NCBI GenBank assembly: GCA_020723105.1
Contig: DYJL01000025.1
Coordinates: 1-45,282 of the forward strand
DNA from: Nitrospira japonica
GTDB taxonomy: Bacteria; Nitrospirota; Thermodesulfovibrionia; UBA6902
Reading direction: 5' to 3'
Length of the DNA: 45,282 nucleotides
Position numbers and translations under genes: made by a program. Under the pieces are notes generated by a model. It did not search any database. It was not told where the DNA came from and was given only the letters and a program-made list of their open reading frames with translations. Shown in pieces: positions 1 to 45,282 of this stretch (its first letter is position 1; each line of letters opens with the position of its first letter).

Positions 1-1658
<1,658 letters not shown>

Positions 1659-1661
1659 AAA

Positions 1662-1747
1662 GGAGGGGTGGCCGAGTGGTCGATGGCGGCGGTCTTGAAA
1701 ACCGCAGGATGAAAGTCCCGTGGGTTCGAATCCTACCCCCTCCGCCA
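1662..1747 (+). tRNA. tRNA-Ser(UGA)
   Basis: The acceptor arm GGAGGGG pairs with CCCCTCC, followed by discriminator G and an encoded CCA. The anticodon loop CTTGAAA places TGA at 1696-1698, which reads UCA codons. A long variable arm lies between the anticodon stem and the TTCGAAT T-loop, as expected for a class II tRNA. It lies directly downstream of the seryl-tRNA synthetase gene. Confidence 0.97.
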
Positions 1748-1838
1748 TGAATTTCGCATAATTTAACGTCTTAATTTGAAATAATAATTTCTTCATAATA
1801 AAAAATTATATTCATAACTATTTCATAGTATTTTGTTA

Positions 1839-1844
1839 TATAAT
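1839..1844 (+). promoter_or_regulatory. possible -10 box for the triheme cytochrome gene
   Basis: A perfect TATAAT lies in a very AT-rich spacer between tRNA-Ser and the cytochrome gene, about 60 bases before the chosen start. No good -35 hexamer is found at normal spacing, so this is only a candidate. Confidence 0.35.
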
Positions 1845-1902
1845 AGCTGACTTTTGAAATAAGGATCTTAAAAATTAAGCATGAAGAAAGGAGGTGATTA
1901 AC

Positions 1903-2223
1903 GTGAGGACAATTACAGCGATATTGGCTATCTTAATTGCAGTTGTTTTTGTTGGTAATGTAATGGCAACCCCGCCTGGAAAGACGGTTGAGTATGCAGG
2001 CGGAGACGCGGGGAAAGTGGTATTTGACGGCAAGACCCATGCAGACAAAGGCAATAAGTGCGGTGACTGTCATAAGGACGGTTTATTCAAAGCTATGAAA
2101 AAGGGTTCTGTCAAGATAACAAAGGCAGACCATGTACCGGGAAAACTCTGCGGCACTTGTCATGACGGCACAAAGGCATTTGCACAGACAGATGCAAATT
2201 GTACAAAATGCCATAAGAAGTAA
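1903..2223 (+). CDS. small periplasmic triheme c7-like cytochrome
   Basis: This small exported electron carrier has three heme-binding CxxCH sites (CGDCH, CGTCH, CTKCH). The N-terminus, MRTITAILAILIAVVFVG then a short polar segment after VMA, is a typical signal peptide. Spacing and length (about 85 mature residues) match the c7/c3-type cytochromes that shuttle electrons through the periplasm. The GTG at 1903 is preferred over the in-frame GTG at 1894. A near-perfect anti-16S sequence, AAGGAGGTGATT, spans about 1888-1899 and overlaps the upstream GTG. The gene stands alone between tRNA-Ser and a bidirectional terminator. It would be a natural periplasmic partner for the multiheme cytochromes near 36-41 kb, but that link is inferred. 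Confidence 0.88.
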   Translation: MRTITAILAILIAVVFVGNVMATPPGKTVEYAGGDAGKVVFDGKTHADKGNKCGDCHKDGLFKAMKKGSVKITKADHVPGKLCGTCHDGTKAFAQTDANCTKCHKK

Positions 2224-2236
2224 CTTATTTTTAAAT

Positions 2237-2275
2237 TAAAGAAGCGGCTTCAAGAGGAGTCGCTTCTTTATTTAT
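2237..2275. terminator. bidirectional terminator between the c7-like gene and mnmG
   Basis: The arms 2237-2249 and 2258-2270 pair at 12 of 13 positions (TAAAGAAGCG with its complement) around an 8-base loop. The plus side continues into T-rich sequence, and the minus side also has a T-rich flank. It serves the two convergent genes, and the mnmG stop codon is only two bases beyond. Confidence 0.8.
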
Positions 2276-4149
2276 TCTGCTTTTCTTTCCCGTCTCTGTT
2301 TTCCTATTGCTACCATAAGAAGTGAAATTGCTGCAGGTGTAACACCTGGAATCCTGCTGGCCTGTCCGAGGTTAAGCGGTCTTACTTCCTCAAGCTTTTC
2401 CACAACTTCTTTTGAGAGCCCGTTTATCCCTCTGTAAACAAATCCTTCCGGTATGGTCTTTTCCTCAAACTTTTTAAACTTCTCTGCCTGTTCTGACTGC
2501 CTGTCAATGTATCCCTTGTATTTTGTCTGGATTTCAACCTGATTTATGACATCCTGCGACAAGTTGTTGCTGGACAGCGAGACATCCGGGATATCTCTAT
2601 AGCGCACTTCAGGTCTTTTGAGGAGTTGATACAGGCTTATATCCTCTTTTACCGGCGTGCCGCCGAGATTTTTCAGGACGGGATTGAAGATATGAGGTTT
2701 TATCCGCGTGGACTTTATTCTCTTTAATTCTGTTTCAACCGCTGCCTTTTTTCCGAGAAAGGCATTATATTGCCCTTCATTGATAAGGCCAAGATTATAG
2801 CCCTTTTCCATAAGGCGTAAATCTGCATTGTCCTGCCTGAGCAAAAGCCTGTATTCAGCCCTTGAAGTAAACATCCTGTACGGCTCTTGCGTCCCTTTTG
2901 TTACAAGGTCATCAAGCAGCACTCCAATATAAGCCTCATGTCTGCTTAATATAAAGGGTTCTGTATTTCTGAGTTTCAGCGCTGCGTTAATCCCTGCCAT
3001 AAGCCCTTGTGCAGCAGCCTCTTCATATCCGGAGGTGCCGTTAATCTGTCCCGCAAGAAAAAGCCCTTCGATAAGTTTGGTCTCGAGAGTAGACTTTAAT
3101 TGAGTCGGATAAACAAAGTCATACTCTATCGCATAGCCAAATTTTCTTATCTCTGCATTTTTAAGACCTGTTATGCTATGCACCAGTTGTGTCTGCACCT
3201 CGCCGGGCAGGCTTGTTGAAATGCCATTGGCATAGTATTCATCTGAATCAATTCCCTCAGGTTCGAGGAATATCTGGTGCCTCGGTTTTTCTCTGAATCT
3301 GACAACCTTGTCCTCAATTGACGGGCAGTAACGGGGGCCTATTCCCTTTATTATGCCGCTGTATAATGGAGAATATTTAAGATTGTCGAATATTATTTTA
3401 TGAGTGCGCTCATTTGTATAAGTCATATAACAAGGCAACTGCGGATTGGTAATCTCTTTTGTAAATAAAGACATTGAAGGCGGAGGCACATCCCCTTCCT
3501 GAATTTCCATAACGGAAAAATCAATTCCCTTCCTGGCGAGTCTTGGAGGAGTGCCTGTTTTCAGCCGCCCGATTTTAAAGCCGGCTTCATGGAGGCTCTT
3601 TGAGAGGTTGATCGAAGGGGACTCGCCGATCCTTCCGGCAGGGAAATTCTCCATGCCTATATGAATGAGACCGTTCAGAAAAGTTCCTGTTGCAATTATC
3701 ACGGCCCGCGCTTTGTATATGTGCTCATCGGTCCTGACGCCATAGACCTGCCCGCCGTCAACCAGGACCTCTTCAACGCTTTCCTGCTTAATATCAAGCA
3801 TTGACTGCGCTTCAAGGGCTTCTCTCATATATTTTCTGTATAGAGCGCGGTCTGCCTGAACCCTTGTAGCCCATACAGCAGGGCCTTTGCTTTTATTTAG
3901 GACCTTAAATTGTATCCCGGCCTTATCCGTAATTTTTGCCATCTCGCCGCCAAGGGCGTCTATCTCTTTTACAAGATGGCTTTTTGCAAGCCCCCCAATG
4001 GCAGGATTGCAGGACATCTGCCCGATGGTATCAAGGTGCATTGTGAAAATGGCGGTGCTACAGCCTATTCTTGCAGTAACAAGCCCTGCTTCACATCCTG
4101 CATGTCCGGCGCCGATGACAAGAATGTCATAGTCTTTGATTACTTTCAT
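2272..4149 (-). CDS. mnmG: tRNA uridine 5-carboxymethylaminomethyl synthesis enzyme MnmG (GidA)
   Basis: This is the FAD-dependent subunit that, with MnmE, installs the (carboxymethyl)aminomethyl group on wobble U34 of certain tRNAs. The 625-residue length is standard. The N-terminal dinucleotide-binding motif GAGHAGCEA (about residues 13-21) is followed by the family signature SCNPAIGGLAKSHLVKEIDALGG. A second signature, GTSGYEEAAAQGL, appears near residue 370. The C-terminal helical domain ends with the conserved RIPGVTPAAISLL stretch. It starts at ATG 4149, 67 bases after the response-regulator stop, so it may be cotranscribed with the two-component genes. No MnmE gene is in the window. 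Confidence 0.97.
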   Translation of the reverse strand: MKVIKDYDILVIGAGHAGCEAGLVTARIGCSTAIFTMHLDTIGQMSCNPAIGGLAKSHLVKEIDALGGEMAKITDKAGIQFKVLNKSKGPAVWATRVQADRALYRKYMREALEAQSMLDIKQESVEEVLVDGGQVYGVRTDEHIYKARAVIIATGTFLNGLIHIGMENFPAGRIGESPSINLSKSLHEAGFKIGRLKTGTPPRLARKGIDFSVMEIQEGDVPPPSMSLFTKEITNPQLPCYMTYTNERTHKIIFDNLKYSPLYSGIIKGIGPRYCPSIEDKVVRFREKPRHQIFLEPEGIDSDEYYANGISTSLPGEVQTQLVHSITGLKNAEIRKFGYAIEYDFVYPTQLKSTLETKLIEGLFLAGQINGTSGYEEAAAQGLMAGINAALKLRNTEPFILSRHEAYIGVLLDDLVTKGTQEPYRMFTSRAEYRLLLRQDNADLRLMEKGYNLGLINEGQYNAFLGKKAAVETELKRIKSTRIKPHIFNPVLKNLGGTPVKEDISLYQLLKRPEVRYRDIPDVSLSSNNLSQDVINQVEIQTKYKGYIDRQSEQAEKFKKFEEKTIPEGFVYRGINGLSKEVVEKLEEVRPLNLGQASRIPGVTPAAISLLMVAIGKQRRERKAE

Positions 4150-4216
4150 AATAGTTACTATAAGTGAAATTGAGGAGGTTGTTCAAATAGGGGATATGGA
4201 AGAGGATGAGGTCCTT

Positions 4217-5287
4217 TTATTCAGAATAAATATTGAGCACTTCATTAAATACAGGAGCGACCTCGATAAAGGCTTTTAATACATTGGGGTCAAAATGTTC
4301 GGGCAGGGTTCTGCCGTCTCCCTCTATTATTATTTTACAGGCTGCTTCATGACTTAATGAGGATTTATAGGGCCTTCTGTTTCTCAGGGCGTCATACTGA
4401 TCGCAAAGCATGACGATTCTTCCTTCAATAGGGATATCCGCGCCTTTCAGGCCATTTGGATAACCAGTGCCGTCCCATCTTTCATGATGATTTAAGGCAA
4501 TTGACGCAGCCATTTGTATATTCGCATAAGCTGAACCAGCAAGCACTTTCCCGCCGATAACGCAATGCAGTTTCATGGTCTCAAATTCTTTTGCAGTAAG
4601 CGCCCCCGGTTTTAAAAGGATGTTGTCGGGTATCCCTATCTTGCCGATGTCATGCATCTGGCTTGCAAATGTTATATTGTCAATGAATTCTATTGGCATA
4701 TCCAGGGCCTCTGCAATCTTGTTTGAAAAAAGCCCGATCCTGATGATATGAGCGCCTGTGTCAGTGTCTCTGAACTCAGCCATTGAGACCAGACGCTGGA
4801 TCATTTCTTTACTTATATTTCTGAGTGAAAGTAGGGCATTGGCTAATTCTTTGGTGCGTTCCTCAACTGTGCTCTCAAGTATGCGTTTGTAGTCCTTGTC
4901 CATCTGAATAAGCCTGTTATACTTAACGGCCTTTTCAATTGAGTAAACAAGATATTCGGGGTTGTATGGTTTGACAATAAAGTCAAAGGCCCCGTGTCTT
5001 ATTCCTGCAATGGCCATGTCCATGTGAGTGTATGCAGTCATGAGAATTACAGGTGTTTCTCTATTAAGGTCATGTATCTTTTCAAGCAGCTCAAGGCCTG
5101 TGACTTGCGGCATTTTGATGTCAGTCAGAATAATGTCAATTTTCTTCTCGGTGAAGTTGTCTATTGCTTCTTTCCCGTTTTTGCAGGACACAACAGAATA
5201 GCCCAGTTCCGTCAACAGTCCTGAGAGGGAATTGAGAACCAGCGTGTCATCGTCAACAACAAGGATGGTCGTTCTGTTTTCGTTCAA
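4217..5287 (-). CDS. response regulator with HD-GYP domain (putative cyclic-di-GMP phosphodiesterase)
   Basis: Residues 1-125 form a receiver domain: acidic pocket DDD at 12-14, phospho-acceptor Asp56 (ILTDIKMP), conserved Thr in LMTAYT and Lys in VKPYNP. A coiled linker (about 125-165) leads to an HD-GYP domain with GAHIIRI, the HD pair in [22 protein letters not shown] and [14 protein letters not shown]. Proteins of this architecture hydrolyse cyclic-di-GMP, so phosphorylation probably lowers this messenger. The start codon is TTG at 5287 and overlaps the kinase stop in a TTGA junction, indicating translational coupling. The kinase next door is therefore the likely partner. Confidence 0.93.
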
Positions 5288-8229
5288 TTTGCCAGCGCCT
5301 CTTTTACTTTCTTCAGTAATTTTGCAGGGGAAATTGGCTTTACCACAAAGTTTATCCCGTCTTTGATTAGTTCATTCTTATTTATAAAGTCAGCGGGATA
5401 CCCGCTTGTCAGGAGCGCTTTTATGTCAGGTTTTATTTTCCTGATTCTGTCATATGCCTCTTTTCCGCTCATTTTTGGCATTATGATATCGAATATGAGA
5501 AGCTCGATGTTGTTTTTATTGTCAATAAACTTGGTTACAGCATCTTCGCCGTCAAAAGCCTCTATGACTTTATAGCCGAACTCCTCGAGCACCTGTTTTG
5601 TGAGGTTTCTCACTATAAACTCATCCTCTGCCAGGAGGACAGTATGTGGCGTCTCTGTGGTGTCAGGGATTTCTTCAGGTTCTGTCTTTTCAACTTCTGC
5701 TTTAATTGTCGGAAGGTAGATTTTAAATGTCGTGCCCTTGCCGGATTCGCTTTCGCAAACAATGTAACCATTGTGCTGTTTGATTATTCCATATACTATT
5801 GAAAGCCCAAGCCCTGTGCCTTTTCCAATATCCTTGGTTGTAAAAAAAGGCTCAAATATTCTTTCCCGGGTTTTCTCATCCATGCCAATACCTGTATCTG
5901 AAACCGAAATTTCAGCAAACTCTCCGTTGTTGCCGGCAGTGTTGTTATCTGACTTATGGAATTGCCGCTCTTCTTTCAGAAATCCCAATGACGCAAGGGC
6001 CACTTTCTTTGTCTCTATGGTCAGGCGGCCTCCATTTGGCATGGCATCCCTGGCGTTTGTACAGAGGTTAATAAGTACCTGATCTATCTGAATACTGTCA
6101 GCCATTACAATTAAGGTCCCGGCTTCCTCCGGCTCTTTTTTATCTGAGTCAGGCGCAGCGGAATTTAGTATAGTCGTTAACTCAATATCTTCCCCGATGA
6201 CCCTCAATAAAAGCTTTTTCATATTGCTGATAAGTTCGATAACGTCTACAGGCTCGGGATTGCTCACCTGCTGCCTGCTGAATGCGAGCAGGCTTTGCGT
6301 TAAATGGGCGCCTCTTTCAGATGATTCAAGTATTTGATCTATATTACTTTTGACCGGGTCGTCTTTTAAGCGCAATTTTAAAATATTTGCATATCCTATA
6401 ATGGCTGTCAGAACATTATTAAAGTCATGCGCAATGCCGCCTGCCAACTGTCCCACGGCCTCCATTTTTTGTGACTGGCGGAGTTGATCTTCAAGTTTTT
6501 TCCGCTCAGTAATGTCTCTGACAATGTGGATTAGTCCCGAAATGTTATTATTGCTGTCAAATCTTGGTATCGCCGTTATCTCGATAAACATTCCTAAATG
6601 GGGCTCGTATAATTCAGTTGTCGAAGGCAGCCCTGTGTTAAGGCAATCGCAGCTTGGACAGCCTTCCGGAGGACGATCGGTTCCATGATAAAAGCGATAA
6701 CATTTTTGGGGTGTTATATCTAAAATAGGGAGATGAAGTATTTTCTCGGCAGCTTTATTAGCGTGTATTATGTTGAAATCCTTATCGTGGACAGTGACCA
6801 TATCTGTGATGGAATTAAAGGTGTCTTCCCAGTCATGAGTAATCTGAAAGAGTTTTTCTTCCATTCTTTTATGTTCGGTCACATCGCGGAATATTCCGTT
6901 ACATGCAACTGCTTTTCCATCAACCATGTGTACTGTTGCATTGCCTTCTGCATGAATTAATCGTCCATCTTTGGCGACGAAAGTTACTTCAATATTACCC
7001 TTCGATTTGCCTGATAACACATCTTTTAGTGTATTTATACAGTGAGTTTTATAATCTGGATGTAAAATATTGAATACGGTAAGACCGGACAATTCTTCCA
7101 ACGTATAACCCATGGTCTTTAACCACGCAGGATTAACGTATAAGAAATGCCCATCCGGCAACACACTCTGAATCATATCGTTGGCGTTTTCAAATAAACT
7201 GTGGTAACGTTTCTCGTACTCTTTTAAAGCATCCTCCGCCTTCTTGCGTTCCGTTATGTCGCGTGCAACAGCGACTATATAGCTCTGGTCGAGCTGCACT
7301 AATTTCAGACTGACCTCTACAGGAAAAGTTGACCCATCCTTTCGCAGATGGACACTATTCCATACGCCGCCTCCTGTCCTCCTGAGATCCTCAATTATTT
7401 CCGGAAAGTCTGACGGATTGACGAAGGGATCAATGTCGAAAACTTTCATGGACAGAAGTTCCTCGCGACTGTAGCCGAGGTCTGAGCACGTTTTCTTATT
7501 TACATTGAGGAAACAACCTGTTTCCGGGTCAAGGACTTCAACAGAGTCATTGGACTGATTGATCAAGGTTTGATAGAGGCTGAGATTCTCCTCACTCTTG
7601 CGCAAAGTCGCCTCCGTCTCTTTTTGCTCTGTAATGTCCTCTACAATTCCAACGCCACTTTTGACTTCGTTGTTTGGGCCGAAAAGAGGCGCAGTGCGTA
7701 AAAAGACCCAGGTTTTATCGTCTCCCATGGAGAGATCGCATAAGCCTTCATAAACACCTTCGCCTCCGTCTAATGCCTTTCTCAAGGCCAGCAGTACTTT
7801 TTCTTCTTTCGACATCTTCAGGTCAAGACCTATTGTTTTTCTCGGAGGCAAATGTGCAATTACTATAAAGCGGTCATTACATTCTGTAATATGCAAATCT
7901 TTATCATAGTGAAATATCCCGACAGGAGAACACTGAAAAAGCAGTCGGTATCTTTCTTTATTTTCCCGCAGATCTGTTTTAGTTTTTTTGTATATTAAAA
8001 TGAGAGACCTGGCATATAGGGCTATCGTAATGACGCCGATAGTTAAGAAACGCATCCAGATTTCATGCAGGCCTGGTTTTAACAGGTGAGAAATGAAACT
8101 CTCGTGGTTGAATATAAATGCTTCTATTGCAGATTCAACAATCCAGTAGAGCGCTCCGAGTCCGATACTTAAGAATACTGTTTTACGTTTTTGAGAAGCT
8201 ATATATTTTTCTTCTGTTTCGGGGCGCAT
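5284..8229 (-). CDS. membrane hybrid sensor histidine kinase with four PAS domains and a C-terminal receiver
   Basis: Two membrane helices (about 18-40 and 58-80) are followed by four PAS/PAC modules: about 92-205, 215-332, 338-458 and 465-580. Each ends in a PAC-like DIT(E)xK motif. The HisKA domain has its phospho-acceptor at His601 in GGIAHDFNN. An ATPase domain carries the N box ([14 protein letters not shown]), G1 (DTGIGMD) and G2 ([13 protein letters not shown]). Residues 862-981 are a receiver with Asp914 ([11 protein letters not shown]) and Lys in VKPIS. PAS4 has a cysteine cluster (Cys510, Cys524, Cys527, Cys529 in the PEGCPSCDC region), which could bind metal or sense redox state; this is inference. 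It is coupled to the HD-GYP regulator downstream. The ligand is unknown. Confidence 0.93.
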
Positions 8230-8377
8230 GTAACACTTCTTTTAATAATCTTTATAGAAGCAAAAATGATTGTCCATGATTTATCTCATACGGTACGTAA
8301 TATACATATCGAATTTAAAAGGCAAAAACTTAAGAGAATAGTATCACTTTAGAAACTCCTTTACCACACATTATTCA

Positions 8378-8431
8378 GGGAATAGGGATTAGGGGGTAGG
8401 GGAAAAACGGTTTGAGCGGTTTGAACTGTTT
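8378..8431 (+). repeat. G-run plus CGGTTTGA composite repeat
   Basis: Positions 8378-8402 hold four G-runs (3, 3, 5 and 4 bases) separated by 4, 4 and 2 bases, a canonical G-quadruplex pattern. Positions 8408-8431 hold two CGGTTTGA units and end in GAACTGTTT. The copy lies in the 218-base gap between subtilase 1 and the kinase gene. Related G-runs or CGGTTTGA units recur around 10.7, 15.4, 19.3, 20.0, 22.0, 31.2 and 44.7 kb. Confidence 0.7.
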
Positions 8432-8447
8432 ACAAGGCGAATGAAAT

Positions 8448-10643
8448 TCAGCCTCTTTTGTTTCTTGCTCTTTTTATTATTAAAACAGTAACTGGTGCAA
8501 TTAATACGGCCAATGACATATAAGGGAAGGCAACAAACATGACAACTGGCATCAGCATAATTCTTGTAATGAATTTTAAATGTTCACTGTCTTTGATAAC
8601 ATTCGCTATCGAAGGAGAGTACGTATAGTAGAAATCAACAAAGGTCCTGCCAGGGAAATTGGTTAAAAGATGTCTGTCTCTGAAATCCCGCAGAACTTTT
8701 ACGTAGGGATGCATTATGCTTCCGTATGCAGCCGTAGCAATGAAACATCCGCCCCCTCCGCCCCCGCCTCCTCCTGAAGCGATTCCTTCGTTTCCTGAAT
8801 TATTGCCATTTCCGTTGCCAGGATTGCCGGTATCTTCCTGAAAATCATAATCTTCTTCCAGGAGAGCATTATAGGCATTTAGCCTCCCGCCAGATGAAAC
8901 CTTTTTGGCTAATAAAGGCTTGGCGTCAACGCTGTTTAATAAGGCGCCCTTTATCTGGAGGTTAGTCAATTGCGGTTTGAGGGCTTTTATAAGTCCTGCC
9001 ACACCTGATACATGAGGCGCAGCCATGGAGGTTCCGCTATAAGAAGTGTAGGTGTAGGTATTTACAACAATAGGCATCCTTGTAAGTTTAACGTTGTCAA
9101 GATAAACCCCTTCGCCGGTAATTGAAGCGTCTGTTGTCAACCCAAATCCAAAATAGAACTGGTCATACATTTCTGCTATGGCTGTTAATTCCTGCGATGA
9201 ATCTGAAATAAAGTCGCCGTTTGTTGATCCAGTCCTGTAATCAATCCAGTCCCAGGCGCTTCCATTAGTTGAATAGTTGATGTCCAGATAATCATAATTC
9301 TCTTCAAGCTGGCCTTTCCATGTGAAATACAGTGTATAAATATTATCTTTTACTGATGTAATTGGGGTCATGTAGCCGGCCCAAGAGGAAGTGTTATTGG
9401 CATAATTTACGCCAGGGCCGTCCTCAAGGCTGTTTGTTGCACTAAAGCCCGTTCCGCTTGTATCAGCCCAACTGGAATTGGTTCCCCCTCTGGTCCAGCC
9501 AAGAAGAGGGAGCGCTCCAACTGCTCCATCAAAGACTTCTTCATAGACAGTAGCAGGCGAGCCATAGCTGATTATTGGAACTGTACTGTATATGCTTGAG
9601 CCTGGAGCTGCCAGATCAACTGATGTTGAACCATAATTTGAAAACCACGCAAGGTTATCGTTGGCGTCCGTGGCAGCCACTGAGATGACATTGGAGCTTG
9701 TGTAGCTTGCCGGATAAAAAGGAGTTGAATCATTGCTGCTGCCGCTGTTTCCAGCAGCGCAGACTACAACTGCACTGGATGCGTCAATAGCATCCTTAAG
9801 TGCCTGGCTGTAACCGCCGCCGCCCCAACTATTATTGATAATATGAGCCCCGTTAGCATTTGCATATAAAATAGCAGACACTGCATCTGATGTTGTGCCG
9901 CTGCCGTCTATTCCTAAAAAGCGTAAAAGCATTATCTGGGCCTGCCACATTATGCCGGTAATGCCGGTGTTATTATCTCCCCCCGCTGCAATTGTTCCGG
10001 CTACGTGCGTCCCGTGTCCGTTGAAGTCAACAGGGTCATTGTCATCACCTATAAAATCCCATCCGTTACAGTCATCAATATAACCATTATTGTCATTATC
10101 AACCCCGTCTGAGCAACTGGTCTCACCTGTATTAGTCCAGATATTTCCAATAAGCTCGGGATGGTTATATGCAACACCTGTATCAATGACAGCTATAACT
10201 ACTGCGCTGTCTCCAGTTGTTAAATCCCAGGCTTCCGGAGCATCAATATCTGCGTCAATGGTACCGCCGGTCTGTCCGGTATTGTGCAGCCCCCACAGGC
10301 TATTAAAATAAGTATCATTCGCTATTGCATCAATATGAACAATGTAATTTGGTTCAGCATATTCGACATTCGGATCTCTCCTGTAGTACTCAACCGCTTC
10401 CTCCACGCTCATATTTTTCGGAAGCTTCAAATGGTGGACCCTTATTCCTTTAAAATCTTTCTTCTTGTGGGAGCCTACGGTTTTGTGCAGGGTATTGATC
10501 TTACTGATGTCTGAATCACCTTTAAATTTTACAAGAATTTCCCCTGGTACATATGCTGCAAATCCATTATTGCAGAAAAATATGAACAGCAGGAAAATAA
10601 AGGCGATTTTACCTGTTGTAATAGATGGAGATAATGGTCTCAT
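8448..10643 (-). CDS. subtilisin-like (S8) serine protease with CFI-box C-terminus (subtilase 1)
   Basis: This is a probably exported protease. A signal peptide (about 1-29) is followed by an I9-like propeptide (about 31-104) ending near EPNYIVHI. The catalytic residues are Asp154 (VIDTG), His210 (NGHGTHVAG), oxyanion Asn299 (AAGN) and Ser539 (GTSMAAPH). About 175 residues (roughly 355-530), rich in Trp, Tyr and Asn and looking like a beta-sandwich (MAM/immune-inhibitor type), interrupt the catalytic domain between the Asn and the Ser. A poly-Gly linker (624-632) precedes the CFI-box ([10 protein letters not shown], 633-642). The protein ends in a hydrophobic stretch and a basic tail, as in C-terminal sorting domains. 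It is a close paralogue of the gene at 10796-13141. No clear Shine-Dalgarno sequence precedes ATG 10643. Substrate unknown. Confidence 0.93.
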   Translation of the reverse strand: MRPLSPSITTGKIAFIFLLFIFFCNNGFAAYVPGEILVKFKGDSDISKINTLHKTVGSHKKKDFKGIRVHHLKLPKNMSVEEAVEYYRRDPNVEYAEPNYIVHIDAIANDTYFNSLWGLHNTGQTGGTIDADIDAPEAWDLTTGDSAVVIAVIDTGVAYNHPELIGNIWTNTGETSCSDGVDNDNNGYIDDCNGWDFIGDDNDPVDFNGHGTHVAGTIAAGGDNNTGITGIMWQAQIMLLRFLGIDGSGTTSDAVSAILYANANGAHIINNSWGGGGYSQALKDAIDASSAVVVCAAGNSGSSNDSTPFYPASYTSSNVISVAATDANDNLAWFSNYGSTSVDLAAPGSSIYSTVPIISYGSPATVYEEVFDGAVGALPLLGWTRGGTNSSWADTSGTGFSATNSLEDGPGVNYANNTSSWAGYMTPITSVKDNIYTLYFTWKGQLEENYDYLDINYSTNGSAWDWIDYRTGSTNGDFISDSSQELTAIAEMYDQFYFGFGLTTDASITGEGVYLDNVKLTRMPIVVNTYTYTSYSGTSMAAPHVSGVAGLIKALKPQLTNLQIKGALLNSVDAKPLLAKKVSSGGRLNAYNALLEEDYDFQEDTGNPGNGNGNNSGNEGIASGGGGGGGGGCFIATAAYGSIMHPYVKVLRDFRDRHLLTNFPGRTFVDFYYTYSPSIANVIKDSEHLKFITRIMLMPVVMFVAFPYMSLAVLIAPVTVLIIKRARNKRG

Positions 10644-10696
10644 CTATTACTATTTCGGCAAAATCAGGCTATTACTTTAACCGGTCTTATTTGAAA

Positions 10697-10720
10697 GGGA
10701 TTAGGGATTAGGGGGTAGGG
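10697..10720 (+). repeat. G-run repeat (quadruplex-capable)
   Basis: Four G-runs of 3, 3, 5 and 3 bases are spaced by 4, 4 and 2 bases (GGGATTAGGGGGTAGGG core). Degenerate CGGTTTAAGC sequence follows at about 10740. It lies in the presumed promoter region of subtilase 1. Confidence 0.7.
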
Positions 10721-10766
10721 AATAGGTAGGAAACAAGGAACGGTTTAAGCGATTAAAGCTGGTCTT

Positions 10767-10970
10767 TAACAGGCTGCTGAAAAAGTCTGTAATTGTCATT
10801 GCGAGGAGCGGATGTTGCGACGAAGCAATCTCAAACTTATTGCTTTATAAAGAAGTGAGTTTACGGAGTTTATCCCGAGCGGTAAAGAAAGATTGCTTCG
10901 CTTCGCTCGCAATGACAAGCGAGGGACCTGCACGCAAAGACAGCTAAAATACTTTTTCAGCAACCTGTTA
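10767..10970. mobile_element. MITE-like nested inverted-repeat element
   Basis: The outer terminal repeats are 20 bases long (10767-10786 and 10951-10970; TAACAGGCTGCTGAAAAAGT type) with one mismatch. Nested inside is a second inverted repeat, 10795-10917, whose ends read GTCATTGCGAG and CTCGCAATGAC and which carries GAAGCAATCT in both arms. The element is 204 bases long and has no transposase. It occupies the 3' end of subtilase 2, which reads through it and stops in the inner repeat. Both end types are familiar as dispersed non-coding repeats in bacterial genomes. Confidence 0.75.
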
Positions 10971-13141
10971 GATCTTTTATGACTGATAACATGGATAATA
11001 AGGGCTGATGAGATAAATATTACGAATGAATACAGAGGGAAAACAATTACCATTACCAGAGGCATCAGGATAATTTTTGTAATAAATTTCAGATATTCCC
11101 TGTCTTTTATCAGATTTGCTACAGGGGGCGAGTATTTATAGTAGAAACTTACAAAGGCCTTGCCATATGAATTGGTCAAAAGATGCTGGTCTCTGAATTC
11201 CCGCAAGGCTTTTACATACGGGTGCATCGCACTGCCATAGGCAGCCGTAGCAATAAAGCATCCGCCGCCGCCACCACCTCCGCTATTACCGGTATTCGTA
11301 ACACGGTTCTTACAGGAAACATCACGTGGTATTTCCTGTAATGCATTGTATGCATTTAATCTGCCGTCTGTTAACACTTTACCGTCAAGTGACGGCCTTA
11401 TATCTACTGAGCGCAAGATCATATCCTTAACCTGACAGGCGTTAAGATCAGGATAAAGAGAGAAAATTAACCCTGCAACACCTGATACATGCGGTGCAGC
11501 CATTGAGGTGCCGGAATAACTTGTATAAGTGTAGCTGCCTGTTGAAAGCGGATTTCTTGAAATAGTTATATCATCAATGTAAACGCCGTCATACGTTACG
11601 GAGTTGTCAGACATTAAGCCGAATCCAAAATAAAAACTGTTAAACATCTCGGCTATATCCGTAAGGTCTGTAGAATACGAAACGAAATTTCCCCCTATTA
11701 TTCCCGTCTGCCTGTCTATCGAATACCAGTCTGTCCCGTCAGCAGAAATAATAAGGTCTAAAAAATCATTATTATTTTCCAGCACGCCTTTCCATTGCAA
11801 GGTGAGGGTGTAAATATTATCCTGCTGCCATGATATTGGAATCGCATAATAGCTCCAGGAAACTATGTTAGTAAGATAATTTCCATCCGGACTGTCTTCA
11901 AGGCTATTGGTCCCGCTTAGTCCTGTACCAGAGGTAACAGCCCATGTGGAATTTGCGCTCCTGTTCCAGCCCAAAAGCGGCAGATTTCCGGAGGCGCTAT
12001 CAAAGTTTTGACTATAGACAGTTATAGAGGGGTCTTCTGTTAATTGAGGGATTGTACTGTAGACAGACTCTCCCGGCGCTGACAGGTCCACTGATTTGAT
12101 TCCATAGTTTGAAAAAGATGCAAGGTTATCATAATGATTGGTGGCTGTAACCGATATTATGTTATTGCTCTTGAAGCTGGCAGGATAGTTAGGCGTATTA
12201 TCAATGTTTGCGCTGCTGCTGCCCCCATCATTTCCAGCTCCGCAAACTACCACGGCCTGAGTTGCATCAATGGCATCTTTAAGCGCCTGGCTGTAACTGC
12301 CTCCGCCCCAACTGCAGTTTATTATTTGTGCTCCATTGGCGTTTGCATATAAAATTGCAGCAACAGCATCTGCGGTTGTGCCAGCGCCATTTATTCCCAG
12401 GAATCTTAATGGCATTATCATGGCCTGCCACATGACGCCCGTAATCCCTGCACTATTATTTCCGGTTGCCGCTATTGTTCCGGCAACATGCGTGCCATGA
12501 CCATTATAGTCTGACGGATCGTTGTCATTGCCTAAGAAATCCCATCCCCTGCAGTCATCAACATAACCGTTGCCGTCATTGTCAATACTGTCTGTGCAAC
12601 TGGTTTCGCCTGTATTGGTCCAGATGTTGCCGGCTAAATCAGGGTGGTTATATGCGACCCCTGAGTCCACAACGGCAATAACAACATTTGCTGAACCAGT
12701 GGTTAAATCCCAGGCCTCCGGCGCATCAATATCAGCATCGCTGGTTCCGCCAGTCTGCCCGGTATTATGAAGTCCCCAGAGTTGAGTGAAAGAAGAATCA
12801 TTGGGTGTTGTCGCTAATGCGTGAACAATATAATTGGGTTCAGCGTATTCCACATTCGGGTCGCTTCTGTAATATTCAACAGCTTCTTCCACGCTCATAT
12901 TGTCAGGAAGCTTTATTTGCTGAAGCCGGAGGGGCCGGAAATCTTTTTTATTGACAGCTTTTCTAAATGTATGAAGCCTGTTGATTGTAACTGTATCAGC
13001 GCTGTCTTTAAATCTGACCAGAATTTCTCCCGGGACGTATTCATGCCTGCCTGTTTTACCGAAGGATGGAAGAACTGATAAGATGATTATTGCTCCGCTT
13101 ATAAATATAAAATTTATTTTCTTCATTTTAATAACGTGCAT
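10796..13141 (-). CDS. subtilisin-like (S8) serine protease with CFI-box and repeat-derived tail (subtilase 2)
   Basis: The architecture matches subtilase 1. It has a signal peptide, an I9-like propeptide (about 34-108), catalytic Asp159 (VVDSG), His216 (NGHGTHVAG), Asn304 (GAGN) and Ser545 (GTSMAAPH). The same beta-rich insertion (about 365-535) precedes the Ser. A poly-Gly linker leads to the CFI-box ([10 protein letters not shown], 628-637) and a hydrophobic stretch near 690-718. Subtilase 1 stops just after this basic tail. Here the frame continues from about residue 724 into a 204-base MITE-like element, adding roughly 57 Arg/Leu/Ser-rich residues before a stop inside the repeat. The tail is probably an accidental extension that may mask the C-terminal sorting signal. 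ATG 13126 (MKKINFIF) is an alternative start with a tidier signal peptide. Confidence 0.92.
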
Positions 13142-13167
13142 TATATATAAACATAGAGGAAGTGTGG

Positions 13168-13305
13168 CTCAAAAACATATTGCGCGATACCTTAGCGAAT
13201 ACAGAAAAAACACACTCTGTAAATTCAATATTCTCGCCTCGGTGAGTCGCCTGGGGCGACAAAATTCAATATTCAAAATCTTATCGCTTTCAAGATGTTT
13301 TTGAG
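13168..13305 (-). repeat. inverted-repeat element, copy B
   Basis: The ends CTCAAAAACAT (13168-13178) and its exact complement (13295-13305) bracket a 138-base element. Read on the minus strand, it shares with copy A (157-284) the blocks AAAAACATCTT-AAAGCGAT, TTTTGAATATTGAAT, TTTTTTCTGT, AAGGTATCGC and ATATGTTTTT in the same order. Copy B also has a GC-rich insert with a perfect palindrome, GTCGCCTGGGGCGAC-like (13246-13260), and a repeated AAATTCAATATT. It fills the gap between rsmA and subtilase 2. Confidence 0.65.
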
Positions 13306-13328
13306 ACATGCTTTCTCTATTGTAAAAT

Positions 13329-14117
13329 TTATGATATGAATTGATGTGATAACGATATGTTTTTCAGCGCCTCTGTAAGCCGGACATAATCTTCCATGCT
13401 TAAATTCTCAGGCCTGAGTTTTGGATCCAGGCCTGCTTTCTGCAAGGCGTCCTTGATGCCTGTATATGTTTTTAAGCTGTTTGCAATAGTTTTCCTTCTC
13501 TGCGAGAAAGCCGTTTTAACAACTTCTAAAAACAGCTCCTCATCTGCGATTTCAAAAAAAGGCGCTTGAGAAACTTCAAAATGCACAACTGCAGAATCCA
13601 CTTTTGGAGGCGGCAAAAATGCCTTGCGTGATACTGTAAATTCCAGCACCGGCTTTGTGTGCAACTGGGCAGATATTGAAAGCACGCCGTAATCTTTGTT
13701 TTTGTGAGAGGCCGTAATCCTTTTGGCCACTTCTTTCTGCATCAGCAGGGTCATGCTTGTAATCTTCTCCCTGAACTCAAGCAGCCTGAATAAAATAGGT
13801 GTGGTTATGTAATAAGGAATATTGGCAATTACCCTGAATTTTTCATTGATAGAATCATATGGAAATTGCAGGGCATCGGCCTGAATGATTTCCACATTGC
13901 TGCATGGAGATAATATCCCCTCAAGTTTCTCAATCAGCCTCTTGTCAATCTCGATTGCGATGACTTTTTTTGCACTCAGGGAAAGAAATTTAGTCAACGT
14001 TCCGAGCCCGGGGCCAATCTCAACGACCGTATCGTCTGAAGTGACGCCGCTGCACTTGATAATCTTTTTAAGAATATTAGGGTCAAACAGAAAATGCTGT
14101 CCAAAAGGGCGTTTCAT
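13329..14117 (-). CDS. rsmA: 16S rRNA (adenine1518/1519-N6)-dimethyltransferase
   Basis: RsmA (KsgA) dimethylates two adjacent adenines in the 3' hairpin of 16S rRNA during 30S maturation. Its 262 residues are normal for the family. The N-terminus MKRPFGQHFLFDPNIL matches the family RKxxGQNFL-type start. The SAM site is VVEIGPGLGTLT (about 32-43), the acidic motif is AIEID, and the catalytic NIPYYIT motif appears near residue 100. The ATG follows the addA stop codon directly (TAAATG), so it is the third gene of an addB-addA-rsmA transcription unit. Confidence 0.96.
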   Translation of the reverse strand: MKRPFGQHFLFDPNILKKIIKCSGVTSDDTVVEIGPGLGTLTKFLSLSAKKVIAIEIDKRLIEKLEGILSPCSNVEIIQADALQFPYDSINEKFRVIANIPYYITTPILFRLLEFREKITSMTLLMQKEVAKRITASHKNKDYGVLSISAQLHTKPVLEFTVSRKAFLPPPKVDSAVVHFEVSQAPFFEIADEELFLEVVKTAFSQRRKTIANSLKTYTGIKDALQKAGLDPKLRPENLSMEDYVRLTEALKNISLSHQFIS

Positions 14118-17100
14118 TTATACCTCTTTTATCTCCCCGGTATGCGTGAAAACTATAAACGACCTCACGTCTTTTGTATTAAACAATTCTCTGGCAGCAT
14201 TCTTATACATATTCATCTGAAAGGAGTATTCTTTCAAAAGATGCCCGAGTTCTTTCTCTGTTACAGGGGATGTTTTGTAATCATAAATTTTATATACATT
14301 GCCTTCTTTTATTATCCTGTCAATCCGGCCTGTATAAACAGTGTCCCCGGCCTCAAGAATAAACGGAAGTTCGGCGAATGAATTCTTCCTTGGCATGATA
14401 AGGTCCTGCCAGAGGCCGTTAGTCTTTAATGTTGCAATATTCTTTTCAATTACTGTTGTCAATTCACCCGTCTGTTCCCTGCTAATACCTTTTGATTCAA
14501 GCAGCCTTATGGCTCTCTTGCGGAGATCCTGCTCCTGCAAAATCCCTTTTGAAGTCTCTTCAAAAATCCTGTGCATAATATCCCCAAGTATCAGCCAGTC
14601 TTTTCCATTCCGGCGCCTGATGTCAGTTGTCTCGGTGACGGCCTTCCATTCTGCCTGTTTTGGAATTGTCAGCGGGAAGACCTCAGCACGATGCGGAATG
14701 GGTTTCACCATTTTGTGTTTGTGTGCATGTTCGTAAAGCATTGTTACATCTTCTTCAGTCAGCAGCGTTACCCCGTCAATATTGGTTTCCATGCTGAATG
14801 TTGCTTTCTCCTTCTGAAGGCCCAGCCCCTGCCGGAGATAACTCAGAAAACTCCGGTCCCGGTTGTTCCAGTTTCCTGTAAGAATCAGCGATTCTTCAGC
14901 CCTTGTCACTGCTACGTAAAAGAGCCTTTTTAACTCCTCTTCTTCCCTGGCATGATGGATAAGGAAGTCATCATCCTGTTTTTGTATTGAGGACTCGGAA
15001 ACGGATTTGTAGAAATACGTTCCATCTCTCTCATAAACAAGGCTGTCATTTGTTTTCGGGGTGAAGGGCTCTTCAATGCCCGGGACCAGAACAATGGGGA
15101 ATTCAAGCCCTTTAGCAGCATGAATGGTCATTATCCTGACTGCATCCATTCCTTCTGTATTCACATTTGCTTTTGGTTCTTCATCTTTATTGAGAGTTCT
15201 CTCAAGGAAGTCTCTTATCATGATAATAGATTTGCCGTCAGCCTGAAGCCCCTCAACAATGCGTATAAATTTTTTTATATTCGCCCGTTTCTGCTCCTCA
15301 TAAAAATACCTCCACGCCTTTGTGCTGACAAGGGCGTGTTCGATGAGTTCGGCGAGCGGCGTATGCGCCGCCAATGCAAGCCAGTTTTGTAAAGAACTGT
15401 TCAAGCCGTTTAAACCGTTTGAACTGTCTTTTATTTTCCCAAACAGGCTTACCCCTTCAATATTTGTCAATTGAAGGATATTGCTTTCGGTGATATTGAA
15501 CAAAGGGCTTTTCAGAAGCATATAAAGGCTGTAATCGTCATGAGGGTTTGAGAGGAAAAACACCAGCGCCCTCAGCATGGCAACCTCGGGCTCCTGATAA
15601 AAACCGATCCCTTTCACAGCAACAAAAGGGATATCGTACTTTCTCAGGGCGTCTTCATATTTTTTCAGATGAGTCCTTTTTCTTAAAAGGATTGCCAGGT
15701 CCGAGTATTTGCAGAATCTCTGTTGCTGAGTGTTTTTGTCTGTCACCTGAAAGTTCCCGACGAGCCCCTGTATCCTGAGTGCCAGAACGTCTGCTTCTTT
15801 CTGTTTCGCCTCCTCTATGTTTTCAACTTCTTCATCATTCAGCAGAATGAGCTCAACCCGTCCTGCATCTGGTATTGCAGACCTGTGGGCGCTGAAGGCG
15901 CTGTATCTGGTCCTCCAGGGATAATCATTGGGACCGGCCTGCATTATTTTTGCGAATACGTGATTCGTAAACTCAATAATTACAGGAAGGCTGCGAAAGT
16001 TTTCTTTAGCCTCTTCATAGGAGAATTCATCTGCAAGCCATTCCTGCATCTGCTCCTGGGCCTTGCGGAAGATCTCAACATTGGCCCCTCTGAAAAAGTA
16101 TATGGACTGTTTTTCATCACCTACAAGAAACACAGTAGGACGTATGCCTTCCTCTCTCTTGGCTCCCAGTCCTGAACGCCATTCCTCGGTAAGCTTGCTG
16201 ATTATTGCCCACTGAAAGTTATTCGTATCCTGAAACTCATCCACAAGCAGATGGTCTGTCTTTTCATCAAAGGCATAGAGGATGTTGGCCCATTCAGGAT
16301 TTTCAGTGAGCATTTTATATGCGATATATTCAAGGTCGCTGAAGTCGAGGGCCCTTTTTGTCATCTTTCGCCCGGTGTATTTATCAAGACATTTTATGAA
16401 AATCTGCCGGACTCTCCCGGCCCTCTGCGCATATTCCGCAATTTTCCGGCCTTTCCAGTATTCATACATTTTAAAGGCCCAGACAGGATAATCGGCAATA
16501 TGTTTCATTGAGGATAGGGCCCGCTTGCGCGGCTCTTTTTTATCGGTCAAAAAACAGTTCTCTATCAAGAGGCCGATCTCCTCTGAAAGGTCTTTTTCGA
16601 AAAACCTTTCGTAATGCTCTATCACATCCCGGGCCCCGGGCCAGGTCCTGAGTTCTTCAAGCAATTCGTCCTTGACAGACGCTTTGTGAATAGAGGCCTC
16701 GGCCTCCAGGGAGAAAGGCCTTTTATGAAACAGATAGTCTACGGTTGTCTTAAGATAATCAAGTCCCCTGAAACCCTTCTCACCGAGAGTCTGCAGGATG
16801 AAATTATCTTCCCTTGTCCCTTGTCCTTTGTCCCTTGCCCCCTGATTTTCCATCAGTACTTTGTAAAGTATCTCATCCCATTCCATTGCCGCATCAATTG
16901 CGTCTTCAACATTGTAACCAGGGTCAATTCCAGCCTCAAAAGCAAAGCGCCTGAGCAGGGTTCCGCAGAAGGAATGAATTGTGCAGACCCGTATGAGAGG
17001 GATTCTGTCAAGCAGATGGTGGAACAGTTTCTCGTCTTCCTTCTTGAGTATTTTGAGAATTCTCTGCTTCATCTCGGCTGAAGCCTTTTCAGTGAAGGTG

Positions 17101-17231
17101 ATAGCAAGGATCCTCTCAACATCCACCCCGCCCTGAAGCAGGGCAATGTAACGCCGCGCAAGCTTCTCGGTTTTGCCCGAGCCTGCCGGAGAGGAGATCA
17201 TTATGCTTTTGTCAGTGTTGAGATAGTCCAT
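14118..17231 (-). CDS. addA: AddA/RecB-like helicase-nuclease subunit
   Basis: This is a UvrD-family helicase with a C-terminal nuclease that processes double-strand breaks for RecA loading. Walker A is GSGKT with Lys20. Walker B is VDEFQDTN, motif III is GDEKQSIYFFRGA, motif V is TIHAAKGLEFP and motif VI is FYVAVTRAEESL. The PD-(D/E)xK nuclease has GRIDRI and YDYKTS near residues 975-995. The 1037 residues are somewhat short for AddA (about 1200). Two segments are repeat-like: a GARDKGQGTRED stretch (about 131-142, from CCCTTGTCC-type DNA at 16811-16842) and an NGLNGLN stretch from the CGGTTTGAA repeat at 15395-15427. The ATG directly abuts the addB stop codon. Confidence 0.94.
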   Translation of the reverse strand: MDYLNTDKSIMISSPAGSGKTEKLARRYIALLQGGVDVERILAITFTEKASAEMKQRILKILKKEDEKLFHHLLDRIPLIRVCTIHSFCGTLLRRFAFEAGIDPGYNVEDAIDAAMEWDEILYKVLMENQGARDKGQGTREDNFILQTLGEKGFRGLDYLKTTVDYLFHKRPFSLEAEASIHKASVKDELLEELRTWPGARDVIEHYERFFEKDLSEEIGLLIENCFLTDKKEPRKRALSSMKHIADYPVWAFKMYEYWKGRKIAEYAQRAGRVRQIFIKCLDKYTGRKMTKRALDFSDLEYIAYKMLTENPEWANILYAFDEKTDHLLVDEFQDTNNFQWAIISKLTEEWRSGLGAKREEGIRPTVFLVGDEKQSIYFFRGANVEIFRKAQEQMQEWLADEFSYEEAKENFRSLPVIIEFTNHVFAKIMQAGPNDYPWRTRYSAFSAHRSAIPDAGRVELILLNDEEVENIEEAKQKEADVLALRIQGLVGNFQVTDKNTQQQRFCKYSDLAILLRKRTHLKKYEDALRKYDIPFVAVKGIGFYQEPEVAMLRALVFFLSNPHDDYSLYMLLKSPLFNITESNILQLTNIEGVSLFGKIKDSSNGLNGLNSSLQNWLALAAHTPLAELIEHALVSTKAWRYFYEEQKRANIKKFIRIVEGLQADGKSIIMIRDFLERTLNKDEEPKANVNTEGMDAVRIMTIHAAKGLEFPIVLVPGIEEPFTPKTNDSLVYERDGTYFYKSVSESSIQKQDDDFLIHHAREEEELKRLFYVAVTRAEESLILTGNWNNRDRSFLSYLRQGLGLQKEKATFSMETNIDGVTLLTEEDVTMLYEHAHKHKMVKPIPHRAEVFPLTIPKQAEWKAVTETTDIRRRNGKDWLILGDIMHRIFEETSKGILQEQDLRKRAIRLLESKGISREQTGELTTVIEKNIATLKTNGLWQDLIMPRKNSFAELPFILEAGDTVYTGRIDRIIKEGNVYKIYDYKTSPVTEKELGHLLKEYSFQMNMYKNAARELFNTKDVRSFIVFTHTGEIKEV
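15395..15427 (-). repeat. CGGTTTGAA repeat inside addA
   Basis: The plus strand shows GAACTGTTCAAGCCGTTTAA followed by ACCGTTTGAACTGT, the same units as at 8408-8431 and 31210-31234. It stays in frame and encodes an Asn/Gly/Leu-rich stretch in AddA. Confidence 0.6.
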
Positions 17232-19934
17232 TTACCCTTTCTCGCACATCGGTTTATGATAACAGTGCCTGCATTCATTCTGATTTTCCGGTTCAGCCGG
17301 GAACAGGCCATTTTGTAAATTCCGGACCAGCTCTTCGGTTTTCTGAAGCGCAGCATTTATAAATTCTTCCATAGTTATTTTTTTAGGATACCAGGCTGTG
17401 TTGCCGTCTTTAAGTGAATAATATCCCACTTTCTCCACTGGTTCCGGGAAGTTCTCCAGCCACATCTTTGCATACAGAGGCAACTGAAGGCTGTCCTTGT
17501 CAACAGAGCCGGTCTTGTAGTCAAGAAGAATAACAGAATCTGCCCCTTGTCCCTCGCCCCTTTTCAGGTCCACTCTGTCAATCTTTCCTTTCAACCTGAT
17601 TACGTCAATCTCTGCCTTTATGGTTTCTTCAATTTTATATGGCATGAATCCCTGCGCCCTGATATCTGTTTCCTGATTTTTCAACAGGGGTAACAGTTTT
17701 ATAAATATCTCTCTTGCGACTTCGGTCCAGAAATCTTCAAGAGGAAATTCTTTCAGGCTTTCCTCAAGGCAGCTAAAAAGCTTCTTCTCAAATTCATCCA
17801 ATTCCCAATCTTTTTGTTTGAACAGGCGCTCCATTGTTTTGTGTGCCAGGATTCCCCACAATTTGTGTTCTACCTCAAATCGGGGCGGGCCTTCCATTTC
17901 AAGCCTGAGCACCCTTTCGATATAAAACCTGAGCGGGCATTTCCTGTAGAAATCAATATCGGTCACTCTGAAATAGCCTTTTGCCATCGCACCGATTTTA
18001 TTGCGCAGAATGCCGAAGGATTCTTTATCAAAAGACATGTCTCCGGCTCCGAAAACTCCGGGTGCCAGACCCGCTGCATTTTCTCTTGTGAGAACCTCTT
18101 CTTCTGTAAAAATATTCAAATCCGGGGGCGTCATCATCTTTTCCCAATCTAGAAAAGGCGAGGGAAGAAACACCTTGTCACCCTCAGCGGACGGACAGGA
18201 AAAATACGGGTCCAATATTGAGACATCGAGCAGCCTTCTGAAATAATGTTTTTGCCTGTTGAGGTAATATTCGAGATAGGGCAGGCCGAGTTCCTTTTTT
18301 ACTTTCTCAGGCAATATGGGATCTATTTCGGGCCTGTGCGGGAAACTGCCCTCAATCATACCGCCAAAGAACAGCGCCTTTGTCTCAACCCCGGCTGCTA
18401 ATTCAAACGGCAGTATCTTTACGCCGTCACTGTCTTCATCTGCAGCTTTTAAGTCCTGTAATAAATACTTCAGATGAAATGCCGGATCAGAATCCTGCAG
18501 GCCTGATATTGATAACCCTGCCCACTGTCTTAATTCAGTAAAGATATTTGCAATGGAGCGGGAAGCGGGGAGGTTGTCCGGATAATCAAAGAACCCGAAT
18601 TTGTTGAGCGCTGCTTCAAAGGCATTGATAAACAGAAACGTGTCTCTGGACTGATTAATTTTTTCGAGGGTAGCAATAATCTGCGAGATTTGCCTTTGAA
18701 ATTCTGCAAGCGTTTTCTTTTCTTCTTCGGACATGTCATCTTCATCGGATTTCAAAAGGACTTTTTCAATCGAGAGCCATTTTGTTTTTCCCTTTATAAC
18801 ACCAGCCCTGTAGGAAAAGGCAACAGCCCATTCCCTTACAAGCTCGGGAATTTCGGGGAAACACGGAGCTGTCAGCAGGGCGAGAAAATCATTCCTCGGA
18901 TAATCGTTTTCAATGCAGGCCATAATTTCATACAGCGCCAGGAGCGGTTTTGTAGCGGACAGGTTGTACTCGCCAATGCTCGCAGTGACCCCGTGTTTCT
19001 TAAATATCCTTCTGAGCATCGGAAGATACTGAGAGAGAGAGGGAAAGCATATGGTTATCTCCCATGGCTTGAGGCCGCCGAGGATAAGTTTTTTAACATT
19101 CTTTGCAATGCCCTCGACTTCTTCCTCCATTGATGGATATGAATAATAGCCGGTGTTTTCTCTGTAAGTACCGCGAGGAAGTTTTTCTATAGTCAACCCT
19201 TCGTAAGACTGCAAATGAGAAAGCAGTTCCGTATCTTCCTCAGCAAGAATAAATACATTATGTGCCTTCTCAAGCAGCGCTTTTATAAGTTTCATTTCAA
19301 GTGGAGTGGGATCAAAAAAACCGTCAATGACGAGGGAACAGGGAGCAGGGATTAGGGGGTAGGGATTAGGGGGTAGACAGATTTTCAGCATATCCTCCGG
19401 GTCCAGAAGTTTTCTCTCCTGCAGAAAATTCTCATATGCATGAAGAAGGTCCAGGGCCTTTAGCGCCCGGGCTCTGGTTTTTTCTTCAAAGATCAACCGC
19501 CCGATTTCTTCTTTTAGCTGAGATAAATCCTGGTCCGGAGCATAATGCCTGATTTTTCTGAAAAGGTCGGACAACAGTTGCGCATAACCTATATTTTTTT
19601 CTTTGAGCATCTCAGACAGTATAAGCGTCCTCATATGTTCGGAGATTGCCAGAAAGTCGGATTTATGAGGCGCTGTTTCATAGAAATTCATTGCAAGCTG
19701 CCTGACTGTTAATGCCTGAAAAGGGATATATGCAGATTTTTTGCGCTCTTTTTTCAGATAGGCAAAGAACCGTTTTTTAGCTTCCGTGAGGACTGTAGTA
19801 TTTGGAGCCAGATATAATATTTGCGAGAAATCGGCCTCAGGATACAGAGAGACCATCTCTTTAAAGATGCTCTCTCTTTTATTTCTTGCGCCAGGCGGCG
19901 CTATAAAAAGGATTGAAACAGATTTTTCTTTCAT
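17232..19934 (-). CDS. addB: AddB-like nuclease subunit with predicted 4Fe-4S cluster
   Basis: This is the partner of AddA in break resection. The N-terminal helicase-like part has APPGARNKRES in place of an intact Walker A. The C-terminal RecB-type nuclease has GILAHKTMERLF, GKIDRVD and LLDYKTG. A Cys in DFYRKCPLRFY and a terminal CxxC-x5-C (ECRHCYHKPMC) match the 4Fe-4S 'iron staple' of AddB and Cas4-type nucleases. I prefer ATG 19934 because AGGGG lies 7 bases upstream; an in-frame ATG at 19961 is the alternative. About 190 residues in, a Pro-rich stretch (NPYPLIPAPCSL) is encoded by the G-run repeat at 19334-19373, which has clearly entered the gene while keeping the frame. Confidence 0.9.
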   Translation of the reverse strand: MKEKSVSILFIAPPGARNKRESIFKEMVSLYPEADFSQILYLAPNTTVLTEAKKRFFAYLKKERKKSAYIPFQALTVRQLAMNFYETAPHKSDFLAISEHMRTLILSEMLKEKNIGYAQLLSDLFRKIRHYAPDQDLSQLKEEIGRLIFEEKTRARALKALDLLHAYENFLQERKLLDPEDMLKICLPPNPYPLIPAPCSLVIDGFFDPTPLEMKLIKALLEKAHNVFILAEEDTELLSHLQSYEGLTIEKLPRGTYRENTGYYSYPSMEEEVEGIAKNVKKLILGGLKPWEITICFPSLSQYLPMLRRIFKKHGVTASIGEYNLSATKPLLALYEIMACIENDYPRNDFLALLTAPCFPEIPELVREWAVAFSYRAGVIKGKTKWLSIEKVLLKSDEDDMSEEEKKTLAEFQRQISQIIATLEKINQSRDTFLFINAFEAALNKFGFFDYPDNLPASRSIANIFTELRQWAGLSISGLQDSDPAFHLKYLLQDLKAADEDSDGVKILPFELAAGVETKALFFGGMIEGSFPHRPEIDPILPEKVKKELGLPYLEYYLNRQKHYFRRLLDVSILDPYFSCPSAEGDKVFLPSPFLDWEKMMTPPDLNIFTEEEVLTRENAAGLAPGVFGAGDMSFDKESFGILRNKIGAMAKGYFRVTDIDFYRKCPLRFYIERVLRLEMEGPPRFEVEHKLWGILAHKTMERLFKQKDWELDEFEKKLFSCLEESLKEFPLEDFWTEVAREIFIKLLPLLKNQETDIRAQGFMPYKIEETIKAEIDVIRLKGKIDRVDLKRGEGQGADSVILLDYKTGSVDKDSLQLPLYAKMWLENFPEPVEKVGYYSLKDGNTAWYPKKITMEEFINAALQKTEELVRNLQNGLFPAEPENQNECRHCYHKPMCEKG
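19334..19373 (+). repeat. G-run repeat inside addB (quadruplex-capable)
   Basis: There are six G-runs of three to five bases on the plus strand, which is the template strand of addB. They are separated by at most 4 bases and include two copies of ATTAGGGGGTAG. They encode the Pro-rich insert in AddB. Confidence 0.75.
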
Positions 19935-20012
19935 GAGAGGCCCCTGATAAAATTTCAACATACTTTATCAAGGCCTTGCAATATTATTCAATACTAACCC
20001 GGACAATTCATA

Positions 20013-20031
20013 CCCCTACCCCCCTAATCCC
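20013..20031 (-). repeat. short G-run repeat between addB and rsmD
   Basis: The minus strand reads GGGATTAGGGGGGTAGGGG, the same core as the other copies. It lies in the 163-base divergent gap between addB and rsmD. Only three close G-runs are present, so it is not a complete quadruplex motif on its own. Confidence 0.6.
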
Positions 20032-20097
20032 TGACTTATTCGCTGTTTTAAAAAGTTACACAAATTGACTGGTAAAGTGTTCTATACTAATACCTGA

Positions 20098-20631
20098 ATG
20101 AAATCCGGCAGTAGATTAAAATCTCTGAGGCCTACTACAGCTAAAGTCAGGGAGGCTCTCTTTAATATTTTGCGGCGCAAGATTGAGAATGCCTGTTTTC
20201 TCGACCTCTATGCTGGCACAGGCGCTGTAGGCATTGAAGCTCTTAAACAGGGAGCTTCAGAAGTGACCTTTGTTGAAGCAAGCAGGAGCTCTGCCGATGA
20301 AATCAGCAAGGCGCTTAGCAAGTTTCGCTTTACTGTAAGAGCGCGGGTGATAACAAAAAAGGTTCTGTCTTTTATTGAATGGGCCGAAACAAACCGGACC
20401 ACCTTTGATATAATATTTCTCGATCCTCCATACCATACAGAGGAAGTATTACAGGTCCTGTCTGAAATCGGAAGACTGAATATTCTCAGGGACCATGGAC
20501 TTGTTATAGCTGAGCATTTTGTAAAAAAGCAATTACCGCTGGAGGTTAATAATCTCCAGAAGGTGAGAGACTACAACTACGGCGACACGGTGCTGAGCTT
20601 TTATGGGAAAATTAAAAAGGAGAGACAATGA
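20098..20631 (+). CDS. rsmD: 16S rRNA (guanine966-N2)-methyltransferase
   Basis: RsmD methylates G966 of 16S rRNA. The family signature RPTTAKVREALFNIL starts at about residue 11. The SAM-binding motif is LDLYAGTGAVGIEAL and the catalytic motif is DPPYH (IIFLDPPYHTEE). The 177 residues are slightly short because the usual N-terminal strand before RPTT is reduced to about ten residues. An in-frame TGA immediately precedes ATG 20098, so no longer start exists in this frame. No Shine-Dalgarno sequence is visible. TTGACT (20065) and TAATAC (20088), 17 bases apart, would put transcription start almost at the ATG, so the mRNA may be leaderless. The stop overlaps coaD as ATGA. Confidence 0.92.
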   Translation: MKSGSRLKSLRPTTAKVREALFNILRRKIENACFLDLYAGTGAVGIEALKQGASEVTFVEASRSSADEISKALSKFRFTVRARVITKKVLSFIEWAETNRTTFDIIFLDPPYHTEEVLQVLSEIGRLNILRDHGLVIAEHFVKKQLPLEVNNLQKVRDYNYGDTVLSFYGKIKKERQ

Positions 20632-21116
20632 TTAAGATCGCAATATATCCGGGGACGTTTGATCCGCTTACCAACGGTCATATAGATCTGGTTCAGAGAA
20701 CTCTGAAAATATTCGATGAAGTTATCATTGCCGTTGCCACAAGCTACAGGAAACAGCCCTTGTTTTCCATTGAAGAACGCATTGAGTTCATTAAAGAATC
20801 CGTCAGGGAAATGAAGGGCGCAAGGGTCGAGCCCTTTAATAATCTCCTGGTCAGTTATGCGAAAGACAAGAAAAGCCTTGCGATCCTGCGGGGACTGAGG
20901 GCGGTCTCTGATTTTGAATATGAACTTCAGATGGCGCTTATGAACAGGCGCCTTGATGCCAATATAGAAACAGTCTTTATGATGCCGAGCGAAGAATATA
21001 CCTTTCTGTCGTCAACACTGGTGAAGGAAGTAGCATCGTTTGGAGGTTCTGTCAAAGGGCTGGTGCCGGAAATCGTTGAAAGGGCTTTAGAGAAAAAATT
21101 CAGGATTCAATCTTGA
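20628..21116 (+). CDS. coaD: phosphopantetheine adenylyltransferase
   Basis: CoaD transfers AMP from ATP to 4'-phosphopantetheine, the penultimate step of coenzyme A synthesis. Its 162 residues are standard. The nucleotidyltransferase motif GTFDPLTNGH lies at about 9-18. The RGLRAVSDFEYE segment and the SSTLVKE motif (ISSTxVRE type) are intact. It overlaps rsmD by four bases (ATGA), and this pairing is common in bacteria. The stop codon lies inside a short palindrome (21105-21118). Confidence 0.97.
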   Translation: MIKIAIYPGTFDPLTNGHIDLVQRTLKIFDEVIIAVATSYRKQPLFSIEERIEFIKESVREMKGARVEPFNNLLVSYAKDKKSLAILRGLRAVSDFEYELQMALMNRRLDANIETVFMMPSEEYTFLSSTLVKEVASFGGSVKGLVPEIVERALEKKFRIQS

Positions 21117-21118
21117 AT
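21105..21118 (+). repeat. palindrome over the coaD stop codon
   Basis: ATTCAA and TTGAAT are separated by two bases, and the TGA stop of coaD (21114-21116) lies within the palindrome. Tandem TTGAATTT sequence follows. It is short, and its function is unclear. Confidence 0.45.
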
Positions 21119-21133
21119 TTTGAATTTTTCTAA

Positions 21134-22003
21134 ATGGGTTATATAAAAATCATCATCGCAATCCTCATCTGGAGTTCACTGGGGATTTTCATAAGAAAGA
21201 TCGGGATACCTAACGAAGGGATCATTTTTTATTCTTCTGCAATTGCAGGTTTCTTCCAATTATCCCTTCTGACACTTACAGGCCAGATTAAAGGGGCTTT
21301 TAAACCTGATAACGGTTCTTATAAATTACTCCTCTTTGTCCTGCTCCCTGTTTTTTCACTTGTCAATGTGCTTCTCTTTTATTTCGCCTTTACCCACACA
21401 ACAATAGCCAATGCTGTTCTTACTCACTACACGGCCCCCGTGTTTGTAGCCTTGACAGCGCCGCTGTTTTTAAAAGAGAAAATACTCAAGACCACCTGGA
21501 TTGCAATCAGCTTATCGTCTCTTGGATTATGGCTTATCCTCGGTGCGCCGTCATTGCTTGAATGGGCCGCCCTGAATGGGAGCGAACGAAACGGGATTAT
21601 GGCCGGTGCAAGTTCCGGACTGGCGTACGCATTCATTATTTTAGTCATAAGGAAGATTGCCCCGCATTATTCCTCTCTCGCGGTTATCTGCGCGCAGAAT
21701 TCTGTTATTGCGCTTATACTGCTGCCGGTTATACTGCAGCAGGGACTTTTCCCAGAGAATGAAATGGCCTATCTTATTGTTATGGGCCTGGTCCATTCCA
21801 CAATCGCTCCGATACTCTATGTGCAGGGCTTCAGGAGTGTAAAGGCAAATGAAGCTGCGATACTCGGCTACTTTGAACCGGTCGGAGCTATAATCCTGGC
21901 GCTTATTTTTCTGAATGAAACGCCGGCAGTATATGCATTAATCGGGGGCCTGCTGATATTGTGTTCAGGGTATTTGATCCTGAGACATAAGGGAGAGTAC
22001 TAA
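21134..22003 (+). CDS. EamA/DMT-family inner-membrane transporter
   Basis: This 289-residue protein contains about ten hydrophobic helices arranged as two repeated EamA halves (about 1-137 and 150-285). It begins with a short cytoplasmic N-terminus (GYIKIIIAILIWSS). Conserved features include NVLLFYFAFTHTTIANAVLTHYTAP in segments of the first half and ALIFLNETPAVYALIGG in the second. Family members export amino acids, nucleotides or other metabolites. The substrate cannot be read from sequence. It lies 17 bases after coaD with no strong ribosome binding site, so read-through from rsmD-coaD is plausible. Confidence 0.88.
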   Translation: MGYIKIIIAILIWSSLGIFIRKIGIPNEGIIFYSSAIAGFFQLSLLTLTGQIKGAFKPDNGSYKLLLFVLLPVFSLVNVLLFYFAFTHTTIANAVLTHYTAPVFVALTAPLFLKEKILKTTWIAISLSSLGLWLILGAPSLLEWAALNGSERNGIMAGASSGLAYAFIILVIRKIAPHYSSLAVICAQNSVIALILLPVILQQGLFPENEMAYLIVMGLVHSTIAPILYVQGFRSVKANEAAILGYFEPVGAIILALIFLNETPAVYALIGGLLILCSGYLILRHKGEY

Positions 22004-22007
22004 AAGA

Positions 22008-22043
22008 GAGGGATTAGGGTGTAGATGAAAAAACGGTTTAACA
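22008..22043 (+). repeat. degenerate composite repeat after the EamA gene
   Basis: GAGAGGGATTAGGGTGTAG is followed at 22033 by ACGGTTTAACAGG. This is the same two-part arrangement as at 8378-8431, with fewer G-runs. Confidence 0.5.
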
Positions 22044-22125
22044 GGCTTTCATGTCGGCAATAAGATCTTAAATAAATTTTGAGATGTTTGATGATTAATA
22101 ACATGAATTATGTGGCCTATTTATT

Positions 22126-22131
22126 TATAAT
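22126..22131 (+). promoter_or_regulatory. possible -10 box for cysK
   Basis: A perfect TATAAT lies 28 bases before the cysK ATG in AT-rich sequence. The matching -35 region is weak, so an activator may be involved or the match may be chance. Confidence 0.35.
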
Positions 22132-22158
22132 ACTGAATTATTTTCACGGTAAAAATAT

Positions 22159-23097
22159 ATGGGGAAAACATTCTTTTATTCAGAACCTGTTAATTCCGTA
22201 CTGGAGCTTATCGGCAATACGCCGATGGTGAGGATAAATAAGCTGGTCCCTGAAGGTTCGGCCGAGATTTTTGCCAAGCTGGAGTTTTTCAATCCCTGCA
22301 AATCCGTCAAGGACCGGATTTGCCGTTCGATGGTGGAAGCTGCAGAGAAGCAGGGGAAAATCACGCAAGGGGACACACTTATTGAACCTACTTCAGGAAA
22401 TACGGGAATAGGGCTGGCCTTTGTCTGTGCAGCAAAGGGATATAAACTTGTTTTGACTATGCCGGATTCAATGAGCATGGAAAGAAGGAATATGCTGAAG
22501 GCCTTCGGGGCCGAACTGTTTCTGACAGATGGCTCAAGGGACATGAGGGGGGCCGTTGAGAAGGCGGGAGAATTAGCCCGTGAAAAGGGATATTTTCAGC
22601 CGCAGCAGTTCAGTAACCCGGCTAATCCTGAAGCGCATAAGACAACAACGGCTCAGGAGATAATGAGGCAGGCAGGGAAGTTAGACGCCTTTGTAGCCGG
22701 AGTCGGTACGGGCGGGACCATCACAGGCGTTGGCGAGGTATTAAAGAAAGAGATAGGCGCTCATGTATGGGTTACGGCAGTTGAGCCTGCAGGCAGTCCG
22801 GTCCTGTCAGGAGGCAAAACAGGGCCGCATGAGATTCAGGGAATTGGCGCAGGGTTTATCCCTGAAGTGTTCGACAAAACTGTTACCGATGAGATCATTC
22901 AGGTTTCTGATGAAGAGGCTTATAAAACGGCCCGGCAGTTGATACGCAACGAAGGAATTCTGTGCGGCATTTCATCAGGGGCCAATTTTTTTGCTGCCCT
23001 GAAAGTTGCAACAAGGCTTGGAAAGGGCAAAAAGGTAGTGACCGTTTTCCCTGACACCGGGGAGAGATATTTAAGCACACGGCTGTTTGATGAGTGA
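22159..23097 (+). CDS. cysK: cysteine synthase (O-acetylserine sulfhydrylase)
   Basis: This PLP enzyme makes cysteine from O-acetylserine and sulfide. The PLP lysine is Lys51 in KSVKDR. The substrate loop is TSGNTGIG (about 78-85), the phosphate-binding loop is GVGTGGTITG, and the C-terminal PLP-contact motif is GISSGAN. The 312 residues are typical. The N-terminal VLELIGNTPMVRINKL is a CysK-family signature. It is followed by a second cysteine synthase-like gene and a JAMM peptidase, forming a sulfur-assimilation cluster. It starts at ATG 22159 with no obvious Shine-Dalgarno sequence. Confidence 0.95.
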   Translation: MGKTFFYSEPVNSVLELIGNTPMVRINKLVPEGSAEIFAKLEFFNPCKSVKDRICRSMVEAAEKQGKITQGDTLIEPTSGNTGIGLAFVCAAKGYKLVLTMPDSMSMERRNMLKAFGAELFLTDGSRDMRGAVEKAGELAREKGYFQPQQFSNPANPEAHKTTTAQEIMRQAGKLDAFVAGVGTGGTITGVGEVLKKEIGAHVWVTAVEPAGSPVLSGGKTGPHEIQGIGAGFIPEVFDKTVTDEIIQVSDEEAYKTARQLIRNEGILCGISSGANFFAALKVATRLGKGKKVVTVFPDTGERYLSTRLFDE

Positions 23098-23119
23098 GAA
23101 GGCAGTAGGGGATAGGGAA

Positions 23120-24031
23120 ATGCACATTATCAGTACAGTTGAAAGCAACATACTCGACACAATAGGAAAGACGCCCCTTATCTGTCTGAACAAGATTACC
23201 GCCGGGATTGGAAACAATATAAAGATATTTGCAAAGCTTGAGAGATATAATCCCGGCGGTTCGGTTAAGGACCGCGCAGCATATCAGATGATAAAGGATG
23301 CAGAGTCCTCAGGCGTTCTGACAAAAGATAAAATCATTATTGATTCAACTTCAGGCAACACAGGAATTGCTTATGCCATGATTGCGGCTGTGAAAGGGTA
23401 TAGGGCAAAGATTGTTATCCCCCAAAATGCGAGCATTGAGCGTAAAAAAATAATTGCGGGCTTTGGCGCTGAAATTGTCTATTCAAGTCCGTTTGAAGGT
23501 TCGGATGGAGCCATCAAACTGGCCAGGCAGATTTATGATGAAGAGCCGGACCAATACTACATGCCGGACCAGTATAGTAATCCCTCAAACTGGAAGGCCC
23601 ATTATCTGACAACAGGCCCTGAAATCATAGAGCAGACAAAAGGCAGAATCACGCACTTGCTGGCAGGTCTGGGCACAACAGGCACAATCATGGGCACTGG
23701 AAAGGCCCTGAAAGAATTCAACCCTGAGATCAGGGTGATAGCAATTGAACCGGATGATGCCATGCACGGAATTGAGGGGCTTAAGCATATGGAAAGTTCG
23801 ATAGTGCCGGGGATATATGACATACATTTCCCTGATGAAACTGTTTATGTTAATACTGATGAAGCATATGACATGGTCAAGAAAATCACTACGGTTGAGG
23901 GACTGCCTGTAGGGCACTCATCAGGTGCAGCATTGCTTGGAGCCTTACGCATTGCTGAAAAAATTGAGGAGGGAATAATTGTAGCTATTTTCCCTGACGG
24001 CGGCGACCGGTATCTGAGCCATGAGATTTAA
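23120..24031 (+). CDS. cysM: second PLP-dependent cysteine synthase (CysM/CysK family)
   Basis: This is a paralogue of the preceding gene. The PLP lysine is Lys50 in GGSVKDR, the substrate loop is TSGNTGIA and the phosphate loop is GLGTTGTIMGTG. It has VGHSSGAAL in place of GISSGAN, so the donor substrate may differ, for example O-phosphoserine or a thiocarboxylated carrier protein. I chose ATG 23120 because the protein then begins, as usual, just before NILDTIGKTPL and GGGGATAGGG lies upstream. ATG 23090 and TTG 23087, overlapping the cysK stop, are alternatives. The downstream gene overlaps it and is a JAMM peptidase, the pairing seen in CysM/CysO/Mec systems. The CysM name is tentative. 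Confidence 0.85.
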   Translation: MHIISTVESNILDTIGKTPLICLNKITAGIGNNIKIFAKLERYNPGGSVKDRAAYQMIKDAESSGVLTKDKIIIDSTSGNTGIAYAMIAAVKGYRAKIVIPQNASIERKKIIAGFGAEIVYSSPFEGSDGAIKLARQIYDEEPDQYYMPDQYSNPSNWKAHYLTTGPEIIEQTKGRITHLLAGLGTTGTIMGTGKALKEFNPEIRVIAIEPDDAMHGIEGLKHMESSIVPGIYDIHFPDETVYVNTDEAYDMVKKITTVEGLPVGHSSGAALLGALRIAEKIEEGIIVAIFPDGGDRYLSHEI

Positions 24032-24482
24032 TATGAGGAAAAACATTATCGAGAAAATTTTTCAACACGCCATAGAAACATATCCGGACGAATGCTGCGG
24101 CCTTATAACAGGAGATGAAAATAATCAGACCGTTCATCTTTGCGAGAACATCCAGAACAGGCTTCATGCGGAAGACCCTGTCAGGCATCCTCGTGACGCC
24201 CGCACTGCATATGTTATTGACAGAAAAGTGGTTGAGGAGATTATTTCATCAGCAAAGAGACAGGGGGGAAAAATTATGGCCTTCTATCATTCCCACCCGG
24301 AGCACGAGGCCTACTTCTCTGAAGAAGACGTTAAAGCCCAGACTGTTTTTGGAGAACCGGAATTTCCGGAGGCTATCCATATAGTAATATCCATAATGGA
24401 CAGAAAAATCCATGACATGAAATGTTTTAAATGGGACCGGGACCAGCAGGGATTTATAAAAACCGTGATAGAATATAAGTAA
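24021..24482 (+). CDS. JAMM/MPN+ zinc metallopeptidase, Mec-like
   Basis: This 153-residue JAMM protein has every zinc and catalytic position: Glu24 (DECCGLI), His90, His92, Ser100 and Asp103 in HSHPEHEAYFSEED, matching H-x-H-x7-S-x2-D exactly. Stand-alone bacterial JAMM proteins such as Mec release cysteine from the C-terminus of the sulfur-carrier protein CysO. The overlap with a CysM-type gene supports that role. No MoaD/ThiS-like carrier gene is in the window, so the carrier would be encoded elsewhere. The start is ATG 24021, overlapping by 11 bases, or ATG 24033 directly after the stop. Confidence 0.88.
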   Translation: MRFNMRKNIIEKIFQHAIETYPDECCGLITGDENNQTVHLCENIQNRLHAEDPVRHPRDARTAYVIDRKVVEEIISSAKRQGGKIMAFYHSHPEHEAYFSEEDVKAQTVFGEPEFPEAIHIVISIMDRKIHDMKCFKWDRDQQGFIKTVIEYK

Positions 24483-24499
24483 ACAGGGAGGGTGAGGAC

Positions 24500-25390
24500 A
24501 TGAAGATATTGCTTGCTACGGACGGCTCGGAATACTCTGAGGGGGCCGCAAAATTCTTAACAAAGCTCAAGTTGACTCCATCGGATGAGGTCTCTATTTT
24601 ATACGCTGCAAGCTGGGTGCCGGTTATTAGTGAATGGGAATCCTTCTATGTTGATTTCAAGAGTATAATGGATAAAGTTGCGCCCAGGATTCTTGAATCA
24701 GCGGCAAATATCTTAAAACCGGTAAATGCAAAAATAACCACTTCGTTCATTGAAGATTTTCCGGATAAAGCAATTGTTGATGCAGTTGTGGAATCAGATA
24801 TGGATCTGATCGTAATGGGGGCCCGGGGGCTGAAAGGCCTTGGATCATATATTGTTGGAAGCGTGACAAGATTGGTTGCCATCAATTCCACCAAGCCTGT
24901 TCTTATCATTAAACAACCTCAGCGGGAAACATCAGGAAAACTGAGAGTGCTTTTTGCCACAGACGGATCTGCCCATTCAGGGGCTTTGGCGGGAATCCTG
25001 TCAAAGATACCTTTTCCTGACAATACAGAGGTGACGGTTTTAAATGTAATGTTTCCGGCTCTCGCAGACCTTCCTGAAAGATTTGTCCTGGAAATAAACG
25101 ACAGGATTAAAGAGATAGCAGCCAGCACCCGTGAAGCAGACGCAAGGGAGTCCGAAAAGATAACCATGAAGGCACGTGAACAGTTAAGTAAGAGATATCC
25201 GGAGATAACGGAAATGACAAGATTCGGAGACCCCTCAGAAGAAATATTAAAGGCTGCTGAAATGTTGAATGCAGATATCATTGCAGTCAGCAGCAGCGGC
25301 ATGAGAGGGATCAGGGGGATGCTGGGCAGTGTGTCAAGATATATTATGAATCATTCCAGATGTTCGGTTTTAATTGGAAAGGTACGATAG
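24500..25390 (+). CDS. tandem universal stress protein (UspA family)
   Basis: Two Usp domains are fused (about 1-140 and 148-296). Both begin with the strand-loop motif (ILLATDGS and VLFATDGS). The first half has the complete ATP-binding signature G-x2-G-x9-G-S (GARG...VGS). The second half has a degenerate version (SSSG...LGS). Such proteins act in the cytoplasm under stress or energy limitation. A good ribosome binding site, GGGAGGGTGAGG, precedes ATG 24500. It is convergent with rimI. Confidence 0.93.
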   Translation: MKILLATDGSEYSEGAAKFLTKLKLTPSDEVSILYAASWVPVISEWESFYVDFKSIMDKVAPRILESAANILKPVNAKITTSFIEDFPDKAIVDAVVESDMDLIVMGARGLKGLGSYIVGSVTRLVAINSTKPVLIIKQPQRETSGKLRVLFATDGSAHSGALAGILSKIPFPDNTEVTVLNVMFPALADLPERFVLEINDRIKEIAASTREADARESEKITMKAREQLSKRYPEITEMTRFGDPSEEILKAAEMLNADIIAVSSSGMRGIRGMLGSVSRYIMNHSRCSVLIGKVR

Positions 25391-25404
25391 AAAAATTTTA
25401 TCGT
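25384..25404. terminator. weak convergent hairpin between the uspA-type gene and rimI
   Basis: ACGATA and TATCGT flank a 9-base A/T-rich loop. The stem covers the stop codons of both converging genes. At six pairs it is marginal as a terminator. Confidence 0.35.
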
Positions 25405-25853
25405 GCAGAAATATCAAGTTCCATTATAATTGCGTTGTCTGGCGGGCTCTGATAGTATCCATTTCTCTTGCCGGTTGTCTTAAACCCAAATCTTTCATAA
25501 AAACGAATAGCCGCAATATTGGACTGCCGGACCTCAAGGGTGAGCCTGGTATCAGGCTTTAAGCGTTTCAGCTCTCCGATAACATCTTTAAGAAGCATGC
25601 TTGCAATTCCTTTACGCCTGAATTCCGGTGCAACCGCTATATTCATCAGATGCGTCAGGTCCAGTATTGTACGTACGCAGACATAACCTGTAATCTGCCC
25701 GTTGTAAACGCCAACTTTCAGAAACGCTTCTTTATTTCCTGTTTCATATCTGAAAGAATTAAGGGACCATGGAGTGGAGTAGCACAGATTTTCAATAGCA
25801 AGGACCTGCGGAAGGTCCTCAGGGGACATCCTTCTGATTGTTAACCCTTCCAA
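25398..25853 (-). CDS. rimI: ribosomal protein S18 N-acetyltransferase RimI-like (GNAT)
   Basis: This 151-residue GNAT acetyltransferase has the acetyl-CoA loop RRKGIAS (VAPEFRRKGIASMLL) and the RimI-like TLEVRQSNIAAIRFYERFGF block, in which Tyr and Phe close the acceptor site. It overlaps tsaB by 13 bases, and tsaB-rimI pairing is widespread. The longest start is TTG 25853, just before LTIRRM, the usual beginning of this family. The internal ATG at 25829 would remove the first beta strand. Confidence 0.92.
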   Translation of the reverse strand: MEGLTIRRMSPEDLPQVLAIENLCYSTPWSLNSFRYETGNKEAFLKVGVYNGQITGYVCVRTILDLTHLMNIAVAPEFRRKGIASMLLKDVIGELKRLKPDTRLTLEVRQSNIAAIRFYERFGFKTTGKRNGYYQSPPDNAIIMELDISAR

Positions 25854-26527
25854 TGGATTTCGGCCTCAGACTTGCGGAGATAAAAAGGGGTAAGACTCAC
25901 GGGGTCTGTGATGACGCCCTGTTTCAGTTTCTCCAATGCTATTTCACCAACAGTTGAGGCTGATGGAGACATTCTCGAAGCTGGAGCCCAGACAGCGTTA
26001 TCCTGCAATGTCTCTGCAATAAGTTCTCTGTAAATTTTCACGCCTTCTCCCATAAAGACTGTGCATTCGTTAATCTTACCAAGTAACTCAGCAGGTCGTA
26101 TTGCAGTTTCCGGCATAACTTTTTTACAGTCCTTCCCCTCCCATTTATAGAGCGCTGCATATACTTCATTCTTTCTTGCATCAAGCATCGGGCATATCAG
26201 ATATGAACAAAACGGGATTGTTCTTGCAAAGGCATCAAGAGTAGGTACTGGAATAACGGGCTTGCCGGTTGCATATGAAAAACCTTTTACTGTGCTGAGG
26301 CCGATCCGGAGCCCTGTAAAGGAACCGGGCCCTATGGATATTGCAAAGGCATCAATCTCATGAATGGGAACATTTGAAGCCTTTAAAAGCCATTCAATAG
26401 AAGGCATAAGTCTTTCAGCATGTACAACCTTAACATCTACCCTGACTTCTCCGACAAGGCCCATGCTGTCGTCAATTATTGCTATGCTGCCTGCGACTGT
26501 GGCGGTCTCAATGGCCAGAATTTTCAA
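25841..26527 (-). CDS. tsaB: tRNA threonylcarbamoyladenosine biosynthesis protein TsaB
   Basis: TsaB is an ASKHA-fold protein that partners with TsaD and TsaE to build t6A37 on tRNAs reading ANN codons. The N-terminal ILAIETA strand-loop and the signature SIGPGSFTGLRIGLSTVKG (about 67-85) are clear, as is PMLDARKNEVYAALY. Its 228 residues are normal length. The likely start is TTG at 26527, with GAGAGGAA a little upstream. It forms a two-gene unit with rimI, downstream of the dsbA-like gene and a palindrome. Confidence 0.95.
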   Translation of the reverse strand: MKILAIETATVAGSIAIIDDSMGLVGEVRVDVKVVHAERLMPSIEWLLKASNVPIHEIDAFAISIGPGSFTGLRIGLSTVKGFSYATGKPVIPVPTLDAFARTIPFCSYLICPMLDARKNEVYAALYKWEGKDCKKVMPETAIRPAELLGKINECTVFMGEGVKIYRELIAETLQDNAVWAPASRMSPSASTVGEIALEKLKQGVITDPVSLTPFYLRKSEAEIHWKG

Positions 26528-26553
26528 TCTGTAAATTCCTCTCCGCTCCGCCC

Positions 26554-26580
26554 GTCATTCCGGATCAAGTCCGGAATGAC
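26554..26580. repeat. REP-like perfect palindrome
   Basis: An 11-base perfect stem (GTCATTCCGGA and its complement) encloses a 5-base loop. It occupies the 77-base gap between the dsbA-like gene and tsaB. It resembles the dispersed GTCATTCC palindromes of many genomes and could stabilise or end the upstream transcript. There is no T-run on the minus side. Confidence 0.65.
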
Positions 26581-26604
26581 AGCTCGTTAGTTTATAAACA
26601 GCCT

Positions 26605-27234
26605 CTACTTCTTTAAAATACCTTTTATTATTGTAATCGTGTTGTCCCTGAAAAAATCCATGTTATGATTTACCATTCCCATGTCAACCTTAAGATTGCC
26701 GGCAATAATCAGGGTCGGCGTTTCCTCTATGGAATATGCATTGGCCGTAATTAATGCAGCCTTTGCTACATTCCCTTTGTCACCTGCTCTTAACCTGCGG
26801 CTGAAATCAAAGCCAAGCCCCAGCCTGGTCCCGATACTCTCCAGAACGCTGATATCGCTGATATCCCTTTTTTCGATGAACATTGTTTCAAAAAGCGCCT
26901 TCTTCATCTCTTCACCCTTACCTTCTTCTTCGGCCAGGAGATAAGCCTCTCCAGGCTTCATGGATGAGTTTTCCCATGCAATCGGAACATTTTTCCATTT
27001 TATTTTTTTTGGGAAATTACCTTTAATGACGGCAATAGACTTCTCAAATTCATAACAATGGCCGCAATAAAAACTGAAAAACTCCAATACCTCCACTTTT
27101 TTCCCGTCAAAAACAGATTTAAAATCCGGCAGCTTGATGTATACACCTTTAATCTTTTGTTCGTCTGCAGCATTGACTGAAAATGGCATCCCTGCCAGAA
27201 TCAGCATCATCACAATAAAGCTCATTACTTTCAT
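26605..27234 (-). CDS. DsbA-like periplasmic thiol-disulfide oxidoreductase
   Basis: A cleavable signal peptide (MKVMSFIVMMLILAG, ending near VNA) leads to a thioredoxin-fold protein with a helical insert. The active site is CGHC at 57-60 (EFFSFYCGHCYEFEK), and the cis-Pro loop is EETPTL. This matches DsbA better than TlpA. I chose ATG 27234 because AGGAGGAG lies right before it; the open frame extends to TTG 27258, overlapping the upstream stop. It follows a multiheme cytochrome gene and may help keep CxxCH cysteines or other periplasmic thiols in the right state; that link is inferred. Confidence 0.9.
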   Translation of the reverse strand: MKVMSFIVMMLILAGMPFSVNAADEQKIKGVYIKLPDFKSVFDGKKVEVLEFFSFYCGHCYEFEKSIAVIKGNFPKKIKWKNVPIAWENSSMKPGEAYLLAEEEGKGEEMKKALFETMFIEKRDISDISVLESIGTRLGLGFDFSRRLRAGDKGNVAKAALITANAYSIEETPTLIIAGNLKVDMGMVNHNMDFFRDNTITIIKGILKK

Positions 27235-27254
27235 TTTCTCCTCCTGTTTTTTTA

Positions 27255-28427
27255 TCAATGTTTAATTTTTTCCAGATAAGAGGGATAATTGAAATCCGGG
27301 CTCCGGTCGTTTGTATGACATTTTAAACACACATAAACTGTAACAGGTTTCAGGGGTTTTTCAAAGTCGGAGAGATGTTTCCTGCCAGTTCCATGGCATA
27401 CTTCACACTGAACATTTGCAAGTCCAGGGGTGGCTTCCATGCTGAAGAATCCTCCTTCCGCAAATCCAACGGTGTGACATATTACACATTCCGGGTCAAA
27501 TGATTTACCAACATGCTCAAGGCTTGAAAAGGCCTTTGCATGTTTAGTTTTCTCCCAGCTTTCCACAAAGGGCTGATGGCATTCTGCACACTTAGCAGTG
27601 CCGAGGTAGGCAGATTCTGTTAGTGGTTTTTCGGTTTTTTTCAACAGGCCGGCAACCTGGGAATCATAATCATTCAGGATCTGACGAATTGCTTTATCTT
27701 CTTTTATATCGGCTCCGAGAGGCTGCCATTTGTGCCGAAAATCTGTCACCTTTCCTGTGCGGTCCAGATGCAGCGTTAAGATGCCAAATTTTTTCCCTTT
27801 TGGATAACCTGCAACAATAATTGCTGAATTTGTTTTAACAGGCTCCTCAAGTATTTCCTCTGAAGACAATATTATCACATCCCATCCCTTAATGGTTTTA
27901 GCATCGGAAACATTGATATCAGAAAGCAGGATATTTATCTTTCCTTTTTCGGGCCCCTCCGGATTCGTGCCAAGATGGATGTTTAATTTATTAATGTTTT
28001 TTAAAACAGCCCTGGAATAATTTGGAGAGTCAGCTACAACCTTTATTTTATATTTATGTGAAACCGGCAACAGAAAGTCTGCCGGCAACACTGCTTCTCT
28101 TTTCCCAAAAGCAACAGCATCATATCCGATAATCCCGTAAGCCTTCAGAAGCGTCTCAGTTTTCAACCTCCCCTGCGGCGTGTCTTCGCTGCTGAAATTG
28201 CCGGCGTCAACGAGAAGATACGGCGAAAGTCCTTTCTTATTCTCTTTTATATAACCTGAAAGTCTTGCCAGTCCCCCGAAATCTGTTTTCGGAGAGCAGC
28301 CGCAAGGCTCCAGCTCACCCTGCAGGCTGCCAGTGTAAATGATGTTCAAAACTTGCTCCTTGCCGTACGCAGCCGGAGCGGCCATAACGATAAGAAGCAA
28401 AATGTTAATTAATAAAATTCGTTTCAT
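27255..28427 (-). CDS. fusion of a degenerate metallophosphoesterase-like domain and a tetraheme cytochrome c
   Basis: A signal peptide (ending near AAYG) precedes a domain with the layout of 5'-nucleotidase/UshA-type phosphoesterases (about 27-250). The metal-ligand motifs are altered: IIYTGSLQGELEP stands where the family has TNDxHGxxEP, and FGKRE stands where GNHE is expected. DAGNF is kept. A CGC motif follows the first strand. The C-terminal part has four CxxCH hemes (CAECH, CVICH, CEVCH, CLKCH), with spacing like the cytochrome c554-type domain. The ATG at 28427 lies within the end of the ABC ATPase gene. The role is probably periplasmic electron transfer with a ligand-binding rather than catalytic N-domain; the domain fold is recognised but the function is not. 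Confidence 0.82.
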   Translation of the reverse strand: MKRILLINILLLIVMAAPAAYGKEQVLNIIYTGSLQGELEPCGCSPKTDFGGLARLSGYIKENKKGLSPYLLVDAGNFSSEDTPQGRLKTETLLKAYGIIGYDAVAFGKREAVLPADFLLPVSHKYKIKVVADSPNYSRAVLKNINKLNIHLGTNPEGPEKGKINILLSDINVSDAKTIKGWDVIILSSEEILEEPVKTNSAIIVAGYPKGKKFGILTLHLDRTGKVTDFRHKWQPLGADIKEDKAIRQILNDYDSQVAGLLKKTEKPLTESAYLGTAKCAECHQPFVESWEKTKHAKAFSSLEHVGKSFDPECVICHTVGFAEGGFFSMEATPGLANVQCEVCHGTGRKHLSDFEKPLKPVTVYVCLKCHTNDRSPDFNYPSYLEKIKH

Positions 28428-29511
28428 AAACAAAAAACAGACTTTCCCCCCGCAGAGCTACTACTGCATCCTGTGCCTTTTCAAGACCCAGCTTCCGAAA
28501 TGCATAGTTTGGAACTTCTATTTCAACTGTTCTATGTGCCCCTTCCGGTTTGATAAGAACTGTATGTGAGCCCCCTTTTTCAATAACGTCGGTTATCTTT
28601 CCCCGCAGAGCATTGTCCTGTGCATGTTCCATATAACCTTGCCTCAGAATCATTACTTCTTCTGCACGGATACCCACTGAAACGGGAGTCCCAGGCTCTA
28701 TTGTTTTCAGCTTGCTGTGCGGCGCCGTAAGTTTGGCGGCGAGCTCAGGACAAAAAAGGGAAATGCTGTCGTTATTGCTGCCGGTTATTTCTGCTTTGAA
28801 TATGTTTTTAATGCCAAAAAAGTCTGCTGCACTGCGTGTCGAAGGGCTGTGATATATCTCGTCCTTATCCCCGGTCTGGTGAATTCGTCCGTCTATCATG
28901 ATGCTTATACGATCTGCCAGAAAGAATGTTTCCTCCATATCATGGCTCACCATGAGAATAGTGAAACGATATTTCTCCTGCAATTCCTTGAGCAAAAACC
29001 ACATCTCCTTTTTCATACCTTCATGAAGCGCCGAGAGAGGCTCATCAAGGAGGAGATATCTATGCCCGGGGGCCAGCGCCCTTGCAAGTGCGACTCTCTG
29101 CCGCTCTCCTCCGCTGAGGTTGACGGCCTTCCTCTTAAGCAGATGGTTGATGCTCAAAGATGCAGCTACTTCGCGCGCGGCCTCATAGCGTTCTTTATGA
29201 CCGCTATTACGGCTGTGTCTGATGCCGTAGAAGATATTTTCCTCTATGGAAATGTGAGGGAACAGGGCCAGATCCTGTGGGACATAGGAAAATCCCCTTT
29301 CATGCACAGGTAAATTCGTTATATCTTTTCCATCCAGTATAATCCTGCCGTTCTGAATTTTTCTGAATCCTATGACTGCTTCAAGGAGGGTAGTCTTACC
29401 ACACCCCGTAGGCCCAACAATGACATGGCACGAGCCCGTCTGCACGGTCAGAGATGTATCCTTTAGTGAAAACCCTTTCGTTTGAACTGAAATATTCCTT
29501 ATCTCAAGCAC
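28405..29511 (-). CDS. modC: ABC transporter ATP-binding protein, molybdate/tungstate type
   Basis: This cytoplasmic ATPase energises the adjacent permease. Walker A is GPTGCGKTT (about 33-41), the Q-loop is YVPQDLALFP, the signature is LSGGERQR and Walker B is YLLLDEPLSAL, with H-loop His in MVSHDMEE. The C-terminal 130 residues form a TOBE/MOP-like region (SVGIRAEEVMIL), as in ModC and related oxyanion importers. It overlaps the permease stop by 8 bases and the downstream cytochrome gene by 23 bases. The molybdate assignment rests on the modAB neighbours; tungstate is equally possible. Confidence 0.88.
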   Translation of the reverse strand: MLEIRNISVQTKGFSLKDTSLTVQTGSCHVIVGPTGCGKTTLLEAVIGFRKIQNGRIILDGKDITNLPVHERGFSYVPQDLALFPHISIEENIFYGIRHSRNSGHKERYEAAREVAASLSINHLLKRKAVNLSGGERQRVALARALAPGHRYLLLDEPLSALHEGMKKEMWFLLKELQEKYRFTILMVSHDMEETFFLADRISIMIDGRIHQTGDKDEIYHSPSTRSAADFFGIKNIFKAEITGSNNDSISLFCPELAAKLTAPHSKLKTIEPGTPVSVGIRAEEVMILRQGYMEHAQDNALRGKITDVIEKGGSHTVLIKPEGAHRTVEIEVPNYAFRKLGLEKAQDAVVALRGESLFFVYETNFIN

Positions 29512-30283
29512 TGAGGTGCCCCTTTTTCATCAACAGTCTGACACCGTAAAGAGTTGCCAGGCCAATTGAGATAAGCAGGAGTATCAGTACTACAGTGCCA
29601 TCAATATCGGCGCTTGCAAGCCTCATGAAAATGGCAACAGGCAGAGTTTCAGTCTTCATTGCCATGGAGCCTGCTATGGTGATGGTCGCTCCGAACTCTC
29701 CAAGGGCCTTGGCCCATGTAAGCACAGAGGCTGCTATAATGCCATTTTTTGACAGCGGAAGGGTTACGGTCCAGAAAGCCTTTGCAGGAGATGCGCCAAG
29801 AGAGCGTGCCACGTCTTCATATCTTTGCGGTATCTCATCCATAGCTGATTTAATCAGCCTTGCGGCAACGCCAACAGTCGTAACAAACTGGGCCAGAACT
29901 ATTCCATATGCAGTGAAGACAAATTGGGCATATTCGTCCTGAATCCAGACGCCGACCGGATTATTGAAAAATATGAGAAGCATGGCCCCGAGTGCGGCTG
30001 GTGAAACTATCATGGGAAGCTCAAGGATAGTATCTATGATATTGCGGCCTTTAAAATCAAATCGTGAAAGTGCGTAGGCGGACGGTATTGCCAGGACCAG
30101 AGACAGCAGGGTAGCAATAGTAGCGGCAAGAAGACTTATTTTTATGGAAAACAACGTACGTTCTGAAAAAAGAGTCTCCACAAAGAGAGGCCCTTTGAAA
30201 AAATAAAAAAGAGACAGTATCAGCCCCGCATAAAGGGCAAAGACCGATATTGCAAACAATATTGAAAGTTTTTTAAAGGTCAC
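29504..30283 (-). CDS. modB: molybdate/tungstate-type ABC permease
   Basis: This inner-membrane permease has about six hydrophobic helices and the EAA loop for ATPase contact (EDVARSLGASPAKAFWTVTLPLS). It also has the ModB/WtpB-type signature EFGATITIAG. I chose GTG 30283 (protein VTFKKLSILF) because it overlaps the modA stop in a GTGA junction and has CAGGAA just upstream. The longer ORF start at 30346 would overlap modA by 67 bases and add a polar extension. Confidence 0.9.
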   Translation of the reverse strand: MTFKKLSILFAISVFALYAGLILSLFYFFKGPLFVETLFSERTLFSIKISLLAATIATLLSLVLAIPSAYALSRFDFKGRNIIDTILELPMIVSPAALGAMLLIFFNNPVGVWIQDEYAQFVFTAYGIVLAQFVTTVGVAARLIKSAMDEIPQRYEDVARSLGASPAKAFWTVTLPLSKNGIIAASVLTWAKALGEFGATITIAGSMAMKTETLPVAIFMRLASADIDGTVVLILLLISIGLATLYGVRLLMKKGHLSA

Positions 30284-31128
30284 TTCCTGATCCACTCCTG
30301 AGGCACTGTATACTCTCCGCCAATGGGTTTTTTTTCTCCTATCCATGCAATAGCCTCATCGGGAGACATGAAATAATGGGAGGCCCTGAATATGGCCTTC
30401 CCCTCTTCAGAAAGCAAAAAGTTAATAAACTGTCCGGCAAGGTCCCTGTTTTTTGTAAATGTGGATATTGCAATGGGGATATAACCGATGCGGATTACTT
30501 CAGAGGGTTTCAGAGGAATAGTCTCTATCCTCCCGGGATCCCAGTAATGAAATACCTCCCAGCCGATGACGGCATCTGCTGCCTTCAGAGATATTACAGT
30601 GGCTGTCTTTTCACAGCTCTCTGCATAGTTTATTAAATTCATTTTGAAGGCCTTTTTTTCCTTTGGGGTAAAGTTCTTTTCTAATATCTCAACTGCATAT
30701 ACGCCCACACAGACCCCCTCAGGGTTTGCAATGGCAACCTTAAGACCGGGTCTGGTCAGATCTTTCAGGGTTTTTATGTTTTTTGGGTTTCCTTTCTGCA
30801 CATTGATAGCATTCACAAGATATACAACAATCCTTTCGGTCTCAGGAAATACAACTCCTTTTTTCTTTGCAAGCTCCATATAATCTGATGAGCCGGGAAA
30901 GTAGATGTCTCCGGTTTTACCCAGAATCATCTGGGACATAACATACCCAGAACCGCCGAATACAACATCCACCTTTACGCCGGTCTTTTTTTCAAATGCC
31001 TTTGCAGCCTTTTCTGCCGGCGGTTTGCTCGCAGCGCCTGCAAAGACCATGAGTCTTTGTTCGGCTCTGACAGAGCTTGACAGGATAATAACAACCGCAG
31101 CCATTATTAATAAAACAGTCTTTGACAT
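30280..31128 (-). CDS. modA: periplasmic oxyanion-binding protein, ModA-like
   Basis: A signal peptide (MSKTVLLIMAAVVIILSSSVRA) leads to a type II periplasmic binding fold. It starts with FAGAASKPPAEKAAKAFEKK and FGGSGYVMSQM, in the positions where ModA-family proteins have their anion-binding residues. The ADAVIGWEV segment and the C-terminal FINFLLSEEGKAIF segment are typical. It heads the modABC-cytochrome-dsbA run. ATG 31128 is preferred over an in-frame TTG six bases upstream. A good promoter lies at 31161-31190. Molybdate versus tungstate cannot be settled by eye. Confidence 0.88.
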   Translation of the reverse strand: MSKTVLLIMAAVVIILSSSVRAEQRLMVFAGAASKPPAEKAAKAFEKKTGVKVDVVFGGSGYVMSQMILGKTGDIYFPGSSDYMELAKKKGVVFPETERIVVYLVNAINVQKGNPKNIKTLKDLTRPGLKVAIANPEGVCVGVYAVEILEKNFTPKEKKAFKMNLINYAESCEKTATVISLKAADAVIGWEVFHYWDPGRIETIPLKPSEVIRIGYIPIAISTFTKNRDLAGQFINFLLSEEGKAIFRASHYFMSPDEAIAWIGEKKPIGGEYTVPQEWIRK

Positions 31129-31160
31129 TATCAAACTACTCCATCTTTAATCATAGCATC

Positions 31161-31190
31161 ATCATAAATATCCGTCAGGATTGTTGTCAA
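31161..31190 (-). promoter_or_regulatory. predicted sigma70-type promoter of the mod operon
   Basis: On the minus strand TTGACA (31190-31185) and TATGAT (31166-31161) are separated by 18 bases and lie 33 bases before the modA ATG. Confidence 0.65.
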
Positions 31191-31209
31191 TCTTAAAAAA
31201 ACCGGCTTA

Positions 31210-31234
31210 AACAGTTCAAACCGCTTGAACTGTT
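31210..31234. repeat. hairpin of the CGGTTTGAACTG family between divergent promoters
   Basis: The arms AACAGTTCAA and TTGAACTGTT form ten perfect pairs around a 5-base loop, and both strands have T-runs after the stem. It looks like a bidirectional terminator but sits between two divergent promoters, so it may simply be another copy of the dispersed repeat (compare 8408-8431 and 15395-15427). Confidence 0.6.
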
Positions 31235-31300
31235 TTTTGTTTCTTACTTACCCCCCTGCATGCTATACCTTACGCCCTCAATTACCCCCTTCTCCTGCTT

Positions 31301-31329
31301 TTGACAATAAGGTGTGCATCTGGTTAAAT
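31301..31329 (+). promoter_or_regulatory. predicted promoter of the P-type ATPase gene
   Basis: A perfect TTGACA at 31301 and TTAAAT at 31324 are 17 bases apart, about 45 bases before the ATPase start codon. Confidence 0.5.
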
Positions 31330-31374
31330 GTAGAGAAAAGGAACTGGCGCTTAACTTACATGAAATTATAAGGT

Positions 31375-33348
31375 ATGCAACCCATTAAACCCCAAACAGA
31401 AAGAAAATCTTGCGAGGACGAAAGAACCTGTTCCTGCTGCGCTGCGGACCTCTCTGAAGAAAAGTCTCCTTTTTGGAAAAGACAGGCATTGATAACTGGC
31501 ATTACGGCTGGAATGTTATTGGTGTCAGGACTCGTCATACAATTTTTTACAACGTATCATATTCTCTCGCTGCTTATATTCATTGCTGTAACGATAATGA
31601 CAGGAAAGGATATTTTCAGAAAAGCCTTCATGTCAATTCGCAAACTGCGCCTTGACATGAACTGCCTTATGAGCATTGCATCACTCGGCGCCTTTTTCAT
31701 CGGCCACGGTGAGGAAGGCGCGGCTGTAATCTATCTTTTCTTTGTTGCCGAATCCCTTGAAGCATTCTCCTCCGACAATGCAGAACGGTCTATCCGCCAG
31801 TTGCTTAGCCTGTCGCCTGAAAAGGCAAAGGTGAAAAAGCAGGGGCGTGAGGTTGAAATGCACGTGCACGAAATTGAGCCCGGCGAAGTTATCGTCATAC
31901 GCCCGGGCGAGAAGATCCCGCTGGATGGAAAAGTGGCGACAGGCCATTCATCAGTCAATGAATCAACTTTAACAGGAGAATCAATTCCGGTTGACAAGAC
32001 AGAAGGCGATGAGGTCTTTGCCGGCACCATGAATGAAGACGGATACCTCGAAGTAACTGTTAAAAAGAGATCCGATGACACCATGCTTGCAAAGATTATA
32101 AGGCTTGTAAAAGAAGCTGAGAAAAAGAAGTCCCGGACTGAAAGGATGATTGACAGGTTCGCCCGTTACTATACACCAGTGGTTATATCATCAGCCCTGG
32201 TGATATTTTTGATACCGTCCATTATGGGTTATGACTGGCAGGTCTGGTTTTACCGCGCCCTCGTGCTGCTGGTTGTCTCCTGTCCCTGTGCCCTCGCCAT
32301 TTCCACGCCGGTTGCCATGGTTTCTGCCATCACGAGTGCGGCTCGGCACGGTGTTCTGATAAAAGGCGCCACGTTTCTTGAGGAGCTGGTAAAAGTAAAA
32401 GTTTGCGCATTCGACAAAACAGGCACTCTTACAAAGGGAAAGCTTGAGGTTATGGATATTGTCGGTTTTAATAATATTTCCGCAAAAGAAGTCCTTTCCA
32501 TAGCAGCAGCTCTGGAAGCCCGCTCAGAGCATCCGATAGCAACGGCTGTTCTCAGAAAGGCTCACTCAGAGAATATCCCTCTGATTGAGACAGACAGATT
32601 TAAATCCAGAAAAGGCAAAGGTCTGGAGGCGCAAATCAACGGCAAAATGCATTACGCTGGTTCGAAGAACCTTTTTGACGATATTCCCCTTAAACTCAAC
32701 TCAGAAACAACCCTCTATCAGGAAAGCCTGTCACGTTTTGAAGAAGAAGGTAAAACAGCAATATTGATAACGAGCGAACATGACGTGCTTGGGATTATTA
32801 CTCTGGAAGACAAAGTAAGAGACAGGGCGCCTGCTATTGTCACGCATTTAAAAAGGTATGGGATCAGGACAGAAATGTTGACAGGAGACAACCGAAAAGT
32901 TGCTGCATCAATTGCCGGCAGGATAGGTGTTGACGCATATGATGCAGAACTGCTGCCCGAAGACAAGGTAAATATTGTCGAACGTCTCAAGGAAAAATTT
33001 GGACATGTTGCCATGATAGGCGACGGTGTTAATGACGCCCCGGCTCTTGCCGCAGCAAACGTTGGCATAGCAATGGGCACCATAGGCTCCGACGTTGCGA
33101 TAGAAACTGCAGATATAGCCCTCATGCATGATGACCTGTCCAGGATTGACTATCTGATTTCACTGAGCAGAAAAACAATGCAGGTTGTTAAACAGAATGT
33201 AATCACCTCTATTCTTATCAAAGGTAGTTTTACTGTTCTTGCAGCATTAGGGGTAATTAATTTATGGGTTGCGGTTGGAATAGGCGATATGGGCTTAAGC
33301 CTTGCGGTTATATTAAATGCAATAAGATTGACAAGGGTAAAGGCGTAA
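31375..33348 (+). CDS. zntA: heavy-metal P1B-type ATPase, Zn/Cd/Pb class
   Basis: This inner-membrane pump exports divalent heavy metals. It has the TGES actuator motif, the metal-site SCPCAL in a membrane helix, DKTGTLTKG with the phosphorylated Asp, the SEHP motif, the MLTGDN segment and GDGVNDAPAL. The last helices keep a Lys (LIKGSF) and a late Asp-Met-Gly (GIGDMGLS), which mark the Zn/Cd/Pb subgroup, not Cu pumps. At 657 residues there is no N-terminal HMA domain. Instead, a short Cys cluster (Cys13, Cys19, Cys21, Cys22) may bind metal. It is divergent from modA, with its own promoter at 31301. Confidence 0.92.
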   Translation: MQPIKPQTERKSCEDERTCSCCAADLSEEKSPFWKRQALITGITAGMLLVSGLVIQFFTTYHILSLLIFIAVTIMTGKDIFRKAFMSIRKLRLDMNCLMSIASLGAFFIGHGEEGAAVIYLFFVAESLEAFSSDNAERSIRQLLSLSPEKAKVKKQGREVEMHVHEIEPGEVIVIRPGEKIPLDGKVATGHSSVNESTLTGESIPVDKTEGDEVFAGTMNEDGYLEVTVKKRSDDTMLAKIIRLVKEAEKKKSRTERMIDRFARYYTPVVISSALVIFLIPSIMGYDWQVWFYRALVLLVVSCPCALAISTPVAMVSAITSAARHGVLIKGATFLEELVKVKVCAFDKTGTLTKGKLEVMDIVGFNNISAKEVLSIAAALEARSEHPIATAVLRKAHSENIPLIETDRFKSRKGKGLEAQINGKMHYAGSKNLFDDIPLKLNSETTLYQESLSRFEEEGKTAILITSEHDVLGIITLEDKVRDRAPAIVTHLKRYGIRTEMLTGDNRKVAASIAGRIGVDAYDAELLPEDKVNIVERLKEKFGHVAMIGDGVNDAPALAAANVGIAMGTIGSDVAIETADIALMHDDLSRIDYLISLSRKTMQVVKQNVITSILIKGSFTVLAALGVINLWVAVGIGDMGLSLAVILNAIRLTRVKA

Positions 33349-33428
33349 GGGTTGATGGACGTAAACATGCATTCACAAATTCTTCATAACCTATGCATAT
33401 CCTATTCAGGAACGGAAAGTCGCTTTCA

Positions 33429-33458
33429 TTGACTTCATAATTAATCAAAAGCTATATT
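33429..33458 (+). promoter_or_regulatory. predicted promoter of resB-ccsB
   Basis: TTGACT (33429-33434) and TATATT (33453-33458) are separated by 18 bases, about 60 bases upstream of the resB TTG start. An ATTCATA/TATGAAT inverted repeat lies in the expected leader. Confidence 0.5.
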
Positions 33459-33520
33459 TAATATCACAAATTCAGCTCTGATAATTCATAGAGTTTATGA
33501 ATGTAGGTTAGGAGGCCTTC

Positions 33521-34975
33521 TTGAAAGAAGAAAAACAAAAGGAAGATGTTTTTGAATCAGTATGGAAATTTTTTGCATCTGTGAAGCTTGCAGTTGCTGT
33601 TTTTATCATATTATCATTCTCATCAATTGTCGGAACAATAGTTGAACAGCAGGCGGAGCCTGAAAAGAACATAGCGCTGCTGGCTAAATTTTTTGGTGAT
33701 TCTCTGGCTCCAACCGTTTACAACATATTTGCAAAACTCGGTTTTATGGACATGTACCACTCCTGGTGGTTTATCAGTTTCCTGATTACCTTCAGTATAA
33801 ATCTTATTGTATGTTCACTTGACAGGTTCCCAAAGACGTGGAAGCTTGTAAAGATGCCTTTAAAGCCGTTAGCTGTAAACGTTATAAAGACCTTGCCGGT
33901 AAAAAAGGAAATTAAACTGAAAACCACTCTTGCTGTTGCAAAGGACGAATTCTTTAACAGCCTGCGCACATCAAAATATCAGGTTCTCGAAGCAAACGAA
34001 AATAATGAGGTGCAGCTTTATTGTCAAAAGTGGAGATATGCACGTTTGGGAGTATATGTCGTGCATCTGAGTATTATCCTGATATTTCTGGGAGCAATAA
34101 TCGGCGCCCGTTTCGGATTTGGCGGTTTTCTGAACCTCCCTGAGGGACAGATATCAGATGTCGCATATACAGCAAATGGCAGCGAAATTCCACTTGGGTT
34201 TTCAATAAAGTGCAACTGGTATGACACCAAGTATTATGAAGGCATAGATATGCCACAGGAATTTCATAGCGAACTGGTAATCATTGAGAACGGGAAAGAA
34301 GTCCTGAAGAAAGTCATTGAAGTTAACGACCCGCTTACATATAAAGGTATTACATTTTATCAATCAAGTTATGGCATGATCCCAAATGCAAGCGGCTACT
34401 TTATCCTGGGCCTCAAACCAAACGGCCATCAGCAAAGTACCGTTTCGCTCAGGTTTGGCGACACCTTTGAAATTCCCGGTACAGGAATTACAGGAACTGT
34501 TATTGATTTCTCACCTGCACTTGCACGGGATCAGCGCACAGGAGCACTCATATCTTATTCCGATAATATGGTGAATCCTGCCGTTGCAATACAGTTCAAT
34601 ATGCCGGGGCAGGACAGTTTTAAGGGATGGATTTTCAAGAGATACCCGCAAACAGGCATCCTTCCAGGCGGACATGAAATTAAATTCGAAGATTACTGGG
34701 GAGTTGAATATACAGGCATGCAGGTTTCCAAGGACCCCGGGATAGGACTTATTTACATTGCCTGTATTATCATGGCAATTGGTTTGTATATTACATTTTT
34801 TATCAGTCATAAAAAAATATGGATACATATTGCTCACGATACACCAGGAGGCAAAGGACCCGTCAGTGTATCTGTTGGAGGTTCTACAAACAGGAACAGG
34901 TTTGCCTTTGAAAAAGAGATAGATCATATCCTCTCAACCGCATCACATGCAATAGAAGGAAGGAGTAAAAAATGA
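33521..34975 (+). CDS. resB: cytochrome c biogenesis protein ResB (Ccs1)
   Basis: ResB is half of the System II complex that moves heme across the membrane and attaches it to CxxCH apocytochromes. There are three N-terminal helices (about 20-45, 82-103 and 180-205), then a large periplasmic domain (about 205-405) and a last helix near 408-430. The opening WKFFASVKLAVAVFI matches the family. The start is TTG 33521, five bases after GGAGG. The stop overlaps ccsB (ATGA). System II maturation fits the many multiheme proteins in this window. Confidence 0.94.
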   Translation: MKEEKQKEDVFESVWKFFASVKLAVAVFIILSFSSIVGTIVEQQAEPEKNIALLAKFFGDSLAPTVYNIFAKLGFMDMYHSWWFISFLITFSINLIVCSLDRFPKTWKLVKMPLKPLAVNVIKTLPVKKEIKLKTTLAVAKDEFFNSLRTSKYQVLEANENNEVQLYCQKWRYARLGVYVVHLSIILIFLGAIIGARFGFGGFLNLPEGQISDVAYTANGSEIPLGFSIKCNWYDTKYYEGIDMPQEFHSELVIIENGKEVLKKVIEVNDPLTYKGITFYQSSYGMIPNASGYFILGLKPNGHQQSTVSLRFGDTFEIPGTGITGTVIDFSPALARDQRTGALISYSDNMVNPAVAIQFNMPGQDSFKGWIFKRYPQTGILPGGHEIKFEDYWGVEYTGMQVSKDPGIGLIYIACIIMAIGLYITFFISHKKIWIHIAHDTPGGKGPVSVSVGGSTNRNRFAFEKEIDHILSTASHAIEGRSKK

Positions 34976-36078
34976 ACAGTTCACTTTTCTTTGATATATC
35001 AGCAGGCGCATATGTAGCTGCAATGATAACTTATGTCATTTATCTTGTGGCGAGAAATAAAACAGTTGGGATTGCAGCAACAACTATAACGATCTTTGGT
35101 TTTGCATGTCAGAGTGTGGCTCTACTTATAAGGTGGGTTAACTCATATCATTTTTGGATTTCTTCAAGCCCGAACTCAGGGCTTGTCGAGTCATTATTAA
35201 GGGCGGCTCCTCTCAGAAACCTTTATGAGTCCTTAATATTTTTTGTATGGTCTCTGATTCTTATTCACCTGCTAATAGAATTTAAATATAAAGTCCGTTC
35301 ACTCGGCGCTTTTGTGACACCACTTGCTGCTCTGGCCCTTCTATTTATTGATATCTCTGGCACATCAAAGGAAATTCAGCCTCTTATCCCGGCCCTTCAG
35401 TCAAACTGGCTGCTGTTCCATGTGTTATTGAGCTTCCTTGGTTATGCTGCTTTTGGCGTTTCGTTTGGTGCCGCTGCAGCATACATTATTATGGTTACTG
35501 ATTCTAAAAAAGAAAAAGCGTATATTTTCTGGAGCATCATCATCGGCATATTCATAATCGTACTGGTTGGAATGGGCATTGATTTCATGAGCCTGTCGGC
35601 TGCTGAACGCAAGGAATTAATTCAGAACCATTTTCTGAAGGCTACATTCAGGAATGAATCAGGCGGTGTGGTGGCTGCAAGTTGGGCCTTTTCAATCGCA
35701 TTTATTTTTACACTTTGGCAGTTTGGTTTTGGGCTTAAAAAAATCCTATCATCACTTTCTGTAACTCCACAGATGCTTGAGGATATTGAATATAAAAGTA
35801 TTGCCATAGGGTTCCCTTTATTTACTCTTGGAGGCTTGCTCATGGGCGCTATCTGGGCCAACAGCGCATGGGGGAAATACTGGTCGTGGGATCCTAAAGA
35901 GACCTGGTCGCTTATAACGTGGTTTGTTTATGCACTCTACCTGCATGCAAGGTACATAGGTGGGTGGAGAGGGAAACGCGTGGCTATTCTTGCAGTTATC
36001 GGTTTTGTAGCCGTCATCTTTACATATCTCGGTGTGAATCTTGTGTTATCAGGTCTTCACGCTTACGGCAGCGGGTAG
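34972..36078 (+). CDS. ccsB: cytochrome c biogenesis protein CcsB/CcsA (heme handling)
   Basis: This polytopic membrane partner of ResB carries the heme-binding tryptophan-rich WWD signature WGKYWSWDPKETWS (about 301-314), flanked by His residues in helices (for example LLFHVLLSFLGYAAFG and YLHARYIGG). Its 368 residues with about eight helices are typical. The ATG overlaps the resB stop and has AAGGAGG a few bases upstream. A 13-base-pair terminator follows. Confidence 0.95.
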   Translation: MNSSLFFDISAGAYVAAMITYVIYLVARNKTVGIAATTITIFGFACQSVALLIRWVNSYHFWISSSPNSGLVESLLRAAPLRNLYESLIFFVWSLILIHLLIEFKYKVRSLGAFVTPLAALALLFIDISGTSKEIQPLIPALQSNWLLFHVLLSFLGYAAFGVSFGAAAAYIIMVTDSKKEKAYIFWSIIIGIFIIVLVGMGIDFMSLSAAERKELIQNHFLKATFRNESGGVVAASWAFSIAFIFTLWQFGFGLKKILSSLSVTPQMLEDIEYKSIAIGFPLFTLGGLLMGAIWANSAWGKYWSWDPKETWSLITWFVYALYLHARYIGGWRGKRVAILAVIGFVAVIFTYLGVNLVLSGLHAYGSG

Positions 36079-36128
36079 TCAATAACCAGCAAATATTTTG
36101 AAGTTATTAAATCAGGGGTACAATCAAA

Positions 36129-36160
36129 AAAGGACTTATGGAAAACCATAAGTCCTTTAT
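36129..36160. terminator. bidirectional terminator between ccsB and tRNA-fMet
   Basis: Thirteen perfect pairs (AAAGGACTTATGG and its complement) enclose an AAAA loop. T-rich sequence follows on the plus strand and six T follow on the minus strand, so it can end both ccsB and tRNA-fMet transcripts. Confidence 0.88.
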
Positions 36161-36167
36161 TTATACT

Positions 36168-36244
<77 letters not shown>

Positions 36245-36498
36245 ATACATCTACCTTACTTTAGAAGCATTTGAAAAGTCAACTTTCTGTTTGTTTTTCC
36301 ATACACTCTGAAACAGGACCTGCTAACTATCTGAAACGGTATATGTAATGGACCTGAATCATCTTTTCCGGTGTACGAATTTTCATACACATTAACTTTC
36401 CCGACTAACTGATTTTCCTGAAAATTCAAGGGGCAATTGTTGGGCACGGACCTTGCATACTTGCAGACATAATTTAAAATGGGAAAAAAATCCCAAAA

Positions 36499-36514
36499 TG
36501 TGATATAAATCACA
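36499..36514 (+). promoter_or_regulatory. CRP/FNR-family operator upstream of the decaheme cytochrome gene
   Basis: TGTGATATAAATCACA is a complete match to the TGTGA-N6-TCACA consensus and is palindromic apart from its two central bases. Its centre (36506.5) lies 41.5 bases before the start predicted from the -10 box at 36536, the classic class II activation distance. The regulator is not in the window. Confidence 0.7.
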
Positions 36515-36535
36515 GAGCAGAAAAACAATTGACTT

Positions 36536-36541
36536 TATCAT
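36536..36541 (+). promoter_or_regulatory. predicted -10 box of the cytochrome-porin operon
   Basis: TATCAT with no good -35 hexamer, as expected for an activator-dependent promoter. The start is predicted near 36548, giving a leader of about 22 bases before ATG 36570. Confidence 0.5.
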
Positions 36542-36569
36542 AAACAATGAGCGAGTCAAGGATGAAGGT

Positions 36570-37331
36570 ATGAAGAAAATTTTACTGATTTCAATGCTGA
36601 TGGTTCTTTATGGTGCTTGTACAGGATTTGCCGAGATAGGGAAATACGAGACAGGCTGTGAAAAATGTCATGTTCCCGACAATTGGGAACCCAAGAAATA
36701 TCTCCACGATCCCCTGACTATTGATCTTAAAGGAGCACACAGGACCTTGGACTGTAAAGAATGTCATAAGAAATCGGAAGGCTACAAAGGATTGAATGCC
36801 GATTGCATTAGTTGTCACAAGGACGTGCATTTCAACCAGTTCAGCCGTTATTGCGGAGACTGCCATAAACAGCAGACCTGGATACCTCTTAATTTTAAGC
36901 ATACGGGTATCGGCTTCCGTCTTGCCGGAAGCCATAGGGGGGCAGATTGCAGCGACTGTCATAAAAACAGGGATTACAGAAATACGCCTTCAGATTGTTT
37001 TATATGTCATCAGGCTGCGTACCAATCGGCGCCAATGCATGTGGTATCAGGCTTTTCACATGATTGTACGGAGTGTCACAAGAGATCAAACACGTGGGAT
37101 TTTACAGCATTTGTGCATGAATTTTTCAGCTTTACTGGAGCGCATCGTGCTCTGAAGAATGACTGTTTAGCCTGCCATAGCGCACCCAATAGCATTCCGG
37201 CTGGTACAACAGAGCAGGACTGTTATGTATGTCATGCAGGTGATTATCAGGCCGCTCCAAATCATGTGAGCTTCAACTATTCACACGATTGCAGATTTTG
37301 CCATTCAGGAAACACATGGGGAATAGAATGA
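36570..37331 (+). CDS. exported decaheme c-type cytochrome
   Basis: A signal peptide (MKKILLISMLMVLYGACTGFA) is followed by ten CxxCH heme sites in about 230 residues: CEKCH, CKECH, CISCH, CGDCH, CSDCH, CFICH, CTECH, CLACH, CYVCH and CRFCH. Recurring GAHR/GSHRG and FSHDC/YSHDC segments provide possible distal His ligands and point to internal duplication. Such heme density gives a continuous electron wire. It overlaps the downstream beta-barrel gene (ATGA), so it may act as the heme partner inside or beneath an outer-membrane porin. AAGGA precedes ATG 36570, and a CRP-type site lies upstream. Not recognisable as a named cytochrome. Confidence 0.92.
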   Translation: MKKILLISMLMVLYGACTGFAEIGKYETGCEKCHVPDNWEPKKYLHDPLTIDLKGAHRTLDCKECHKKSEGYKGLNADCISCHKDVHFNQFSRYCGDCHKQQTWIPLNFKHTGIGFRLAGSHRGADCSDCHKNRDYRNTPSDCFICHQAAYQSAPMHVVSGFSHDCTECHKRSNTWDFTAFVHEFFSFTGAHRALKNDCLACHSAPNSIPAGTTEQDCYVCHAGDYQAAPNHVSFNYSHDCRFCHSGNTWGIE

Positions 37332-38572
37332 TGAAAAAGACGCTTTTTTTAATCATCGTATTGATTTTTACTCCTCTTATTTATGCAGAGGATATAAAAG
37401 GGAGGTTTTACGTAAGCGACTATTTTTCTCATGACAGCAACCATAGCGACCTGCATATCCTGAGTTCGAGACTCAAACTATACAGGCGTGAAGATGAGAA
37501 GTCCAGATTTTACTTTAATCTTGACGGAAGAATCCGGGAGAAGATTGTTAATGGAGATATACACGAGGATATTCCTGAATACAGGTTTGATGAAATATGG
37601 CTGGGTTATAAATTTCCGGAGCAGAAATTAAATCTTATCATCGGTAGGCAATATGTAAATGAAATGTATAACACTCATATTGACGGTTTAAATGCCAGGT
37701 ATTTGCTTGGAAAAGGTTTGGGTGTTGGAATTTTCGGCGGCCTGGCCCCGGATAAATATGATAGTTCTTTCAATTCAAAATATAAATCTGCGGGAATATA
37801 CGGCTTTTTGGATCAGGATAAATATCAATTGAATATAGGTTATGAAAACCTCAGTTATAAGGGGAAAACAGACCGGGAATATTTTTCAGTGAGGTTAAAT
37901 TCAGATGTCAGCAATAGAGTAAGATTAAATGCACTCTCATCAGTCAGCGTTAATCAGGAAACAAATAAATTTGAAGTCGAAAATGCGAATGTGAATATTT
38001 CATATGCTTCTTCAAAGGCGCTTCACTTCCAATTGTTTCATGATTATTACAGGGCCATTAAATACTTTGAATCCTCAAAAAAGTTTCTGGACAGCTTCAA
38101 TATCAGGGACGATTACTTTCTGGATACTAACTCTCAAACCAGAACGGGGGCGAGAGTTGACTATAAGTTGTCAAAAGACCTCAGCGCATATGTCTCCGCA
38201 GCATATCAAAATAGAAAGACTGATAACAAGGAAGCAGTCAGGCTTACAGGGGGGATTAGGAAGTACAATTTTTCGGGATTCGATGTTTCAGGCCGGTATA
38301 CGTATATAGATAATTTTACCTCAGGAAGCAGTGAATTCAACGTTGAGGTATCGCGCACTTTCTTTGATAAGTTTGATGCATCTGTATATGCAAGCCATGA
38401 ACAGGAAAAACTCGATATTGAAAACGGCTTCACATCGGGTCCTCTGACATACGGAACATCCCTGTACTGGACGATCAATAGACACTATTCTGCATCACTG
38501 TTTGTTGAACGCAGCGAAGAAAATGATTATCACAATACCGCACTGTTTACACAGATAGGTTACAGGTTTTAA
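37328..38572 (+). CDS. outer-membrane beta-barrel protein, putative porin of a porin-cytochrome conduit
   Basis: A signal peptide (MKKTLFLIIVLIFTPLIYA) leads to about 395 residues of alternating polar and aromatic strands. Examples are SRFYFNLDGRIREK, KLNLIIGRQYV and KDLSAYVSAAYQNRK. The sequence ends in QIGYRF; a C-terminal Phe is the usual signal for barrel assembly. There are enough strands for a barrel of roughly 16-20. No CxxC is seen, unlike MtrB. The start at ATG 37328 overlaps the decaheme stop codon, so the two are translationally coupled. The function as an electron-conduit sheath is inferred from context. Confidence 0.82.
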   Translation: MMKKTLFLIIVLIFTPLIYAEDIKGRFYVSDYFSHDSNHSDLHILSSRLKLYRREDEKSRFYFNLDGRIREKIVNGDIHEDIPEYRFDEIWLGYKFPEQKLNLIIGRQYVNEMYNTHIDGLNARYLLGKGLGVGIFGGLAPDKYDSSFNSKYKSAGIYGFLDQDKYQLNIGYENLSYKGKTDREYFSVRLNSDVSNRVRLNALSSVSVNQETNKFEVENANVNISYASSKALHFQLFHDYYRAIKYFESSKKFLDSFNIRDDYFLDTNSQTRTGARVDYKLSKDLSAYVSAAYQNRKTDNKEAVRLTGGIRKYNFSGFDVSGRYTYIDNFTSGSSEFNVEVSRTFFDKFDASVYASHEQEKLDIENGFTSGPLTYGTSLYWTINRHYSASLFVERSEENDYHNTALFTQIGYRF

Positions 38573-38621
38573 TGAGTGGAAGAATATAAAAAGAGATCAA
38601 TTCCAAAACAAGGAGGATGTG

Positions 38622-38897
38622 ATGAGTGTTAACGAATCAGTGAGCGAAAAAGGCGAGAGCAAAAAAAATCCCCACCCGCCAAAGATATTACGTTTCCGCA
38701 AGTCTGAGAGGATGGTGCACTGGGCCCAAGATCACTATGCCAGATGGTATCAGGAAAATTTTGAAGGCAGTCCGAGCCCTGTTGAGGAGCCTGCTAACAT
38801 TATCCGTTTTATCAGGGAAGATTATCCCCTTGCCAATAGCGATACATCGCCTGCCCTGCAGCACATAGAAGCTGTTCAGGAAGGAGGTGAGAAATAA
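38622..38897 (+). CDS. uncharacterised 92-residue protein
   Basis: This short soluble protein has no signal peptide. AGGAGG sits five bases before ATG 38622, so it is very probably translated. The segment ILRFRKSERMVHWAQ resembles the N-terminal RF-x3-ER-x2-HW motif of b-type cytochrome subunits (formate dehydrogenase gamma and hydrogenase b type). The following residues are polar, so no membrane helix follows. It could be a remnant or a soluble relative. It lies between the porin and the MopE-type cytochrome. Function unknown. Confidence 0.65.
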   Translation: MSVNESVSEKGESKKNPHPPKILRFRKSERMVHWAQDHYARWYQENFEGSPSPVEEPANIIRFIREDYPLANSDTSPALQHIEAVQEGGEK

Positions 38898-38927
38898 CAT
38901 AACCATAATATGTCTGAATATGTGTCA

Positions 38928-38942
38928 TGCCGTTTTACGGCA
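38928..38942 (+). other. small hairpin in the gap before the hexaheme gene
   Basis: TGCCGT-TTT-ACGGCA forms a 6-base stem with a 3-base loop, without a T-run. It may mark RNA processing or partial attenuation within the operon. Confidence 0.3.
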
Positions 38943-38982
38943 GATAAGCAGTCAAAATAAATTATAACGAGGTGAAGTACCC

Positions 38983-40746
38983 ATGAGGAAAAAAACAATT
39001 ATATATTTATGGAGTATCGCACTCGTGGCATGGGCCCTTTGGGCCTCCGGCGCTGAGGCCTACGATAAGTATACTGCTTCAAAAGGAGCCTTCAATACCA
39101 ACTGCGCGCAATGCCATGGAGATTTTCGTGCACCTTACAATTCACTTATAGACGGACAATCATGGGGCGGCAATCTCCATGATATACACCGCAATACCAT
39201 GTTGAACGGAGATTGTAATGCCTGTCATCTGGGTTTCAGCAAAACCCCTGTTTTTCTTAACAGTTCAAATGGAGGAAATGGCTTTACTCCAGTTGGTTGT
39301 CTGGGATGTCACGGCCGTGCAGAAGATGATACGGCCATAAGTACGAGCGGGGCTGCTTTGCGCCAGCATCATTATAATACGGGCGAGACAATCTGTTTTC
39401 AATGTCATGGTGATTCGAATCCCGCAACTTATAAACCTGTAAATGAAAAAACATCTCCGCCATATTACTTTACTCCGGATGCAGCGCATCCAAATAAACC
39501 CACTGACAGTTGTAACCAGTCAGGGAAAGAAAACTATGCAGGTTCTGCAATCGGACTTGATAACGACGGTGACGGGCTTTTCGACAGTAACGATTCTGAT
39601 TGCCAGACGATAGTGGCATGTATGGATAATGACGGCGACGGTTATGGTTCCAATGGTATTTCTACATGTTCAAAAGGCACGGCGGTTGACTGCAATGATA
39701 ATAATGCTGCCATTAATCCGGGCGCCACTGAGGTATGCGATGGCGCAGATAACAACTGCGATGGACAAACAGACGAAGGCATAAAAAACACCTATTACAA
39801 AGATACTGACGGAGATGGTTATGGCATCCCTTCTGTTTCAATACAAGGCTGTACCCAGCCGGCCGGTTATGCGGCGAACAACACAGACTGTAACGATAAT
39901 GACCCCATAGTGCATCCGAATCAGACGTGGTATCAGGATGCGGACGGAGACGGATATTCAAGCAGCAATATAATTGTACAATGTGCCCGGCCGGCTGGTT
40001 ATAAAACAGCTTCAGAATTAAAGGCCACTTCAGGAGACTGCAACGACAATAGCGCAGCCGTTAACCCGGGCGCCTCAGACGCAAACTGTAACGGTGTTGA
40101 CGAAAACTGCAATGGAACTGCTGATGAAAATTATGTGACGACAAATACCACTTGCGGAGCCGGAGCGTGCGCATCCACAGGCCAGTTGCTTTGTCAAAAT
40201 GGTTCAGCCGTTGACACTTGTACCCCTGCAGCATCTCAGACAGAAGGGCCTGCCGGAAATCCTACCTGCAGTGACATGATTGATAATGATTGCGATGGGG
40301 TGACTGACGCATCTGATTCTAATTGCATAGCTGCACCTGCATCCTGCGTTGACAAAGACGGTGACAGTTATGCAGGAAAGGGTAAGGGGAAAAGGAATAA
40401 AAACTGCGGACCTGTAGATTGTAATGACTCTGATTCCAGCATCTACCCTGGAGCTACAGAGATTTACGGTGATCATATTGACCAGAATTGCAATGGCAAT
40501 AAGGATGACAAGCGTCCAAAAAATAAAGAGGGCAAGAGAATGACCTGTAGCGACGGGATAGATAATGACCTTGATGGACTGACTGACTGCAATGATTCTG
40601 GTTGTTCTGAGAATCCGTCATGCAGCAAACCAGATGACGATGACGATGATGATTTCACGCACATGAATAGAACGGATTGTACAAGCTGTCACACGCCACA
40701 CAACTCAGTAACAAATTGTCTGAGTTGTCACACAGGGTTAAAGTGA
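38983..40746 (+). CDS. large exported hexaheme cytochrome with MopE-type metal-binding repeats
   Basis: After a signal peptide (ending GAEA), residues 35-145 carry four CxxCH sites (CAQCH, CNACH, CLGCH, CFQCH). The middle (about 190-545) has several MopE-like repeats built on DxDGDGY...DCND...PGA.E.CDG.DNNCDG, rich in Asp and Asn, with thrombospondin-type Ca-binding character. Cys-rich spacers lie between them. After a run of seven Asp, two more hemes (CTSCH, CLSCH) end the protein. Of 587 residues, the hemes thus bracket a cation-binding rod. GAGGTGA precedes ATG 38983. Likely location is the cell surface or periplasm; extracellular electron transfer is plausible by context with the porin and decaheme protein. 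Confidence 0.9.
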
Positions 40747-40786
40747 ATATATTGATGACAGACGATCAAACAGCGATCTGAAAGAA

Positions 40787-40815
40787 AGGGGAGCTTCGGC
40801 TCCCCTCCTTATATT
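40787..40815. terminator. terminator with TTCG tetraloop
   Basis: AGGGGAGC and GCTCCCCT pair perfectly around a TTCG loop, and T-rich sequence follows on the plus strand. It ends the cytochrome operon and faces the converging recX gene, whose stop is at 40809. Confidence 0.88.
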
Positions 40816-41270
40816 TTTCTTGAATCAAGAACCTGCTTAATCACCTCAATTGAAAAGCCCCTCCGCTGAAGCATTCCCCAGAGTTTTTGTTTTACAGCAT
40901 CTGCGGGATATTTTTTCAGGCTCTTTAATTTTTTCTCAACAAATTTTTCTGCAGATTCGGTTTCAATATTATTTGTATGAGTTGACAGTGTTTGATGGAC
41001 CAGTTCCCTGCCTATTCCCCGTCTGAACAGGAATGCCTCGATACTTCTTTTTCCCAGAAATTTTCTTTCTACGGAAAACCTTAACAGTTCTGCTGCAAGA
41101 TGTTCATCGCTGATTAAACCGGCCTTTTCAAGAGAATCAATAGTAGAGACTATTTCTTGCCTGCTAAAGCCCTTTCTTTCCAGTTTCTCGAATAATTCTT
41201 TTTTGCTTCTGGATCGATAGCTAAGGAGTTTTAATGCACAGGCCCTGGCATTAACGTGAGAACTTTTCAA
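40809..41270 (-). CDS. recX: RecA-regulating protein RecX
   Basis: RecX is a small helical protein that caps and limits RecA filaments. The three-helix repeats are visible: ALKLLSYRSRSKKELFEKLERKGF, LISDEHLAAELLRFSVERKFLGKRSI and KLWGMLQRRGFSIEVI in segments. The longest frame starts at 41366 but overlaps pilT by 116 bases and begins with unrelated sequence. TTG 41270 gives 153 residues, the usual size, and an overlap of only 20 bases. It lies downstream of recA-pilT in the same direction. Confidence 0.85.
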   Translation of the reverse strand: MKSSHVNARACALKLLSYRSRSKKELFEKLERKGFSRQEIVSTIDSLEKAGLISDEHLAAELLRFSVERKFLGKRSIEAFLFRRGIGRELVHQTLSTHTNNIETESAEKFVEKKLKSLKKYPADAVKQKLWGMLQRRGFSIEVIKQVLDSRKI

Positions 41271-42408
41271 TATGGGAACCCTTTTTATTTTTCTCTTTAG
41301 AAGCAGCGCCCTCTTCCCATGATTCCCTTGTGGACAATACTCCTTTGACCTTAAGGGCAAAATCATCGGGATTTGTAGCCCTGTTTACTGCATCGTCATA
41401 GGTTACAATTCCGCGTTGATAAAGGCCCAGGAGAGCCTGATCAAAGGTTTGCATGCCGTACTGGCTGAAACCTTCTGAGATATATTCAGGAATGAGCTTT
41501 GTCTTGTCAGGGTCTTCAATGCAACCCTTGATTGTTGTTGTTGCTACAAGCACCTCAGTAGCAGGCACCCTTCCTTTTTCATCAGCTCTTGGAACAAGCC
41601 TCATGGATATGATGGCTTTAAGAACAGAGGCCAACTGTCTCCTCACCTGTTTATGCTGATATGGCGGAAAAACTGAAATAATCCTGTTTATCGTCTCGAC
41701 AGCATCAGAAGTATGCAGGGTGCTTAAAACAAGATGACCTGTCTCAGCAGCAACCAGTGCTATCTGGATAGTTTCGAAATCGCGCATTTCACCGACAAGG
41801 ATGACATCCGGGTCCTGTCTTAATGCGGCCCTCAGGGCCTTGCTGAAGGACTCTGTGTCATGCCCGATTTCCCTCTGGCTGATTATGCTTTTTTTGTCCC
41901 GGTGCAGAAATTCAATCGGGTCTTCTATCGTAATAATGTTTTTTGTTATATTCATGTTTATGTGGTCAACCATAGAGGCCAGCGTAGTGGATTTTCCGCT
42001 TCCTGTAGTGCCTGTGACAAGGACCAGCCCTCTGGGTTCAAGGGAGATTTTTCTTAATACCGCCGGAAGCATTAATTCGTCAATGTCCAGGATTTCCATG
42101 GAGACTATTCTGAAAACAATGCCGACAGAACCTCTTTGCATAAAACAGTTGCACCTGAATCTGCCAAGTCCGGTGACACTGTACCCTATATCAATATCAT
42201 GCAGCCTCTCAAATTTCTCCCACTGATAATCCTTCATAATGGACTGGGCTAGCTCTAAGGTGTCTTCTTGGGATAGTCTTCTTTCATCCTGCAATGGGAT
42301 AATCTGTCCGTCGGCTCTGACAATCGGCTGATTGCCTGCCTTTATATGCAGGTCCGAGGCCTTCATCTGAACAGCTTTATTTAGCAGGGCATTAATATCT
42401 ACTGACAT
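41251..42408 (-). CDS. pilT: type IV pilus retraction ATPase PilT
   Basis: This hexameric cytoplasmic ATPase depolymerises type IV pili. Walker A is GTTGSGKST (about 130-138), the Asp box is IITIEDPIEF, Walker B is ILVGEMRD and the His box is LVLSTLHTSDA. The N-terminal MKASDLHIKAGNQP is typical. At 385 residues, the last 25 or so are a charged tail that overlaps recX. GGGAGA precedes ATG 42408. No pilin or other pilus genes are in the window. Confidence 0.95.
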   Translation of the reverse strand: MSVDINALLNKAVQMKASDLHIKAGNQPIVRADGQIIPLQDERRLSQEDTLELAQSIMKDYQWEKFERLHDIDIGYSVTGLGRFRCNCFMQRGSVGIVFRIVSMEILDIDELMLPAVLRKISLEPRGLVLVTGTTGSGKSTTLASMVDHINMNITKNIITIEDPIEFLHRDKKSIISQREIGHDTESFSKALRAALRQDPDVILVGEMRDFETIQIALVAAETGHLVLSTLHTSDAVETINRIISVFPPYQHKQVRRQLASVLKAIISMRLVPRADEKGRVPATEVLVATTTIKGCIEDPDKTKLIPEYISEGFSQYGMQTFDQALLGLYQRGIVTYDDAVNRATNPDDFALKVKGVLSTRESWEEGAASKEKNKKGSHIEKFSR

Positions 42409-42469
42409 AAGTTATCTCCCGAAATATCATATAAAAACTGCATCCTGATATATTTTCGGTTTTTTCTCT

Positions 42470-43465
42470 CTATTTCTTGAAATTGAAGGCTTCCAAAATT
42501 TTTGATTCAATCTCCTGCGCTACCTTTGGATTGGACTGAAGATACTGTCTGGCATTTTCCCTTCCCTGTCCTATACGATTGCCGCTGTAGGAATACCAGG
42601 CTCCTGATTTCTCAATAATGTTTTTTTCGACACCTAAATCCACTATCTCTCCGTTTCTGGAAATCCCTTCATTAAAATAAATATCAAACTCGGCCTGCTT
42701 GAAAGGCGGAGCAACTTTGTTTTTGACGACCTTTACTCTCACCCTGCTTCCCACGGACTCCTGCGCATCCTTGAGGTTTTCAATCTTTCTGATATCAAGC
42801 CTGACGGATGCATAGAACTTCAGCGCATTTCCGCCGGTTGTGGTCTCCGGGTTTCCAAACATAACCCCGATTTTCATACGGATCTGGTTAATAAATACAA
42901 CGGTAGACTGGCCTTTGGCAATTGCAGCCGTGAGCTTTCTCAAGGCCTGGCTCATGAGGCGCGCCTGAAGTCCCGGCAGACTGTCACCCATCTCGCCCTC
43001 AATCTCTGCCCGCGGGACCAGCGCGGCAACAGAATCAATTACAATGATGTCGAGAGCGCCGCTGCGAACCAGGGTTTCTGCTACTTCCAGCGCCTGCTCT
43101 CCTGTATCGGGCTGGCTTATGAGAAGGTCATTTATGTTGACTCCGAGTTTAGCTGCATAAGATACATCCAGTGCATGCTCTGCATCAATGAAGGCTGCGT
43201 TGCCGCCGGACTTCTGTGCCTGCGCCACTGCATTAAGCGCAAGGGTTGTTTTCCCTGATGATTCAGGTCCGTAAATCTCAATAACCCTGCCTCTTGGATA
43301 TCCGCCGACCCCAAGGGCTGCGTCAAGGCCAATGGAACCCGAGGGGATAACGGCTATCTCTGTCACTCCTTCCGAGCCGAGCCGCATTATTGCTCCCTTG
43401 CCGAACTGTTTTTCTATTTGTGATATGGCTACCTCAAGAGCCTTTGAGCGATCTTTATCAGACAT
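42470..43465 (-). CDS. recA: recombinase RecA
   Basis: RecA forms filaments on single-stranded DNA for strand exchange and SOS induction. Walker A is GPESSGKTT (about 66-74), Walker B is [10 protein letters not shown], and loops L1 and L2 include [10 protein letters not shown] and [11 protein letters not shown]. At 331 residues it lacks most of the acidic C-terminal tail found in E. coli RecA, common in other phyla. GGAGGAAAAAC precedes ATG 43465. A perfect TTGACA lies upstream on the minus strand (43520-43515). I see no E. coli-type CTGT-N8-ACAG or Gram-positive GAAC-N4-GTTC LexA box. Confidence 0.97.
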
Positions 43466-43491
43466 TGTTTTTCCTCCTTGTATTTAAATGT

Positions 43492-43520
43492 ATCAGTTAA
43501 ATTTTAAACTCGTATGTCAA
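43492..43520 (-). promoter_or_regulatory. possible recA promoter
   Basis: TTGACA (43520-43515) is followed 17 bases later by ACTGAT (43497-43492), about 27 bases before the recA ATG. The -10 match is poor. Confidence 0.35.
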
Positions 43521-43527
43521 TCAAATT

Positions 43528-43607
43528 AATAATGAGTAATGATTAATTAACAATTATGGAATTAAAATTTATTGTCATTAATTACTCATTGCTCATTACT
43601 AATTATT
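43528..43607. repeat. inverted AATGAGTAAT repeat at the thpR 3' end
   Basis: The left part (43528-43554) and right part (about 43574-43607) are imperfect reverse complements made of AATGAGTAAT and TTAATTAA-like units. The thpR stop codon lies inside the right arm, as with serS and coaD. Confidence 0.55.
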
Positions 43608-44166
43608 CATTGCTTCTCAATGCTATCTCCGCTACCCTCGTATACTTCGCCCCTGCCGGGCTCAATTCGCTTTTCATTAAAGATATGGAGTTAACATCCA
43701 TGGAGCCAAATTCACCATCTTTGTATGTTTCAATTTTTTCCATCAAGGCTTCTTTTCCCCACAGCGATCTGAATCTTCCAAGTGTAAGATGAGGGGAAAA
43801 TGATCTGTTTTCTTTCTCAAATCCCAGAGACGCCATCCCATCCTCTATCTCTTTTTGAATTCTTATGATAGAGGATGTGCCATCAACGCCTATCCATATA
43901 ACGCGTGGAGAACGCATATTCGGGAATACGCCCGTCCCTTTAATCTCAAGATTAAAAACAGTATGCTTTTTACAGGTCCCCTCGATTAATTTTGCTATAC
44001 TGTCAACATCTTTTTCTTTTATATCGCTGAGAAATTTCAGCGTCAGATGAATGCTTTCAGGTCTCACCCATTTGACATCAGCACCGCATTTTTTAAGTTC
44101 ATCCTGTAATTCAGAAAGAGCGGTCCTCACTGACTCCGGCAACTCTATAGCAATAAAACTTCTCAA
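43603..44166 (-). CDS. thpR: RNA 2',3'-cyclic phosphodiesterase (2H superfamily)
   Basis: This 187-residue 2H phosphoesterase has both HxTx motifs, HLTLKFL (about 42-48) and HLTLGRF (about 126-132). It opens cyclic phosphates on RNA ends and was formerly called 2'-5' RNA ligase. The start is TTG 44166 (RSFIAIELP, the usual first strand). It lies between pgpA and recA, a common order, though the usual cinA is absent here. The last codons belong to an inverted repeat. Confidence 0.93.
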   Translation of the reverse strand: MRSFIAIELPESVRTALSELQDELKKCGADVKWVRPESIHLTLKFLSDIKEKDVDSIAKLIEGTCKKHTVFNLEIKGTGVFPNMRSPRVIWIGVDGTSSIIRIQKEIEDGMASLGFEKENRSFSPHLTLGRFRSLWGKEALMEKIETYKDGEFGSMDVNSISLMKSELSPAGAKYTRVAEIALRSNE

Positions 44167-44226
44167 GATTTTTTATCTACCGTTTTTGTTCCAAAATAGG
44201 ATACCACAGAAGGATGAAAATGTGGT

Positions 44227-44673
44227 TTAATTAGCAAAACTTCTCCATAACTGTAAACAGACATTCGCATAAATCCCTGCCAATACATCATCCAGCATGA
44301 TGCCCGCGCCTCCTGGAACATTTCTCTCTATTGCTCTTATGGACGGCGGTTTCAATATATCGAAGAACCTGAATAAAATGAATGCTGCAACAAGATAACC
44401 AATTGTCATTGGCACAAATATAACAGATATCAAATAGCCGCAAAGTTCATCAATCACTATATGACTGCTGTCTTTGCCGAGGAGCTTTTCAGCGTTATGC
44501 GCGGTCAGGGTTCCGATGATGAGTATAAGCGCTGTGAGTATTGAGAGGTTAACAACGTCAGGCTTCAACAGCAGAACAAGCAGAAAACCTGCGGCTGTGC
44601 CAGCGGTCCCCGGTGCAAAGGGGATGTAGCCAAGGAAGCCGAGGGTCGCCATGTATTTAAATAAAGTTTGCAA
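44227..44673 (-). CDS. pgpA: phosphatidylglycerophosphatase A
   Basis: This inner-membrane enzyme removes phosphate from phosphatidylglycerophosphate to give phosphatidylglycerol. Its 148 residues and four hydrophobic segments are typical. The conserved motifs are FAPGTAGTAAG (about 19-29), the acidic VIDELCGY, RFFDILKPPSI and GGAGIMLDDVLAG. The longest start is TTG 44673; ATG 44652 (MATLGFLGY) is also reasonable. Upstream is a dense G-run repeat. Confidence 0.93.
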   Translation of the reverse strand: MQTLFKYMATLGFLGYIPFAPGTAGTAAGFLLVLLLKPDVVNLSILTALILIIGTLTAHNAEKLLGKDSSHIVIDELCGYLISVIFVPMTIGYLVAAFILFRFFDILKPPSIRAIERNVPGGAGIMLDDVLAGIYANVCLQLWRSFAN

Positions 44674-44685
44674 GGGTGATAATAA

Positions 44686-44765
44686 GGGTGTAGGGTGTAG
44701 GGTTCAGGGGTTAGCGCTTTATGCTTTTTCCAATCACTAATCCCTATCCCCTAATCCCTAAACCC
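44686..44765. repeat. facing G-run and C-run repeats (two quadruplex motifs on opposite strands)
   Basis: The plus strand at 44686-44710 has four G-runs (GGGTGTA units, then TTCAGGGG). The minus strand at 44765-44742 has four more (3, 3, 4 and 3 G). The two sets are roughly complementary and could instead form one long hairpin. They fill the gap between OsmC and pgpA. Confidence 0.7.
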
Positions 44766-44777
44766 TTTTTGTATTAT

Positions 44778-45197
44778 TTATTCCTGAATGACTTTATACG
44801 AATGCGTAATCTTTGCAGCCTTGCCCAATGTTGCGCCTACCGAGCAATATTTCTCAAGTGAAAGTTCTACAGCCCGCTTGACGGCTTCTTCGGAAATATC
44901 CTTGCCGGTCACAATATATTCAATATGCATATCAGTGTACATATGCGGATAATCTTTTGCCATCTCGCCTGATACGTTAATCTCAAACTTTGTTACATTC
45001 TGTTTCTTCTTTCTCAGGATTGAAATCACATCCATCCCTGAGCACCCACCGAAAGCCATTGGTAATAGCTCTGACGGCTTGGAAGCCGTACCTTTGCCGC
45101 CTGATGACGGAGGCGCATCCATTACTATTGCATGACCTGTATCAGCAACTCCTATAAATTGCATATCCTCGACGAGAGTGATTTTTGCATTTGGCAT
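44778..45197 (-). CDS. OsmC-family peroxiredoxin-like protein
   Basis: This 139-residue OsmC/Ohr-fold protein has both family cysteines: Cys53 in FGGCSGMD and a second in EKYCSVGATL. PSELLPMAFGGCSG and LEKYCSVGATLGKAAKITH are typical of the YhfA-like OsmC subgroup, which reduces organic peroxides or acts on small sulfur compounds. AGGAGG precedes ATG 45197. No partner is evident. Confidence 0.92.
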   Translation of the reverse strand: MPNAKITLVEDMQFIGVADTGHAIVMDAPPSSGGKGTASKPSELLPMAFGGCSGMDVISILRKKKQNVTKFEINVSGEMAKDYPHMYTDMHIEYIVTGKDISEEAVKRAVELSLEKYCSVGATLGKAAKITHSYKVIQE

Positions 45198-45215
45198 AAT
45201 AAACCTCCTCCAATA

Positions 45216-45282
45216 TTAATTTGCGGAATTAATTGCAATAGATAAAGTCTTTGACGCCTTTCTGGCCCCGATGTCTGTAGCC
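45216..45282 (-). other. possible 3' end of a gene entering from the right edge
   Basis: On the minus strand one frame is open from the window edge to a TAA at 45218-45216 (ends KTLSIAINSAN). Another is open to a nearby TAA. The stretch is too short to identify a protein. Confidence 0.2.

Follow-up and report, generated by a model that had tools for sequence, protein, structure and literature searches.

A decahaem cytochrome and outer-membrane barrel in Nitrospira japonica as a probable reduced porin-cytochrome conduit of PCC3-like descent

Results

A decahaem cytochrome gene is coupled to a barrel gene

We analysed a stretch of 45,282 nucleotides from Nitrospira japonica (contig DYJL01000025.1, assembly GCA_020723105.1), hereafter the window. 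The locus under study comprises the following features:

36499–36514, no strand assigned: CRP/FNR-like palindrome TGTGATATAAATCACA, a perfect TGTGAN6TCACA, 71 bp before the decahaem start
36570–37331, plus strand: exported decahaem cytochrome c, 253 aa, ten CxxCH, PF14522 at 46.3 bits
37328–38572, plus strand: outer-membrane beta barrel (P0002), 413 aa, 22 predicted strands, ATGA-coupled to the decahaem gene
38619–38897, plus strand: b561-type cytochrome remnant, 92 aa, N-tail joined to C-tail, aligned with nine relatives
38983–40746, plus strand: MopE-repeat protein, 587 aa, with tetrahaem head and dihaem tail, PF11617 at 112.5 bits
40787–40806, plus strand: terminator-like hairpin after the MopE-type gene, from a pattern scan (consensus match only)

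All ten CxxCH motifs of the decahaem cytochrome are intact, and the protein has 11 other histidines. Its TGA (37329–37331) overlaps the barrel ATG (37328) as ATGA, and the barrel start region contains a further in-frame ATG at 37331. The initial annotation had described an exported ten-haem cytochrome coupled in this way to a barrel that ends in phenylalanine and contains no CxxC; all of this holds, since the barrel ends in ...GYRF and is free of cysteine. The AlphaFold2 model of the decahaem cytochrome was of low confidence (pLDDT 44, pTM 0.26). The case for a lipobox in its signal (YGAC) was weak, and a search of its own genome with an overly strict DNA pattern of haem motifs at close spacing gave no match. 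The upstream palindrome is the sole perfect TGTGAN6TCACA match found by pattern scan in the window, and a CRP/FNR-like site with at most one mismatch also lies upstream of the giant cytochrome genes of four relatives described below (G045, G016, G036 and G037), at an expectation of about 0.2–3% each. A tRNA-Met gene (36168–36244, minus strand) is situated between ccsB and the conduit operon. Because ccsB is followed by a recN-like gene, either immediately or with one or two small genes in between, in four genomes of the same genus, the conduit block may have been inserted at the ccsB/tRNA-Met site. Elsewhere, the window encodes a small exported haem protein with three CxxCH (1894–2223), two tandem subtilisin-like proteases that have a Gly-rich linker and a C-terminal segment type in common (8448–13141), and an exported metallophosphatase-like protein whose C-terminal end carries CxxCH motifs (27255–28433).

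By profile, the barrel falls in a Nitrospirota family outside MtrB/PioB

Structure prediction gave the barrel expected by the initial annotation, with 22 long strands and without a plug (pLDDT 67.9, pTM 0.60). Its best structural matches were TonB-dependent receptors, with Z values reaching 20.3 and an rmsd of 4.7 over 343 residues, which show that the modelled barrel is large and say nothing on its function; MtrB was not among the best 50 structural matches listed, which is uninformative either way. In profile searches, the barrel did not match the MtrB/PioB families (PF11854, TIGR03509). When aligned by hhalign with a true MtrB relative (L118), it gave an E value of 0.033 and a probability of 1.5%, whereas a distant barrel of its own family gave an E value of 8.8e-30. 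Likewise, the decahaem cytochrome scored 12.7 bits against the DmsE/MtrA family TIGR03508 (cut-off 192.2), of which a cytochrome encoded at another locus of the same genome (L117, 243.8 bits) served as positive control. The earlier view that the pair is unlike MtrA/MtrB therefore agrees with the profile comparison, and by its profiles the barrel is a member of a Nitrospirota family other than MtrB/PioB. The L117 locus (G000:C34:46000-65000, 7573–10586) is itself a candidate for a second conduit, of Mtr type, in which the DmsE/MtrA-family cytochrome, with nine CxxCH counted, is followed by an MtrB/PioB-like barrel.

Matches to the barrel were found in 10 of the order's 47 genomes, counting its own, at 52–64% identity, and in 12 of the 230 genomes of the class, where one is a weak partial match and one belongs to another family. 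Orthologues within the class are 51–64% identical, and the hosts that carry names are Nitrospirae/Thermodesulfovibrionia MAGs. A second class of the phylum yielded six distant relatives with E values between 1e-35 and 1e-49, and three further distant barrels, matched at E 1e-9 to 1e-16, have a long N-terminal extension. N-terminally extended barrels of this kind, with open frames of about 900–990 aa, were seen at L114–L116 (G248, G263 and G256), those of G248 and G256 adjoining haem-rich cytochromes. Most genomes of the window's genus are without the barrel system, and the barrel of G037, a member of that genus, groups with another genus in the tree, suggesting transfer. Unusually fast evolution of the window barrel was tested and rejected, as its end branch (0.23) equals the median. 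In addition, it retains 93 of the 97 residues invariant in nine relatives. Both results speak against decay of the barrel gene.

Relatives of the barrel adjoin giant modular cytochromes

In the relatives with a readable neighbourhood, the barrel adjoins a multihaem cytochrome, so that gene order bore out the proposal that cytochrome and barrel form a pair. The giants that are complete single ORFs contain 37 (G026), 38 (G260), 42 (G016), 46 (G272), 51 (G252) and 68 (G244) CxxCH motifs, a range that applies to complete single ORFs only, the other giants being cut by contig ends or runs of N. The most haem-rich member found is the 1638-aa cytochrome of G244 (L112, 2919–7835), encoded immediately before the barrel gene. 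The giant of G045 has 41 + 11 CxxCH in two overlapping frames and that of G248 has 28 + 10; the contigs of G037 and G042 stop just upstream of the barrel, G263 is cut, and in G015 the ORF adjoining the barrel is interrupted by N, a 39-haem piece being located elsewhere. In Thermodesulfovibrionia relatives, a b561-type cytochrome usually comes next, with a 4Fe-4S protein in its place in G052. In the distant class, all five cases (5/5) have a PCC3-like inner-membrane protein, about 300 aa long, in which the WX3HX13H motif occurs twice.

When the decahaem cytochrome was matched to each giant, the same three parts were recognized throughout: an N-part with 15–23 haems and 17–20% Lys+Arg, a middle part with 10–11 haems (9 where the sequence is cut), and a variable C-part, which has few charged residues, much Ser/Thr/Ala/Gly and at most 38 haems. 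The decahaem cytochrome matched residues 702–937 of the giant of G036, a genome of the same genus, at 60% identity. Judged from sequence, it is essentially the middle module of the giant provided with a signal peptide. Since its end resembles the later repeats, sequence is missing on both sides. The N-part proved as well conserved as the middle part, so that better conservation of the middle module was not upheld, and the C-part was less conserved. G020 and G021 contain b561 and adjacent cytochromes of 19 and 21 haems, which align with the N-part of the giants from the start, and gave no barrel match. Because these two genomes have b561 and the N-part only, the N-part appears to go with b561, and the middle and C-parts with the barrel. 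These results, which come from few genomes, point to a giant built of separable modules.

The 92-aa ORF is a b561-type remnant that lacks the membrane domain

The barrel gene is followed in nine relatives by a gene for a 229–339 aa protein, and all five of the b561 relatives scanned matched PF01292 at 55–69 bits (cut-off 30.1). The 92-aa ORF gave no family match in the profile search, and a PF01292 domain with membrane helices was not found in it. Alignment revealed an N-tail KILRFRKSERMVHWA fused to a C-tail QDHYARWYQENFE, the 177 codons of the membrane domain missing in frame at a junction around 38720–38727. The deletion ends have 5–8 bp in common around TGGGC in the three relatives examined; for this reason, the membrane domain was probably lost by deletion at this microhomology. 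The initial annotation had listed a 92-aa protein; the ORF is real, but it encodes two joined ends of b561 rather than an independent protein. In the retained parts, three of 18 invariant residues are lost (p ~0.06 when compared with the rounded, pooled value of barrel and module), and the remnant gene may be drifting. Neither a full b561 of the barrel-linked type nor the N-part of the giant was found elsewhere in the assembly, which was scored 100% complete, and the only PF01292 gene detected in a search of the genome for a replacement b561 encodes a hydrogenase cytochrome b. A second partial b561 copy with an internal stop codon, likely a pseudogene, was noted in G016 (G016:C1:1775140-1775499).

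The MopE-type hexahaem protein is probably a neighbour

The MopE-type protein has CxxCH at residues 41, 78, 106, 138, 566 and 579, with five PF11617 repeats between the two haem groups (cut-off 27 bits), consistent with the earlier description of four N-terminal and two C-terminal haems around a repeat rod. It thus shares its repeats with the MopE-repeat proteins of PF11617, and differs from them in the added tetrahaem head and, in some members, the dihaem tail. On the coding strand between the decahaem and MopE-type genes, the sole terminator-like site lies inside the MopE-type gene, which may be co-transcribed with the conduit genes. Eight of nine candidates were picked out as orthologues, with a tetrahaem head, a variable rod and an optional dihaem tail, and none of them adjoins this barrel. 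Four genomes of the same genus (G036, G038, G040 and G041) have an orthologue, and the barrel was not found there; in G036 a giant is present at a contig end, and its barrel may simply be unassembled. Synteny gives no ground for the proposed role of the MopE-type protein as partner, and it is probably a neighbour, not part of the conduit. In G040, the MopE-repeat hexahaem gene is divergent from a gene set for a possible barrel of 439 aa and two proteins with 5 and 10 haems (L036, 3330–9632), and this possible barrel is weakly similar to the window barrel (hhalign E 2e-4, probability 46%).

Discussion

We propose that the locus is a reduced, stand-alone porin-cytochrome conduit derived from a PCC3-like trans-envelope system, a reading that we hold to be probable as a whole. 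That the locus arose by reduction is very likely, and retention of the conduit function is slightly favoured. In relatives, synteny shows a set of giant cytochrome and 22-strand barrel, usually with b561 in Thermodesulfovibrionia. In such a set, the N-part with its 15–23 haems would cross the periplasm from b561, the ten haems of the middle part would be placed at the barrel or within it, and the C-part would reach outside. The lineage of the window would then have undergone in-frame deletions of the b561 membrane domain, the N-part and most of the C-part, leaving the ten-haem module and the barrel, whose likeliest function would be to carry electrons across the outer membrane in an MtrAB-like manner, fed by another periplasmic carrier. 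Reduction with a retained conduit is supported by the gene order of relatives, the match of the decahaem cytochrome to the middle part, the in-frame b561 deletion, the converse case of G020 and G021, the constrained barrel, the ten intact CxxCH, the kept CRP/FNR-like site and the absence of the missing parts from the rest of the assembly. Counted against it are the single genome, the poor decahaem model and the residues lost from the b561 remnant. The place of the middle module in the barrel is read from its retention in the window, and conservation gives this no added support. A bolder version, in which the giant of the relatives is one polypeptide running from the inner membrane through the 22-strand barrel to the outside and the window is a natural deletion product that isolates its minimal barrel-crossing core, ten haems and a barrel, as a working stand-alone conduit, is tentative and in our view doubtful.

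Alternatively, the operon could be decaying, useful electron transfer having ended with the loss of b561 and most of the giant, and the remaining frames being on their way out. The b561 remnant without membrane domain and with lost invariant residues, the lack of a replacement b561 in the genome, and the absence of the system from most genomes of the genus, which implies frequent loss or gain, would fit such a course. However, the frames are open, the ten CxxCH are intact, the barrel is under the same constraint as its relatives and the regulatory-like site is kept; moreover, all deletions are in frame, and those in the cytochrome coincide with module boundaries. We regard decay as unlikely. 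A primary four-gene conduit, in which the MopE-type hexahaem protein would act as the partner at the surface and the 92-aa protein would be a further component, could be read from the common strand, the short gaps and the want of a coding-strand terminator-like site other than the one inside the MopE-type gene, but it is improbable given that orthologues of the MopE-type gene lack linkage to the barrel, some being present in genomes without a barrel match, and that the 92-aa ORF is a b561 remnant. The suggestion of a separate family thus stands for the barrel, which lies outside MtrB/PioB, but not for the cluster, which would be a reduced giant-cytochrome system rather than a primary new four-gene family. 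An assembly artefact, in which giant and b561 are full-length in the true genome and the short genes are chimaeras or collapsed repeats, is brought to mind by exact repeats of at least 40 bp within the giant genes of two relatives (L062 and L024) and by several relatives' contigs that stop within the giant gene; it has little probability, because the b561 junction corresponds to only 5–8 bp shared in relatives, exact repeats of at least 12 bp are absent from the window region, and the missing parts are nowhere else in the complete-scoring assembly. Equally remote is an ordinary solute porin whose operon is shared by chance with a soluble periplasmic decahaem cytochrome: sub-threshold similarity to Porin_4 and structural matches to general outer-membrane barrels speak for it, against which the barrel is kept beside haem-rich cytochromes in two classes at 21–29% barrel identity, a plug-less 22-strand barrel would leave a very wide hole, and the distant class has a PCC3-like inner-membrane partner.

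The reduced-conduit reading draws on comparison, by gene content and description, with PCC3, in which a barrel is joined by a b-type protein of the inner membrane and by two cytochromes, a periplasmic one of 21–27 haems and an extracellular one of 10–35 haems (He et al. 2017, PMC5566968; Gallionellaceae, PMC10734462). The loci of the relatives share with PCC3 a barrel, a b-type protein of the inner membrane, and cytochromes that pack very many haems into few residues. The N-part of the giant resembles the periplasmic cytochrome and its C-part the variable, small-residue-rich extracellular one, and in the distant class the protein of about 300 aa carries both WX3HX13H motifs. A barrel beside a haem-rich cytochrome is found both in the window (10 haems) and in the relatives (37–68). 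In contrast to PCC3, the relatives have a single fused giant instead of separate periplasmic and extracellular cytochromes, and Thermodesulfovibrionia have b561 (PF01292); the window has one decahaem cytochrome with ten haems only and, for an inner-membrane protein, the b561 remnant in place of an intact gene. By analogy, the giant looks like the two cytochromes of PCC3 joined in a single chain. Gain and loss of CxxCH domains were reported in related clusters (PMC7399161), so that the shortening in the window follows a known tendency; for the joint loss of both cytochrome ends and b561, we found no description in open PMC papers.

MtrAB, MtoAB and PioAB also place a decahaem cytochrome gene beside a barrel gene, and the window pair likely has the same working principle, although neither of its proteins falls in the MtrA/DmsE or MtrB/PioB families and its barrel is shorter, with 22 predicted strands. 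The OmbB-OmaB-OmcB and Ext conduits of Geobacter, likened here by description, are likewise porin-cytochrome clusters whose barrels are, according to the literature, unrelated to MtrB. Operons of SEEP-SRB1 encode unusually large cytochromes with 16 and 26 haem motifs, and did not yield a porin of any known porin-cytochrome type (PMC5539420); our giants exceed them in haem number and are linked to a barrel.

The Nitrospirota barrel family and its accompanying giant cytochromes are apparently undescribed in the open PMC papers that we searched. As to where the haems of very haem-rich porin-cytochrome wires are placed among periplasm, barrel and outside, and how such wires cross both membranes, evolution appears to have dissected one, with the barrel and middle haems left in one lineage and the inner-membrane end without barrel in two others. 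A testable module map follows from this dissection, and the small core of 253 + 413 aa would suit expression and structure work.
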